A stretch of DNA of 64,000 bases, taken from Sialis fuliginosa. Taxonomy: Eukaryota; Arthropoda; Insecta; Megaloptera; Sialidae. The DNA is taken from assembly GCA_961205875.1 (NCBI GenBank), contig OY540810.1, positions 2,666,001 through 2,730,000 of the forward strand, read 5' to 3'. The first letter of the stretch is position 1, and every line of letters starts with the position of its first letter. A model generated the notes under the pieces. That model saw only the letters and a program-made list of their open reading frames with translations, was not told the DNA's origin and made no database searches. Below, piece after piece: positions 1-64,000 of this stretch. The position numbers and the translations under genes are program-made.

Positions 1-188
1 TCACCGTACAAAATAATTTTCATAACATCACCACTGTTTTAATACCGTTTGTATTTACCTACAACGCGTGCGCGAAACTTGCCAAAGTCTTCAACAAACT
101 TTAAAAGAACTGTCATATAAGTTTGATATCTCAGTTGAAAGTGCTTGCTAGCTAACAAATTTGCTAGGTCCTTTATGATACCGGACAT
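1..188 (+). mobile_element. MITE family A, cut by window start
   Basis: Right-hand part of a short TA-flanked DNA transposon; the left end lies outside the window. It ends in CCGGACAT followed by TA and matches the near-complete copies at 4627, 14577 and 19795 (the last two inverted). It has no coding capacity. The TA target and terminal inverted repeats fit a non-autonomous Tc1/mariner-like element. The superfamily is inferred from TA and TIRs only. Confidence 0.85.
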
Positions 189-216
189 TAATATATAAAA
201 ACGTTGGTGTTTACGT

Positions 217-699
217 ATGTGACCTCATCACGCCTAAACCACTGGACGTATCGAAGCCATATTCACACCATATGTTTGTTTGGTGCTCCGATAAGTTTAT
301 ATTTTTTTTGGACCCGGTAGGTGGCGCTGGGGTCGAGATATTTTGAAAAATTACATTTTTTCCATGTAAAAAAAATATCAGAACTTTTTTTTTATGTGAG
401 ATCATCAGACCTAAACCACTGGACGTATCGAAGCCATATTCACACCATATGTTCGTTTGGTGCTCCGATAAGTTAATAGATTTTTTGGATTCGGTAGGTG
501 GCGCTGGGATCGAGATATTTCGAAAAATTACATTTTTTCCATGTAAAAAAAATATCAGAACTTTTTTTTTATGTGAGATCATCAGACCTAAACCACTGGA
601 CGTATCGAAGCCATATTCACACCATATGTTCGTTTGGTGCTCCATTAGGTTTATCTAGTTTGACCCGGTAGATGGCGCTGGAGTCGAGATATTTACGAA
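217..699. repeat. 177-bp tandem repeat, about 2.7 units
   Basis: Near-identical units begin at 217, 394 and 571, a period of exactly 177 bp. The third unit is partial and diverges near 700. Because 177 is divisible by 3, a minus-strand frame of 144 codons (211-645) stays open across the array and reads as a repeating 59-residue unit. I treat that as a by-product of the period, not a gene: the units differ little, so lack of stops is not independent evidence. It could be a short piece of satellite or an internal tandem repeat of a transposon. Confidence 0.9.
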
Positions 700-1158
700 A
701 ATGTGTATTTATAAATAAAATGTCTAATTTTTAAACAAATTTGCCGGGCTCGCTATTAGGTATTTATATAATTTTAATGTTAAAAGTTTTTTTATACTGA
801 AACTGGTTTCAATTAATTAACGTATGTCAAAAATTCAAAACAATTAATTAGAAAAACCTTACACGTATTTCCCTCCACATAAGGATTCGTAAAATTTTAC
901 AGATCCCCCCCTCAAATTTACGTAATTAATAGATGATCTCTCATACATATAAATAAAAACTTTTAAAGAAAGTATAATAAATATTTTTAAACGAAAAAAA
1001 TATTTATAACAGTAGTATTGTAATGATATAGCACATACGGCTTTTTATAAATACAAAATAGTTCACTTGAAATATAAAAATAGAATGACATACATATTAA
1101 AAACTTATGTTAATTTATTATGTAATATAACTTTAACTATACTCTATTTCATTTAAGA
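700..1158. other. No recognisable feature
   Basis: A+T-rich sequence with short homopolymer runs. I see no open frame of note, repeat or structured motif. Confidence 0.6.
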
Positions 1159-1231
1159 ATGCAGTGGTTGCTGGGGACTTGACGGTACTAATCGTGCATT
1201 TTACCGTCAAAAACCATGCCAACCACTGCAT
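1159..1231. other. 73-nt imperfect hairpin, miRNA-precursor-like
   Basis: The outer arms pair perfectly over 12 bp (ATGCAGTGGTTG with CAACCACTGCAT). An asymmetric internal mismatch region follows, then a second 9-bp perfect stem (TTGACGGTA with TACCGTCAA) closing a loop of about 14 nt. Length and layout fit a pre-miRNA, but also the end of a tiny foldback element. It lies directly beside the hammerhead fragment that begins at 1233. No target duplication is visible around it. Confidence 0.55.
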
Positions 1232-1232
1232 T

Positions 1233-1310
1233 ATCAAATAAAAATTGTAAGAGTTTAGACATACACGTGTTTCAAAAGCAATGCTATCATCATCAGAGTC
1301 CTAAAGAGAC
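1233..1310 (-). mobile_element. Hammerhead class 1 element fragment
   Basis: Read on the minus strand this carries CTGATGA, a self-complementary stem II, GAAA and the palindromic stem III CACGTG in the order of a type I hammerhead ribozyme (motif span about 1253-1303). It belongs to the class seen at 10006 and 13742 and shares their outer boundary (ATCAAATA). About 17 bp between that boundary and the ribozyme are deleted. The base after the cleavage position is changed, so stem I is weakened and cleavage is doubtful. Confidence 0.75.
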
Positions 1311-1336
1311 TAACTTAAAACTAAATAACTACGACT

Positions 1337-1702
1337 ATTTATATCAGTAGCGTAGATAGCTTCTTGCGATGGGGGGGGGGGGGGGGATAATTTCAGGACC
1401 GCAACTAGAAGATCGGAGGCCCAGGGCAAGTGGTGGCTGAGGGGCCTGTAAAATATACAAAATTGAAAAAAAAATATTATTATAATTTTTAATTGAATGA
1501 CCTTTTTTTTTTCATATAAACTGTAGTTAGTCTACTTTTTATTACTAAAAAAAGGTCATTCAATTGAAAAATAACTTTTTTTTTTACTCTTAATTTACCC
1601 AATTTTTCCTATTTACTTCTACTATTTTATTGAGTTTTCTCATGGGGGGTGATTGATCACCTTAATCCCCCCCCCCCCCCTATCTACGCCACTGATTTAT
1701 AT
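1337..1702. mobile_element. hAT MITE with 8-bp target duplication
   Basis: The element occupies 1345-1694 (350 bp) between perfect copies of ATTTATAT (1337-1344 and 1695-1702). Ends are CAGTAGCGTAGATAG and CTATCTACGCCACTG, typical hAT-type CAGTGGCG inverted repeats. Next to the ends are a G run (about 1371-1386) and a C run (about 1667-1680). Inside is another inverted repeat around GAATGACCTTTTTT (about 1493-1565). It has no coding sequence, so it would rely on a transposase made elsewhere. Confidence 0.93.
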
Positions 1703-2215
1703 ACCTTAGAAACTACTGAACCAGAACTTATCCTGGAACGGTAATCGTTGACCATTTTGGTCTGAGTCATTGCTTTAATAAGGTGAAAAGATTGGACGAT
1801 ACGGGTCCATTGTCGGAATTAAATACTTTACCCTTATTTTTGAAAATCTCCATACTTTCGTAGCAATCTAAATCTTTACTGTTAGAAACCGCTTTCAATA
1901 GATTAAGATCCTGAATTCTGTGGTGATTTTCAAACATATGAGTAGCTACACTGTCTAGAGAATTGTGATTGAAAATTGGGTCGCAAATACTAAAAGGTTG
2001 AGAAACGCTGCCGTACATATAAGACTGATTCTCAAAAAAAGTAGAAAAATGATTTTGTTATATTGTGTTTTTTTTTTTTTTAAATGTACAATTTCTTTCG
2101 TAAATATAATAAAACATAGGGTAATTTTCTGAAGGGTTATAGTGGTCCCCAATATTTTTGACTTTAAAGGGGGTTAAAACAAAAATTCGTGAGGATATGT
2201 TAGCTTAGTGTATTA
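1703..2215. other. No recognisable feature
   Basis: Two short minus-strand open frames (83 and 65 codons) overlap here in different frames. Neither shows a recognisable motif and I regard both as chance. Nothing else is visible. Confidence 0.5.
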
Positions 2216-2609
2216 GTGAGGGAATGATCACTTTTTGTGGATAATAATACTTTAAAACAATTTCAACAATACACTTCAACACTCACAGCCATTTCGCCAT
2301 ATTTATTTTTTAATGTCAGTATTGCCACATTATAAAAACAATAACACTGCGTTCAGATAGATTTAAAATTACGGTCTAATTTCACTGTTACAGAAATTGT
2401 GAGGGAATGATTCGTTTTTTAAGGACATACTTGTAAATTTAGTTTCTGTTTTTTTCTGTTTGTGTTTTACTTACTGTTGTACATTTTTAAATAGAGAATA
2501 TTGTTATAAATGAATAAATAATAAGTTATTAAACACATTCTAGAAAACTTTTCGAAACAAATTAGAAATGTATTTAAATTTGGTGGTTGGGACACAGTGA
2601 GGGAATGAT
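2216..2609 (+). repeat. Motif GTGAGGGAATGAT three times, about 190 bp apart
   Basis: The 13-mer occurs exactly at 2216-2228, 2399-2411 and 2597-2609 on the same strand, spaced 183 and 198 bp. Each copy is followed by a T-rich stretch and then by TGG or AGG. The sequence between copies is not obviously similar. This could be the last conserved core of a decayed tandem repeat or a repeated protein-binding site. I do not recognise it. Confidence 0.7.
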
Positions 2610-3467
2610 TTTTGAGGTATAAATTTTAATATATTTTTACAATTTATAATAACTGAAATAAAATTAATATACAATTTGGTACACCTAGTGATGTAGTTTC
2701 ATAAGAGAATCTCCTTAACTCTAATTTTCGATCTCGCTTTATAGAAATCAGAAAGGACAACAATTTAGATATTTTTTGAGAATCAGCCATAAATGTCCAT
2801 ATCTACATAAAAAAAAATATCCACAGCTAGGGTGACCAGATTTTAGTTTTGGTTATTTTCATAAAATTTGTTACCATTATCTGCACTATTATGTCCCCTG
2901 CTCTGATTAGTTACCCATGTAAGTAATATCTGGGTAAATTTTTAACTCAAAATATTCAGCCGTTTTATAGTAATAATTATTTTTTTTAATTTCGAAAAAA
3001 ATTCATAACGTTTGAACGGTTTGGTCAATTTCGTCAACCGAAAAATATGTTATTTTGGTAGTTGAGACCTATCCACAAAAAAAATTAGAAGACCATACAA
3101 TCATAATTAAGATGAGAAAAAAAATTTCATTTTTTTATTTTTTATTTTTAATTAGTTATCCTTTTGGTACAGTTACGAAAAATTTTTTATAACATCTTGA
3201 CAAATATTTCCCTTTGACTATTTAATTTATGTAGTTAATTAGGTTGAGAAAATATCATGTAAAGTACATCATAGGATCTATGCCAAATGCAATATTGTGT
3301 TCACAGAATCTGTGTCTAAAGTTCGATGCCTTCCTTCCTAAAAAACTAATGCACCGTTCCCGTATTTAATAATAACTATTTGATCATTAGAGAGGATATT
3401 TTCGACGCTGATCCAATCAAATTCGAAATAGGAATTTGATATGTTACAAGCCTAATTTGTATAGAAA
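2610..3467. other. No recognisable feature
   Basis: A+T-rich sequence without a long open frame or an inverted or tandem repeat that I can support. Confidence 0.5.
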
Positions 3468-3740
3468 ATTATTTAAAGTTTAAAAAATATGTTAAACAAA
3501 TTTCTTTCGTTATTCAACTGCAATAATATTTTTAAGATATAGAAGATTTATCCCAATTTGATTAAATTACAAAGTGTCTAAAATCGAATATCTTTAAGTT
3601 GGAAGTAGATTATCTTTAACTTCACCAATTTTGGAGAAAAATATTATTTAAAGTTTAAAAAATATGTCAAACAAGTTTTTTTCTTTATTCAACTGCAATC
3701 ATATTTTTAAGATATAGAAGATTTATCCCAATTTGATTAA
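3468..3740 (+). repeat. Direct duplication of about 97 bp
   Basis: The segment starting ATTATTTAAAGTTTAAAAAA at 3468 is repeated from 3643 (spacing 175 bp) with few differences, both copies ending in ATTTATCCCAATTTGATTA. The spacer of about 75 bp is not duplicated. Confidence 0.85.
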
Positions 3741-3751
3741 TATTTTTAATA

Positions 3752-3890
3752 CGAAAGTAACTTTGTTTGTTATCTTTTTACGGCTAAAATCCCGAACCAA
3801 TCTTAATGAAATTTGGCAGGGAGCTAGTTTATTTCCTTAGAAACGACATAGGCTACTTTGTACTTCGAAAAATTTATTATATAATATATT
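3752..3890 (+). mobile_element. LINE-tail-like fragment
   Basis: Contains a block with 'cgaaccaatcttaatgaaat' and a downstream 'acataggctactttgt' that recurs at 19132-19330 and, inverted, at 61905-62121. The latter copy ends with an RTE-like 'atattagtgtggat' tail. The blocks look like 3' ends of old non-LTR retrotransposon copies. No reverse transcriptase is present. Confidence 0.55.
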
Positions 3891-4626
3891 ATAATTACTT
3901 TAATTTTTATAATAATAAATTTCGTATCGAAGGCTTATTCAGTTATAATAATATTTATAGATTTAAGCTAAAAATAAATTTATAGCATTCACGGAAATAG
4001 AATATAAATAACTTTGATGCAAAAGTTTATTTAAGTATAATAAAATCAAAATGTGAACTTCACTAATACCGATTAAAAAAGCGATGCATATAATAAAATT
4101 ACTTTGTATTATAATTAATAAATATAAATATTTATGCTTTGAGGCTTCCACGCTGGTTAAAGATAAATATAGATTTTATTGAAGCAATTCTGGTGTTTAA
4201 TATTAACTTGCAGCTAAAGTTAATTTTGTGGATCAAAGAAATAATGTTTAATAGTGCGTTAAAATATTTATACTTAAAATTTAATAATTTTAATGATTTT
4301 TGAATAATTCATCTATAAAATTAATTTTCAATTTAATACTACTTTTAGGTAATCATTTTCAGTATATATTGAAAATGAGATCAATGCAGAAAATTTCCAC
4401 TTATACCAGGTGTTCTAGACCACCCGTCCACTATGTTTTACGCCTAAACTATTGAAGATAGAGTTTCATGATAAAAAATTAAAGTCACTAATAATTATTA
4501 ATCTTGTTTTTAATTTAATGTTGATAAGTTAATTATTAAATATATTGTGCAGTAAGTACTGATACAATCCTATTTACAAGTGTATATTATTATGTCAGAA
4601 TGTATTTTATTTCCTTTCTTTCAGTA
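3891..4626. other. Mostly featureless; short shared block near 4430
   Basis: A segment at about 4430-4485 with 'aactattgaagatagagttt' recurs at about 17708-17760, showing an old dispersed repeat. Otherwise A+T-rich with no supported feature. Confidence 0.5.
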
Positions 4627-4934
4627 ATGTCCGGTATTATAAAGGACCTAACAAAATTTGCTAGCTAGCAATTACATTCAAATGGGGTATTAATTCTGTA
4701 CTAGTATCTATGGATTAGTTATGGAATTTAGAGCAGTGACACTTCAACTAATTGTAACACAGTTGGCATCTTTGACCGTACAAAATAATTTTTGTATTTA
4801 CTTACTACAACGCGTGCGCGAAACTTGTCAAAGTCATCAACAAACTCCAAAAGAACTGTCATATAAGTTTGATATCTCAGTTGAAAGTGCTTGCTAGCTA
4901 ACAAATTTGTTAGGTCCTTTATGATACCGGACAT
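4627..4934 (+). mobile_element. MITE family A, full length (308 bp)
   Basis: Ends are ATGTCCGGTATTATAAAGGA and its inverted partner, with further inverted similarity through CTAACAAAT and GCTAGCTA. It is flanked by TA on both sides (4625-4626 and 4935-4936). The TA target and lack of a transposase fit a non-autonomous Tc1/mariner-like element. About 30 bp seen in the 14577 copy are missing in the middle. Its right TA is also the left TA of the next element. Confidence 0.92.
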
Positions 4935-4936
4935 TA

Positions 4937-5281
4937 GACATAGGAAATTTAACATGGGGACAATTAGAAATGTTGTAGTAACCTTTGGTCAAATTTAACG
5001 ATGTGTGATTGGTGCATTTTGAAATGCCGCCTCGAAACTAACTGATAAATTTTAAATTAATTAACAGTATTTTGTTCTCAATTTTAATTTCATTAATTTA
5101 AGCATCCTAGATAAAATTATAATAATATTGTTTGGCAGATATAAATTTGAAAACAAAATACTAATTACAATTTTATTAAATTTTGTGGCGGCATTTCAAA
5201 ATGCACCAATCACACATCGTTAAATTTGACCAAAGGTTACTACAACACTTCTAATTGTCCCCATGTTAAATTTCCTATGTC
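4937..5281. mobile_element. MITE family J with TIRs near 95 bp
   Basis: Inverted repeats run from GACATAGGAAATTTAACATG inwards to GCCGCC, with almost no mismatch. The central third is A+T-rich and unpaired. Flanking dinucleotides are TA (4935-4936 and 5282-5283). Only one copy is seen in this window. No coding capacity. Confidence 0.92.
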
Positions 5282-5283
5282 TA

Positions 5284-6863
5284 AAACAATTTGGAATACA
5301 CTGTATATTAAATATAGGTACAGGTTGAAAACCACTGTTCTAGTATTCATAAATTCTTGAAAAACCATACCAATTATTAATTTCATTGTTTTTATTTGCA
5401 TAAATCATGTCGAGCAAGATATTTTTAGATTTTTTCCCTTATTTTATTATATTATATCCGTGAACGACGAGAAATCGACTTTAATCACCTGTAATTACAG
5501 CTCTCTGAGAACCCCAAAGGTAAATCAGAGTACCATACCGCATCGATCTATCGTGGATCTTCTACAGCAGTCGTCGATCGATGTAGGTGGTAAGATCTTT
5601 TCGTGCATTAATTATGTTAATTTTTTTATAAGAATCGGGTAATTTTTTAACTGGTTTACTAATAAATTTTTTTTTTAAGTATCTGAAATATTATTAATTT
5701 AAATTGATTTTTAAACAATTGTGATTTTTATGGTTTGCAATATTATACAAAATTAAATTTTTTTCTTCAATTTTTCGAATTTCAACTCTTGCCATTTCAA
5801 ATAATATAAAAATCAAAAAAACTTTGTATAATTATTGTTTAGGATTTTTGAAAAATATATGAGTATACAAATCGGTTAAGCCATCTTTGAGTTAGAAAAA
5901 AAAATATTCTACTAATTGAGATCTACATTTCGATACCCCACACAATTTTATTGTTTTTTTTTTAGATTTGCTTTTTTTTTTCAAGTGTCATTTTTGATAA
6001 AAAAAAGAAAGAGGGTCAAATTCTACTGGTTTGGTTATACATTTTTGACGTCACACCTATGTAAATAAGATTCCTTGTCAACAATATTAAATCCTTGTTC
6101 CATCGCTAACGTTTCTCGGTTTTAGTTTTGGTAACACAAAACTGAGCAAATTGATAATTTAAAACCACAAAATAATTTATAAACAGTGCAGATATTAATG
6201 AAACAAAAATGATGTTTACTTAGCCGTGACGTCATCCACTCTGGCTAGTGTTTTATATATCTAACATAGCGGATTGCTGTATTTTGTGTTTTTATTTTAA
6301 CAAAAATCATATTAATCTCGCTTTCAATATAAAAATAAATACATTTTTTAGAATCTTTTTAACCTATTTCATTATTTAAAATCATAATTTCAGTGATACT
6401 TTGTTACTGGCATCATGCCTATTAACGTCATTGCTTATTACTTACGTTACAAAATATATACTAAAACCTGGGTAAAGATAAACGCACTAACAGACAGACA
6501 GACAGACGTTATGTTTTATAATATGTAAGAATTACTTTAAAATAAAAATTGGTAACGTGTTATTTTGAACATCCTGTATATTATATCACATTACTAAGAC
6601 TTTTTAAGTACATTTTTACAACTGTTTTTTATAATTTAAAATGTATTCATTTTATAGCAATGACCGCATGAAGATTTAATGTTTCTCAATTAAAAATAAA
6701 GACAGTTGTATGAAATTGATACTTAAATGTATAATAGTAGCATTTAGAAAAACGTCTACAAAAAAAAACTCGTCTAGGTAAATTGATTCTTGCAAATTTA
6801 AAATCATAATCATTTTATCAGCAGTTTTTAACCGGTGGTGATCAAAACGTTTTAAATATTGAT
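5284..6863. other. Dispersed repeat F and a short (GACA)n run
   Basis: A block at about 5880-6045 ('gagttagaaaaaaaa' ... 'tttggttatac') matches 8310-8515, defining dispersed family F. A short (GACA)n tract lies at about 6490-6508. A 60-codon frame at 5460-5642 has no recognisable motif. The rest shows nothing I can support. Confidence 0.55.
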
Positions 6864-7310
6864 TTTACTTCCATGTTCTGAGATAAGAGCAGATTCTGTT
6901 TGTACTACCTTCAAAATTTAAAGAAAAGTTGATTGTAGAATTTTCTTTCGTTCACGATAACTACTGTAAAAATGCACCGATCTGAATTATTTTTTGGGAA
7001 AATGTTTGTCTCAGTGAGTACTCCAGATCTATCGATTCTGATGGTAATCGGATTAGGGGTTTTGGAAATATTCGAAAATTTGTAACTTTTATCGCTTAAA
7101 AGTGAACGTTGCGAGTATTATCTCACTAATTTTGATAAGACTTGGTACATTTGTAGTTCAATTGAACCTAAGGGACATTTATTATTTGTACGTGCCTAAA
7201 TAGCTATTGAAGGGGTTAAAACCACCCTCAAAATTTGAATTTTAAATACTAATTATGCCTTGGAAACAAATGCAACTAAATGCAAATTATCAAATTAGTT
7301 ATTCTACGAA
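6864..7310 (+). repeat. Dispersed repeat family G
   Basis: This is one of several copies; others are at 9284-10003 (plus) and 27149-27624 and 56089-56477 (minus). Conserved blocks include 'gttcacgataactactgtaa', 'aattagtgagataatact' (inverse sense) and 'ccttggaaacaaatgcaac'. The copies have similar extents but no clear terminal inverted repeats. It could be the 3' region of an old LINE or a long SINE. No coding sequence. Confidence 0.8.
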
Positions 7311-8050
7311 TGTAAAAAAAAATTTTTTTTATTTAATGTTTTGAATTTATAAACCAATTTTACAAAAATAAATCTAGACGTCCATTATAAGACTCACTAT
7401 GGACTAATGGGTTAATACAAATGGAAAATATATTGTATTCAAACCGCTATTAATTGCAATATTTTAAATTGGCTCTTAACTTTATTAAAGTTTTAAATAT
7501 GTCGGCTTTGTGTTCACTGTACAATTCACAATAATAATTCGAATAAATTGAAAAAACTATACGATACGGAACACCAATGCAAGAAGCTCGACTCGCATTT
7601 GACAAATTTTTATATTTAGATTTCGACAATAAAAAAGTAGAAATGTTTAAAATTTCTGATTTAACATATTCCATTTAAGATTTTTTGTCCACATATAAAA
7701 AGATTATTAACATATCAAATAAAAACCGTACTTATAGAATTTATATAATCAATTATTATATAACCATTAATCTCTCTTTACCTTTACCAGTTCATGTTAA
7801 TGACCTTATAATACATTGATTTTTAGTAATTAAGTAGTTAGAGTACCTATATTAGATAAGTAAATATGTGTATTTAATTACCTTCGTTAATATAGAAAGT
7901 AATTATTATAACAAGTAGTGGGGGGGGGGGGATACATGGAGCAATGTTTTGTTTAACTATATCCGAAACCGAAACCAAGAAAAAAAAATTAAGACAAGAT
8001 AAAACAGCCCCTTACTTAAATTCTTGAAAATTTTTAAGGACATTTGTTTC
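7311..8050. other. No recognisable feature except a G run
   Basis: A G homopolymer lies at about 7920-7931. A 74-codon minus-strand frame (7450-7674) has no recognisable motif. Confidence 0.5.
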
Positions 8051-8144
8051 TTAAGGCCTCTATACACGACTCAATCTGCAGTACCCCACACTCTACCTCT
8101 CGACAAATCGGTCCTGCAGATTGGGTGGTGTATAGGGGCCTTTA
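8051..8144. mobile_element. 86-bp piggyBac-like MITE
   Basis: The element at 8055-8140 starts GGCCTCTATACAC and ends GTGTATAGGGGCC, with a second inverted pair CAATCTGCAG/CTGCAGATTG. Flanks are TTAA (8051-8054) and TTTA (8141-8144). A TTAA target is the signature of piggyBac transposition, with one flank mutated. At 86 bp it is close to two TIRs and a loop. Confidence 0.8.
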
Positions 8145-8309
8145 CATTGTGATAAATATTTTTTGTCGAAAAACTTTTTCTCTAACAGCAATGGTTTAGC
8201 AATTATAAGGAAATAAACAATTAAATTGTTTATAACAATTGATCGCGCTGGAATTTTTCAATCTAGATAATTTTGGCTCAATCTACATCTAAATCTCAAT
8301 GTTCATAAT

Positions 8310-8806
8310 TTTACAGGCGCCATTTTTGAGTTAGAAAAAAAAAATATGGTCATGTTCTACTAATTGAGATGTACATTTTGACATGCCACACGTCTTGGTA
8401 TACAATTTTTTTTTTTTTTTTTTTGGATTTGCTTTATAGCCCCCTACAGGCATCATTTTTGATTTAGAAAAAAAATAGGAAAAGAGTCAAATTCCGCTTG
8501 TTTGGTTATACATAAAAAAAAAAGATTTTTTTCCCTAGCTTTAGCTCCTTATTGCCCCCCCCTGAAAAATTATTTATTCAATAAATTTGTACATATTTTA
8601 CTAGAGGGTGTCATTTTACATGTTCAGTAAAAATTTCAAGTTTCTAGCTTATATAGTTTACGAGCTATTTAGCTTTGAGTGAAAAGGACGGCGGACAAAG
8701 TGAGATTAATAGGGTTTCTTAGGAACCCTAAAAAGTAACCCGTCAATCACAAAAACAGTCAACCTTGCTCTTATAGCGGCCATAACTGGTGCCAGTACCT
8801 TATGTC
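8310..8806. repeat. Repeat F copy, LINE-like text and end of repeat E
   Basis: 8310-8515 matches family F at 5880. 8590-8740 contains 'ggacggcggacaaagtgaga' and 'aggaaccctaaaaag', resembling old LINE tails. 8757-8806 (minus sense) carries the family E end AAGGTACTGGCACCAGTTAT. These are fragments with no coding capacity. Confidence 0.6.
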
Positions 8807-9283
8807 AATAATAATTCACAAAACGTGTTAATCCAACAGTGATTTTTATATCCCCACAGCTACCAACCAAGTAATATATTCTAATTAACATTTAATCTCC
8901 TGTAAGTGAATCGATACTAAACCATTAACTAGGGTAGTTTGTTTAATGAACATTGGCACGCCTGATTAGACAATTACGCATCGTTCTACAGAAATCCCTA
9001 TTTTGTATTAGACTGGTAGAAAGATACATAGATGGATCAAACTAAAGATCAAACGTTCTAATGTCGCTAAGGTTTCAACGGTTAATCCTGAATTACACAT
9101 TTGATCTCCCATTAAATTATCGTTAGATTAGATAATATTTATACTCGGTTTCGAACTTTCAAGATTGATTATACGGAAACGCGTTTATAATGAGTCGACC
9201 ATTTTGTTTTTAAACCGAGATTTCAAATTAACTTAATTTGTATTAAATGTAGAAACGCATCGACCAGTTTTCATTTAAATTTG
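8807..9283. other. No recognisable feature
   Basis: Apparently single-copy A+T-rich sequence with no frame or repeat that I can support. Confidence 0.5.
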
Positions 9284-10003
9284 ACTATTATCTCACTAAT
9301 TTTAATAAGAATTGGTACATTTGAAGTTCAATTGAATCTAACCTAAATAGCTATTGAAGGGGTGAAAACCACCCTAAAATACGTCACTAATTCATGTTGC
9401 CATGGAAACAAATGCAACTAAATTTAAATTGTTAAATTAGTTATTCTACGAATGTGTATTATGTTTTACTTCCATGTTCTGAAAGAAATGGAAGAATTGT
9501 AATACCATGTCCGAGATAATGACTGATTCTGATTGTACTAACTTCAAAACTTAAAGAAAAGTTAATTTCCGCATGGCGGCTGTGCGTGTGTCTGGATGTA
9601 GAATTTTTTTCGTTCACGATAACTACTGTAAAAATGAACCGATCTGAATTATTTTTGGGGAAAATGTTTGTCTCAGTGAGTACTCCAGAGTCCAGACCTA
9701 TTGATTTTGGTGCTAATCGGATTAAGGGTTTTGGAAATATTCGAAATTTTGTAACTTTTATCGTCTAAAAAGTGAATGTTTGCGAGTATTATCTCACAAA
9801 TTTTGATAAGACTTGGTAAATTTGTAGTTAAATTGAACCTAAGGGATATTTATTATTTGTACGGGCCTAAACAGCTATTGAAAGGGTGAAAATCACCCTA
9901 AAAGTTTGAATTTTAAATACTAATTAATACGTCACTAATTCATGTTGCCTTGGAAACAAATACAACTAAATTCAAATTGTCAAATTAGTTATTCTACGAA
10001 TGG
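9284..10003 (+). repeat. Repeat G: partial copy followed by full copy
   Basis: 9284-9455 is the distal part of family G with an internal deletion. It is followed head-to-tail by a full copy at 9456-10003. Both end at 'ttattctacgaatg', so this is a tandem arrangement. The 60-codon frame here (9586-9768) is repeat sequence and is not called as a gene. Confidence 0.8.
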
Positions 10004-10005
10004 GT

Positions 10006-10104
10006 ATCAAATACAAATCCCCTAACCATAAAAATTGTAAGAGTTTAGACTTACACGTGTTTCAATAGCAATGCTATCATCATCAGAGTCCTAAAGACAC
10101 TGTG
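10006..10104 (-). mobile_element. Hammerhead class 1 element with ribozyme
   Basis: Minus-strand reading gives a type I hammerhead at about 10046-10092. The order is stem I 5' strand (GGACT), CTGATGA, stem II (ATAGC with GCTAT), GAAA, palindromic stem III CACGTG, a U-A cleavage step, then the stem I 3' strand (AGTCT). All conserved core bases are present. The outer boundary ATCAAATAC is shared with the copy at 13742. No target duplication is visible, so this copy may be cut at its far end. Confidence 0.82.
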
Positions 10105-10160
10105 TTTTTTATTATTATTATTGATTTTGCAAGATTTCAACTGTAAATAGATAACAATAC

Positions 10161-10688
10161 TAATGTCCACCATTTTGACACCTAATGGCCGAATGTCATC
10201 AAATTAAACTGTTTTACAGTTAAGTGTCTATAGATTATGATTCAGTAATGGCAGTATGTATGTAATCAAACATCAACAGAAATTTCTAATTTAGTACATT
10301 TAAGGGGGGGGGGTAAGGTTTTAAAATGCATTTTTTTTTAAATTTTCTGAATGTACAACATGTCGAGAGTATTGTGTCAAAATTTCAAGTAAATCGGAAT
10401 AAAACTAACGAAGATACAGCGTTTCAAGCGACCGACCCTCATGCTCGATTTTTATACGGACAAACTGCACGTACAAGTAAAGAGGGTAGAATCCAACTTA
10501 GGCAAGAGCAAAAAGATGCATTGGACATCCTGAAAGACAGTGTTTCACTGTACGGAGCTGGCATTGATGATTCTGTGTAAGTATAAAAAATTATACCCTT
10601 TTATTGATGCTTAATTTTGGATGTTCGAGTAAAAAAAACTTTGAATCGATTTAATGGTATTGTCCAAGACTGGTGCAAGTACCTTACG
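10161..10688 (+). mobile_element. Repeat E copy interrupted by an insertion
   Basis: 10161-10302 matches family E ('cattttgacacctaatggcc') and its terminal part resumes at 10662-10688 ('tccaagactggtgcaagtac'). The intervening 10303-10661 is absent from copies at 20160 and 62163. It begins with a G run and contains the coding-like frame described separately. Confidence 0.75.
10326..10580 (+). CDS. Coding-like 84-codon frame, unassigned
   Basis: I do not recognise the product. The first third of the frame is low-complexity repeat text. From about residue 35 composition changes: base use is less A+T-rich, charged residues are spread evenly (KEGRIQLRQEQKDALDILK), and it ends in LYGAGIDDSV. The frame closes at TAA inside GTGTAAGTAT, which also reads as a good 5' splice donor, so this may be one exon rather than a complete gene. 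It lies in a segment inserted into a family E repeat, so a fragment of a transposase gene or a captured exon is likeliest. No acceptor or second exon was identified. Confidence 0.3.
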   Translation: MHFFLNFLNVQHVESIVSKFQVNRNKTNEDTAFQATDPHARFLYGQTARTSKEGRIQLRQEQKDALDILKDSVSLYGAGIDDSV

Positions 10689-10922
10689 TATGTTCGGTTA
10701 GTTTTGATGCAGCATTATAAACACACAGCACGATTCTTGCGTCTTAAAGCTGTCAGCACTATGGAGTATGGACACGACGTTCTCCAGATCGCAAAACCGA
10801 CACAAAGCGAAATATTTTAATTTCACGGTCGTGTTCTTTTCTAAAAATAAATCGGCTTTTATGTGTTCATAAAACCACGCTTTACCTCTTGTTTAGTGTG
10901 TATGTGTGTATATGTGTGTTTG

Positions 10923-11609
10923 TAGGGGAAAGACGGGCAAAGCGGACACAGATTTGATGCATTTTTTTGATACCTTTTTAATCAGAAACATTATAAAAAA
11001 AAAATACCAATGGCAACTATAACTATTTAAGTTTATAATGCTACTATATTTTTTTGAAATTTTTTACTTAGTCCAATCATTTTAGATTTTTTCACGAAAA
11101 AAACTGCCTAGTCGAAAATTTTGACGCAGTTGTGTGTCCCCGGAGGAGTAGATGATGAAATCACATTCATGCCCATAAATTAGTTACCGGAAGTGTCCGC
11201 CATATTGGATTTTAAGTTTTTGTAGATTTGAACGCGTATTTTGCATTTCTCGATAAAAAGGTTAGTAACAATTTTATAGAGAATTTAATTCTCTACAATC
11301 TTTATAAAGTCAATATTGTTGAAAAAACATTATTTATTGCTAATAATAAGCAAAAACTGTTAAAAATTAGAAGAGTGGCGCAGTTTTTTCAACTTTTCTA
11401 CCATTTTTATTGAAAATAAGTGGCACATTTAAATGACAAAGTTGTAGAGGACTCAATTCCCAACAGCTTTTGTACAAACAAGTTTTTCATACGACGTGTA
11501 GATGACGGTCGAGTTACTGACCGGTGGTGGCTTGTTTTCCCTGCTCCCGCGCGGTTACAGCTATATTCAGCGAAGAAAACAAATGGCTACTTTGCCCGTC
11601 TTTCCCCTA
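10923..11609. mobile_element. TA-flanked non-autonomous transposon, 683 bp
   Basis: The element at 10925-11607 has perfect 18-bp inverted ends (GGGGAAAGACGGGCAAAG) and TA on both sides; similarity continues weakly inward. Two short plus-strand frames (11228-11413 and 11420-11785) overlap it, the second running past the right TIR, so neither is likely to be a gene. The TA duplication places it near the Tc1/mariner group. Confidence 0.9.
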
Positions 11610-11796
11610 TGTGTTGCATTTTCGGGTGTTTGATTTCACAGAGTTCTTTGATGTCAAAAAATAATCAACTGCGCATAAATAATAGACGGCTGACTAGCCG
11701 AAAGGTTCAATTTGATTCAATTAATTGTAGATACGTCGATAATGCATTAGATAAGATACTTTCAATAAAAAAAACCTACTACTAAAATTCTAAAGG

Positions 11797-12253
11797 TACA
11801 ATGGGTTTTAGAAGTCGGCTGCCACCGTAAAGGTCAGAATCGCTTACAACAGATTCGACAATATTAAGACAAACATCATCGGTTATCTTTCTCTAGGGCG
11901 GAGCTTATATAGTTACATCATTTTAAATAAAAACACAAATATACGCCCATTTCATTAATTAATTTTATACCAAGTTTAACATATTTAAATACTAAAATTC
12001 TGAATATCAAATATTTATTGCCACAAAATTTACTTATTCAATTTTCAATACATTACATAATAATTTAATATGAGTACCCATTATAAACGAAGAGTATTTC
12101 TTTATCTAGCAAATGAGTTTCAAAATATCTGTCTTTGTTTGGTACATGGAGAAATGATTTATATAATAAAATTATCAAATGGGAACAGCTTACTAAGTTT
12201 GTCTTAAGCGAATTTGAATGAAAACTGGTCGACCACTTCTGCATTTCAGTGTA
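11797..12253 (+). mobile_element. MITE family C, subtype 2, 453 bp
   Basis: The element at 11799-12251 is flanked by TA. Its left end (ending GAAGTCGGCTGCCACC) and right end (rc CACTGAAATGCAGAAGTGG) form imperfect TIRs. The interior ('aagacaaacatcatcggtta', 'aatatcaaatatttattgcc') is shared with copies at 16491, 17516, 29811 and 57560. Non-coding. Confidence 0.85.
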
Positions 12254-13248
12254 CACATGATTATTTTAATGATTTTGAAGTACCTACACTTTTGCCAAAA
12301 TTAAAATTAATTAATTTTTGGTGTTAACAAATCATTGGCGTATGATTCAGATTTTAAAATAAATATCAACTGTTTTGAATTATAAAATTAATTAATAATA
12401 AATGTTTTATATTGTCTTTAAAAGTATTTCAGTGATATCTGATTAACAGAGAACCTCTATTTGAAATTCAATTAAAATTTAAAGCATATTTGCATACTAT
12501 AATTTTTCAATTGATGCTTCTGAGATAATATGCATGGAAATGACGAAAGTGACATTTAAGAAAAGATGTTCGCCGCAAAATTTTGATAATAGTTTCATAT
12601 ACAGACTATCATTGGTTGTTATGTATCCATAGTCTTTCTTAATCTAAGATTTAATCAATTAAAAAAAAAACAGTCCAGATGCGTATTAAGTGATATTTTA
12701 GGCCCCTACTGTTAAAATATCATATCCACATAAAAAATAAATAATCAGTATTCAAGTATTGATAGTCATACCATGTTGGGAAGTTGGTTGTGTGGACCTC
12801 AAGGGTCGAACCTCACGGTTTGATAATCTTAGAAAAGAGGTGATAAGTTCGTTAGCCCAACTGTATATTAAATATTATATTTTAGAATATCCCGTAGAGT
12901 TATTTACATTTCATAAAAGAATAACACTTATTTTAAAAAAAAACCTTGACCAAATCAGACAAAAACAAACTAAAAAATATACTGCGATGAGACATTTATC
13001 GCGTATCCAATGGAACGAATGCAAGCAAAAAAGTGTTCTTACAATCACAAAATGAAATAATTTATGTCTTGTGTCTGCATTCCTAAAGCTAAATATTTAT
13101 TTTTAGAATTTTTGCATATACGAGTATGTAAAATTAAACTGGCATAATTTAGCTCCTTTTTGACGTTTCTAAAACTCACTGCTGCATAATTTTTATATTT
13201 AATAAAATTATATTCATTTTAGCTATATGAGTTTGAAAAGAATTCTAT
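12254..13248. other. No supported feature; one unassigned 98-codon frame
   Basis: The plus-strand frame at 12759-13055 has no recognisable motif and is rich in A+T codons. I treat it as chance. No repeats matching elsewhere in the window were noticed. Confidence 0.45.
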
Positions 13249-13710
13249 GTACAGGGTGTGCTGCGATACGAATATTTTTAAGGGAGGTACAATGGGTCAT
13301 TTGGAAATGTATTAAGCAAATATACCTATATACAAAGTGCAACAGTTTTTTTATATCGGCTATTTTAGTAAATTTTTGAAAAAACTCAGAATTATACATG
13401 TTAATAGCAAAATTTCAAAAATATATTAATATCAATTACAAAAAAATCCTTCACTTATTCTTGTTTTCGTATTTTTTGATATTTTAACAACACATACAAT
13501 CAAAGAAGTACATACAAATTTGACATTGCAAAATCATAGAAAGCTGTCAAAATCACAGAACGTATTGCCAACTTAAGAATAGTGAAAATGACACTTCCCG
13601 AATAGACAAAATTGTCTGTGATAGCTTTTTCATGATTTGATTGTATATGTTGTTAAAATATCAAAAAATACGAAGACAAGAATAAATAAAGGATTTCTTG
13701 TAATTGATAT
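13249..13710. mobile_element. Mariner-type end and long inverted repeat
   Basis: At 13250 a TACAGGGTGTGCTGCGATAC end resembles Tc1/mariner-type MITE termini, but no partner end is evident. Downstream, 13429-13710 is an inverted repeat with arms of about 75-80 bp (ATATCAATTACAA ... TTGTAATTGATAT). The loop contains a further 'gaaagctgtcaaaatcacag'/'tctgtgatagcttttt' pairing. The two may be parts of one decayed element. Confidence 0.65.
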
Positions 13711-13729
13711 TCTATTATACATTTATAAC

Positions 13730-13952
13730 ATTTGAATACATATCAAATACAAATCCCCTAACCATAAAAATTGTAAGAGTTCAGACTTACACGTGTTTCA
13801 ATAGCAATGCTATCATCATCAGAGTCTTAAAGACACAGTTGCTATTGAAACACGTGTAAGTCTGAACTCTTACAATTTTTATGGTTAGGGGATTTGTATT
13901 TGATAAGTCATAACCATAGTTTTTGTCTGTTGTTTGTTATATTTGAATACAT
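13730..13952. mobile_element. Head-to-head hammerhead class 1 insertion
   Basis: The insert 13742-13940 (199 bp) is flanked by perfect 12-bp duplications ATTTGAATACAT. The left half (minus sense) carries a complete hammerhead and tail. The right half repeats the distal ribozyme and the same tail in plus sense, plus about 35 further bases, giving inverted arms near 65 bp. A target duplication of this size and an inverted 5' portion fit target-primed reverse transcription with twin priming, as known for LINEs and Penelope-like elements. It encodes no protein. Confidence 0.85.
13782..13828 (-). ncRNA. Type I hammerhead ribozyme, class 1 (best copy)
   Basis: Minus-strand order: stem I 5' strand AGACT; core CTGATGA (13816-13822); stem II GATAGC/GCTATT with a three-base loop; GAAA; stem III CACGTG with no loop; U then cleavage base A (13788); stem I 3' strand AGTCT. 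Stem I pairs over 5 bp. A loopless palindromic stem III is too unstable alone and usually acts as a dimer, as known for hammerheads in Penelope-like elements and animal retrozymes. One extra U precedes stem II. The fold was judged by eye. Confidence 0.8.
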
Positions 13953-14576
13953 CTTCGTGGTGACGTCAATTCCCGCGCCAACGCTGATTGGTCAAGGATC
14001 TATACATAACTTGGCGGGAGCCCCTCTCGACTTCGAATAAACGCGACTTCCTCGTGTCAAAACGATTCAGAAGGCTTATAATAAACGAGTCCCGACTATA
14101 CTATGAAAAAAAATCAATGTAAAACTATACTTTCCTTTTTAATAAAACGATGCCTCCAGGAATAAATCAATTTTTATTTAATATTAAAAAAAAATCATTT
14201 AATACAGCTGTTCTTAATTCTCGGTAATATAATATAATAAACAAAAGTAACTATTAATTTAATAGTAATATATTCTAGAAGCAGTAATAAATCAAACTAT
14301 AACTGTCATCATCTTGGTGGTATAATAATTATTAACCTTGTTTGCGCATTTTAATATTCGCAAATTACTGTTGACTATATAGGTATAGGTACGATTTTAC
14401 ATACATAGCTTGTGGCAAAAGTTATATCGTCATTTATAAGCCTTTTAAGATCATAGTAGTCATGCCACCTGTTAGAGCAACTTCTTGAAATAACATTAGC
14501 TTTATCGGATAACAGCATTAGTTGCAAGAAATTATCTTGTCTAGAGAACCACATAATGTGGTTTCGTTATTTTCTT
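13953..14576. other. Higher-GC patch, then featureless A+T-rich DNA
   Basis: 13960-14100 is richer in G+C than its surroundings ('attcccgcgccaacgctgat', 'aacttggcgggagcccctct') with no open frame of note. It could be a transposon promoter or LTR fragment. Unassigned. Confidence 0.4.
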
Positions 14577-14913
14577 ATGTCCGGTATCATAAAGGACCTA
14601 ACAAATTTGTTAGCTAACAAGCACTTTCAACTGAGATATCAAACTTATATGACAGTTCTTTTGGAGTTTGTTGATGACTTTGACAAGTTTCGCGCACGCG
14701 TTGTAGTAAGTAAATACAAACGGTATTAAAACAGTGGTGATGTTATGAAAATTATTTTGTACGGTGAAAGATGCCAACTGTGTTACAATTAGTTGAAGTG
14801 TCACTGCTCCAAATTCCATAAATAATCCATAGATACTAGTACAGAATTAATACCCCATTTGAATGTAATTGCTAGCTAACAAATTTTGTTAGGTCCTTTA
14901 TAATACCAGACAT
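14577..14913 (-). mobile_element. MITE family A, near-complete (337 bp)
   Basis: Inverted relative to the copy at 4627. The ends ATGTCCGGTATC and ATACCAGACAT are intact apart from one substitution. The right flank is TA and the left flank TT, suggesting one flank has mutated. It carries about 30 bp missing from the 4627 copy. The 69-codon minus frame inside is not a gene; a similar chance frame occurs in the copy at 19795. Confidence 0.9.
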
Positions 14914-14936
14914 TATACATACATGTTTATAAATAG

Positions 14937-14994
14937 GGCTGCATATGAGACGAAACGAGAGTCAGGTAAGTCTCGTCTCTAGGAAAATGCAGCC
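14937..14994. repeat. Small hairpin with GGCTGCAT ends
   Basis: GGCTGCAT and ATGCAGCC form the outer pair and GAGACGA/TCGTCTC an inner pair, around a short loop containing GAGAGTC. The end motif TAGGGCTGCA resembles hAT termini, but no 8-bp target duplication is seen. Confidence 0.55.
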
Positions 14995-15146
14995 ACCTCG
15001 TTCAAGTGCGAGTAGGACTTGCGCCCTGAGGGTTAAGTACCGTTATAAAAATAAACATTGAAAACAAATTAATCCATTAGTAAAAATAAAAATAATTGAA
15101 CATAAACTGGGTGCTATGGTTCTTGTTTAACATTAAAATACATAAG

Positions 15147-15440
15147 GTACTGGCACCCCTCTCTCTTACACACGATTTTGAAATGGGACCGTCCTCAAGC
15201 CAGACCCAACCATCCGACCAAGTTTCAATAATATCGGTTCAGTGGTTCATGAGTTATGCGTGTGACAAGGATTCAGGACGGACGGAAGGACAGACAGACA
15301 GACAGACACGGAACGAAAAGTGTCTGTCTTGACGTGAAACGGAAAGATAAATTTAAAATTTTGAAATCGGAGAACATTTTTTTTGTCTCAATCTGAAACG
15401 ATCACAAAGCTTCTCGTATCTTCAATATTGCGAGAGGAAA
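15147..15440 (+). mobile_element. Repeat family B, 5'-truncated
   Basis: The distal third of family B, also present at 21365-21980 and 42773-43477 (minus) and 37009-37607 (plus). Blocks include 'atatcggttcagtggttcat', (GACA)n and 'gcttctcgtatcttcaatat'. All copies share this end while the other end varies, as expected of retrotransposed elements. Non-coding here. Confidence 0.75.
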
Positions 15441-15669
15441 CAAAACAGTACACATCTAGCTAAGGAGTAAACACCGTATCAAAAAACAACAGCTAACGAG
15501 ATGGCCACGACACAAACGGCAGGATTTCTTGTTACATAACTAATTATACCTCGGCCAAGGTTTTGCAACTTGAGAAAAGCGGATCTGCTAAAATAAATAA
15601 CACGTGAATGTTCCCGTGATTCATGTGTCTAACGAAACATGGAGAATGGGGAAGAGAGAGGCGGTGTAT
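15441..15669. other. No recognisable feature
   Basis: Apparently single-copy, slightly more complex sequence. No frame or repeat identified. Confidence 0.4.
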
Positions 15670-16292
15670 ATAAGAAATAGCAACCCCTTTCTCGGTTATA
15701 TTTATGTACTGCTCTAATAGTCGGGGAGGTGAGCGACAAAAATTGCAACTACTTTATAAAGGCTGATTTTTTTGATATTACGTCACATTTGTGGTGTAGA
15801 GATACAGCCTACCGTCAGTCAGCTAGTTTCGCTAGCGTTTGGCGCAGGGGCGGCTTTATTTTTGTAAAAATGTTGCAACTACTTTATAAAATCTGAAAAT
15901 TTATTTGTAAGCCGTATATTAAGTAAGAACCCCTTTTATCATAATCAGCCTTCAAAATCTTGTAACCGGGCGCGTTAAACTCGTTTAGTTAAACACGCTG
16001 CAAGATTTTGAAGGCTGATTATGATGAAAGGGGTTCTTACTTAGTATACTGCTTACAAATAAATTTTTAGATTTTATAAAGTAGTTGCAACATTTTTACA
16101 AAAATAAAGCCGCCCCTGCGCTAAATACTAACAAAACTAGCTGACTGACGGCAGGCTGTATCTCTACACCACAAATGTGACGTAATATCAAAAAATCAGC
16201 CTTTATAAAGTAGTTGCAATTTTTGGCGCTTACCTCCCCGACCATAAGAAATAGCAACCCCTTTCTCGGTTATATTTATGTACTGCTCTAAT
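15670..16292. mobile_element. Foldback element between perfect 49-bp direct repeats
   Basis: The element at 15719-16243 (525 bp) is a near-perfect inverted repeat. Its arms of about 240 bp begin GTCGGGGAGGTGAGCG and end CGCTTACCTCCCCGAC, leaving a small central loop with 'aaactcgtttagttaaac'. The arms have a few mismatches. The identical 49-bp sequence starting ATAAGAAATAGCAACCCC lies on both sides (15670-15718 and 16244-16292). That is far longer than duplications made by known cut-and-paste transposases. No coding capacity. Confidence 0.9.
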
Positions 16293-16475
16293 TTAAAGTA
16301 CAGGAATGTTGCACAAGTGTTTTATATGTTTGTGCTTAGCAGTGGAGAATACGTCAGGTTAGGGATTTAAGTAAGCAAGAGTTGAAATAATGAAATACGG
16401 TTTTAGGTTATTCTGCACAAAGTTCTTCAACGTTGGTATTAATACAACTGTTGTGAATACCGCAATATTTTTAAT

Positions 16476-17165
16476 TTCTTATACCATGTACAGTCGCCTG
16501 CATTAATGGTCTTGCAGTTTGTATTCATTTTCGTTTATCACAAACTTAGTAGGCTCCTCTCATTTGATTATTATAATATTTAAATCATTTCTCCATGTAT
16601 CAAACAAAGATTGACATATTGAAATTAATTTGCTAGATAAAGAACTACTCTTCATTTATAATAGGTACTCATATATATTTGTGCAATTAAATTATTATGT
16701 AATCTATTGAAAATTGTATACATAAATTTTATGGCAATAAATATTTGATATTCTGAATTTTAGTATTTAAATATATTAAACTTGATAGAAAAAGATAACC
16801 GATGATGTTTGTCTTTAAATTTGGAATCTGTTGTAAGCGATTCTAGCCTTTAGGGTGCCAGACGAGTTCTGCAGACGACTGTACATGAAATATACATATA
16901 GTATAAGTAAGTATAGTGAAGCCGATTTTTTTCGAAATTCAGATTTTGATGGAATTATCCATTTTGACCTTCCCTGAATCCATTCTGACTATTTTCACCA
17001 TGATGTCTGTGTGTCTGTCTGTCTGTAAGCGTTGTAACCCAAATACGACAAATCGTAGAAGGGTGAAATTTTATATTTAAGATTAATTTTTATCTGGGAA
17101 GAAAGCGTCCTATTTTTAAGATTAACCGTTCTCGAAAAAAAGAAAGTACTGCAGAATTTTACTTA
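16476..17165 (+). repeat. Repeat family D, split by a MITE
   Basis: 16476-16490 and 16882-17165 together match 60346-60545 ('ttcttataccatg', 'agtatagtgaagccgatttt', 'agattaatttt'). The family C MITE at 16491-16881 sits between the two parts; the copy at 60346 is uninterrupted and shows the empty site. A (GTCT)n tract is shared. Non-coding. Confidence 0.85.
16489..16883 (-). mobile_element. MITE family C, subtype 1, 391 bp
   Basis: The element at 16491-16881 has ends CAGTCGCCTGCA and TGCAGACGACTG and is flanked by TA. CAGT ends and a TA duplication fit Tc1/mariner. It is inverted relative to the copies at 11799 and 29811. The uninterrupted relative at 60346-60380 supports both boundaries. Confidence 0.93.
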
Positions 17166-17513
17166 ATACGGATGCTTCAAATTACACAAAATATTTGTTT
17201 TTGTTTGAAATTTAATATAAAAAGTATGCATTTCTGGAACGATTAATAAAATTGGAAGTGCGAAATACATTTTAACATAAACACTGTAGTCAACGCGATG
17301 CAATTTATATTAAATAATTTATTTTTGGAAACATTCCATTCGCAAAACGTTGAATGAACTTTCAATTAAACAATAACAAATACTGCAAAGTATTATGTAA
17401 CATACAAGTTATGAGTCATGTTCAGGAAATGAAATAAGAACTTATTACAAGAACCAGATGTCTACATTTATGTTAAATTGTATTATTTTGTAAATAAATG
17501 AATAAATTGTATG

Positions 17514-17697
17514 TACTATGGACTTCAGAAGTCGTCTACCACCCTAAAGGTCAGAATCGCTTACAACAGATTCGACAAAATTAAGACAAACATCATCGGT
17601 TATCTTTCTCTAGGGCGGAGCTTATATAGTTACATCATTTTAAATAAAAACACAAATATACGTTAATTGCATTAATTAATTTTATATCAAGTTTAAC
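17514..17697 (+). mobile_element. MITE family C subtype 2, left half only
   Basis: Begins after TA with CTATGGACTTCAGAAGTCG and follows the 11799 copy to 'caagtttaaca', where similarity stops abruptly. Truncated. Confidence 0.8.
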
Positions 17698-19131
17698 ATT
17701 TCAGACTATTTTTTACGCCCAAACTATTGAAGATAGAGTTTTATTATAAAAAATTTACTGTATGTATATATCGACCCTAAAGAATTTAAGAAAAATATTT
17801 TCAACCCCCTAAAACTCCCTCTCAGCAAAATTAAATGGAATGGTATATCCAAAAGTAGATAATTTTTAAGATCATAAAAAAGTAAGAAACTTTTTCATAC
17901 ATTCAATTGTTTACAAAATATGGCGCCTTGTTTCCAAATCGTTTTACAAAAATTGCTCTAGTTTCGTGAAATATTAATGAAATTTAATTTTAAAAATTTG
18001 TTTTGAAAGTAGAAATAATGAACATTCTAATGATGTATGATTATTTGAGATTTGGATAATTTAAAGTGTCATACGCGACATATCAAAAATGCAAAACTTC
18101 AATTGGAGATAATTCAAAAATTTTAAATCGAATGATATATCAATTAGTACTTTATCTTAAAAAATATATTTAAATTAACGCCTTTTGATAAGAAAATTTT
18201 AAGTTTTATTAAAAAAAATAAAAAATTATAATTTTATAAATGATTTAAATATTATAATAATCAAATGCCTTCCTTCGGGGGCTCACTGCAATCTACACCT
18301 AATTCTCAATGATTACGATTTTTTTCAGATTTTTCTGGGCGATCTATTTGGTGATAAACGTGGGGAACAGCAATTTTAAAATGTTTTAAAATAATTCATA
18401 AAAAAATTCATCAATCGTTTATTTAAAAGTCTCGTCAAAAACTATATCTTTTATTTCTATAAGTAATAAACAACTTGCAGATAGAAATTAAACACGAACA
18501 TTCAACAAGTTAAGTGAAAAATTAAGTATATTGATTGATATTTGAGTAAGCTACTTTGATATCTTACAATTTTTTATATTCAACATGTTACCTTTGAAAT
18601 GATGTCTATCATGTCAAATTTGGACAGATACGTGTTACTAATATTAAAATGAAGTATTAATAGATGTAGATACATTAGTTTTAAAACAAGGTATTAGATT
18701 TCATTTATATTTCGCATACCTTAAACATTTTTAGAATTATAAACATTCGAAAATTGATTTGGAATTCTATCAAATAAAATTGTAAGATTTGAAACATTCA
18801 TGTTCGAATCGTATATTTAATATACATATGAATCTAAACTCAGTTTTTCTTCTTCTTTTCTATCTTAATCTACAGCTGTAATACAAGTGCTGCAAATAAA
18901 TTTTTGATGTGATCTAGTTTTTTTTTAATTTCGAAAAAATAACATTTTTCTTTATAGCTTTTATTTAAAACATTTTTTTTTTCATTCATCAGACAGATAG
19001 ACAGACACACTGACGTCATTGAGGTAATGATGATTGTACTAGATTGAGGGACCCACTTACATGTTTTTTTAACCCTACAAAGTTTTTTTATTGATTTTGA
19101 TAGATACTATACCCATTTAAAAAAAAGTACA
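17698..19131. other. No supported gene; old repeat blocks
   Basis: 17708-17760 matches 4430-4485. Around 18930-19010 there is a short (GACA)-type run. I see no open frame above about 60 codons and no inverted repeat. Confidence 0.5.
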
Positions 19132-19330
19132 TATCTCTGTTTGTCTGTCTTGTTATCTTTTCACGGTAAAACTGCTGAACCGATTTTGATGAAATTTGGT
19201 AGGGAGATAGCTTGCATTCTGAGCAAGGACATAGGGTACTTTGTGTCCCGAAAATTTATTAGATAATAAAGGGTGTGTGACATTTGTACGCGCGATCTGT
19301 TTTATCGACATCATAACCTTATATTCTTCT
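19132..19330 (+). mobile_element. LINE-tail-like fragment
   Basis: Same family as 3752-3890 and, inverted, 61905-62121. Conserved blocks are 'ctgaaccgattttgatgaaa', 'acatagggtactttgtg' and 'gtgacatttgtacgcgcg'. No coding capacity. Confidence 0.6.
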
Positions 19331-19794
19331 TCTTCTTCATGGGTTTTATGTCAAGTGGATTTTCTTCTTTCGGACAGCTCTTACCTAACCTAAATATCAC
19401 GTGAACTAAATTGCGGGTAACAGTTAGTATTTTATATTTTTGAAATTAATGTTTTTTAAAAAAATAATCAAAAAATATTAACTTAAAAATTATAATTCAA
19501 TCCAGCCCTGTCAGATAGTTATACATACAACTAATTATGGCGCCTACTTGATATCCATATATTTATTTCAATGTACAGTTTGACCATGGCTATTTTGATT
19601 AGGAATTTATATTTCAATTTTGACACACTGTTTTGCAACGAGAATCGCAAACTAGTTGCGGAAGCGACTATTTTACAACTGATTTGCAATCGATTTAACT
19701 TTTCGCTCCGTACACGAGCGCAACTGAATCTTGATCAGTCGACAGTTTTATGGAAATTGGCGTGATAAAAAAACGCGATTTTTTTTAAAGTTTA
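19331..19794. other. No recognisable feature
   Basis: One 64-codon plus frame (19571-19765) without a recognisable motif. It is richer in G+C than its surroundings, but I cannot support it as a gene. Confidence 0.4.
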
Positions 19795-20128
19795 ATGTCC
19801 GGTATTATAAAGGAGCTAGCAAATTTGCTAGCTAGCAAGTACTTTCAAATGAGATATCAAACTTATATGACAGTTCTTTTGGAGTTTGTTGAAGACTTTG
19901 ACAAGTTTCGCGCACGCGTTGTAGGTAAATACCAACGGTATTAAAACAGTGGTGATGTTATGAAAATTATTTTGTACGGTGAAAGATGCCAACAATGTTA
20001 CAATTATTTGAAGTGTCATTGCTCTAAATTCCATAGCTAATCCATAGATACTAGTACAGAATTAATACCCCATTTGAAAGTGCTTGCTAGCTAGCAAATT
20101 TTGCTAGCTGCTTTATAATACCGGACAT
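19795..20128 (-). mobile_element. MITE family A, near-complete (334 bp)
   Basis: Ends ATGTCCGGTATTATAAAGG and its inverted partner. The subterminal GCTAGCTAGCAAG/CTTGCTAGCTAGC pair is the best preserved in the window. Left flank TA, right flank AA. Inverted relative to 4627. Confidence 0.9.
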
Positions 20129-20159
20129 AAAAGTTTTTTTTTTGCTAATGATTACAAAC

Positions 20160-20456
20160 AAAATGATAAGTACTACGACACAAAATATATTAAAGAAAGA
20201 ATCGTCAAATTTGAAACAATGTAAAGCAGTTGCTATGATAATATAATAATTAATAAATAAATTATACTAATAATTAGTTTAAATGTCCACCATTTTGACA
20301 CCTATTGGCCGATTGTCATCAAATCACGCTGTAAGACAGTTAAATGTATATAGATTAATATTCAGAAATGGTAGTAATCAAATATCAACAAATTTAATTT
20401 TTTTAAAATAGCCATTACTGGGGTCATATCCAAGACTGGTACCAGTACTTTATCAT
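20160..20456 (+). mobile_element. Repeat E copy, 5'-truncated
   Basis: Matches 62382-62669 closely ('aagtactacgacacaaaa', 'cacctattggccgattgtc', 'aagactggtaccagtactt'). The left TIR region is missing. Confidence 0.8.
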
Positions 20457-21064
20457 GATTTTGTTACATGCAAAATAAACATGGCTTAATTATAACAATA
20501 CCGTTATTCATACGTCTATTGAAAATTACCAAAAATTTATTTTAATGACAATAACATATCAGTATAATTAAAATACTTCTCTAGTCTCTTAGATTAGTTA
20601 ATTTAATTCCTCTTATTACATTTATTAGAACAAATGATTCATATAAATCATGTCAAAGAACAAGATTATAAAATAATTAATCAACATTTTTGCATACGCT
20701 ATAAATAGAAGTTATTCAAAAATATTTTTTTTGATACATTAAAGTCAATTATAATGTTATTGATAAGTTTATTACCAGTATTATTTATTATTACTGTTAT
20801 TACAAATTACTGTGTATTATATATACTTAAAGGCATTGTCGTATATTAAATAATTAACCTAGTAAATTGAATTTTATGAGTTCGATTCTTGCTGCGTCTG
20901 TTTATTGAATTATGTTACTATTTTATTAATTTCTACAACTCAGTAAAATATATAAGACGATAAATAATTCCTTTAATTACCAGTGTTACCAATATAAATT
21001 TATTGTACAATTTGCATTTGTTATTATTATTAATAAAATAAACAGTAACTCGTTGTTAGCGGTC
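20457..21064. other. No recognisable feature
   Basis: Very A+T-rich. A weak B-box-like string (GAGTTCGATTCTTG) near 20878 has no matching A box. Confidence 0.5.
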
Positions 21065-21331
21065 ATATTAGTCAGTGGTGTCGCTAATGGGGTGACACCT
21101 ATGAAATATGTTAAAAAATAAAACCTATTTACCTTATTTTTTTGGTTAGGTTAGGTTAGGTTACTTTTTGGAAGTTCATATCCAATTTATCTTAAAAAAA
21201 ATACAATTTTTTTGTCGTTCAAAATTCACAGGGGTGGCATATGGCTAATGTGTAAAAAATAAAACCTATAGACCTTTTTTTCGATTTCCGCCCCGGATGT
21301 CAACCCCCCTAGCGACGCCACTGATACTAGT
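21065..21331. mobile_element. hAT MITE, 251 bp, with TTAGG repeats inside
   Basis: The element at 21073-21323 has ends CAGTGGTGTCGCTA and TAGCGACGCCACTG. Flanking octamers ATATTAGT and ATACTAGT differ by one base. Inside, about 21144-21163, are four GGTTA units, the insect telomere repeat. A 30-bp block around 'gtgacacctatga'/'ggtggcatatgg' appears twice in the element, suggesting internal duplication. Confidence 0.9.
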
Positions 21332-21364
21332 TTACTTTTTTTATTTTATTTTAAATTATTATTG

Positions 21365-21980
21365 CTTCTCGCAATATCGAAGATAGAGAAGCTTTGTGAT
21401 CGTTTTAGAATGAGACAAAAAAAATTTTCTCCGATTTAAAAATTTTAAATTGATCTTTCCGTTTCACGTCGAGACAAACACTTTTCGTTCAGTGTCTGTC
21501 TGTCTGTCTGTCCCCTGAATCCTTGTCACATGCATAACTCATGAACCATTGAACCGATATTAATGAAACTTGGTCGGATGGTTAGGTCTGGCTTGAGGAC
21601 GGTCCCATTTCAAAATCGTGTGTAAAATATTTATTTTTTCAAGATCATCTCAAGAACGATACATGTTACGTAAAAATTGTAAATATACGATTTTTTTGTA
21701 GAGCATTCAATTTTCTATAATATAGGTCTAAATTGATATTTACTTTGATATATTAAATGTCATTTTGATGTTTGCATAAATTTAGATTTAGATTAAATAT
21801 ATGAAAAATAATCAGGTGTGTCTTAAGAAAAATTTCTAACTAATATTTTTTAGTAAAATTGTATAAAAATTCCAGGCAATTTATCTAAACACTGTCGGTT
21901 TTTATTTTAATTGTTCAATAATTAACTACCTTTGGTGAATTTGGCACGAGGAAGCACTGTGCATTTACTTGGAAGATGTT
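21365..21980 (-). mobile_element. Repeat family B copy
   Basis: Minus-sense copy, nearly full length compared with 42773-43477. Contains the (GTCT)n tract near 21490-21511 and the far end 'gaggaagcactgtgcattta'. Confidence 0.8.
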
Positions 21981-22455
21981 TTTTTTCTCTTTTTCTAATA
22001 CATTATTGCTTCCCAAGAAATACCTTAAATATACATACAAGATGTTAAAAGATTTATTAAGGACGTATAGTATAGTAACTAAAGTAAGTAAAAAAGTCTA
22101 AAGAATCTGCAAACAAACTCTTCCAGAGAGATATGAGTGATTCTCTGCTTCTTCGCTAAGTTACATGAGTTATTATAGGTATTTGTTTATCACCGCTTTA
22201 TCAAGTTTGCTGTGAAATTTATAAGTTCATTTAACTTCCCAAGACTTAGAGAAGCGCTCATTTCTTTGGAAGGAGGGGTTGGTTTATGAACCTATGTTTA
22301 TTAAGCTTTTTTACTCACTTTAGCAAGTGCAATATGTAATATATATAATTCATGATGAAAGGAACAAATTCGTTTAAAATTCAGGTAATTATATTGTGCA
22401 AAAACGCTCGGACACGTCGATTAGTATTTTTAGTTGTAGATTTTTGACATAAGAA
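21981..22455. other. No recognisable feature
   Basis: No open frame, repeat or hairpin noticed. Confidence 0.45.
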
Positions 22456-22865
22456 AATTGTATACAGGGTGTCTCAAGAAGAACATATACAGTCATCATT
22501 GATTTTTTTAAATGGAACACCCTATATATCATGCCATTTTTGAATTATACAATGTATTCTGAACACTTTTTGTACATTAAACATTTTATTTGACTTGTGT
22601 GTATTTCAAAATGTCAATTTTCAAACGTCATTATTCCGAAAACCGCTGATTTTAGAGATATGGTATGTTGTACAAAAAGATTTTTGAAAAAAAAAACATT
22701 TTTTGGACCCCCTTTTCATAGACTGAAAAGTGAACTCATATTTTTTTATTTACTAGAATAGTAGCTAGAATAGTTTATAAAAAAAATGAAATAACTCGTT
22801 TATAAATCGGAAACCTATCATGTGCGTGCCCAACACGCACTTGGCTGTTTTTTTTTTACGAGTTA
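22456..22865 (+). mobile_element. Mariner-type fragment followed by repeat H
   Basis: 22462 onwards has a TACAGGGTGTCTCAAG end and, at about 22513, 'aaatggaacaccctatata', as in degraded Tc1/mariner-type MITEs. 22690-22865 matches family H at 32570-33120 ('gaaacctatcatgtgcgtgc'). Confidence 0.6.
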
Positions 22866-24231
22866 TGCCCGAACAAACATAAAAAACATACAGTCGAATT
22901 GAGAACCTCCTACTTTTTTTAAGTCGGTTATAAAAATACTCTCTTAGTAAATTACTTAAGTACAAATATACGAGTAAGTACAATATAATATAAAATATAC
23001 ATAAACGAAACTAATTTTTTATAATCGACTTATTAAATTATTTTTAGACAGCCGCTTTTTAATTAATTCAGTGCGTGCAAAACATACAAAACACTTTAAT
23101 ATTTCGATGTCACCTGTTTAAACAAAAAGCGGACAAGGTTATTTTAGTTTTAATGATATAAGTGTGAATTATTTATATTGATTTGTGTCTCACTAATAAT
23201 CAATAATGACAGTAAACGTGAGTGCAAATATATACATTCATATTTTTGATGTATTGTGTATTTAGAGGTAATTCCTTAACATATTTCATCTTGACCAAAT
23301 GACATAAAGTCTAGTAATCCTTTTATATTTACAACATTTCTTAGTAATATTTAAGTACCTACCTACTTAAGTTAAGATGAATTCGCATTGTTTATTGAAC
23401 GTTTTTAAAAATAATTCTAAGAATTATTTCGTGAATGGAATAATTAAAGAACTCATCCGTTACTTGCACAAAAAATAACACGAAGAGAATAATGCCAGCC
23501 GACAACAATAAAAAAGTGGTGGGTGCCTCCCCCACATAAACGCACGGTTGAAGTTAAACTTCTTTTGTTTTCATTATAACCATGCAAATTAAAAAAATAA
23601 AGCTAAACTTCATCCATCTTTCTCTTATACATCTACTCATCGCTCTCTCACGCATAACCGATGTAAACTGACTTATACGCATAAGCTATTTATCCATCTT
23701 TTTCTTATACATATACTCATCGCTTTCGCACCGTTTCATCTTGAAAACCTGTTATATTTTAAAACGTGTTGAAATCATTTAAATTCACTAGCTCGCTAAA
23801 AAAGTTCTACTTGATGCTAAATCTTGGTATTATTGCCCAACGTGTCGTTACATATCGCTGTGTTAAAACTGAAAACACAAATTATAAGTCAATTAAAATT
23901 CAGGCCATGGCAATTAAAAAATTTAAATCGTGTAAATGAAAAAAAAAATCCTGACTAAATCATAAATGATAGAAAAAAATTAATGGGATATAAATTATAG
24001 ATAATAATATACTCTACAATTTTTATTTAAAAACTTTTTTTCTTATTTGCACTGTTTCTTAAATAATTCGAAAATTCAATAATTTATCAATAATTTGTAA
24101 ACATCCGTTTCCGGTGTACTGATCAATTTAATACATTAGATAAAAGTTGCAAAACATACTTTTTATTATCTACATTAATTTTATTAGTTTAGCAAAAATA
24201 TTTTTTGGATAAAATTATTAGAAACACGTAA
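22866..24231. other. Mostly featureless; part of repeat H
   Basis: 23540-23760 carries 'tctttctcttatacatctac' and 'cgcataaccgatgtaaac' text, twice, related to 33120-33185. Otherwise no supported feature. Confidence 0.5.
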
Positions 24232-24552
24232 TAGAGATGTACCGGAATTCCGGCCGGAACTCACGATGTAGATTTAAAGTGAATATTTTAACGTCACTAC
24301 TATTATATTATTATTTTTTTATATTATATTATTATTGACACTATTAATGTAATTACATTCGATCGAAAAGAACGTATGCTATAGAAATAATTTATCGAAA
24401 TAGCTATACAAATAGTTTTATGAAGCTATAAAAATTGCAGAATATATAGTAAACACAATTTTTATAATTTAATGAATTTTATTAAAGAAATACCATATAG
24501 AACAATGTTATATTAATTTAAGATAATAGACGTGACTTCCGGTACACTTCTA
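24232..24552. mobile_element. hAT-like MITE family I, 321 bp
   Basis: Ends TAGAGATGTACCGGAATTCC and CTTCCGGTACACTTCTA are inverted partners, the outer TAGAG form being common in hAT elements. No 8-bp target duplication is visible, so ends or flanks have diverged. The interior ('attacattcgatcgaaaaga', 'aagaaataccatatagaaca') recurs at 38263-38607. Confidence 0.75.
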
Positions 24553-27148
24553 GTCAGTATTACGTATAAGAAAGTCCCGTGGCTCTCATGGTAATTTTTT
24601 AATGAACAGAACATAAATCAAATTGTTTCATCAATCTTCCTCCAGAATGCAATAAAAACAAAACCGAATACATAAAGTATAGGTCATAAAATTTGACAAA
24701 TAACCTACAGGAACCATCCCTACAATTAATATATTCAATTATACGGACGTATCTGACACATGTATTAAATTAAATCCAACAATTAATTTTATTTGCATGT
24801 ACTTATGTCAGCGAGTTGAAATTTTATTTTTTTATAGTCGTGCGTAATATATGTATCTCTAATGTTCAGTTATAAAAACGATAGTTAAATGTACATAAAC
24901 CTAGTTTATTTCTAAAGGCCAGTCTAGTTTTCCTCATAGGATGAAATATATATGTGTATTTTGTGTATGTATGACATAATATGTTTATTTATGTTAAATA
25001 AGGATTGTATATTAACTTCCTTACAGTGGCAGTCTGGCAATAATTATCCATAATATGTAAAAAATACTTTTTACAAATAAACTTTTTTTTTTAGGTCCGT
25101 CAGACAACTTATTTTACTCGTCAAACCCTTTTATTTGATTTTTTTGACATCCATGTCAAGGGGGTTGTGAAGAAAAAGGTAATACGTTATATTGGGATAT
25201 CCGTCGTATTGGATATACTATATTGCATGTTAACAAAAAAAATCTTTTGTTCTGTCCTAGAGACCAGAATAATTGATTTTGTAAGTTTTTGTTACCCAGA
25301 TTGCTTCATCATGCCAGATTTTCAAGATATTTTAACCTAAAATTTTGGTTATATTTATGAATTTGTTACTAAAGAGGTATTTTTTTTGTTTTTGTAGTAA
25401 ATAATACTATATTTTCTTTTTAAAATGAATTTAAACTTTTCATTGTACAATTTTTGTTCACCAAAATACATTAATTTGAAGACATGACAATTAAAAAAAT
25501 AATAAGATTGCAAGGTAGACACAATGGACTTTACTACACACAAATAAACAATATCTTATAACTAATATGTGAAGTAAAAAATGTACATTAAATTTATTTT
25601 AAAGAGAACAAAAATAAAAACGTAAAAAATATCAAAATTGTAATTTTTGCACTTTTCAAATAGAATATCACAAAAACTTGACGTGATAGATTTTTTAAAT
25701 ATCAGTTCTGAAATCAGCGCCCTAAAATTCTTTAGGAACAATCAAAGTAGAATATTTCAAAAGTGTTCTCTAAAAAAATTTAGACAAATGTCCTATCCAT
25801 AGACGATTCAGTGTAAGTTCCAAAATAAATTTTTTATCTTCATGCAAATCGTACTCAAAACTTTAAACGCGTTTTTCTCGAAACCATGTTTTCGAAGTCG
25901 GTGATCACTGTAACTTGAGAACGGCTTTGCCGATCGGTTTGAAATTTTTCTCACTTATTCTACACATTGTCATAATTGTCCTTCGGATGGACGAAGGATT
26001 TTTTTGGACGATTATTTTTTTTATTATAGCCGAAAATGCGAGTGAAATTTTAGTCGAATAAAGAACTTTGACTTTCAACATCCGCCCTTTTGTGAAAATT
26101 CAAAAATTTTCAAATCCCTTCGTTCATCCGGAGCATTATGTCGTTAGCTAATGATCTCTTTTGTTTTTGTTTTTATTTCAGATGATCTTGTGACGAGCAG
26201 CAGTGATCACAGCAAAACACTTTTTTTTGGACCCCTCCCAAATTTGCTGTATCCCACTTATTTTCTAATATTTTGCTATCAAAAAATTACAATATTTTCT
26301 GTAAATACATATCTTTCATGTAAAAATGCGTGGCCAAAAAAAAATCCTAAAAAGAGCTTTTTTTGGTCTGCCCCCTTAACTGTTTTAATTTTTTGGATTT
26401 CTTCAGAATATATTGTAATAATTATTTCCCTTATAAAATGATACCACCCGCCACTGTTATCGTGTAGATATATTTAGTTTATAGATGATGTAACTTTTTT
26501 GCGTACGATAATTTTTATTTTGGTGATCTGCATATGAATATTTTAAATGTTTATTTATTTATCAATATGTGATCCTGTTAGGCATGTAATTAGTTTTAGG
26601 AATATTTTTATAGAATAAAATAACAGAAAAAATATATGATGTAATGGTTTATATTTGCAATACAAGCTAATAATAAACCAAAGTTGATGTTGCAGAATTA
26701 AAACAGAGTATATTTGAACTTTTATTTACTAAATGATGCAATGCTAGTTTATAGAACAGAAATACATAGAATAATAATTTTTCCTGCTGGATATGAAAAT
26801 ATATAAAGTACTTACTACAAAATGTTTGATCTCTATAGCTTTTATTATGTAGATATATTATAAAATGTGGATATCTTCATTTGTTATAATGTACATAGGT
26901 GATTTTAAAGTAAACATTCAAATTCAATTTATGTTACCCGAAAATTAATATTTAAGTAAATATTTTATTTTTCTGTTTTAATTTCAATTTTCTATTTTAT
27001 TTTTATTTTTTTATTTATTTTTTATTTTATAAACATATATTTATAAAAAGTTCCACTGACCTATTCTGTACTAGGTATACCTTGTAGTGAAAAAGAATAA
27101 AATGTTTATTTTTTTATTTATTTATATTTTTAAATAATTTTTATAAAT
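24553..27148. other. No gene; short shared motif and LINE-like text
   Basis: 24556-24600 contains, inverted, a block (GGGACTTTCTTATACGTAAT) that occurs twice more at 60780 and 60840. 25840-26150 reads like old repeat sequence ('gaacggctttgccgatcggt'). A 96-codon frame at 26151-26441 has no recognisable motif. 26990-27130 is a low-complexity T/A tract. Confidence 0.5.
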
Positions 27149-27624
27149 AACTAATTTGACAATTTGAATTTAGTTGCATTTGTTACCAAGGCAACATAAA
27201 TTAATGGCATATTAATTTATATTTAAAATTCAAATTTTGAGGGTAGTTTTAGCCCCTTCAATAGCTGTTTAGGCACGTACAAATAGTAAATCTCCCTAAG
27301 GTTCAATTTAACTACAAATGTACCAAGTCTTATCAAAATTAGTGAGATAATACTTGCAACGTTACAAAATTTAGAATATTTTTAAAACCCCTAATCCGAT
27401 TAGCACCAAAATCAATAGGTCTGTAGTACTCACTGAGACAAACATTTCCCCCAAAAATAATTCAGATCGGTGCATTTTTACGGTAGTTATCGTGAACGAA
27501 AAAAAATTCTACATCCAGACACACGCACAGCCGCCATGCGGAAATTAACTTTTCTTTACATTTTGAAGTTAGTACAATCAGAATTTACAATACTTCCATT
27601 TCTTTCAGAACATGGAAGTAAAAA
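27149..27624 (-). repeat. Dispersed repeat family G, minus
   Basis: Inverted copy of the 9456-10003 sequence, including 'cagccgccatgcggaaatta' near the end. Confidence 0.8.
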
Positions 27625-28264
27625 AATCCGTTGATAATAATTACTACGGCCCTGTTTAACATATCTTATCACCTGTTACAAGAAATGTATTAGGTGACGG
27701 ATAAATTTAGAGTTAACGTCCTCTAAACGAATTCTTTTGTCTGCAACACATCTAATGCTCGTTTGTACAATGTGGTGAAAACGTGTCGCTAAAAATAAAA
27801 AAAACAAAACACTCATCACAATATTGTGTTTGTATAAAAACAAAACAAGAAAGAATCGCAATAGCAAATGTTTTCTATTTGAAAGTGAAACTTTTAGGCG
27901 TTTTCTACGACAATTGATTATTAATTTTAATGACCTATGTAAAACATTTTGTAACCGTTTAGGATTTAATACAATAGAGGTTATTACTCTATTTAAATAT
28001 TTGAATTATACGTGTGGATGTTAACAAGAATATAATTATTATTTACCTTGCCCAATACTTATTACAGAGAATGTTTAATTTAAGGTATGATATTAACTTT
28101 CGTATGTAAATATGGGTAAGGATTTTACGACATATTTATAAGTCTATAGCAATTATGTTAACCATTTAACTCACAATGAAAAATCGAGTTTTAAGAAGGT
28201 AAAAATGGTATTTATTAATCTTAAAATAAATATTTCCTCCAATATCGTTTACATCTTTCATATA
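27625..28264. other. No recognisable feature
   Basis: Two short opposing frames (27676-27867 and 27824-28024) without motifs. Nothing else noticed. Confidence 0.45.
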
Positions 28265-29645
28265 CTTTAGAGCAGTGCTTCTTAAACTTTTTGATGTCGC
28301 GGCTCCCCTGCAACTCAAATTGATAACCCACGGCCCCCCCTAATTTTTGTTTTGGAACCAAAGTTGATTAAAAAAATTTATTTGTTTAATGTTCACTCAT
28401 GTACAACTGTAGTGCTATCTAGCCGTAAAGGAAGTATTTAGGATTCTCGCCAACAGTTTAAAATTTTTCATTAAAAAAAACATAATCATTTTAACATTTC
28501 ATATAATTTCATATAATCATAATTTAAGCAAGTATGTACATCAGTGGCGAGGCGTGAAATTTTTAATAAGGGAAGCATATTATGTCAATCCTCCCCCTCC
28601 TATTAACAAAAAAAACTAGTTATGAAACACTTTAAGTTCAAGCTTTTACTTTTTTAAATAAATTTTTATATATTTATATGGTAACTTATATAGTAATGAT
28701 TTTACGTCTTATTCTCTTGTATTTTAGTTGATATTTGTATGACGTTGAAGTTCACTGCAGGAAATTTCACTAAAAAATTTAGAATTTTTGATTCTAGTTA
28801 AAAGTATGTTTATTGTATAGAAAATGACGTGAAAAGTTGTTTGTTTCAAACCGCAGGTCTGTATCTCAAACCGTTCTCGAGATATAGCCTCTTAAAGTTT
28901 TAGTTTTTTCAAATTTTTGGAGAAAAAAGGCCATAACTTTTGAACGCGTGGTCGGAATTGATTTTAGTTGACGGATTTGAAATCAGCGTGTCAAAATCTA
29001 TGTAATGACATGTATAATACTTTAAAATCCGACAAAAAAATTTTGGTCAAAAATCGACATTTTTTTAAGGTATACCCCTTTGAATTTTTTTCGATTTTTC
29101 GCGAAATTTTTTTCCCCGAGTTTTAAGGTATTATACATGTCATTATATAGATTTTGAGACGCTGATTTCAAATCCGTCAACTAAAATCAATTCCGATCAC
29201 GCGTTCAAAAGTTATGGCCTTTTTTCTCCAAAAATTTGAAAAAACTAAAACTTTGAGAGGCTATATCTCGAGAACGGTTTGAGATACAGACCTGCGGTTT
29301 GAAGCATTCAACTTATCACGCCATTTTCTATACAATAAACATACTTTTAACAAATTTGAAATTTTTTAGTAAAATTTCCTGCAGTGAACTTCAACTCGTC
29401 ATACAAATATCGACTAAAAAACAAGAAAATAAGACCTAGTGGTATTATAGTTTTATAATTGAGCGTGTAAATTAATATTAAATGCTATTTTTGATTTTTT
29501 TGAATTATTTATTAACTGAAACCACAGATTTGTATTAATTGACCCATAAAGTAAGGGAAGCACTGCTTCCCCTGCTTCCTTGGACGCTTCGCCGCTGATG
29601 TACAATTCATAATATATATAGTATTTAAGAAGCACTGCTTTAGAC
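28265..29645. mobile_element. Outer hAT element, disrupted by a second hAT
   Basis: Ends CAGTGCTTCTTAA (28273) and TTAAGAAGCACTG (ending 29637). The left end runs on with text typical of hAT MITEs (CTTCTTAAACTTTTT, then C-rich). Flanking octamers CTTTAGAG and CTTTAGAC differ by one base. Without the inner element at 28542-29597 only about 300 bp remain, so this was a small non-autonomous hAT. Confidence 0.85.
28534..29605. mobile_element. Inner hAT-ended element with long palindrome
   Basis: The element at 28542-29597 (1056 bp) has ends CAGTGGCGAGGCGT and ACGCTTCGCCGCTG, with flanking octamers ATGTACAT and ATGTACAA. About 28730-29425 is a near-perfect inverted repeat (arms about 320 bp) whose outer pair includes CACTGCAGGAAATTT/AAATTTCCTGCAGTG and whose centre is near 29070. 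It encodes no protein. The inner palindrome may be a foldback captured by hAT ends. Confidence 0.85.
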
Positions 29646-29808
29646 TATTGGCAAGAACACTAACAAAATTTAATATTGTTTCATATTATCACAGAGATAT
29701 TCATTTACATTGAAGAAACATAAATCATTGGTACAATATTTTAGAAACAATATTCAAACAACTGTTACACAAGATTAAATATCTTTGATGTACAACATTA
29801 AAAACATG

Positions 29809-30206
29809 TACAGTCGCCTGCAGAACTCGTCTGGCACCCTAAAGGTTAGAATCGCTTACAACAGATTCCAAATTTAAAGACAAATATCATCGGTTATCTT
29901 TTTCTATCAAGTTTATTATTATATTTAAATACTAAAATTCGGAATATCAAATATTTATTGCCACAAAATTTACGTATACAATTTTCAATAGATTACATAA
30001 TAATTTAATTGCACAAATATATATGAGTATCTATTATAAACAAAGAGTATTTCTTTATCTAGCAAATTAATTTCAAAATATATGTCTTTGTTTGATACAT
30101 GGAGAAATGATTTAAATATTATAATAATCAAATGGGAGGAGCCTACTAAGTTTGTGATAAACGAAAATGAATACAAACTGCAAGACCATTAATGCAGGCG
30201 ACTGTA
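29809..30206 (+). mobile_element. MITE family C, subtype 1, 394 bp
   Basis: The element at 29811-30204 has ends CAGTCGCCTGCAGAACTCGT and ATGCAGGCGACTG and is flanked by TA. Nearly collinear with the inverted copy at 16491. Confidence 0.92.
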
Positions 30207-30224
30207 CTTATACAGTGTACCTAT

Positions 30225-30352
30225 AACGCTGTAAGACAGTTAAATGTATATATAGATTAATATTCAGAAATGGTAGTAATCAAATATCAACAAATATTTC
30301 TAATTCAGTACATTTAATTAAAAAATTGACATTACTGAGGCCATATCCAAGA
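30225..30352 (+). mobile_element. Repeat E fragment
   Basis: Matches the distal third of the 62163 copy ('cgctgtaagacagttaaatg' ... 'catatccaagacc'). Confidence 0.75.
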
Positions 30353-31074
30353 CCTTATATTACATTTATTATTTAAAATATTTTTTATTCAGTTTTTATA
30401 AATTGAATAAAAAATTGATTGACTAAAGATTATAATATTTTTATATTGGATCATTACTAAATAAGATTTAATAGAGATTTTGCTAATTGAAAAAAAACAA
30501 CATATTCGATATAATTGATATAAATGAATGTAGTTATTTTTTGTTAATCATTTGAAATTGAGACTAATTAATTAAATTTAATATTCATTAAATTGACCAA
30601 ACTGTAGCAAAAAAACTAGCCACACTGATTTTTTTGTCTCACGCTTCGTTTCTTATAATATGTACTAATTAATTTTAGCTAATGAAAAAAATGTTGAAAA
30701 ACTACGAAATGTATTGCTATAATAAAATTTAATGAAACTGCTATTATTTTTTTTATTTTCACCACATCAGTCACCGAAATTAGCTATTTAAATTCTTAAT
30801 ATTTAAATGAATATATCTAATTATTAAAAAGGTTAATATAATACATCACGTATTAGGGATTAAAAAATCGGTAAACTTTTACTGGTAAATCGCGAAAAAT
30901 GTCCATAAATATTTACCGGTAATTCGTAAAAGGAGCAAAAGTACCTAATTTTTTTTAAGAAAAACATCATATTTTTTACTCAAATTCTGCAAAAAAAAGG
31001 TTTTCTTTGATAATTATACTGGTTTTACCTTTGCCATTACTGGAGAAAAAACATGAACAAAATAAATATTAATC
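30353..31074. other. No supported feature; possible hAT remnant
   Basis: Around 30855-30935 are several ACCGGTAA/TTACCGGT-like motifs near a TAGGGATTAAA string, resembling decayed hAT ends. Otherwise featureless. Confidence 0.4.
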
Positions 31075-31437
31075 TATATACATTTAACTGTCTTACAGCG
31101 TGATTTGATGACAATCGGCCAATAGGTGTCAAAATAGTGGATATTTAAACTAATTATAAGTATAATTTATTTATTAATTATTATATTATCATAGTAACTG
31201 CTTTATATTGTTTCAAATTTAACGATTCTTTCTTTTATATCTTTTGTGTCGTAGTACTTATCATTAACAAGTGTCCATCACTGCATGCTCATTACTAGTT
31301 TTACTTTATCCATTACTGGAGAAAAAACATAAAAAAATAAGAGGCTATAATTTAAAGAATTACAAAAAACAAGCCCATTAATCCAAAAAACCGAAAATTT
31401 GCTCTTATAGCGGCCATAGCTGGTGCTTTACTTTAAT
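31075..31437 (-). mobile_element. Repeat E copy, minus
   Basis: Inverted, nearly full-length copy of the family best seen at 62163-62669. It retains the end 'gctcttatagcggccatagc' but lacks the other TIR. Confidence 0.8.
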
Positions 31438-31734
31438 ATCACGAGTTTTCCATTTGTTTGTAATTGTCAACTGTAACTTTATTATTTGAATAATGTCAGA
31501 TTTAGTGGGGGGGGAGGGGGGATAGAGCGACCACACGTGAACAAAAAAAGCTTAAATTTTAGAAAAAAAATAATAATTCTTAAGAAAAAACTACCAGCAT
31601 TGTAATTTGGAAACTTTTACCCTCCCCCCGATTATTTTTCTGATTGAACCACTGCTTTCAAGAGTATTTATTTATAAATCAACTTGAATACAATAAATTG
31701 TACCTACACGTATTTTATTTATACGATTATTTTT
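31438..31734. other. G-rich run and degraded repeat
   Basis: A G-rich run at 31508-31524 and a C-rich run at 31622-31630 flank about 100 bp of A-rich sequence, resembling the hAT MITE at 1345, but the ends cannot be placed. Confidence 0.35.
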
Positions 31735-31950
31735 AGAGAATTCTGTTAAATCCTGCAAAAAAATAAATAAATGTATAATTGAATTAGCGAGCACCGTTAA
31801 AGTATTTGTAGCAACACTGAACAAACATGAAGGACGAAACAGTCGCACAGCAGTAGCAAACAGATTTGAACCAATGACCCTTAAGTCGCCGCGACTTGTC
31901 ATAAGACAACCTTGAACCATGCTTGCACTCAATAAGTCCAGGAACACTTT
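31735..31950 (-). mobile_element. Candidate tRNA-derived SINE
   Basis: On the minus strand, TGGTTCAAGG (31910-31919) matches a Pol III A box at nearly all positions and GGTTCAAATCTG (31861-31872) resembles a B box, about 40 bp apart as in tRNA genes. The body is less A+T-rich than its flanks and leads into A/T-rich sequence. The frame of 91 codons over it is judged non-coding. No cloverleaf could be completed, so a functional tRNA is unlikely. Confidence 0.45.
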
Positions 31951-32426
31951 ACACGCCAGAGTCTAAACAACGGTTCTACATTGAATACATTATATTTATT
32001 ATGCCTATATGAATATTTGACTTAACGCTTATAGCTGAATGAAAGAATTTGTTTACGTATTTGACATTGTAATTTGTAACAGGAACGTACTAAGAGTAAT
32101 ATGTAACACTACTTAAGTCCCATTCGCCGATATTTTTGAAACTTTGCTAGGCAAGCACCTCATCGGCGCCCCTCCCTTCCACTGTTCCGTAACTTTTCAT
32201 ATTGAATATAACAATGAAATTTCCGAAATTCAAATATTTTCTTATTGTTGCGTCTATATTTTGTTTGTTAAAAATTATCACATCATCTTTTTGTGTAATA
32301 AGGTGCATAGGTACTTACTGACACAATTATTTTTTTGTTATTTTTCAAAAATTTCGCGCGCGCGCCTCTTTGTAACCTCGCGCCCTAGGCACGTGCCTAG
32401 TTTGCCTTATGGATAATCCGCCTCTG
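31951..32426. mobile_element. Right part of a hAT element
   Basis: Reading inward from 32426 on the minus strand gives CAGAGGCGGATTATCCATAA, a typical hAT end, followed by an inverted GGCACGTGCC and an alternating CG tract (32355-32364). A related string 'ctaggcaagcacctcatc' near 32145 may be the opposing subterminal region. The left end is not found; 31951-32140 shows nothing. Confidence 0.55.
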
Positions 32427-32489
32427 CACGTAGTACCTACATCGAAAAACATTAAACACGTGTTTTTAGGGTTTTCGCCATGTCCGTCC

Positions 32490-33165
32490 TCAAAAATTTA
32501 AGCCGATTAAGATGAAATTTGGTATACGGACAAAGACTGATAACACAAAAACAGAAATGATAAGATTTTTGAAAAAAAATTTGTTTTGGACCCCCTTTCC
32601 ATAAACTGAAAAGTGAACTTACATTTTTTCTCACCTACCCCATTGAGTGGGGTGTCATTATTTAGGTCTCCTAAAATGCAATAAAAAATGTTATATGACA
32701 TTTTGATTTTAACCCTTCAGTCACGATATATTTGCGTTGAAAGTCGTGATCAGAGTGTCCCCCCCCCTTAATTTCTAAACTATCTATTAAAAAAATCTGA
32801 AAAAAATTCAGAATGTAGCTTTTAATTAGTACTTCCACTGAAAATTATAACAAACACTGTCAAAATTATTTTGGACCCCCTCCTATAGACTGAAAATTTT
32901 ACTCATATTTTTTTTCACTTACCCCATTGAGTATAGTTATAGGTCTCCTAAAATGCAACAAAAAATGTTGCATGATCTTTTGAATTTAACCCTTTAGTCA
33001 CGAGATATTAGCATTTAAATGTCGTTATCAAAACGTCCGTTGAAATAACTCTTGTTTATAAATCGTAATGACTACGGAAACCTATCATGTGCGTGCCCAA
33101 CACGCACTTGGCCGTTTTATTCTCTTATACATATACTCATCACTCTCTCACGCATATGCAAACTC
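32490..33165 (+). repeat. Repeat family H with internal duplication
   Basis: A block of about 155 bp ('ttttggaccccct' ... 'catttaaatgtcg'-like end) occurs at about 32582-32735 and again at about 32870-33025. Both contain 'taccccattgagt' and 'ggtctcctaaaatgca'. The tail 'gtgcgtgcccaacacgcact' recurs at 22815. Probably an old retrotransposon 3' region. Non-coding. Confidence 0.75.
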
Positions 33166-33400
33166 TCCATCTTGAAAACATGTCGTATTTTAAAACAAAT
33201 CAAAGTCATTCCAATTCATTAGCTAACTAAAAACGTTAATTTAAAATCAGCAAATACTTAAGACTGAGAGGTCCATGAACTTATGATTTTGTCTATCTCA
33301 TATATTATTATATGTTTTGTAATCTCATATAACATATGTGTTTCAGATATGGATCAATTATGTGCACGTTTTTGCAAATGCCATCGAGTTTTATGCAATT

Positions 33401-36400
33401 TAGTCCGGACGTTAAGAGCGATATTTCGACTAATCTCTGCACTTTTTGATAGAAGCATGAAAATTGGTATAATTGTACATTATACCTTCCTCTACAAAAC
33501 TAGAAATGGCGACATTTCAAAAACCTGTGTGGTCCCCCTTTTAGGGGCTAAAATATCTTCGCGGATTTAGTTTTTCTTATTTATCGCGCAAATGGTTATC
33601 CGGACGACACAAATAGAAGACACCCAAAATAATGTTTATTAGATTCTAAACAAAAGTTGTTATTATAAATTTTACGATAAGAGTCACCGTTGCCGTATAA
33701 ATGGGGGTTAAAATTATGAGAAAATTTGCGCGCGTGGTGAAACTTGCGTTCATGCTCAAATATCTCGTAAACGGGTTTTCTCACGAGAAAAATTAATAGG
33801 ATAAATATTAAAGAGCAGACAATTCTCTATCAGATGTATGAATCTGTCATCCTGTAAAATTATTTTTTAATTAATTTTGGTCACTACAAGTAGAATGACA
33901 TATATGACAATTTAAGAAAAGTAACGATTCTCGTCCAATTTTGTTTTCGTTATGTATAATTAAGCACTTGTATAGTTAAGTTATGGTTCTTTTATAATAA
34001 CTTATGAGTATATAGAGAAAGAAAGAGAAAAAATTTGTGTTAAATTGACCTGCATTTATCAATAAATCAAAAAATAACTATACGAACAAAAATTTTTTTT
34101 TTAATTATAAAGTACACCCTGTATAATATATTATATATACTTATGTTATAAATATGACAAAACATTAAAATTATAAATATTTATAGGCTGTAAACATGTT
34201 TTTTATTCTCTTTAGCTGGAAAAACTTCTATTAACACTAGTGAAGAATCTCTTGATAGCTCCTATTTGTTATACAAACCTTCAAACGCCCAAAACTTTAG
34301 GATGAATATATTCGTCATAAAGTTTAGAATAATAAACAATTAATTATTTTTTACTTAACATTGTACATTTTGAGTAATTTGAAGTTGAAATTGATGACTA
34401 TTAGACGATAACAGTAAGAATTGTATCAGATATATTCTTTTTTGTTTCAAATCTCGTGAACGGTCAATTGGATGTAAAAAATGTACTGAAACCGAATTGT
34501 CGGCAATGAAATTTTGAATAATATTTCGTTATGTTTCACATGTCAAATATTAAAGTTTCCGAGTAAATAAAGGTCAAAGTTACAAATTAATTGATATATT
34601 ATATGAACGGTGTAAAGCAGGGTATATTTGTCACACAATATTTAATGACCAGTTTTTTACAATTCAAAAAATTATAGAAAATATAATAGAGTGGACTTAT
34701 ATCTACCATACATAAATTTTACTTTTACAAAAAATATGATAGTTTTATTGTTAAACATGATTTCTCAGCATTGTTATTTAGTATGATATTTTTAGTATGT
34801 ACGGTAATTATATTTTTTTTATTCCGGTCGATCTTTAGGAATTCAACCCTGCGATTCATGATGGAAATATAAAATTTTATACAGTTGTATATCAAACCCA
34901 CCTCTACAAACCTAGATATGACTACCCTCAAATCTTGTGCGGTTCCCCATTCAGAGGTTAACTTAATATCTCCACAAGTTATTTATTTAAATTTTGTAAA
35001 TAATATTATAAATAAAATATAAAATCGTATTACACAATTCAAATATTATATTTTAATAGAGAGATGAGTAAAATGCACATATGAATATGTAAATGTATGT
35101 ATGTATATATTTATCGTATCATTTTCAAAAATTAAATTTAAATAAAGAAAACTTGTGGAGATATTATGTTAACCTTTGAATGGGGGACCGCACAAGATTT
35201 GAGGGTAGTCATATCTAGGTTTGTAGAGGTGTGTTTGATATACAACTGTATAAAATTTTATATTTCCATCATGAATCGCAGGGTTGAATTCCTAAAGATC
35301 GACCGGAATAAAAAAAATATAATTACCGTACATACTAAAAATATCATACTAAATAACAATGCTGAGAAATCATGTTTAACAATAAAACTATCATATTTTT
35401 TGTAAAAGTAAAATTTATGTATGGTAGATATAAGTCCACTCTATTATATTTTCTATAATTTTTTGAATTGTAAAAAACTGGTCATTAAATATTGTGTGAC
35501 AAATATACCCTGCTTTACACCGTTCATATAATATATCAATTAATTTGTAACTTTGACCTTTATTTACTCGGAAACTTTAATATTTGACATGTGAAACATA
35601 ACGAAATATTATTCAAAATTTCATTGCCGACAATTCGGTTTCAGTACATTTTTTACATCCAATTGACCGTTCACGAGATTTGAAACAAAAAAGAATATAT
35701 CTGATACAATTCTTACTGTTATCGTCTAATAGTCATCAATTTCAACTTCAAATTACTCAAAATGTACAATGTTAAGTAAAAAATAATTAATTGTTTATTA
35801 TTCTAAACTTTATGACGAATATATTCATCCTAAAGTTTTGGGCGTTTGAAGGTTTGTATAACAAATAGGAGCTATCAAGAGATTCTTCACTAGTGTTAAT
35901 AGAAGTTTTTCCAGCTAAAGAGAATAAAAAACATGTTTACAGCCTATAAATATTTATAATTTTAATGTTTTGTCATATTTATAACATAAGTATATATAAT
36001 ATATTATACAGGATGTACTTTATAATTAAAAAAAAAAATTTTGTTCGTATAGTTATTTTTTGATTTATTGATAAATGCAGGTCAATTTAACACAAATTTT
36101 TTCTCTTTCTTTCTCTATATACTCATAAGTTATTATAAAAGAACCATAACTTAACTATACAAGTGCTTAATTATACATAACGAAAACAAAATTGGACGAG
36201 AATCGTTACTTTTCTTAAATTGTCATATATGTCATTCTACTTGTAGTGACCAAAATTAATTAAAAAATAATTTTACAGGATGACAGATTCATACATCTGA
36301 TAGAGAATTGTCTGCTCTTTAATATTTATCCTATTAATTTTTCTCGTGAGAAAACCCGTTTACGAGATATTTGAGCATGAACGCAAGTTTCACCACGCGC

Positions 36401-36719
36401 GCAAATTTTCTCATAATTTTAACCCCCATTTATACGGCAACGGTGACTCTTATCGTAAAATTTATAATAACAACTTTTGTTTAGAATCTAATAAACATTA
36501 TTTTGGGTGTCTTCTATTTGTGTCGTCCGGATAACCATTTGCGCGATAAATAAGAAAAACTAAATCCGCGAAGATATTTTAGCCCCTAAAAGGGGGACCA
36601 CACAGGTTTTTGAAATGTCGCCATTTCTAGTTTTGTAGAGGAAGGTATAATGTACAATTATACCAATTTTCATGCTTCTATCAAAAAGTGCAGATGAAAA
36701 GTTCTTAACGTCCGGACTA
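33401..36719. mobile_element. 3.3-kb near-perfect palindrome, TA-flanked
   Basis: The left arm (33403-34980) and right arm (35150-36717) are reverse complements over about 1.57 kb with very few differences (for example acaccctgt versus acatcctgt near 34125/36012). The spacer is 169 bp. The ends are GTCCGGACGTTAAGA and its inverse between TA dinucleotides; just inside, a short stretch differs between arms. Open frames come in mirrored pairs (33596-33784 with 36346-36534; 34725-34931 with 35166-35405) and none resembles a known protein. A giant non-autonomous foldback or a recent inverted duplication fits; an assembly artefact must be excluded. Confidence 0.9.
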
Positions 36720-37008
36720 ATTGACTGTAATAATCACAAGTGCGACAGATTCCTTCATAAGGTTAAATATAACGTAAACATCAATAACTATAGCAATTAT
36801 TACAGTAAACATTTTCTTCTCATTTTCTCAATTAAAAGATGGTATGCAAAGTTGCAACATTCTCAGCTGGTTGGAAATAGTATGTATCAAGATATTATTA
36901 GAAACATAACCAGACTAATTAATTATTCTTGTAATTATATTGTAGAAAAAATCTATTGAATTAATCAAACTGTAATAATAGTGTAGTTACTTTATCACAA
37001 ATAAAAAA
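36720..37008. other. No supported feature
   Basis: The 95-codon frame at 36672-36959 begins inside the palindrome arm and continues into unique flank, with no recognisable motif. I do not call it a gene. Confidence 0.4.
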
Positions 37009-37607
37009 ACATCTGCCAAGTAAATGCATAGTGCTTTCTCCTGCTAAATTCACCAAATGTAGTTAATTATTGAACAATTTAAATAAAAATCGATAGTGTT
37101 CAGATAAATTGCCTGGAATTGGTTAACCATTTAATTTTTATACAATTTTACTAAAAAATATTAGTTCGAAATTTTTCTTAAGACGCACCTGATTATTTTT
37201 TCGTGTATTTTTAATTTTTTGACAATTTCAATTTATAATTTTATAAATCTAAAATGCAAACGTAAAATGACATTTAATATATCAAAATAAATATCAATTT
37301 AAAAAAAAACAGAACACGATTTTTAAAAGCAAATTGAGATAAATCTTTGTAAAGAAATATTTTACAACAAACGTTATAGACCCTTATTATAGGAAATTGA
37401 ATGCTTTACAAAAAAGATTCTATAAAATTTTCACGTAACATGTTTCGTTCTTGAGATATCTTGAAAAAATAAATATTTAGGGATGTCACCCCTCCCCTTT
37501 ACACACGATTTTAATGATTTTTAAATGGGACCGTCCTCAAGCCATACCAAACCATCCAACCAAGTTTCATTAATATCGGTTCAGTGGTTCTCGTATCTTC
37601 GACATTA
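37009..37607 (+). mobile_element. Repeat family B copy with 3' deletion
   Basis: Runs from 'acatctgccaagtaaatgca' through 'gttcttgagatatcttgaaa' to 'tcggttcagtggttctcgta'. The (GACA)n part present in other copies is deleted. Confidence 0.75.
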
Positions 37608-38262
37608 AATTAAACAACTCACTAGTCCCCCCAATTGCCCTTTTTTTCTGAACAGTTGGGATATTCTTATTTCCGTAAACCCTTTGAAAAAAAAGTGTTT
37701 TTATTGTCAAATTCGTCTTCAGTGTCAAAATATACATTTATAAGAAATAGTTTAATTAATCTAAATAATGCGAATGTAATTTAAAATAAAATAAATTATA
37801 AAAAAAATTATAAAATTCTCGTAGTACTCTAGAATTGTTAAATCAGATAATTAAAAATTATTTACGAAAACATAAGAAAGTATTTTAACAATATTGTTCT
37901 TTACCAGAATGGCTTTTGTGCTAAAGAATAATTTATAACAGGGAGGAAGTTCAGAATTTCGTTGTACTGGTAAGTAAACATAAATCAATTTTAAAACAAT
38001 TTCACGTAGTACATGAATTTCCTCAGAGAATGTGCTGGTACTAACCGTCCATTTTCATTAAGTAAACAATTGTTTGTTGGTCTACAATAGCTCTACAATA
38101 CATGTATATTATGTGTAATCTGTAATAAATTAATAATGGCTTGGATCTGGGTCAGTCACTTCCGGAATATGAATATTCATTTAACTGCATTAGTTAATTT
38201 TTGAATTTAATATTGTTCTACCATAAAGGGTCCAATTTGCTGTATTTTTAAAAAGTTTTTTG
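37608..38262. other. No recognisable feature
   Basis: A+T-rich, no frame, repeat or hairpin noticed. Confidence 0.45.
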
Positions 38263-38607
38263 TAGATTTAAAGTGAATATTTTAACGTCACTACTATTAT
38301 ATTATTATTATTTTTATATTATATTATTATCGACACTATAAATGTAATTACATTCGATCGAAAAGAACGAATGCTATACAAATAATTTAACGAAATTATA
38401 GCTATACAAATAGTTTTACGAAGCTATAAAAATTGCATAATATGTAGAAAACACAATTTTTATAATTTAATGTATTTCCTTAAAGAAATACCATATAGAA
38501 CAATGTTATATTAATTTAAGATAATAACTTATATGTATTTATATTTAAAATATAATAGGTAGTAGTGACGTTAGACGTGAATTCCGGCCGGAATTCCGGT
38601 ACACCTC
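38263..38607. mobile_element. hAT-like MITE family I, left-truncated
   Basis: Collinear with 24270-24552 and ending in TTCCGGTACACCTCTA. The right end preserves the palindromic GGAATTCCGGCCGGAATTCC better than the other copy. The left TIR is absent. Confidence 0.75.
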
Positions 38608-38659
38608 TAATTAAAATATATATTATTAAATTTTGAGAAAAGATTATTCAAAACAGTTT

Positions 38660-39210
38660 ATTAATTTTTTTATAGTTCTGTATCTCAAAATGAAAAATGG
38701 AAACCTTCTAGGATAACTCTGTTGTCCGTCTGTCTGTACGTTAAGACCCTTTTTCTCAGGAACAGCTAGATGTATCAAGTAAAAATTAATATCAAATACA
38801 TACTAAGATCTACAGCCTCATAGTTCTGTAAAAAAGTCTAGTTTCTAACTCAATGCAAAAAAACGATATGGCCTTTCAAAGCGTATTTTGATACTGGCAG
38901 ACTGACTGACTGACTAATCTTCAAAACTTATAGGATATTTACTTTCCGTTAACTTAGAACCTTGAAATTTGGAACGATGGAAGATTTCATAGCACAAGTA
39001 AAGTAAAATATTCGAAAATCATTAATTTTTAATTCTATCTGGAATTATTAAGCGATAAAATTAAAATTTGTGGTTTCTTTCCTACAGTGTCTACGTAAAG
39101 ATACCTTGGGAATCGGATCTACTGTCTACGTAACAAACTATTGTCAATAAGTAAGTTGTAAATAACGATACGGAACCCTCAGGGCGTCAGTTCTACTCGC
39201 ACTTGTCCAT
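38660..39210. repeat. LINE-like repeat remnant
   Basis: Text such as 'gactgactgactaa' and the end 'ggaaccctcagggcgtcagt'/'tctactcgcacttg' recurs inverted near 15000 and partly near 54440-54485. Probably an old retrotransposon 3' region. No coding sequence. Confidence 0.5.
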
Positions 39211-40077
39211 ATTTTTTTTATTAAGTACTCAAAATACAAAGGCAATTAATTTTTTATGTGAGTGGAATCCACTACTTTCACAAAATTTAGCAACATTCGA
39301 AATCTATTTTTTATTTCCCGGAAAACATCCATCAGAACTAAAAAATATGACAAAAGGTCATATATCTAAAAATGCAGTATACCATAAATCTAGATCAGTG
39401 ATCTCCAAACGTTGTATCCCCAATTGATATACCTACATACATACATGTCTGTGCGTTAGTGCGCTTATCACTCGAGAACCACTTATCCGATTTACGTGGT
39501 TTCTTTTTTAATTCATAGGTACATTCTCTAGCCAGGTGATAGGCTATATTTTGTTACGTTAGGTAACATAACAACTAAGCAGTGACGATAATAGTAATTC
39601 AAGTCGGAAAAAAGTTTGTCGCCAGCGCGATCTTTTGCAGTACGCTGCCTAAACCGTTCAATATTAAACAAAATAATGTATTAAAGAATTGTGTAGAATC
39701 AAAAGATTTAAAATAAAGTCCGCGATACCATATGTATAACATTTATATTAAAGCCACAGTGACTGCTTTTTATGTTACAAAGAAAATTTAAAATACTTGG
39801 GTTTTGTTTACGTGGACTAATGATCTGCTAAACATTAATCCTTATCGAAATAAATGCTTTCATCGTCATAAGTACTTAATGTAGATATAATTTAATTTAG
39901 AAAATAACAATAACTTGAAATATACATACAGTAACATATTATTCGCTGCAATTCGCGGGGACAGAGGGAAGATTCTGCGCTTTGTTTTCAATTATTAACT
40001 TTTAAATTTAATCGGAACAAAAATTATTATTTTTGTTTTTTAGGTACGTTAGGTTTTGATTAGTTATTATTACGATA

Positions 40078-40236
40078 ATAATTAATCGCACTTTCAGAAG
40101 AGTCCTGAAGATGTCCACTGCAATGTGTGACGAAACGTTGGCCGATAACACGACCAAATCGACGCGGTTTACACCCAGAAGCCAAGATCCATATCAAGAT
40201 CACCGCGGAAAGCCTCAAGACTTGTATAATTAATCG
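40078..40236 (+). mobile_element. Hammerhead class 2 mini-element, 137 bp
   Basis: The insert at 40089-40225 lies between perfect 11-bp duplications ATAATTAATCG. It consists of a short leader, a hammerhead (about 40101-40144), a tail with a GGTTTACACCCAGAAGCC hairpin-like block, and the end CCTCAAGACTTGT. It is collinear with 48033-48155 and 61313-61399. The duplication length fits target-primed reverse transcription. It encodes no protein and would depend on a Penelope-like or LINE enzyme in trans. Confidence 0.85.
40101..40144 (+). ncRNA. Hammerhead ribozyme motif, class 2
   Basis: Order: stem I 5' strand GTC (40102-40104); core CTGAAGA (40105-40111), matching CUGANGA; stem II GTC-CAC with GTG-T-GAC around a six-base loop; GAAA (40132-40135); minimal stem III ACGT; cleavage base T; stem I 3' strand GGC. 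Stem I is only 3 bp and stem III has no loop, so activity as a monomer is doubtful. Dimeric action is the known solution for such hammerheads. Confidence 0.7.
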
Positions 40237-40245
40237 TGTTTGTAC

Positions 40246-40979
40246 TTAAGGGGAGGTTCTCATCTATGACCCAAAAATTACGTGATTTTCGCGATTTTTT
40301 TTCTTATGGAAGGAAGTAAATAAAGTAGTCAAGTTTTTTGGTACTTATTAAGTATGTTATTAACTACTTTTACAAATTTTTATGAACAAAAATACCGAAT
40401 AGTTTATTAGTTATATGCATTCAAAGATAGTCATCGAAAAAAAAGACACCTACACGGGCGGCAAGGTAACGCATCCAATTTTTGTCTGAAATCAAAAAAT
40501 CAAAGTTTTTTATAAAATAGAAGACATTTGCTGGATCCTGAACTAAAATCACTAAGAAAAGTTAAAAATCAACAAAATGGCGGACTTGCAAAAAATAATA
40601 ATTTTTTTTCGCACTTTTTTTGGCTCTAAAAAGTGCTGTAACAATAAAAATAATGATTGTAAAATTATGATTTTAGTTCAAGATCCAGAAAATTAAATTA
40701 TCTTTAAAATAAAAAAAAATTCATATCGATATCTATAGTAGTTTTTGAGATATCTTGCCGCCCGTCTCAGAAAACATTGTTTCGAGAAATACGCGTTTAA
40801 AGTTTTAGTACAACATGTATATATGTGTGTGTATGTGTGTATATATTGACTATAACTTAAAAAAAAAATTGAATTCGGCAAAACGTGTTTCACGAGCGTA
40901 TTCTACGAGACATTTGCCAACTTTTTAAGCAAAAAAAAAATCGATTTTTTGGTCGTGCTTGATGAGAACCTCCCCTTAA
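40246..40979. mobile_element. piggyBac-like MITE, 726 bp
   Basis: The element at 40250-40975 has perfect ends GGGGAGGTTCTCATC and GATGAGAACCTCCCC between exact TTAA duplications. The interior has two similar segments in opposite sense ('agatccagaaa'/'ctggatcctgaact'), implying long imperfect TIRs. The 66-codon minus frame at 40693-40893 is not a gene. Exact TTAA on both sides suggests a fairly recent insertion. Confidence 0.95.
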
Positions 40980-41131
40980 TTCAACTATATTTTTTTTAAA
41001 TCCTAAACAATAATTCTGTAGTCCATGCGGGCGAAGCTAGTATAATGTAACTCACAAACGGTATTTTGAAGGAAAACTTGGCGTACCCCCTGGGGTACGT
41101 GTACCCCACTTTAGAGACCACCGATCTAGAT

Positions 41132-41452
41132 CATAAAACCAGAATTAAGCAAACAATCCAATACACAAACTGAACAATATATTCTCAATAACTCCGCAGC
41201 TACCAGAATCTGAGTTAATACATAAATTAATAACAACAGTTCGGCCACCGGGAAAGCTGCGGGCTGTAAATTAGATGAGGAAGCCAATCTTTGTGGCCAC
41301 ACACATTGCAATCTCTATAACGGAGTCGAACCACAGGTGAATTGATCAAAAACAACAATGCGAGTTATTATTTTCTGACATAGGTGATGACAAATACGGC
41401 CAATAAGTTATATGTCAGAAAAATAAATGTTCGCTCAGATCGTGAGTGGATG
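41132..41452. other. No recognisable feature
   Basis: More balanced base composition than most of the window. A 61-codon minus frame (41126-41311) has no recognisable motif. Confidence 0.4.
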
Positions 41453-42313
41453 ATATGAGGCAGGGCCGTAACTACCAACGGGGCAACCGGGGCTGTGCCC
41501 CGGGGCCCCCGTGCTTAGGGGGTCCTCGAAAAAGGAAGATTTTTTTTACGAAATCGGATTAAAAAAGTTTTGAGTTAAACTCATTTTGATTCAACACAGA
41601 AAACATTTTTCAAAAATAACTAAAAAAAATAATTGTTTCATACATTTATAGAACTATCTTTAGCGCCATCGTATAGTACATAAAAAATTTTACAAAAAAA
41701 GAATGTCCCTTTGTTGCTCACAAGATATCAACGAGTCAATTTTTATTTTTAAATGTCTTTGCCGTTTTGATTTGGAACTTGTCACACTTACATATTTATA
41801 ATCATAAAGGAATATCTTTCCTCAAAATTTTATTAAAATCGATTTTATTGGTCGTTGTAAATAGGTTCTGTAATAAAATTATAAGATTTTTAACAATTTA
41901 GTTTTATAGGGAAATTCATAACATGAATTTTAAAATGATTTTTTTATTTTTGCAATCCGGCCAATAGAATTGGAAATATATATTTTTAAATCGCACACGA
42001 AAAACTGTCAAAATGGTCGTTTTTTCAACAAATTTCGCTAATATGACTGCACTATAAATCGAGTTTTATGCAGCTCGATATGAGAAATTATTGTTTGTTT
42101 TTTCAAAAAATTTATTTACTGGTGTAGTTTTCATTGTTTACAAAAAATATTAATAATTAAAATTTGAAAGCATTCACATTTTTATTGAAAAACTTGTTTT
42201 TTCGAAAATAGTCACAAACTTCAAAATTGTAAATAAAAATGTTATAAGGGGGGCCCCGCGATCACCTGCTGCCCCGGAGCCCCCGAGCCTCTAGTTGCGG
42301 CTCTGATACGAGG
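41453..42313. mobile_element. hAT element, 845 bp
   Basis: The element at 41461-42305 has ends CAGGGCCGTAACTA and TAGTTGCGGCTCTG, with flanking octamers ATATGAGG and ATACGAGG. Both subterminal regions are very G+C-rich (GGGGCAACCGGGGC; GCCCCGGAGCCCCCG), while the interior is A+T-rich with no frame. Non-autonomous. Confidence 0.9.
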
Positions 42314-42411
42314 AAATGATAGTAATCGACTGGAATCTCGATTTTAATACCAGTTGAAAATGTTTTATTGTCTACGTAAAAGTTCCCACGGGATCGATTT
42401 TTTATACATAT

Positions 42412-42620
42412 TACACTGAAAGAAATATCGTTCATTAATATTATGAAACGCATTCAACAACCATGAATTCATAGTAGGTAATAATGAAGAAATACTTTAT
42501 ATTAAAGTAAAAATTCATTAAAAGTAAAAAAGTAATGAATTTTTACTTTAATCATTACTATGAGTTCATGGTTGTTTAATGCGTTTCATAATATTAATGA
42601 ACGATATTTCTTTCAGTGTA
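42412..42620. mobile_element. Foldback MITE, 205 bp, TA-flanked
   Basis: The element at 42414-42618 has ends CACTGAAAGAAATATCGTTC and its inverse. Pairing continues through most of each arm (CATTAATATTATGAAACGCA), leaving a loop of a few tens of bases. TA lies on both sides. Confidence 0.93.
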
Positions 42621-42772
42621 CATGTAACGGTTTTTGGCTAGTAGATCAGGAGACAGTAACCAAAATTTTGGCATCATAGCAGCCCGCAAAATTTGTTAAC
42701 TTAGTGTTGACGAGCAAAAAAAAAGCAAATTTTATTTTTGCCCCTCAATTACTTCTTAACTCCTTTGGCTTC

Positions 42773-43477
42773 CTCGCAATATCGAAGATACGAGAAGCAT
42801 TGTGATCGTTTCAGATTGAGACAAAAAAAATGTTCTCCGATTTCAAAATTTTAAATTGATTTATCCGTTTCACGTCAAGACAAACACTTTTCGTTTCGTG
42901 TCTATTTGTCTGTCCGTGTGTCCGTCCGCCCGTGTCCCCTGAATCCTTGTCACACGCATAACTCATGAACCACTGAACCGATATTATTGAAATTTGGTCG
43001 GATGGTTGGGTCTGGTTTGAGGACGTTCCCATTTCAAAATCATCAAAATTGTGTGTAAAGGGGAGGAGTGACATTCCAAAATATTTATTTTTTCAAGATA
43101 TCTCAAGAACTACACATTTTACGTGAAAATTTTATAGAATATTTTTTGTAGATCATTGAATTTTCTATAATATGGGTCTACAACGTTTGTTGTAAAATAT
43201 TCCCTTCAAAGTTTTATCTCAATTTATTTTAAAAATTCTTGTTTTTCTAAATTGACATGTCAAAAAATTAAAAATATACGAAAAAATAATCAGGTGTGTC
43301 TTGAGAAAAATTTCGAACTAATATTTTTTAGTAAAATTGTATAAAAATTTAATGGTTAACCAATTCCAGGCAATTTATCTCAACATTATCGGTTTTTATT
43401 TAAATTGTTCAATAATTAACTACCTTTGGTGAATTTAGCACGAGGAAGCACTGTGCATTTACTTGGCAGATGTTTTT
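42773..43477 (-). mobile_element. Repeat family B, longest copy
   Basis: About 705 bp. Reading minus: 'acatctgccaagtaaatgca', 'aattattgaacaattta', the 'ttcatgagttatgcgtgtga' block, then 'ttctcgtatcttcgatattg'. All copies end at the same place on that side. The 87-codon minus frame is repeat text, not a gene. Probably a non-coding retrotransposon derivative. Confidence 0.8.
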
Positions 43478-44665
43478 AGTAACTTTTGAAGAGATAACTT
43501 ATATAATATAGAGTTACTGACCATTCTAATAAAACAATAAGCTAAACCTATTTAAAAGTAATTAATTCCATCTACACTTAATGGCAGGAAATCATAAAAA
43601 GCTTGTTATCAAAAATATGCAATTTTTATTTTCTACTCATTACTTTATAACTGCCATGAGCTTCATATTTTTATGACAGGTATGATAAATGTCTTAACTG
43701 CTATATTATTACACCATTACATACTACACTCAAATCGTTATTATTTATAAAAATTAAATAACGTGAAATGCAGAAATATTCTACAAATATACCTAATTAA
43801 CGTATGCTGTTTATTGTTTTTCATCTTTTATTAAATGTTCTTTACTCATTATGCCTCGAGTTATTTTACAATGATTAAAATCCCATTAAAAACGATTTAA
43901 AGTAAAGTACCTCTTTTGTTATTTTTCGCTTTTCTTATTATAAGTATTTATTTTCGCATGAGCAAAATGAACAGGTTGAACTTTTACTCCAGTTTATAAA
44001 AATATTTTATCTGCCATGTAAAAATATTTATATTTTTACTTGGTTTTAATATACTTGCACCAGTTATGGCTGCTGTAAGAGCACGGTTTACTGTTTTTGT
44101 GATTGACGGGCTTCTTTTTTGTAATTCTCGTGAATTCAAAAATACTTTAAATTCTTATTTCGTATTATAAAAATAGTTTTGACAACTCAAATTTTTAATA
44201 CATAAATAAAATAATATTTTAAATGTTTTTTAAAGAAAACAATGGGAAAATAAAACCAGTTTTAGGCATTTTAAATAACCCGATACTTATTCAATATATT
44301 TTGTTTAAATGCAGCCCTGCACTAATGGATAACAACGTTTTTATAAACGTATCTTCTAAAAGACTATATAAATTACTTACAGCATTTGTCTCATTGCAAG
44401 CCAGTTGGTCTCAAATTTATTTTATTTTACTACTTACTTGAAATTCGAAATCTAGCAAACGTACATCGAACATTCCATTAACATTTAATGTACACTAAAT
44501 GTTCGCTTCGTCTGGACAAAATCATTTATTAACGGTTGAAGAAATTTATTTTTTACTTCAGTCTCTTACGTACGTTGAATTTGCTATATTTTACTCCATA
44601 AAACTAGAATGTTTGAAATTTAGTAAGCAGTAAATGTTTTATAAATATTCTTGACGCAGATATAT
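43478..44665. other. No gene; end of repeat E at 44053
   Basis: 44053-44135 carries 'ttgcaccagttatggctgct', a diverged family E end. A 72-codon frame at 44223-44441 has no recognisable motif. Confidence 0.5.
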
Positions 44666-45134
44666 TTAACCCATTAACGCCCAAAAGAAAACTAAAATAT
44701 GCAGAAAATTTTTTTAATGAAATTAAGTACACATACAATATATTTAAGTAAATATTACAACAAATTTTTTTTTTAATATTTAGAAAAAAAAAATAAGGCA
44801 GATCTATTTCGTGTGAGACTGCTTTTCTGATATCTTTTTTTTTTTTTGATGAATTGCATTTAAAAATCAAGTTATATGTATATTTAAGTTATTTCATATG
44901 ATTTAAACAAATTTCGAAATGTTGGATAAAATATATTAGCATATCACATGCCTCTATTCATATACAAATAATTCGCAGCAATTAAAACACGTTTAAACAT
45001 TCATGAAACTAGTAACGTTAACAGATTTTGTTTGTTGCACTACTAGCATCTGATTTTTAAGGTAATATTGTGAATTAATATCCATAGAAAGCAACACGAA
45101 TTATTAAATAAGGTGGCGGGCGTTAATGGGTTAA
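44666..45134. mobile_element. piggyBac-like MITE, 461 bp
   Basis: The element at 44670-45130 has perfect ends CCCATTAACGCCC and GGGCGTTAATGGG between exact TTAA. A left-end copy of the same family starts at 59881, also after TTAA. A short minus frame inside (44604-44870) runs across the left TIR and is not a gene. Confidence 0.93.
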
Positions 45135-45208
45135 TTTTTCTAGCTTCACTGTGATTAATAAAACTGGCTTAATAACTATGTATGGATGTGTGGTAATTTA
45201 AGCTAAAC

Positions 45209-45390
45209 GTGAATAAGGTACTGGCACCAGTTTTGGCCAATACCCCAGTATTGGACATATGTGTAATTCAATGTACTAAATTAGAAATATTTGTTGATAT
45301 TTGATTACATACTGCCATTCGTAATCTATAGAAACTTAATTTAATAACAATCGGCCAATGGGTGTCAAAATGGTGGACATTAATTATTAG
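45209..45390 (-). mobile_element. Repeat E fragment, minus
   Basis: Starts AAGGTACTGGCACCAGTTTT and continues through 'caatcggccaatgggtgtc'. It is the distal third of the family in minus sense. Confidence 0.75.
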
Positions 45391-45470
45391 TGCAATCTAT
45401 TTACTAATTATTATATTATAATAATTATAATAATAATATTTATTATATAAATTTAGATAACTAGAAAAAC

Positions 45471-46182
45471 TAAAGGACCCCGCAGTTTTTAATAGGGAAA
45501 TGGCTTTATGTCAATCTCTTTGAAACCAACTGGAAAATATTCTCTAAATCATCCCAATTAAAAGTCTCAATGGTCGCAACCGCCTAAATTCCCGAGGTCT
45601 CGCGCAAAAAGCTGTTTTGTACCTAAAACTGAATAAAAAAATCGATATAGTACAGGATTTCCCAAGTTCAATATTTAATTTATTATAACAAATGGAAGAA
45701 AACTTTAAATACAAAAGTTGTCAGGCTAGACAAGCAGTATATTTTTAAAATAGTTACATATATGTAAGGTGTCCCATAAGTGTGTTACAAATCAAAGTTA
45801 TATTTTTATGACAACTAATTTTCTATTATTTTTATTTTACAATTTAATATTTTTAATACTATCGCTAGTAGCTGGCGCTGACGGCACTACACATACCTTA
45901 ACATGTTTTATAAAAACTTTATTATAATACCATAAAAATCTAGAAATTAAATAAACAAAACGATACATAAAAATTATTTTCTTTGTTCAAAATGTCCTGT
46001 ACTATATCGATTTTTTTATTGCATTATTAGGTACAAAATAGCTCTTTGCGCGAGACCTCGGGAACTTAGGTGGTTGCGACCATTGAGACTTTTAATCGGG
46101 ATGATTTAGAGAATATTTTTCAGTTGGTTTCAAAGAGATTGACTGAAATCCATTTCCTTATCAAAAACTGCGGGGTCCTTTA
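45471..46182. mobile_element. TA-flanked element with TIRs near 190 bp
   Basis: The element at 45473-46180 (708 bp) has ends AAGGACCCCGCAGTTTTT and inverse. Inverted similarity runs about 190 bp, through 'agtctcaatggtcgcaacc' and 'tcgatatagtacagga'. The centre contains an unrelated piece with 'aaggtgtcccataagtgtgt'. TA on both sides. Non-coding. Confidence 0.93.
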
Positions 46183-46288
46183 CTTATACTTCTTATCTTA
46201 ATCGGTTTAAAATTCTTGAAGACGGGCATGGCGAAACTATAAGTTTTCCTAGTTTTCTACGGAAACCTAAAAATTTATAAATATTATT

Positions 46289-46357
46289 TATGTGCGGCCC
46301 TCGAAAAATTGTAGGTTGTCTGTGCGGCCCGTGGAGCAATTTAGGTTGGCTAGACCT
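46289..46357. repeat. Short tandem dimer from a hAT-like end
   Basis: 'tgtgcggccctcgaaaaatt' and 'tgtgcggcccgtggagcaat' follow one another about 33 bp apart, ending in 'gacctgctcta', a string resembling a hAT terminus. The 98-codon frame overlapping it has no motif. Confidence 0.5.
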
Positions 46358-46696
46358 GCTCTAAACAAAACAAATTTGTATGAAATAACTTTCCCAAATT
46401 ACTATATTTACCAAATCAATCATTTTTCGCAAATCTGTGACACAGACGTAAACAAACAGCGGACGTTTTTGAATTATTTAAGTATAAAACATAACATTTT
46501 ACGGATGTCGACATACGTCCAGCCAGTTGATGTTTACAATCTAAATATTCTTTATAGTTTGAGATGCTCTCGACCTCGATTGGCCTAGATTTATATTTTG
46601 ATATTTTGTTTTACATCGGACATGTTTGTTTTGTGAAAATAATCCTAATGAACCAGTCAGGCCCGTGTGTTTATGCATTACGTATGTTTTCACTTG

Positions 46697-47085
46697 AACG
46701 TAAGATAATAATATAGGATAAAATGTGTGATAGCCAGTGGCGCACATAGAAAAAAATTCTGAGGGGGTTTAATTTTTTTAATAATATATTTTTTTAACTA
46801 ATCAATTTTTTGAGATACAAATAGGGCGATCAGGTTTCAGGTTTTCACCCGGATTCTCAGGGCTTGTAAACTGTTTCTCCGGGCTCCGGTGAACGTAAAA
46901 TAATATAGAATAAAATGCGTGATAGTCAGTGGCGCACATAGAAAAAAATTCGGAGGGGGGTTAATTTTTTTAAATAATATATTTAATAATATATTTTTTA
47001 ATCTAATCAATTTTTTGAGATACAAATAGGGCGACCAGGTTTCAGGTTTTCACCCGGATTCTCAGGGTTTGTAAACTGTTTCTCC
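46697..47085 (+). repeat. Tandem duplication, about 193 bp per unit
   Basis: Units start at 46697 and 46891. Each contains 'cagtggcgcacatagaaaaa' (a hAT-like CAGTGGCG end), a G run, 'tttttgagatacaaataggg' and 'gtttctccgggct'. It may be a hAT MITE fragment duplicated with its flank. The two copies differ by a few per cent by eye. Confidence 0.85.
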
Positions 47086-47267
47086 GGGCTCAGGGTTTAA
47101 TAGAGTCCTTCGACTTATTTTTGAAAATAAGTATTACGAGTGACATATCGTTGTAAATTAGAGTGAAAAACACGTTCAAATATGATCTTTGTGCCATCTA
47201 AAAAATATTAAACTTAGGGCTTGTAACTCAAAAACGGAAAGCAATATGAAAATTATTAAAACCCCAG

Positions 47268-47372
47268 TTTTGAGGCTTCCACGGTGATCTGTATATGTAT
47301 ATTGGCTTCTGGGTGTACGCCGCGTCAAAACGTTTCGTCACACATTGTAGTGGATATCCTCAAGGCTCTTTT
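47268..47372 (-). mobile_element. Hammerhead class 2 element, decayed
   Basis: Minus sense. It retains 'caatgtgtgacgaaacgttt', 'cacccagaagcc' and 'ggaagcctcaa', but the CTGANGA core is disrupted and about 20 bp downstream of the cleavage position are deleted. No target duplication found. Almost certainly inactive. Confidence 0.75.
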
Positions 47373-48018
47373 AAAAACAGACTTTTAAAATATAACACGA
47401 CCAAATTGACGTCAAAACTACATCACTTATAGATACTGAGATTCCCATACTGTAAAAGTTATCTGGAACAGCCTGTATACTATATACTGCCATATAAGAT
47501 ATATTTCGTGAATTTTTTATTTAAATTTAATAAATAATTTTTATTTTTAGAACTGAATGAATTCGTTGTTCTCAAATTACAAAAAATTGTTTATCGCAAA
47601 ATGAATGACAAAATAAAATAAAATCTTTAAATAACACATTCTTTATATTAAAAAGAATTTATCTTGTTCATACAAAAATAATAATTGTTGATAAATATCC
47701 TAATTAAGTAATCACGGGATAATTAGTGTCTTAAGCATGCAAACTTGTAAGGTTTATAAATAATGCATATACAAATACATTTATAATTTACTTTACCACA
47801 CACGTTTAGTAAATAAACGTTAAATACAAAATAATTATAACCATAACCTAATTGGTTATTCTGTTATTTATCAAGAATAATATTCTTACCTTGGGTTGCA
47901 CAAATCAAAATTAATCAGTTGTTTTAAAACCATTATTAAGTCAATTCTAAAAAACAATCAGGGTTATGATAAATTTTATAAGGTAAAAAATTATCATATT
48001 TAGTGAATTGTTCATTTA
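47373..48018. other. No recognisable feature
   Basis: A+T-rich. 47450-47480 has a short string resembling a mariner-type end ('ggaacagcctgtata'). Confidence 0.45.
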
Positions 48019-48169
48019 CAAATTGAAATTAAAGTCTTGAGGCTTCCGCGGTGATCTTGATATGGATCTTGGCTTCTGGGTGTATGCCGCGTCGGTTTGG
48101 TCGTGTTATCGGCCAACGTTTCGTCACACATTGCGGTGGACATCTTCAGGACTCTCAAATTGAAATTAA
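48019..48169 (-). mobile_element. Hammerhead class 2 mini-element, 123 bp, 14-bp TSD
   Basis: The insert at 48033-48155 lies between perfect 14-bp duplications CAAATTGAAATTAA. Minus reading starts AGAGTCCTGAAGATGTCC and ends GCGGAAGCCTCAAGACT, with core CTGAAGA, GAAA and the class 2 stems (ribozyme about 48110-48153). This is the smallest complete copy: one hammerhead plus a tail of about 77 nt with a GGCATACACCCAGAAGCC block. The 14-bp duplication and fixed end fit retro-insertion. Confidence 0.87.
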
Positions 48170-48866
48170 GTTTAGAATTAACATTAATCATGGTTTGAAA
48201 ACAACTGATTAACTAATCGTGGTTAATTTTGTTTTATGCAACCCAAAAAAGTGCCTAAAATAGGAATTTTTCGGAACAGTTTTGCTACTTACAGGATTTG
48301 TTACAAATGTGGTGTAGAATAATACCCTAAGTTTGCTCCGATTTTATGATTTTTTGCTAAGTAAATTACGGTCTAAAAAAATACTATCAAAAGAAGTTTC
48401 GAATAAAAGTTCTTCGCTATAAAATTCCCTACAATCTTCATTAAAAAAAATTATTTGTTTATGCGCTACGTACGCTAAAAAAGTGGTTAAAAATACACTT
48501 TTTTGTAGGTGAAAAACATATTTGTATATGAAAATTAATTTTTCTGTGTATTCTACAAAAAATATTTCAAATAAAAACATTGTATATAAAATACACGTAA
48601 CATATAAAAACAGCAAAAAACCACGCGGTGAAAAACCTCTCGTGCGTTCTTGGCTTTAGGAAGTCTTAACTACATATTTTATTAAAAATCTAAAAAACAT
48701 TATGAATTTTTAATATCATACGGAATATGATATTTTAAGAAAGAAACTACTTTTATGATGATTTTTTTTTAATATTACAAAACACACATTTACGTTTTAT
48801 AATGAAACCTTTTTATAACACATGTCATCAAAACAGTCCTTCCTTGCCTTACGAAAATACCAAAAA
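48170..48866. other. No recognisable feature
   Basis: A 90-codon minus frame (48344-48616) has no recognisable motif. No repeats noticed. Confidence 0.45.
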
Positions 48867-49612
48867 TTAACACGTTAACTGCCACCATACAAACTTTTTA
48901 AGAGTGATACTTATGACTATGAAACCTTTTTTATAATACATATCAACAGAAACAGTCTTAAGCCTACGGAAATACAAAAAATTAACACGTTAACTGCCAC
49001 CATACAAACTTTTTAACGGTGATACTCATGGCTATGAAACCTTTTTATAACACATGTCATCAAAACAGTCCTTGCCTTACGAAAATACATAAAATTAACA
49101 CGTTGACTGCCACCATACAAATTTTTTTCGGGCGATACTCATGGCAATGAAACCTTTTTATAACACATGCCATCAAAACAGTCCTTGCTCTACGAAAATA
49201 CACAAAATTAACACGTTGACTGCCACCATACAAATTTTTTTCACGCTATACTCATGGCAATGAAACCTTTCTATAACACATGCCATCATAACAGTCATAA
49301 TCCCAAGAAAATACATAAAATTAACACGTTGACTGCCACCATACAATTTTTTTTCGGGCGATACTCATGGCACTGTCACCTTTTTATAACACATGCCATC
49401 ATAACAGTCATAATCCTAAGAAAATACACAAAATTAACACGTTGACTGCCACCATACAAACTTTTTTCAGGCGATACTCATGGCACTGTCAGCTTTTTAT
49501 AACACATACCATTATAACAGTCATAATTCTAATAAAATACACAAAAATAACACGTTAACTGCCACCATAAAAACGTTTTTTCGCGTGATACTCGTGGCAG
49601 TTAACGTGTCAA
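48867..49612 (+). repeat. 113-bp minisatellite inside a piggyBac-like MITE
   Basis: Seven units start at 48869, 48984, 49097, 49210, 49323, 49436 and 49549, each with AACACGTTRACTGCCACCAT. The first is preceded by TTAA's TT, giving TTAA|CACGTTAACTGCCAC. The last is closed by the inverse GTGGCAGTTAACGTG (ending 49608) and then TCAA, a mutated TTAA. So the array lies between the two TIRs of one piggyBac-like element. Spacing is 113 bp in five of six steps (first 115). Two short overlapping frames inside are not genes. Confidence 0.9.
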
Positions 49613-50099
49613 TATAACTAACTGTATCTTTTCAACTTATTAAAACCAATGCTCTAAATAAGTACAATTATATTAATCTTTTGATAAAAATCAAATATAA
49701 TTTATCAAATCTGTTCTCTTATGTAACTGTTTTGTATTGTTCTTAACCAATTCATCAAATCACCTGTGAGTACAAACACCATTATCGATGTTGCTCCGTT
49801 TCTCAGTTGTTTCTATTTATACAACAATCACATTTATTTAGTTCTGGTGACTGCACGAGATAGCTGAATCTCTGCTGATTAAATCTGCTAAAAACAGCAA
49901 GCGAATTGAATTATAGGCATTCTTGTACATTGGCGTATCCTGGATTTTAAAAAATGGAGTAAATTTTTTTTTAAAAATAATTAGTTTTTTTGTTAATGGG
50001 AGGGGTAGAATTGATAAAATATACTTTCCTTATTGAAAATTTTACGCCTCGCCACTGGTAAATTATATTTACTAATCTTGAGTAAAAACGGTAAAAACT
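49613..50099. other. Featureless, with hAT-like end near 50060
   Basis: The string 'acgcctcgccactg' (50043-50058) resembles a hAT right end. A possible left end near 49933 (TTGGCGTATCCTGGAT) is poorly conserved. Confidence 0.4.
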
Positions 50100-50195
50100 A
50101 TCTTACTGTCAAAAACTCTAAGAGAAGTGTCATATATGTTTGATACCTCGTTTTAAAGTGTTTGCAAGCTAGTTAGTCCGTAATACCGGACATAA
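50100..50195 (+). mobile_element. MITE family A, right-end fragment
   Basis: Diverged match to the last 95 bp of family A, ending TAATACCGGACAT. No left part. Confidence 0.7.
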
Positions 50196-50215
50196 GAATA
50201 GCAAAAAGTTATATA

Positions 50216-50672
50216 TACAGTGTAACCTTAATATAATGATTTCCTCGATTGAACAAATTTTTCGAAATCCCCTAGAACTGCCCGTAAGAGCTAATGCAAA
50301 ATATACCTTTATATTACGAATACATTTGTCAACAACCACGAATTTTTTGACAGGTTCAGACACGTTAAATTTTTCGTAAGACAATCATTATTGTTTTTTT
50401 TGCTGTTTATCACTGTTGCTAGTTTTAAAGTTGGAATGGCTGAAAAACAAAAAAAAGGTGTTCCTTTACCGTCGCAAAGAAACGAGAAATCATTAAGTAT
50501 GTAGACGAGAATCCTACAATGAAAAAAATAGACATCGCTACATTCTTACCTTGTTATAACGAATTGTAGACCAACCTAACCTTTATATAACAAACCTCAC
50601 TGTAACAAATTACTTGGTATAACGAATATTTTCTACTTCCCTTCAGTTTTGTTATATCGAGGTTGCACTGTA
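50216..50672 (+). mobile_element. pogo/Tigger-like element, deleted
   Basis: The element at 50218-50670 (453 bp) has ends CAGTGTAACCTTAATATAAT and rc CAGTGCAACCTCGATATAAC, the latter a classic pogo/Tigger terminus. TA lies on both sides. It retains only the beginning of a transposase gene, so it is an internally deleted copy. Internal text near the right TIR ('taacgaat', 'ataacaaac') repeats weak TIR-like words. Confidence 0.9.
50436..50569 (+). pseudogene. pogo-type transposase, N-terminal HTH relic
   Basis: An ATG at 50436 opens a lysine-rich start (MAEKQKK). After a run of six A the frame must shift to continue as SFTVAKKREIIKYVDENP and then KKIDIATFL, ending at TAG 50567-50569. This resembles the start of the CENP-B N-terminal helix-turn-helix domain of pogo/Tigger transposases ('T..KK.EII..V.ENP', then a 'K.DIA..' helix). 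Nothing follows: the DNA-binding C-terminal half and the DDE catalytic domain are missing. The frameshift in a homopolymer and the deletion make it non-functional. Placement between pogo-type TIRs supports the identity. Confidence 0.75.
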
Positions 50673-51861
50673 CATATATAATATATATTTTTTCTTTAGT
50701 GATGTAAAAACAATAGTCTACAATGCAAAATAAAACAAAAATATATATTCATATATATAAAGAGTTAAGTATACCCCCCCTCTCCCCCTTAAGAATACGT
50801 CAATGTTTTCAGAAGTACTGTTTATGTTTTGTGTTTGTGCCCGTATTGTTTTCTTTCAATGCTTATCTGATGAATTGAATTGAGTTCTTTGACAATAGAC
50901 ATCCATAAACATTGGATTAATAGTTGAATGGATTGGTTAGTTATATTGGTCTTGTTCACATTTTACAGAAAATTGTCTTAAAGTGCTATTTACTATAATT
51001 ATTTAATTTATAAAAAGTGACTTATGTGAAATTATCTAAGTGATTAATTTTTATGTTTTTGTTCCAAAATTTAAACTAATTATTATGAATATTTTCAGAA
51101 AATAAATTTACTTTATAATATATGGGAAATAAGGTAGTTAAAATAGTAAAATTACTATCAATTTTAAATTCACCGATGTATTTTGAAAATTTTTCTTTAA
51201 TGGCAATTGAAATTTGTTGTTTCTTGAAGAAAGTTGCAAAAAAAAAATAATATTTGGATACCTACAAATAATATTTTGAAAAATATGAATATGAACGTAA
51301 AATGGCACAAATTGAAATTGTATGTAATTTTTTTTAATACATAATAGATTTTTGTATTAAATTTGACAACTGTTAAATTGGGAATATAATATAGATTCTA
51401 GCGATGATTTCTTTTTTGACAGGGGGGTGCAAGTGCACCTCCTTGCACCCCCCTCCCGGCGCCCATGTATATTACTGTACTTTCAGAATAAATAAATAAA
51501 TAAATACATACGAGTACACATATAATTAATATTTCAAATAAATAAATCAATTCAATTAATCCTAGTATAGGTAACTTTTTCTTTATAGAAACCGAAGTAA
51601 ATTTCTTTATTCATCAAAGAAAGTATTGATGATTAACAGACAACAAAGCCAGTCCAATTAAAGAATTATAAAGAAGAGCAAGAAGATTGCTTGGAATTGC
51701 AAACGTTTGGCTGGCGCAAGCAGACCTTCTGGCTTTGCTGGTTGGGCTTCGAGCCAGGCCTACTATATTACATGTCTCACATACTTACCATTCTAAACGT
51801 GTTTCGGTGTATTAGTGCTGGGAAGTATACATGTGTATATCAGTGCAATGATCTTGAAATA
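50673..51861. other. No gene; small palindromic G/C-rich relic
   Basis: 51419-51465 has 'gggggtgcaagtgcacctcc' followed by 'ttgcacccccctcc', an inverted repeat resembling a hAT-type end. A 60-codon frame at 51691-51873 is not convincing. Otherwise A+T-rich. Confidence 0.45.
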
Positions 51862-52250
51862 GAGTTAAAATAATATCCAGTATTACAGACTAATTTGCAA
51901 GCACTTTCAAATTAGGTACTAATGTTATGTTATTATTAGAGATTGGAAAAATTCAATGAAATAGTTGCTAGTTGAATTTTTTTCGGAAAATAGTTGATAA
52001 ATAGTTTTTTTTACGATTTAATAATAATTAGTGCAAACGAAGCAGTAAAAAGTGTCGCAAATAGTTGGAAAGGTAGTTGCAAATAGTTGATCTCAAATTG
52101 TGTTCAATCAAACCAGTTTTCTGAAAACGGTGGAGATATGTAATAAAAATTACAATAAATACATTTTTATGCAATAGTTGAAAAACTATTTTTCCAATCT
52201 CTTGTTATTACCTATGGACTAGTTTAAGAATTTAGAGCAGTGATACTTCC
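51862..52250. mobile_element. Decayed MITE A split by a hAT MITE
   Basis: 51866-51928 ('aatttgcaagcactttcaaa') and 52211-52250 ('tatggactagtttaagaatt', 'agagcagtgatacttcc') resemble family A in opposite parts. The hAT MITE at 51937-52203 sits between them. Confidence 0.6.
51929..52211. mobile_element. hAT MITE, 267 bp, with ATAGTTG repeats
   Basis: The element at 51937-52203 has ends TAGAGATTGGAAAAA and TTTTTCCAATCTCTT. Flanking octamers are GTTATTAT and GTTATTAC. The word ATAGTTG occurs at least six times inside, mostly near the ends and some with AAATAGTTG context, resembling subterminal transposase-binding arrays known in hAT elements. Confidence 0.85.
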
Positions 52251-52338
52251 TTAGCAAGTCTGGCGCCCTGGGCGAGATTTATTTTTTCACTCCCTCTCCC
52301 CCTAAAAAAATGTTCAAAAAAAAAACCAAAAATGTCAA

Positions 52339-52645
52339 TTAAAATTGAAAAATTAACAAATAAGCTTAGCGCGATCTTACAGACTCTAACTTTTTTTTAA
52401 AAACATAGCTTACAACATTAACTTTAAAACCATCAAATGCCCTAGGACCGTCGAGACCCCTTTTCCTTATTATTAACAAATTAAAATTGATAAATTAACA
52501 AATAAGTTGAATAGTCAATATCTCAGCTTGGCGCGATCCTACAGACTCCAACTTTTTTTTTAAACATAGCTTACATCATTAACTTTAAGACTATCAAATT
52601 CCCTAAGACCGTCGAGATCCCCTTCCCCTATTATTAACAAATTAT
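52339..52645 (+). repeat. Repeat family M, tandem dimer
   Basis: Two diverged units (52339-52480 and 52481-52645) share 'attaacaaataag', 'gcgcgatc', 'acatagcttac' and 'gaccgtcgaga'. The second has about 20 extra bp. A related inverted dimer lies at 61675-61890 with a 161-bp spacing. Confidence 0.75.
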
Positions 52646-52789
52646 AATTGATGAATGAAAATTCGATTTATCATAATATAATTGAGCAAGTTTTGCTCAA
52701 AACTGACATTAACATATGAAAAAATGCCAAAGATTTTAAAAAAAATATGAAGGAACGAGTTTTGGAAGTCACCCCCTCATATCTATAAC

Positions 52790-53234
52790 GTCTGAGCTAA
52801 AGGTGGGCGCGGGCCGTGAATTTTTCGGGTCACGGCCGTGACGTGAGCGATTTTCAAACATTGGATCGTGAGCGGGCGTGATCGTGAGTCAAAATAAAAC
52901 AATCGGGCGTGAGTACATTTTTGTCGTGCGTGAGTCCGTGAGTATATGTATGTATATTTTGATATTTCTTTAATTTCTGATCTCATGCATATATGATAAT
53001 CTGTTAAATCGAATTTTTATATTAAACATTTTATTTATAATATATTATTCGGGTCATGAGCGTGACCCGCCGTGCGTGATCGGGCGTGAGTAAAAAAATA
53101 GAATTCGTAAGCGGGCGTGATCGTGAATACTTTTTTTGTAACCGTGAGTGAGCGGGCGTGACTAAAAAATGTTCTCTCGTGAGCGTGCGTGATCGTGAGC
53201 AAAAATTACTCACGCGCCCAGCTCTAGTCTGAGC
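52790..53234. mobile_element. hAT MITE, 429 bp, with GTGAG arrays
   Basis: The element at 52798-53226 has ends TAAAGGTGGGCGCG and CGCGCCCAGCTCTA, between perfect octamers GTCTGAGC. Both subterminal regions are filled with GGGCGTGA, GTGAGCG and CGTGATCGTGAG words, more than a dozen in all, while the centre is A+T-rich. Two minus-strand frames over it merely translate the arrays. Exact duplications suggest moderate age. Confidence 0.95.
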
Positions 53235-54497
53235 TCCAACATAAATCGTAAAAGAAGAAATTAATTTTGAAAATGTTTGAGAGCTACTCGACTTCTGTGT
53301 AAAAAATCTAACAACAAAACAAACTCTAGATCGCAATAGAAAGACAAGAAAAATAATTATAGGGTTATCTACTTCGTGAACGCTGTATTATTTTCTTTTC
53401 CACTAATTTTTCTTTTTTCTGTTTACTTCATTTCCGTTCTTTTCGGAAAAGAACAAAAAATAAATTAGCTGAGGATATAGTAATTATTTTCTCTTGTATT
53501 TATTTTTATTTCTATATATTTTTTTTTGTATAAAAATCTTGGATAAAATTTTTATAATTAAATACATTTACAGAAAGTTTAAAAAAGTTAGTCGAATTGA
53601 GACAATTCATGGTATTATGTGGAATTTTCATATATCAATTTAAAATTTGCAGATAGTAAATTTAAAATTACATAATTTACAACTTCTGATATCTCTGGTG
53701 GTGCACACTTATGTTCTTTTTCAGTATCACCACTTATCCATCTTATATTATAGAATAACAAATTAAGAAACGCATTTTAATGAAAATAGAACTGTCAAAA
53801 ATTTTGTCCAAATCTTACTTGAGTTGAATTTTAATATTTATATAGTAAAGTACAAAGTACATAAATTAATTATTATATTATATTATTGTTAATATTATAT
53901 AATAAATAGGGTTATAGAAAAAATATTGTGTTTTACACCCTAGATACACAAATAACTATTATCTCTAGATTACATTAAACAGGTTTTTAGGGGTTTTCAT
54001 TTTTGACCGAATAACTCTATTGCACGTACTTCAAATAAGAAAATTTGCTGATACAAATTCACAGGTGCACATGTGTACATAGGTATGTGTAAAAGAAGAT
54101 ATAGTAATAATACATTTATATTAACCTATCCCTTATTTATGCCAATGTTATACTGTACAATACACATTCATATAGGTACAATACATTCGAGAGATAAACC
54201 CATTTAAAACTAATTACTATGTTATTTACCTTTCCATATCGATATGCATATTTGATGCATTGGGTAAACTTTTGATACCATATATAGGTTCATAATAATA
54301 TAAACTTATTCTATAGATCAGGTAGGTATTTATTTAGTATACGAACAATACAATAAAATATGTATATGTGTCAGTGTGCACATGCATTTTTAATTTTCTT
54401 CAGGATTGAAGTTCTGAATTTTATATTAAAAAAGAGACGGACAATTGCGGATAGAATTCGCGCCCTGAGAGTTCCGTACCATTATATAAAACTTAAT
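53235..54497. other. No recognisable feature
   Basis: A+T-rich. 54425-54485 has 'gaattcgcgccctgagagtt' related to 15010 and 39180, a LINE-like end. Confidence 0.45.
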
Positions 54498-54814
54498 TAT
54501 GTACTCAGGCCCGGATTTACCATGCAGGCAGAGTAGGCAGTTGCCTAGGGCGGCAAATTTTGGCGGAAACTTTGAAAACTTGTTATATTCGTGGGAATTG
54601 TTATCTTCACAAGTGTTTTTCTTACATACAGATTTCTAAAAAAACGACATCGCAAACAAACAATGATTCTTGTGTAACAGTTTACGTGATTTTCTATATC
54701 GAAGCGAAAACTTGTGTGGTCAATATGCAATTCATAGATTCTGAGAACGGGCGGTGGGGGATTTTCGCAACTGCCTAGGGGCGGCAAATTTCTAAATCCG
54801 GGCCTGTATGTACT
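54498..54814. mobile_element. hAT MITE, 301 bp
   Basis: The element at 54506-54806 has ends CAGGCCCGGATTTA and TAAATCCGGGCCTG, between perfect octamers TATGTACT. A direct repeat TGCCTAGGGCGGCAAATTT (one extra G in the second) occurs at both ends in the same orientation. The overlapping opposing frames (80 and 72 codons) are not genes. Confidence 0.96.
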
Positions 54815-55146
54815 GAATACCCCACTACCAAGGTCTATTATTTATATCAATATATTTTTTTATTTAACATTATATTAATAAATTATAATGATTGAACTTG
54901 GAACAAAATTGATGAAACTGTTTGATATAACCAAAATCACAAGTTTCACGAAACCTCGTTTGTGAAACCACGTGAAATTTAAGTTACGTGAAACTCAGTG
55001 TGCTATATCTGATTGTTTTTCAATTGAATGGTTTCATGAAACTAAAGTTTCCAGTTTCACGAAACTGGTTTCATAAAAAAAGTTTCCTCTGTGTGCGGCT
55101 CGCCTTAAACTAAAAAATATATACCTTAACCACACTAAAACAATGT
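54815..55146. repeat. Cluster of GTTTCAYGAAAC words
   Basis: 54940-55090 holds at least six words of the type GTTTCACGAAAC, GTTTGTGAAAC or ACGTGAAAC in both orientations, as in subterminal arrays of hAT-like elements. A candidate distant end is 'gtctcgtgtgaaacccta' at 55908-55925. Ends and target duplication could not be fixed. Confidence 0.45.
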
Positions 55147-55193
55147 CACTCGACACGTGTTTCGATTTCACAAGAAGTCCTCATCAGGAGCCA
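55147..55193 (-). ncRNA. Hammerhead ribozyme motif, class 3
   Basis: Minus-strand order: stem I 5' strand GGCTC; core CTGATGA (55181-55187); an imperfect stem II (17 nt, ACTTC with GAAAT); GAAA; stem III CACGTG; U then cleavage base C (55152); stem I 3' strand GAGTG. Stem I pairs over 4 bp including a wobble. All core bases are canonical and the cleavage base C is the preferred one. The surrounding element could not be delimited. Confidence 0.75.
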
Positions 55194-56088
55194 AACAGTT
55201 TCAGTCTGGATATTTTAAAAATACATATTATACAAATATAATTATTTTGTTATAGATAAAAAAAAATAGATACACACAATTTGAAGGCGGTAAGAATTTT
55301 AAGCAATTTTTTATATCAAAACTATTATTAAATTATAAAATTAAAAATAAATTAATCAAAACTATAATTATGTCGTAAATTTAATTTAAATAATAATTAC
55401 TACGTGCTCAAGCATTACCTATTGTAAAAAAAATTTAATAAAAAGTTGTAAAAATTTAATTCGACAAAAATTTCATACGTGTTGTAATAATTTTTAATTG
55501 GTATTTCTAAAATTCCCACAAAAAAAATTACAAAAAATGCAACGTGTATTAAAAAAAATTAATTAATAGAAAACGAATCGTTTTTTGAGTGGATACTGTA
55601 AATATGCTTTTTATTGATTTTCATCGATACCTATTAATTTTTATGAGAACCATTTTAATAAGAAACCAATTATTATATAAAAAAACATATTTTTTATCTA
55701 CGAATAAAATTTCGTATATCTTTAAATAACCGAAATTAATATTATCGGCATTATTTTTAAATTCATATCAATAAAAATATTATATTGATAATTATAAGAC
55801 TGAATCTACAAAAATTTAACCTTTATATATTATATTAAAAAAAAATTCAATTTTCACGAGACGAAACTGTCGGTTATAAAATACGATAGGGAGACGAGAT
55901 TCTTTTGTCTCGTGTGAAACCCTAATCATTATTAAAATATCGGTATGGAGAACCATATATGACTAATTCCATGTTCTTTAATATCTTTTTAAATAATTTT
56001 TAAAATATGAAAAATTTCAATGGGATTTGTGAGAAATAAAACTCACCTTATAATTATTTTACGACCTATTTATTAGTATTCAAAATTC
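55194..56088. other. No gene; very A+T-rich
   Basis: Low-complexity sequence with many poly-A runs. 55858-55925 has 'cacgagacgaaactgtcgg' and 'gagattcttttgtctcgtgt', a possible hairpin end of a hAT-like element. Confidence 0.45.
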
Positions 56089-56477
56089 AAATTTTGAGGG
56101 AGCTTTTCACACCTCCAATAGCTGTTTAGAAATGTACAAAATGTACCAAGTCTTATCAAAATTAGTGAGATAATACTCGCAACGTTCACTTTTTACAAAA
56201 TTTCGAATATTTCCAAAACTCCATATCCGATTAGCACCAAAATCAATAGATCTGGAGTACTCACTTCCCCAAAAATAATTCAAATCGGTGCATTTTTACA
56301 GTAGTTATCGTGAACGAAAGAAAATTCTACATCCAGACACACGCACAGACGCCATGCGGAAATTAACTTTTCCTTAAGTTTTGAAGGTAGTACAATCAGA
56401 ATCTGCTCTTATCTCGGACACGATTTTTCGACGGTATTACAATACTTCTATTTCTTTCAGATAATGGAAGTAAAAAA
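56089..56477 (-). repeat. Dispersed repeat family G, minus
   Basis: Inverted copy collinear with 6864-7300 and 9456-9960. It retains 'ggagtactcact' and 'gccatgcggaaattaacttt'. Confidence 0.8.
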
Positions 56478-56979
56478 GTTAAATAAGTTTTTCTTTATTG
56501 ATAGTGTTTTGTAAAGAGTTTGTTCGAAAACAAAAAACAACCAGAACCTCATTACGAAGTGTATCCAATGCGATTGACAGCTGTTTTATAGTACATGGTG
56601 TTTACAAATTTCAACAATTTAGTTTCAATATAAAGAAAATCAATAAACAATATAACACAATTCTACTGCGAGTAAATTATTTAAAAAACTGAAAACCACG
56701 GCGCGGAGTGAAAATTTAATTTTTAATCTTTTACTAAAAAATTATATAAGTTTTTATTTTATAAGTTCTCAGTTTATATTTTTAATTTTATTTTACATGT
56801 TAATAATACTACACTAAAATACTTAAGTTTTAATTATAGTTTAACTGTTTTTTTTTTGATATACAAAAGATTAGTATTATATAACTGTAATTTTATAATA
56901 GTTATTTTAACATTTATAAGTTTAAAAATATGTTTATTAGCTTATTTAGTTTTTAATTAATGTTATATGTTTTAAATGT
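56478..56979. other. No recognisable feature
   Basis: Extremely A+T-rich. A 64-codon frame at 56498-56692 has no recognisable motif. Confidence 0.45.
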
Positions 56980-56983
56980 GTTT

Positions 56984-57027
56984 TATAGATACCGATGAAG
57001 TCTGAAACATGACGAAACGTCTATAAT
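56984..57027 (+). ncRNA. Hammerhead-like motif, class 4
   Basis: Order: stem I 5' strand ATA; CCGATGA (one core change: U4 to C); stem II GTC/GAC with an eight-base loop; GAAA; stem III ACGT; cleavage base C; stem I 3' strand TAT. The layout is that of a minimal type I hammerhead, but the change at a catalytic core position predicts loss of activity. No target duplication found. Confidence 0.6.
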
Positions 57028-57557
57028 AATAAATAATGTTATATCACATATAACTATTTTATTGACATATAATGACCTAAAACCTCGAAGTCAAAATAAA
57101 AGTCATAAACAAATATATATACAAAATCTTTAATAAACTGTGAAAATGTATCCAAACTCACTAAAATATCGAAAGAAATGCCGAAAACAAAAACAAACAT
57201 TTATTTTTATAATAAATCGAAACGAAAAAATTGATCAATTTCTCACTGTATATATAAAAAAGCACACCTCTAAATCACCTACCCTGGTTTAAATTAATAC
57301 ATTAACTCAGCGTGAAACCGATCTCAATTATCAACACGGATGCTGCGATGTCTAGACACAGCGCATGCAAGCAATAGAACGTTTTAACACGCGACAAACC
57401 AATTAAAAACAAGATCGACGCCACTGTTCACTCGATTATCGGGATTTGGGTTTAATTGAATTGATTAAGTGCATTGTTGAAATTTGATTAATCAGAATCC
57501 AAACGATTTAATAATATCGAATATTCGTATGAAATGGCGCCATATTTAATTCTCTAG
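57028..57557. other. Apparently single-copy sequence
   Basis: 57290-57480 is more complex and G+C-richer than its surroundings ('cacggatgctgcgatgtct', 'cacgcgacaaaccaat') but has no frame. It could be regulatory or an old transposon. Unassigned. Confidence 0.35.
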
Positions 57558-58648
57558 TACAGTGAAATGCAGAAGTGGTCGACCAGTTTTCTATGAAATT
57601 CGCTTATCACAAACTTAGTAGGTGCCTCCCATTTGATTATTATAATATTTAAATCATTTCTCCATGTACCAAACAAAGACAGATATTTTGAAACTCATTT
57701 GCTAGATAAAGAAGTACTCTTCGTTTATAGTACTCTCATATACAGGGTGATCCGGTTTGGGATACAGATATTTTAAGAGCTGATTCCTTGGCTCATTGTG
57801 AGTAAAAAATTGTACGGGAAGGTGGGGTCTATCTTCAACACCCTCTGAGGTACAGGATGTTTAAAAACTTCCTTCAGAGTAGTACTTACAAACAAAGATT
57901 ATCTTATAACTTCCAAAGTAACGTAACTAGAGCAACCACAATGAGTTAGTTTCATAGGTAATTAACTAACGTATTTTTCAGTACATATGAACGTTATTGC
58001 TAGCCGTGTTTCCAGTTCAAAGTTATTACTCATCAAAGTCAAAAAATATATTTATTTTTTTTGAAAATTTTTATGGAAATGACATTTTTTCCCAAAAGTA
58101 CCTATAATATGTGGTATTTAAAAAAAATATTTTGGTGTGTCATAATATTACCTACAAATTCACCATACAAAGAATGGACCTGGATCGTATAGTTTTCCAG
58201 TTATAAATTTATCTAAATAATCCCCAAAGTGACTATTTTGCTACCTACCCTATTAAATGAAACAGTAATAATTTTTTTTGTTTATAACTACATTTTTTAT
58301 TGTTCATGTTAATTTACATAATTTTAAAAATAGTTATGTATCTGTATCCCAAACCGGACCTCCTGTATTTTTGTGATTATGTAATATATTTATGTAATAT
58401 ATTGAAAATTGTATAAGTAAATTTTGTGGCAATAAATATTTGATATTCCGAATTTTAGTATTTAAATATGTTAAACTTGATATAAAATTAATTAATGGTC
58501 GTATATTTGTGTTTTTATTTAAAATGATGTAACTATATAAGCTCCACCCTAGAAAAAGATAACCGATGATGTTTGTCTTAATATTTTCGAATCTGTTTGA
58601 AACGATTCTGACCTTTACGGTGGCAGACGACTTCTGAAGCCCATAGTA
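57558..58648 (-). mobile_element. MITE family C subtype 2, with MITE inserted
   Basis: The outer element at 57560-58646 is flanked by TA. Ends are CACTG-type (CAGTGAAATGCAGAAG) and CTTCTGAAGCCCATAG, matching the copy at 11799 in inverted sense. The inner insertion splits it near 'actctcata'. Removing it leaves about 460 bp, the normal family length. The 105-codon frame is not a gene. Confidence 0.88.
57741..58367. mobile_element. Nested TA MITE, 623 bp
   Basis: The element at 57743-58365 has ends CAGGGTGATCCGGTTTGGGA and rc CAGGAGGTCCGGTTTGGGAT, both continuing into ATACAGATA. TA lies on both sides. CAGGGTG-type ends and TA fit Tc1/mariner. No coding frame. Confidence 0.92.
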
Positions 58649-59020
58649 CAACTATCATAAGTGAAGGATTGAAGTCCTTAAACGAACAATTATATTTTAT
58701 TTATTTTTCGTTTCTAATAATAAATTATAACAGCCCTATTAATTTTTCAACAAATACCTAATCATTTACATTTTTCAATTTACGTGAACACAATCAATAT
58801 AGAAATCATGCTGGGCTTAAACAATAATTCACTGGAAGATAAAATATTAATGTTATGGCTAGTAAGAAAATAATATTATTAACCCCCTAAAGTTATAGAA
58901 TCGATTTCATAGCGTGATTCATTCATTATACTTTTATCCTTTTTGTACACCGATGTTAAAAACAAGAAATAATAGGTATTGGTGTTCCTACAATTAATAA
59001 CTATCACTTCATAAACATTT
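58649..59020. other. No recognisable feature
   Basis: A+T-rich sequence. Nothing supported. Confidence 0.45.
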
Positions 59021-59532
59021 ATAAGGTACTGGCACCAGTCTTGGACAATACCCCAGTGTTGGATACTTGTTCATTATAACCGATAATGTTTGTCTAAATA
59101 TTAACGAATCTGTTGTAAGCGATTCTGAGTTTTAAGACCGGTATTCTAAAGGAGTTTGCAAATTTGCTAGCTTACAAGCACTCTCAAATGAGATATCAAA
59201 CTTATACGGCAGTTCTTTTGGAGTTTGTTGTAGACTTTGACAAGTTTCGCGCACGCGTTGTAGGTAAACACCAACGGTATTAAAACAGTGGTGATATTAT
59301 GAAAATTATTTTGTACGGTCAAAGATGCCAACTAATCATTTTGTAATTATTAACAAGTGTCCATCACTGGGTGCCCATTACTGGTTGTATTTTGTCCATT
59401 ACTGGAGAAAAAATTATAAATAAAATAAAAGGCTATAATTAAAAAAAACAACATTTGCAGATTTAAATTTAATATCTCCCAACAACAGTATATCTTGCCC
59501 TTAAGCGTCCAAGACTGGTGCTAGTACTTTAG
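59021..59532. mobile_element. Repeat E with both ends, carrying a MITE A piece
   Basis: AAGGTACTGGCACCAGTCTT (59022) and the inverted partner 'ccaagactggtgctagtactt' (ending 59532) are the two family E ends. Between them, 59134-59332 is the left two thirds of family A in minus sense, ending abruptly at 'gatgccaact'. 59345-59500 is family E interior. Confidence 0.7.
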
Positions 59533-59876
59533 ATATACTATAATTTATTATTGATATTTTAATAATAACCAATTCTGTAAAATATTATTATGAAATATAA
59601 AATATTACAATTTATATTAAATTGTGAATATGTACCTACAATGAAAACATTATTTTTAAATGTATATAATTACCTATGTTTAAAATACCCTCATAAATCT
59701 TATATTTACTTTTATATACTATAAAAAGGTATCTACTATAAAATATGTACAATTAAAACCAGTTGCAACCTACTTCTGAAGAATTAATTCAAAGCAGTTC
59801 TTAGAATCCATTCTTTTTGTTACATAATCTGCATATTCATGCTTACATCACAAATTCATATTTTGCAGAACTTATA
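59533..59876. other. No recognisable feature
   Basis: A+T-rich sequence. Nothing supported. Confidence 0.45.
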
Positions 59877-59950
59877 TTAACCCATTAACGCCCAAACATG
59901 CAGAAGATTTTTTAAAATGAAATTAAGTACACATACAATATATTTAACTA
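59877..59950 (+). mobile_element. piggyBac-like MITE, left end only
   Basis: TTAA followed by CCCATTAACGCCCAAA and about 50 more bp collinear with the complete copy at 44670. The right end is missing. Confidence 0.8.
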
Positions 59951-60345
59951 AGTATATAGAAGTAAGGGAATTTGTAGTTTATTTTAATATTTTTACGTAT
60001 TTTAACGTCAAATTTTTGGCAAATATAATTGTTTGAAATTATAATTGCAGGATTAACGTATTATGATAAATTAAAATGTATTATTTATTATTTGTGGAAT
60101 ATGTTTTTCAGGTTCTGTATTTATTTATTCTTTTGTGACAAATTGTTTTAAGAAAATATACTACTTGAAAGTGAGGTTATGTCATTTATTATTATTAACA
60201 TCAATTCTTTACAAGAAATGAGAGTAGATAAGCAAATTACCATTTTTCAAACATCCTTCAAAAAACGATAGTTTCAAAAGTCTAGAGGGGGTCTAGGGTG
60301 TGCATTTTATTTTTTAATTTTCATAAAATACTTTATAGATTTTTA
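59951..60345. other. No recognisable feature
   Basis: Nothing supported beyond A+T-rich sequence. Confidence 0.45.
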
Positions 60346-60545
60346 CTTTCTTATACCATGTATATGAAATATACATTAGTATAAGTAAGTATAGTGAAGC
60401 CGATTTTTTTCGAACTGTCTGTGTGTCCGTCTGTCTGTCTGTCTGTCTGTAAGCGCTGTAACTCAAATACAACAAATCGTAGAAGGCTGATATTTTATAT
60501 TTAAGATTAATTTTTGGCTGGGAAGAAAACGTCCTATTTTTGAAA
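60346..60545 (+). repeat. Repeat family D, uninterrupted
   Basis: Contains 'ataccatgtatatgaaatat' where the 16476 copy holds a MITE, followed by the shared 'agtatagtgaagccgatttt' and a (GTCT)n tract (about 60430-60451). Confidence 0.85.
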
Positions 60546-60766
60546 ACGATCTTTCAACCGGATACGGATGTTTACCTACGTCGATTTTTTAATTTTTCGA
60601 ATTACTCTGAAACAGTGCAAAATAGAGAAAAATGGTCAAGTTAAAAAATGTAGGTAATATCTATATCTATAATTTATGTTCTATTCATTTTTTTGTAAAA
60701 ACGAATTTTTGAAGAAAAAAAATTATTATAATTCAAATGGTTCATAACAGAGGAGAAATATCTGCC

Positions 60767-60875
60767 ATGAGTGTCATGGGACTTTCTTATACGTATTACA
60801 GAGATTGAACAGTGTGTGTATTTGCCGTAGGTAACATGGGACTTTCTTATACGTAATACTGAGAGTGAACTGTGA
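60767..60875 (+). repeat. Short tandem duplication, about 63-bp spacing
   Basis: CATGGGACTTTCTTATACGT occurs at about 60775 and 60836, each followed by 'attac' or 'aatac', then GAG. A third, inverted copy lies at about 24562-24590. Confidence 0.8.
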
Positions 60876-61300
60876 TATTTTATTGTTGTATTTATATGTC
60901 TCAAGGCGCTCCGCTCTAAGCGGTTGTAAATGAATAAAATTTAATAAAACGAAACAGCTAATAAACTCTCTAATTATACATCTAATGATCCCCTGACAAT
61001 CATTCATTAAGTTGTAACCATTATAATGTTCGACAAGTATTAAACACATTAACTAATATAATATTACAACCTAGTAGAATGTTTATGAGTACATTTTTAC
61101 TAATGTCAAAATATTAACCGGTTTTAGGGAAAGGTTTTTTATCGTTACATATGATAATAATGATAGTAATTTATAAGCAATTGTGAATGTGGTCTTATAG
61201 GTTAACTAAAATATATTTTGTTACAATTGAAAAATGCCATGTTTTTAAAAGTTTTTTTACATTTACCTCTATACAAACTTGTCATGTTAATATTTATGAG
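60876..61300. other. No recognisable feature
   Basis: A+T-rich. The overlapping minus frame of 91 codons has no recognisable motif. Confidence 0.45.
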
Positions 61301-61411
61301 TGCTTACATGAAACGTTGACCGATAACACGACCAAACCGACGCGGCTTACACCCAGAAGCCAAGATCTATATCAAGACCACCGCGGAAGCCTCAAGACTT
61401 GCTTACATGAA
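61301..61411 (+). mobile_element. Hammerhead class 2 element, 5'-truncated, 12-bp TSD
   Basis: The insert at 61313-61399 (87 bp) lies between perfect 12-bp duplications TGCTTACATGAA. It begins ACGTTGACC, at the distal part of the hammerhead and 5 nt before the predicted cleavage position. It continues through the CACCCAGAAGCC block to the common end CCTCAAGACT. The ribozyme core is absent, so this copy cannot self-cleave. Confidence 0.85.
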
Positions 61412-61674
61412 TTTGAATTTTAATAAAATAAATTAATTTAGTAAACATACAACACTTGATTCTAAATAATAACAAATACATTGAAGTTATACTTCTTTAG
61501 ACACGTTTAAGATAGTTCTCGTATAAACATCATTTCGATAGAATTAAAAAAATAATTTAGGGAATAAAAACAACAATTATATCTATCCAAACGTGAAATT
61601 TTAAAAAGATCGACCGTTTTAAACTCGAGATAATTGTCATTAAAATGTTATGTTACATTATCGATTTATCTATT
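61412..61674. other. No recognisable feature
   Basis: A+T-rich sequence. Nothing supported. Confidence 0.45.
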
Positions 61675-61890
61675 TTGATTTGTTATACATAATAGGGGAA
61701 GAAAGGGGTCGCAACGCTCTTAGGACAAGTAATAGATTTAAAAATAAAGGTGTAAGCTATAATTTAAAAAAAAATGAATCTATAGGATCGCGCCTTAATT
61801 ATTCAACTTAATGTTACGTTATCGATGTATCTATTTTAATTTGTTTATACATAATAGGGGAAGAAAGGGGTCGACATCATTCGCGTGAAA
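61675..61890 (-). repeat. Repeat family M dimer, 161-bp spacing
   Basis: 'aataggggaagaaaggggtc' occurs at about 61690 and 61851. The segment between contains 'aggatcgcgcc' and 'gtgtaagctataattt', matching the inverse of 52339-52645. Confidence 0.75.
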
Positions 61891-61904
61891 TTTAGGATAG
61901 GTAA

Positions 61905-62121
61905 TACATATTTCTGTTATGATAGTCGATAAAACAGGTCGCGCGTACAAATGTCACACCTATTTTATTTTATCTAAAGTAATTGTATAATTAATATTTT
62001 TTTCGGAATTCAAAGTAGCCTATGTCCTTCCTTAAGATGTAAGCGACCTCCCTACCAAATTTCATTAAAATCGGTTCAGACAGACAGACACACTTTCACA
62101 TTTATAATATTAGTGTGGATT
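61905..62121 (+). mobile_element. LINE-tail-like fragment with RTE-like end
   Basis: Inverse of 19132-19330 in its first part ('gtcgataaaacaggtcgcgc'). It ends 'acactttcacatttataata' then 'ttagtgtggat', resembling RTE-type 3' ends in insects. No coding sequence. Confidence 0.6.
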
Positions 62122-62162
62122 TGGAATTTATGAGACAATCGGGAAAAGAACGATAATTCTCC

Positions 62163-62670
62163 CGCGTATTATAAGGTAAAGGCACCAGTTATGGCCGCTA
62201 TAAGAGCAAGTTTTCGAGTTTTTTTGGATTAATGGGCTTGTTTTCTGTAATTCTCATGAACTCGTGTTACTAATAAAACAAGTAACTCTTTATTTAATCA
62301 ATGTCATTACCAAAGTCCGCAAATATAGTTTTTTTTTTAAATATAGCCTTTTATTTTGTTCATGTTTTTTCTCCAGTAATGATAAGTACTACGACACAAA
62401 AGATATAAAAGAAAGAATCGTCAAATTTGAAACAATGTAAAGCAGTTTCTATGATAATATATAATAATTAATAAATAAATTATACTAATAATTAGTTTAA
62501 AAACGTCCACCATTTTGACACCTATTGGCCGATTGTCATCAAATCACGCTGTAAGACAGTTAAATGTATATAGATTAATATTCAGAAATGGTAGTAATCA
62601 AATATCAACATATATTTATTTAATTAAAAATTTGCCATTACTGAGGTCCTTGCCAAGACTGGTGCCACTA
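62163..62670 (+). mobile_element. Repeat family E, most complete copy
   Basis: Left end 'aaggtaaaggcaccagttat' and right end 'gccaagactggtgccact' are imperfect inverted partners about 500 bp apart. The interior has 'tcatgttttttctccagtaa', 'caaaagatataaaagaaag' and the block 'cacctattggccgattgtc'. Target duplication not resolved. The 70-codon frame here is repeat text. Confidence 0.8.
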
Positions 62671-63535
62671 GCTCATCTTTGCCCTTCCAAAATTTATGAG
62701 ATAATCGAGAAAAAGAACGATAACTGACCCGCGTGTTTTATCTATTGATGTAAACTGGCATTTTAACAAAAAGGTTACACAGACATGGCATTAACAGTTA
62801 CAGAATAAATAATGCATGCCCTTTCTTATAAAAATTTAATCGAGGCAGTTTGAAGACCGCTGATGTATTCAGTAAGTGTTAGGGGAAAACATCTCGTAAA
62901 ACCAGTAGTAATAGTTTACCAACACTTTGTAGTTTTACATTTCGTACAAAATGTACAACATGGCCCGTTAACTAGAGGGATAGTGGGAGGGGGCATTTTG
63001 TACATAATTTATCCATCGCTCACCAGTGGTACTGACAGTTTAATTTGATAGCAAACAACAGTGGCGTCATAAATATTGAACTGGGAGTGAAGATGTACAT
63101 GAAAACAACCTTTTCAACTCCATAAAGTATATAAACTGAGATTTCTTGAACGTAATAACAGAGTTTTGGTATTATGACAGCAAAAATACGTCTGCCAATA
63201 TACATACTAATATAATATTCGCAGCGTGCGCGATGACAGCGCCAACTAGTGGTTACAACTAGGGCGGGCTTTGACATAGCTGTCAAAACGAAAAGTAACT
63301 TCCCCTGACCACTTTAGGCTTCCCTGACTTCTCTCTGACTTTCCAGAAAGTGGACACCTTGCATAGAAATGCAGCCATGTGATGTCTCACGGTCAAAAAT
63401 ACATAAATATTAAATTATTAAAAACATCATACAGAGCAGTACTAAGATATTTTGAGGCCCGTGAGCCATAGTTTAAGAGGGTAGGTAATGAAGGTCCTAT
63501 AATCCTATACAAATACAAATATGCATAGTATAAAA
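62671..63535. other. No gene supported
   Basis: Two short frames (62863-63048 plus, 63020-63286 minus) have no motif. A CAGTGGCGTCAT string at 63059 resembles a hAT end without a partner. 63225-63360 is G+C-richer but unassigned. Confidence 0.45.
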
Positions 63536-63720
63536 AAAGTCCCTAGCCGCGTCTATCTGTCTGTTTGTCTGTTTGTGCACGATTTTCTCAGTAACTACTG
63601 AACGGATTTTATTCCGGTTTTCACGAATGGATAGAGTGTTTCACGAGGAAGGTTTATGTGTATAATTTGTGAATATTTTGTTTAAGTCAGAAATAAAAAC
63701 AATTGGGGAGGTATCTTCGC
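63536..63720 (+). mobile_element. LINE- or Helitron-like repeat fragment
   Basis: 'ctatctgtctgtttgtctgt', 'actgaacggattttattccg' and 'gttttcacgaatggatagag' have the style of common insect repeat tails, and resemble 39440-39560 in layout. No coding sequence. Confidence 0.45.
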
Positions 63721-64000
63721 ATAAATAGTTAGTGATAAGTGGAAACAATGTTTAATAGGTTTATTACAGATTACATTTATATACCCGGGTAGCACTAGGT
63801 TTAATGTGCTAGTTTACACATTTATTCCTTGTGATATTTAGCTTTTATAAAATTTTACTTTATTTTTATGTAGTACCATCGTTTATTGTTAAATGTAAGT
63901 TAAAAAAAAATTATTTTCTTATACACAAGCAATACGAAGCAACTACTTTGACAGCAATAATAATAATAATAATAATAATAAATTTTATTTGTTATGTTCG
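63721..64000. repeat. Featureless, then an (AAT)n microsatellite
   Basis: 63956-63983 is (AAT) repeated about nine times. Nothing else noticed. Confidence 0.85.

Follow-up and report, generated by a model that had tools for sequence, protein, structure and literature searches.

Short mobile units in the genome of Sialis fuliginosa are probably mini-inserts of a Penelope-like element

Results and Discussion

Copies of the unit in the window

The window analyzed here is a stretch of 64,000 nucleotides of Sialis fuliginosa (contig OY540810.1, positions 2,666,001 to 2,730,000). It holds four copies of a short unit, located at 48033-48155 (- strand), 40089-40227 (+), 61313-61399 (+) and, in rearranged form, 47266-47376 (-). 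Positions within the unit are counted on its own strand, with U1 being the A of AGAGTCC, and the ATG of its reading frame, which resembles that of Penelope-like elements (PLEs), begins at U13. The following features were assigned:

48019..48032: left target-site duplication, 14 bp
48033..48155, - strand: unit, U1-U123 (with U124 belonging also to the duplication), containing the end of a leader, a hammerhead-like motif, the start of a PLE-like frame and the reverse transcription (RT) start sites B and A
48156..48169: right target-site duplication, 14 bp
48111..48155, - strand: minimal hammerhead-like motif, with CTGAAGA at 48143-48149 and GAAA at 48119-48122; negative in Rfam
48032..48143, - strand: PLE-like frame from the ATG (48141-48143), MSTAMCDETLADNTTKPTRHTPRSQDPYQDHRGSLKT
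48060..48064, - strand: RT start site B (U92-U96), at which most inverted arms have their outer end
48032, - strand: RT start site A, the 3' end of the unit (U124 here, U124-U128 in most copies)
40089..40227, + strand: copy with the complete 5' end CACTTTCAGA; 11-bp duplication 40078-40088/40226-40236
61313..61399, + strand: truncated copy that begins within the hammerhead-like motif (about U34-37); 12-bp duplication 61301-61312/61400-61411
47266..47440, - strand: fourth copy, rearranged, with an internal deletion in 47266-47376 and an inverted fragment at 47392-47411

The initial annotation had reported three insertions with distinct, perfect target duplications and one common 3' end. This was confirmed for the copies at 48033, 40089 and 61313, whose duplications of 14, 11 and 12 bp are perfect and which share the 3' terminus CTCAAGACTT; the insert between the 11-bp duplications spans 40089-40225. 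Among 20,000 random placements in the window, 192 showed a duplication of at least 11 bp, partly caused by simple repeats. The 5' ends of the three copies are unlike, lying at about U-9, U1 and U34. The fourth copy, which the initial annotation had missed, terminates at CTCAAAACT and carries the inverted fragment upstream in its own orientation; a finer test found no duplication of at least 6 bp around it. The window also harbors two tandem arrays, one at 48801-49599 (113 bp, 7 copies) and one at 216-701 (177 bp, 2.8 copies), the latter overlain by a stop-free frame of 147 codons at 211-654 (-).

Copies in the genome

The 392-Mb assembly (20 contigs) was searched with the unit and with its 38-residue translation. 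The DNA search yielded 337 first-look candidates and the translation search 7046 loose candidates; the best 40 and the best 150, respectively, were scored and all of them matched, the latter with E values below 1e-18. In total 62 loci were read: 38 from the DNA search, as two of the 40 scored places were window copies, 20 of the 34 places with an identical translation, and the four window copies. The 58 loci outside the window were chosen by near-full-length similarity, and truncated copies are therefore under-counted. A further search with the tail of the unit alone, in which common words were skipped, gave 55 candidates, of which the best 40 were scored.

The genomic copies define a discrete element with a length of about 134-138 bp. 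Its exact 25-nt 5' end is present 439 times, with the arms of pairs counted singly, whereas the reversed control sequence does not occur. From 7 loci in 203 kb, a non-random sample, the copy number was estimated at about 13,500 (5,400-27,800). A search of viral contigs with a 24-nt pattern gave no match. The proposal that the unit is mobile, with discrete ends and target duplications, was thus borne out, as the genome search recovered a high copy number, common ends and target duplications.

Ends of the unit

The 3' end of the forward arm falls at U122-U128 in 60 of the 62 loci, which corresponds to positions +110-116 of the ORF; the two exceptions (L029 and L035) both end at U119. According to the available text on a PLE studied in vitro, reverse transcription starts not at the RNA 3' end but +111-118 nt into the ORF, within an AC-rich stem loop, and the "tail" of 30-40 bp known from such elements is the interval between two RT start sites (PMC11167929). 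The 3' end expected for an internal RT start of this kind was thus found in all but the two exceptional loci. The two start sites of the unit look alike by eye (AGAAGCC..AAGATCCATAT and GGAAGCCTCAAGACTTGTAT), and the ends of the arms are fixed at these sites, A and B.

The forward arm begins at U-12 to U-5 in 39 loci, at U-4 to U13 in 22 and at U34 in one, the copy at 61313; none of the 62 loci, a sample biased towards long copies, extends past U-12. At 40089, L023 and L135 the target duplication directly abuts CACTTT(T/C)AGA, with one mismatch in 12 in the duplication of L135. Moreover, 87 loci have a pair of complete 5' ends that lie head to head, no more than 14 nt apart; 43 of the 50 listed have no spacer, the joint being exactly GTG/CAC. 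Together these observations indicate a discrete 5' end that precedes AGAGTCC by 10 nt. The initial annotation had erred in taking AGAGTCC for the shared 5' end, since the true end is CACTTTTAGA and the window copies differ at this side; its view that a discrete 5' end would speak against random truncation of a longer element holds for the end found here, although not at AGAGTCC.

Other 5' ends occur as well, as is evident from the copy at 61313 and from the tail-only search, in which 8 of 41 rows start near U71. Seven of these rows were read; six begin at U72 and one is longer. The separate copies L127, L128, L129 and L130 all start at U72 (TACACCC) and have unlike upstream flanks, which makes U72 a second recurrent 5' end; no duplication was visible by eye at these four. 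A tandem array of four 184-bp copies (L126, C5:289800-290600) consists of monomers that carry the tail (about U72-U125) without the hammerhead-like motif.

Head-to-head composites

An inverted arm lies directly upstream of the forward arm in 43 of the 62 loci according to local alignment, and BLAST hits on both strands were likewise obtained in 43 of 62. The fourth window copy falls just below the score cut of the local alignment and was counted as single. The outer end of the inverted arm is located at U90-U104 in 36 of the 43 composites, some 20-38 nt short of U124-U128, and mostly coincides with the second fixed site, one tail shorter; the remaining seven (L012, L021, L024, L033, L037, L083 and L093) end elsewhere, and none of the 43 inverted arms reaches U110. 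The inner end, by contrast, is variable (U-12 to U76) and in many cases lies well inside the unit.

In the first set of loci, 17 of 27 composites have a target duplication of at least 8 bp at their outer ends and none has one at the inner joint, and in the second set duplications of 12-14 bp were found in 14 of 20 loci. As the duplications enclose the composite and not its joint, each composite represents one insertion. Over all first-set loci, duplications of at least 8 bp were present in 24 of 42 (absent in 18) and of at least 10 bp in 18 of 42, whereas a null in which the left flank of one locus was matched with the right flank of another gave 12 of 825 and 0 of 825, respectively. Palindromic head-to-head joints with a duplication around the whole, as described for the pLTRs of PLEs, are found here too, although some composites lack the duplication. 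The shortfall of 20-38 nt in the inverted arm matches the optional tail, about 30-40 nt in length, that PLEs can carry on one pLTR of an inverted pair.

Because the queries included the tail, the sample that shows the pattern of one tailed and one tail-less arm favors loci with at least one tail. This sampling would have revealed composites with two tailed arms, and none was present among the 43. Tail-less ends were also encountered independently: 14 of 41 rows of the tail-only search end at U91-U97, and L135 is a single copy without a tail. More than one hit on the same strand was obtained in five of the 62 loci; three of these are one arm split into two parts, one is a distant fragment and only L101 contains two tandem arms, all other loci being single or head to head. 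The unit had been described as inserting singly, which it does at some loci, while the inverted arms at most sampled loci and the tandem at L101 show that this is not the rule.

Kinship with resident Penelope-like elements

The unit is composed of a leader, a hammerhead-like motif that overlaps the ATG, and about 110-116 nt of reading frame. It had been characterized as little more than one hammerhead plus a tail, which is a misdescription of a PLE-like leader followed by the first 37-38 codons of a PLE-like frame that ends at an RT start site.

PLE frames reside in the same genome. A GIY-YIG search gave 89 matches among the best 150 of 160 candidates, with open frames of up to 934 aa. Three of the PLE frames, among them those of families A and A3, were tested and scored 50.6-66 bits for RVT_1, above the cut-off, and 17.5-21.2 bits for GIY-YIG, below the curated cut-off of 22.6. 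Family A (L054-L058, L062 and L070) contains CCTGAAGATGG...CCGAAACGTC with the ATG placed as in the unit, and its copies end at about ORF +82 or +116 (manual count), mostly before an (AT)n run. Over the whole length the alignment of the unit with family A beats each of 2000 shuffles, and downstream of GAAACGT it is equalled by 9 of 2000. For family A2, 21 (whole length) and 182 (downstream) of 2000 shuffles do as well. Hence kinship beyond the hammerhead-like part is firm for family A only.

No frame with RT and GIY-YIG is present in the unit, and the translation search likewise found no long frame continuing it among the best 150 of 7046 candidates, where open frames measured 43-215 aa. The absence of an attached long element in these places supports the earlier suggestion that the reverse transcriptase which moved the unit is encoded elsewhere. 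Most likely it is that of a PLE. Two apparent parents were rejected. The 215-aa frame on contig C8 is a unit beside an exon of a KCNH channel, and L070, with a PLE frame about 3 kb away, is by eye another composite with its own duplication. In the former case (L105, C8:9504000-9505700) the unit is located about 30 nt upstream of a presumed splice acceptor of a KCNH2-like potassium channel exon (E 9e-30), and the frame is open through both. The parent of this subfamily may have been lost, may have diverged or may lie beyond the places scored; alternatively, the unit may by now be an orphan that is mobilized in trans. The idea of a stand-alone unit is thus correct in that the element is discrete and mobile, and has to be amended in that it derives from the start of a PLE and is often paired. 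Selection on the frame gave no clear signal in shared or singleton variants: 2 of 8 variants shared by at least four copies, 7 of 15 in two or three copies and 19 of 64 singletons were synonymous, compared to 22% expected if all changes were equal.

Similar mini-inserts occur in two PLE families with RT frames, A and A3, where they start some 30 nt downstream of a TATA box. All 24 candidates of family A were scored, and of 29 rows nine start at query position q1 (long copies), nine at q123-128 and 11 elsewhere; TATATAAA begins at q95, 32 nt before q127. For family A3 the best 40 of 209 candidates gave 47 rows, with 15 starting at q1-8, 14 at q85-89 and 18 elsewhere, and TATATAAG begins at q56, 31 nt before q87. 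Twenty places of both families, chosen as short copies, were fetched and comprised nine family A and 12 family A3 alignments, with both families represented at L106; six of the former start at q123-128 and seven of the latter at q85-87. Some of the family A mini-inserts are head to head. Many of these inserts are embedded in (AT)n runs, which preclude an assessment of duplications. Three copies of family B in the window were compared. By eye, the first starts at query position 136, with TATATAAA at position 103 preceding it by 33 nt; the second is attached to an inverted arm close to position 136, and the third extends further upstream. The best 40 of 1143 candidates in the genome search with this family were all long, so that short copies were not visible there. 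Based on the TATA spacing in these families, we infer that the 5' end of the unit corresponds to a transcription start. At L106 (C14:1711500-1712200), head-to-head mini-inserts of families A and A3 are positioned side by side.

The hammerhead-like motif

The motif at 48111-48155 resembles a minimal hammerhead; from the motif and the cut rule, cleavage is predicted between 48115 and 48114 (U41/U42), a site that lies 29 nt past the start codon. An alternative fold with a long closed stem III (CGTTGG/CCGACG) was dropped, as by eye no UH cleavage site follows that stem. The core CTGAAGA ... GAAACGTT is intact in 29 of 36 rows checked. Rfam searches of 201 and 191 nt around the unit (E up to 10) detected no hammerhead, and a search of the entire window (E up to 1) gave none either. 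None of the sampled forward arms, a sample biased against truncated copies, begins at U41/U42. The motif was probably inherited from a PLE leader, and nothing in the sequences points to an activity of the motif or to a role in setting the ends.

Origin of the units

The unit is probably a PLE mini-insert, that is, a run-off cDNA reaching from the 5' end of a PLE mRNA to an internal RT start and primed at one or both ends of the cut DNA. The mRNA would start at CACUUUUAGA, with the hammerhead-like motif and the ATG following a few nt downstream. A PLE protein would cut the target and start reverse transcription inside the RNA, either at site A (ORF +112-116) or at site B (about ORF +80-84), and the cDNA would run off at the nearby mRNA 5' end; because the start is so close to that end, the product would measure only about 103-138 bp. 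In many cases the second DNA end would also prime a cDNA, starting from the site that the first had not used, and both products would be joined head to head, often at the terminal GTGCAC palindrome, with the duplications enclosing the composite. For RT starts about 80-116 nt into the ORF, run-off cDNAs of about 93-138 nt are expected, and run-off from the mRNA 5' end accounts with one assumption for the fixed ends in three families.

Random 5' truncation is normal for non-LTR elements, and the copies might be ordinary 3' ends of a long retrotransposon, like the copy at 61313, which starts inside the motif, and the tail-only rows that start near U71. Forward 5' ends, however, cluster between U-12 and U-5 in 39 of the 62 loci of the sample, which favors long copies, and never go further, the exact 5' end recurs 439 times, 43 of 50 listed joints lie exactly at it and the best 150 of 7046 places have no long frame attached, which makes this origin very improbable. 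We consider it similarly remote that the unit is an animal retrozyme, in which a self-cleaving hammerhead RNA is circularized and reverse transcribed. Retrozymes do occur in animals (PMC7229834), and the intact core, the tandem arms of L101 and three 5' ends on the same strand within 320 bp at C2:27212950-27213268, known from the listing alone, would be in line with such an origin. However, in the available text published retrozymes are tandem and about 170-400 nt in length (PMC7229834), whereas the units here measure about 134 bp and are non-tandem in 61 of 62 loci. The single 184-bp array (L126) bears only the tail, Rfam finds no hammerhead, and the ends are fixed at RT start sites, with none of the forward arms sampled beginning at the predicted cut.

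For the inverted arms, priming from the second DNA end fits an arm with its own fixed start. Snap-back of the cDNA with self-priming, or use of an antisense template, could instead have formed them; self-priming has been proposed for rotifer Penelope elements in the part of the text consulted (PMC3846280), and a perfect 24-bp palindrome is formed at 43 of 50 listed joints. Such a process predicts a variable outer end, but in 36 of 43 composites the outer end falls at U90-U104 and it is the inner end that varies (U-12 to U76), often well inside the unit; we therefore regard it as unlikely. An independent SINE-like family with its own promoter is about equally doubtful. The high copy number and the lack of a parent in the best 150 of 7046 candidates are in its favor, but with the A and B box consensus sequences that we assume for RNA polymerase III, the best A box has 2 and the best B box 5 mismatches, which is no better than in 1000 shuffles. 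As resident PLEs with RT frames make similar mini-inserts, no separate promoter is needed. More tentatively, and with somewhat less than even confidence, the run-off origin can be extended to a parentless PLE leader that has become a SINE-like family of roughly ten thousand copies and records two-sided target-primed reverse transcription in its A and B ends and palindromic joints. If so, every PLE whose mRNA starts near an internal RT start would yield run-off mini-inserts.

Comparison with known elements

The PLE PAc of Anolis (Penelope/Poseidon) resembles the unit in several respects, as far as the accessible text describes it (PMC11167929). Its ORF starts at hammerhead stem II, the cut site follows the ATG by 26 nt (29 nt predicted in the unit), and internal RT starts lie at +111-118 compared to mostly +112-116 in the unit, each with a second start one tail away. 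In vitro, PAc also extends the two strands of the DNA, which would be in keeping with the head-to-head arms of the unit. Both strands share the same RT start sites in PAc, however, whereas the arms of the unit differ in this respect, with site A in one and site B in the other. Unlike PAc, the unit ends at an mRNA-like 5' end and measures about 134 bp.

Penelope elements of Adineta vaga, in the sections available (PMC3846280), share with the unit inverted head-to-head pLTRs, palindromic joints, target duplications around the whole, a 31-bp tail on one pLTR and captured or solo pLTRs. Their pLTRs measure about 190-220 bp, surround full ORFs and are low in copy number, and several solo pLTRs lack duplications, whereas the unit has no ORF and its copies number at least in the hundreds. 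As in this insect, short non-autonomous Penelope copies are prominent in heliconiine butterflies; the available text gives neither anatomy nor ends nor a hammerhead for them (PMC6685494). Animal non-LTR retrozymes are also small, bear hammerheads and are presumed to be moved by PLEs in trans, but they differ in being tandem, 170-400 nt long, with canonical type I hammerheads and circular RNA, according to the portion of the source at hand (PMC7229834).

Inverted pLTRs, tails, palindromic joints, solo pLTRs and short non-autonomous Penelope elements have thus been published before (PMC3846280, PMC6685494, as far as their accessible parts go). In the literature searched, which covered few subscription papers, no description was found of mini-inserts that span a transcription start to an RT start. 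What is new is the anatomy itself and the clarity with which this set of units marks where copying starts and stops. The family, in which the exact 5' end recurs 439 times and head-to-head joints occur at 87 loci, displays RT start sites, the 5' stop, cDNA joining and target duplication together. It may also explain why short Penelope pieces can outnumber full ones, because with an RT start near the mRNA 5' end full copies would need read-through tandem transcripts.

Other hammerhead-like leaders

Two further leader types were observed in the window. At 55149-55190 (-) a 161-nt Rfam search gave a weak Hammerhead_1 match (17.6 bits compared to a gathering score of 34); L050 has this third leader type as well, close to a GIY-YIG match. 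A different hammerhead-like leader, CTGATGA...GAAACACGTGTAAGTC, is present in three copies at 1238-1311, 10026-10111 and 13738-13908 (all -), and it also adjoins PLE frames of up to 815 aa in L061, L064, L065, L071, L072 and L074. The copy at 13738-13908 forms a head-to-head palindrome with 70-nt arms that are 99% complementary.
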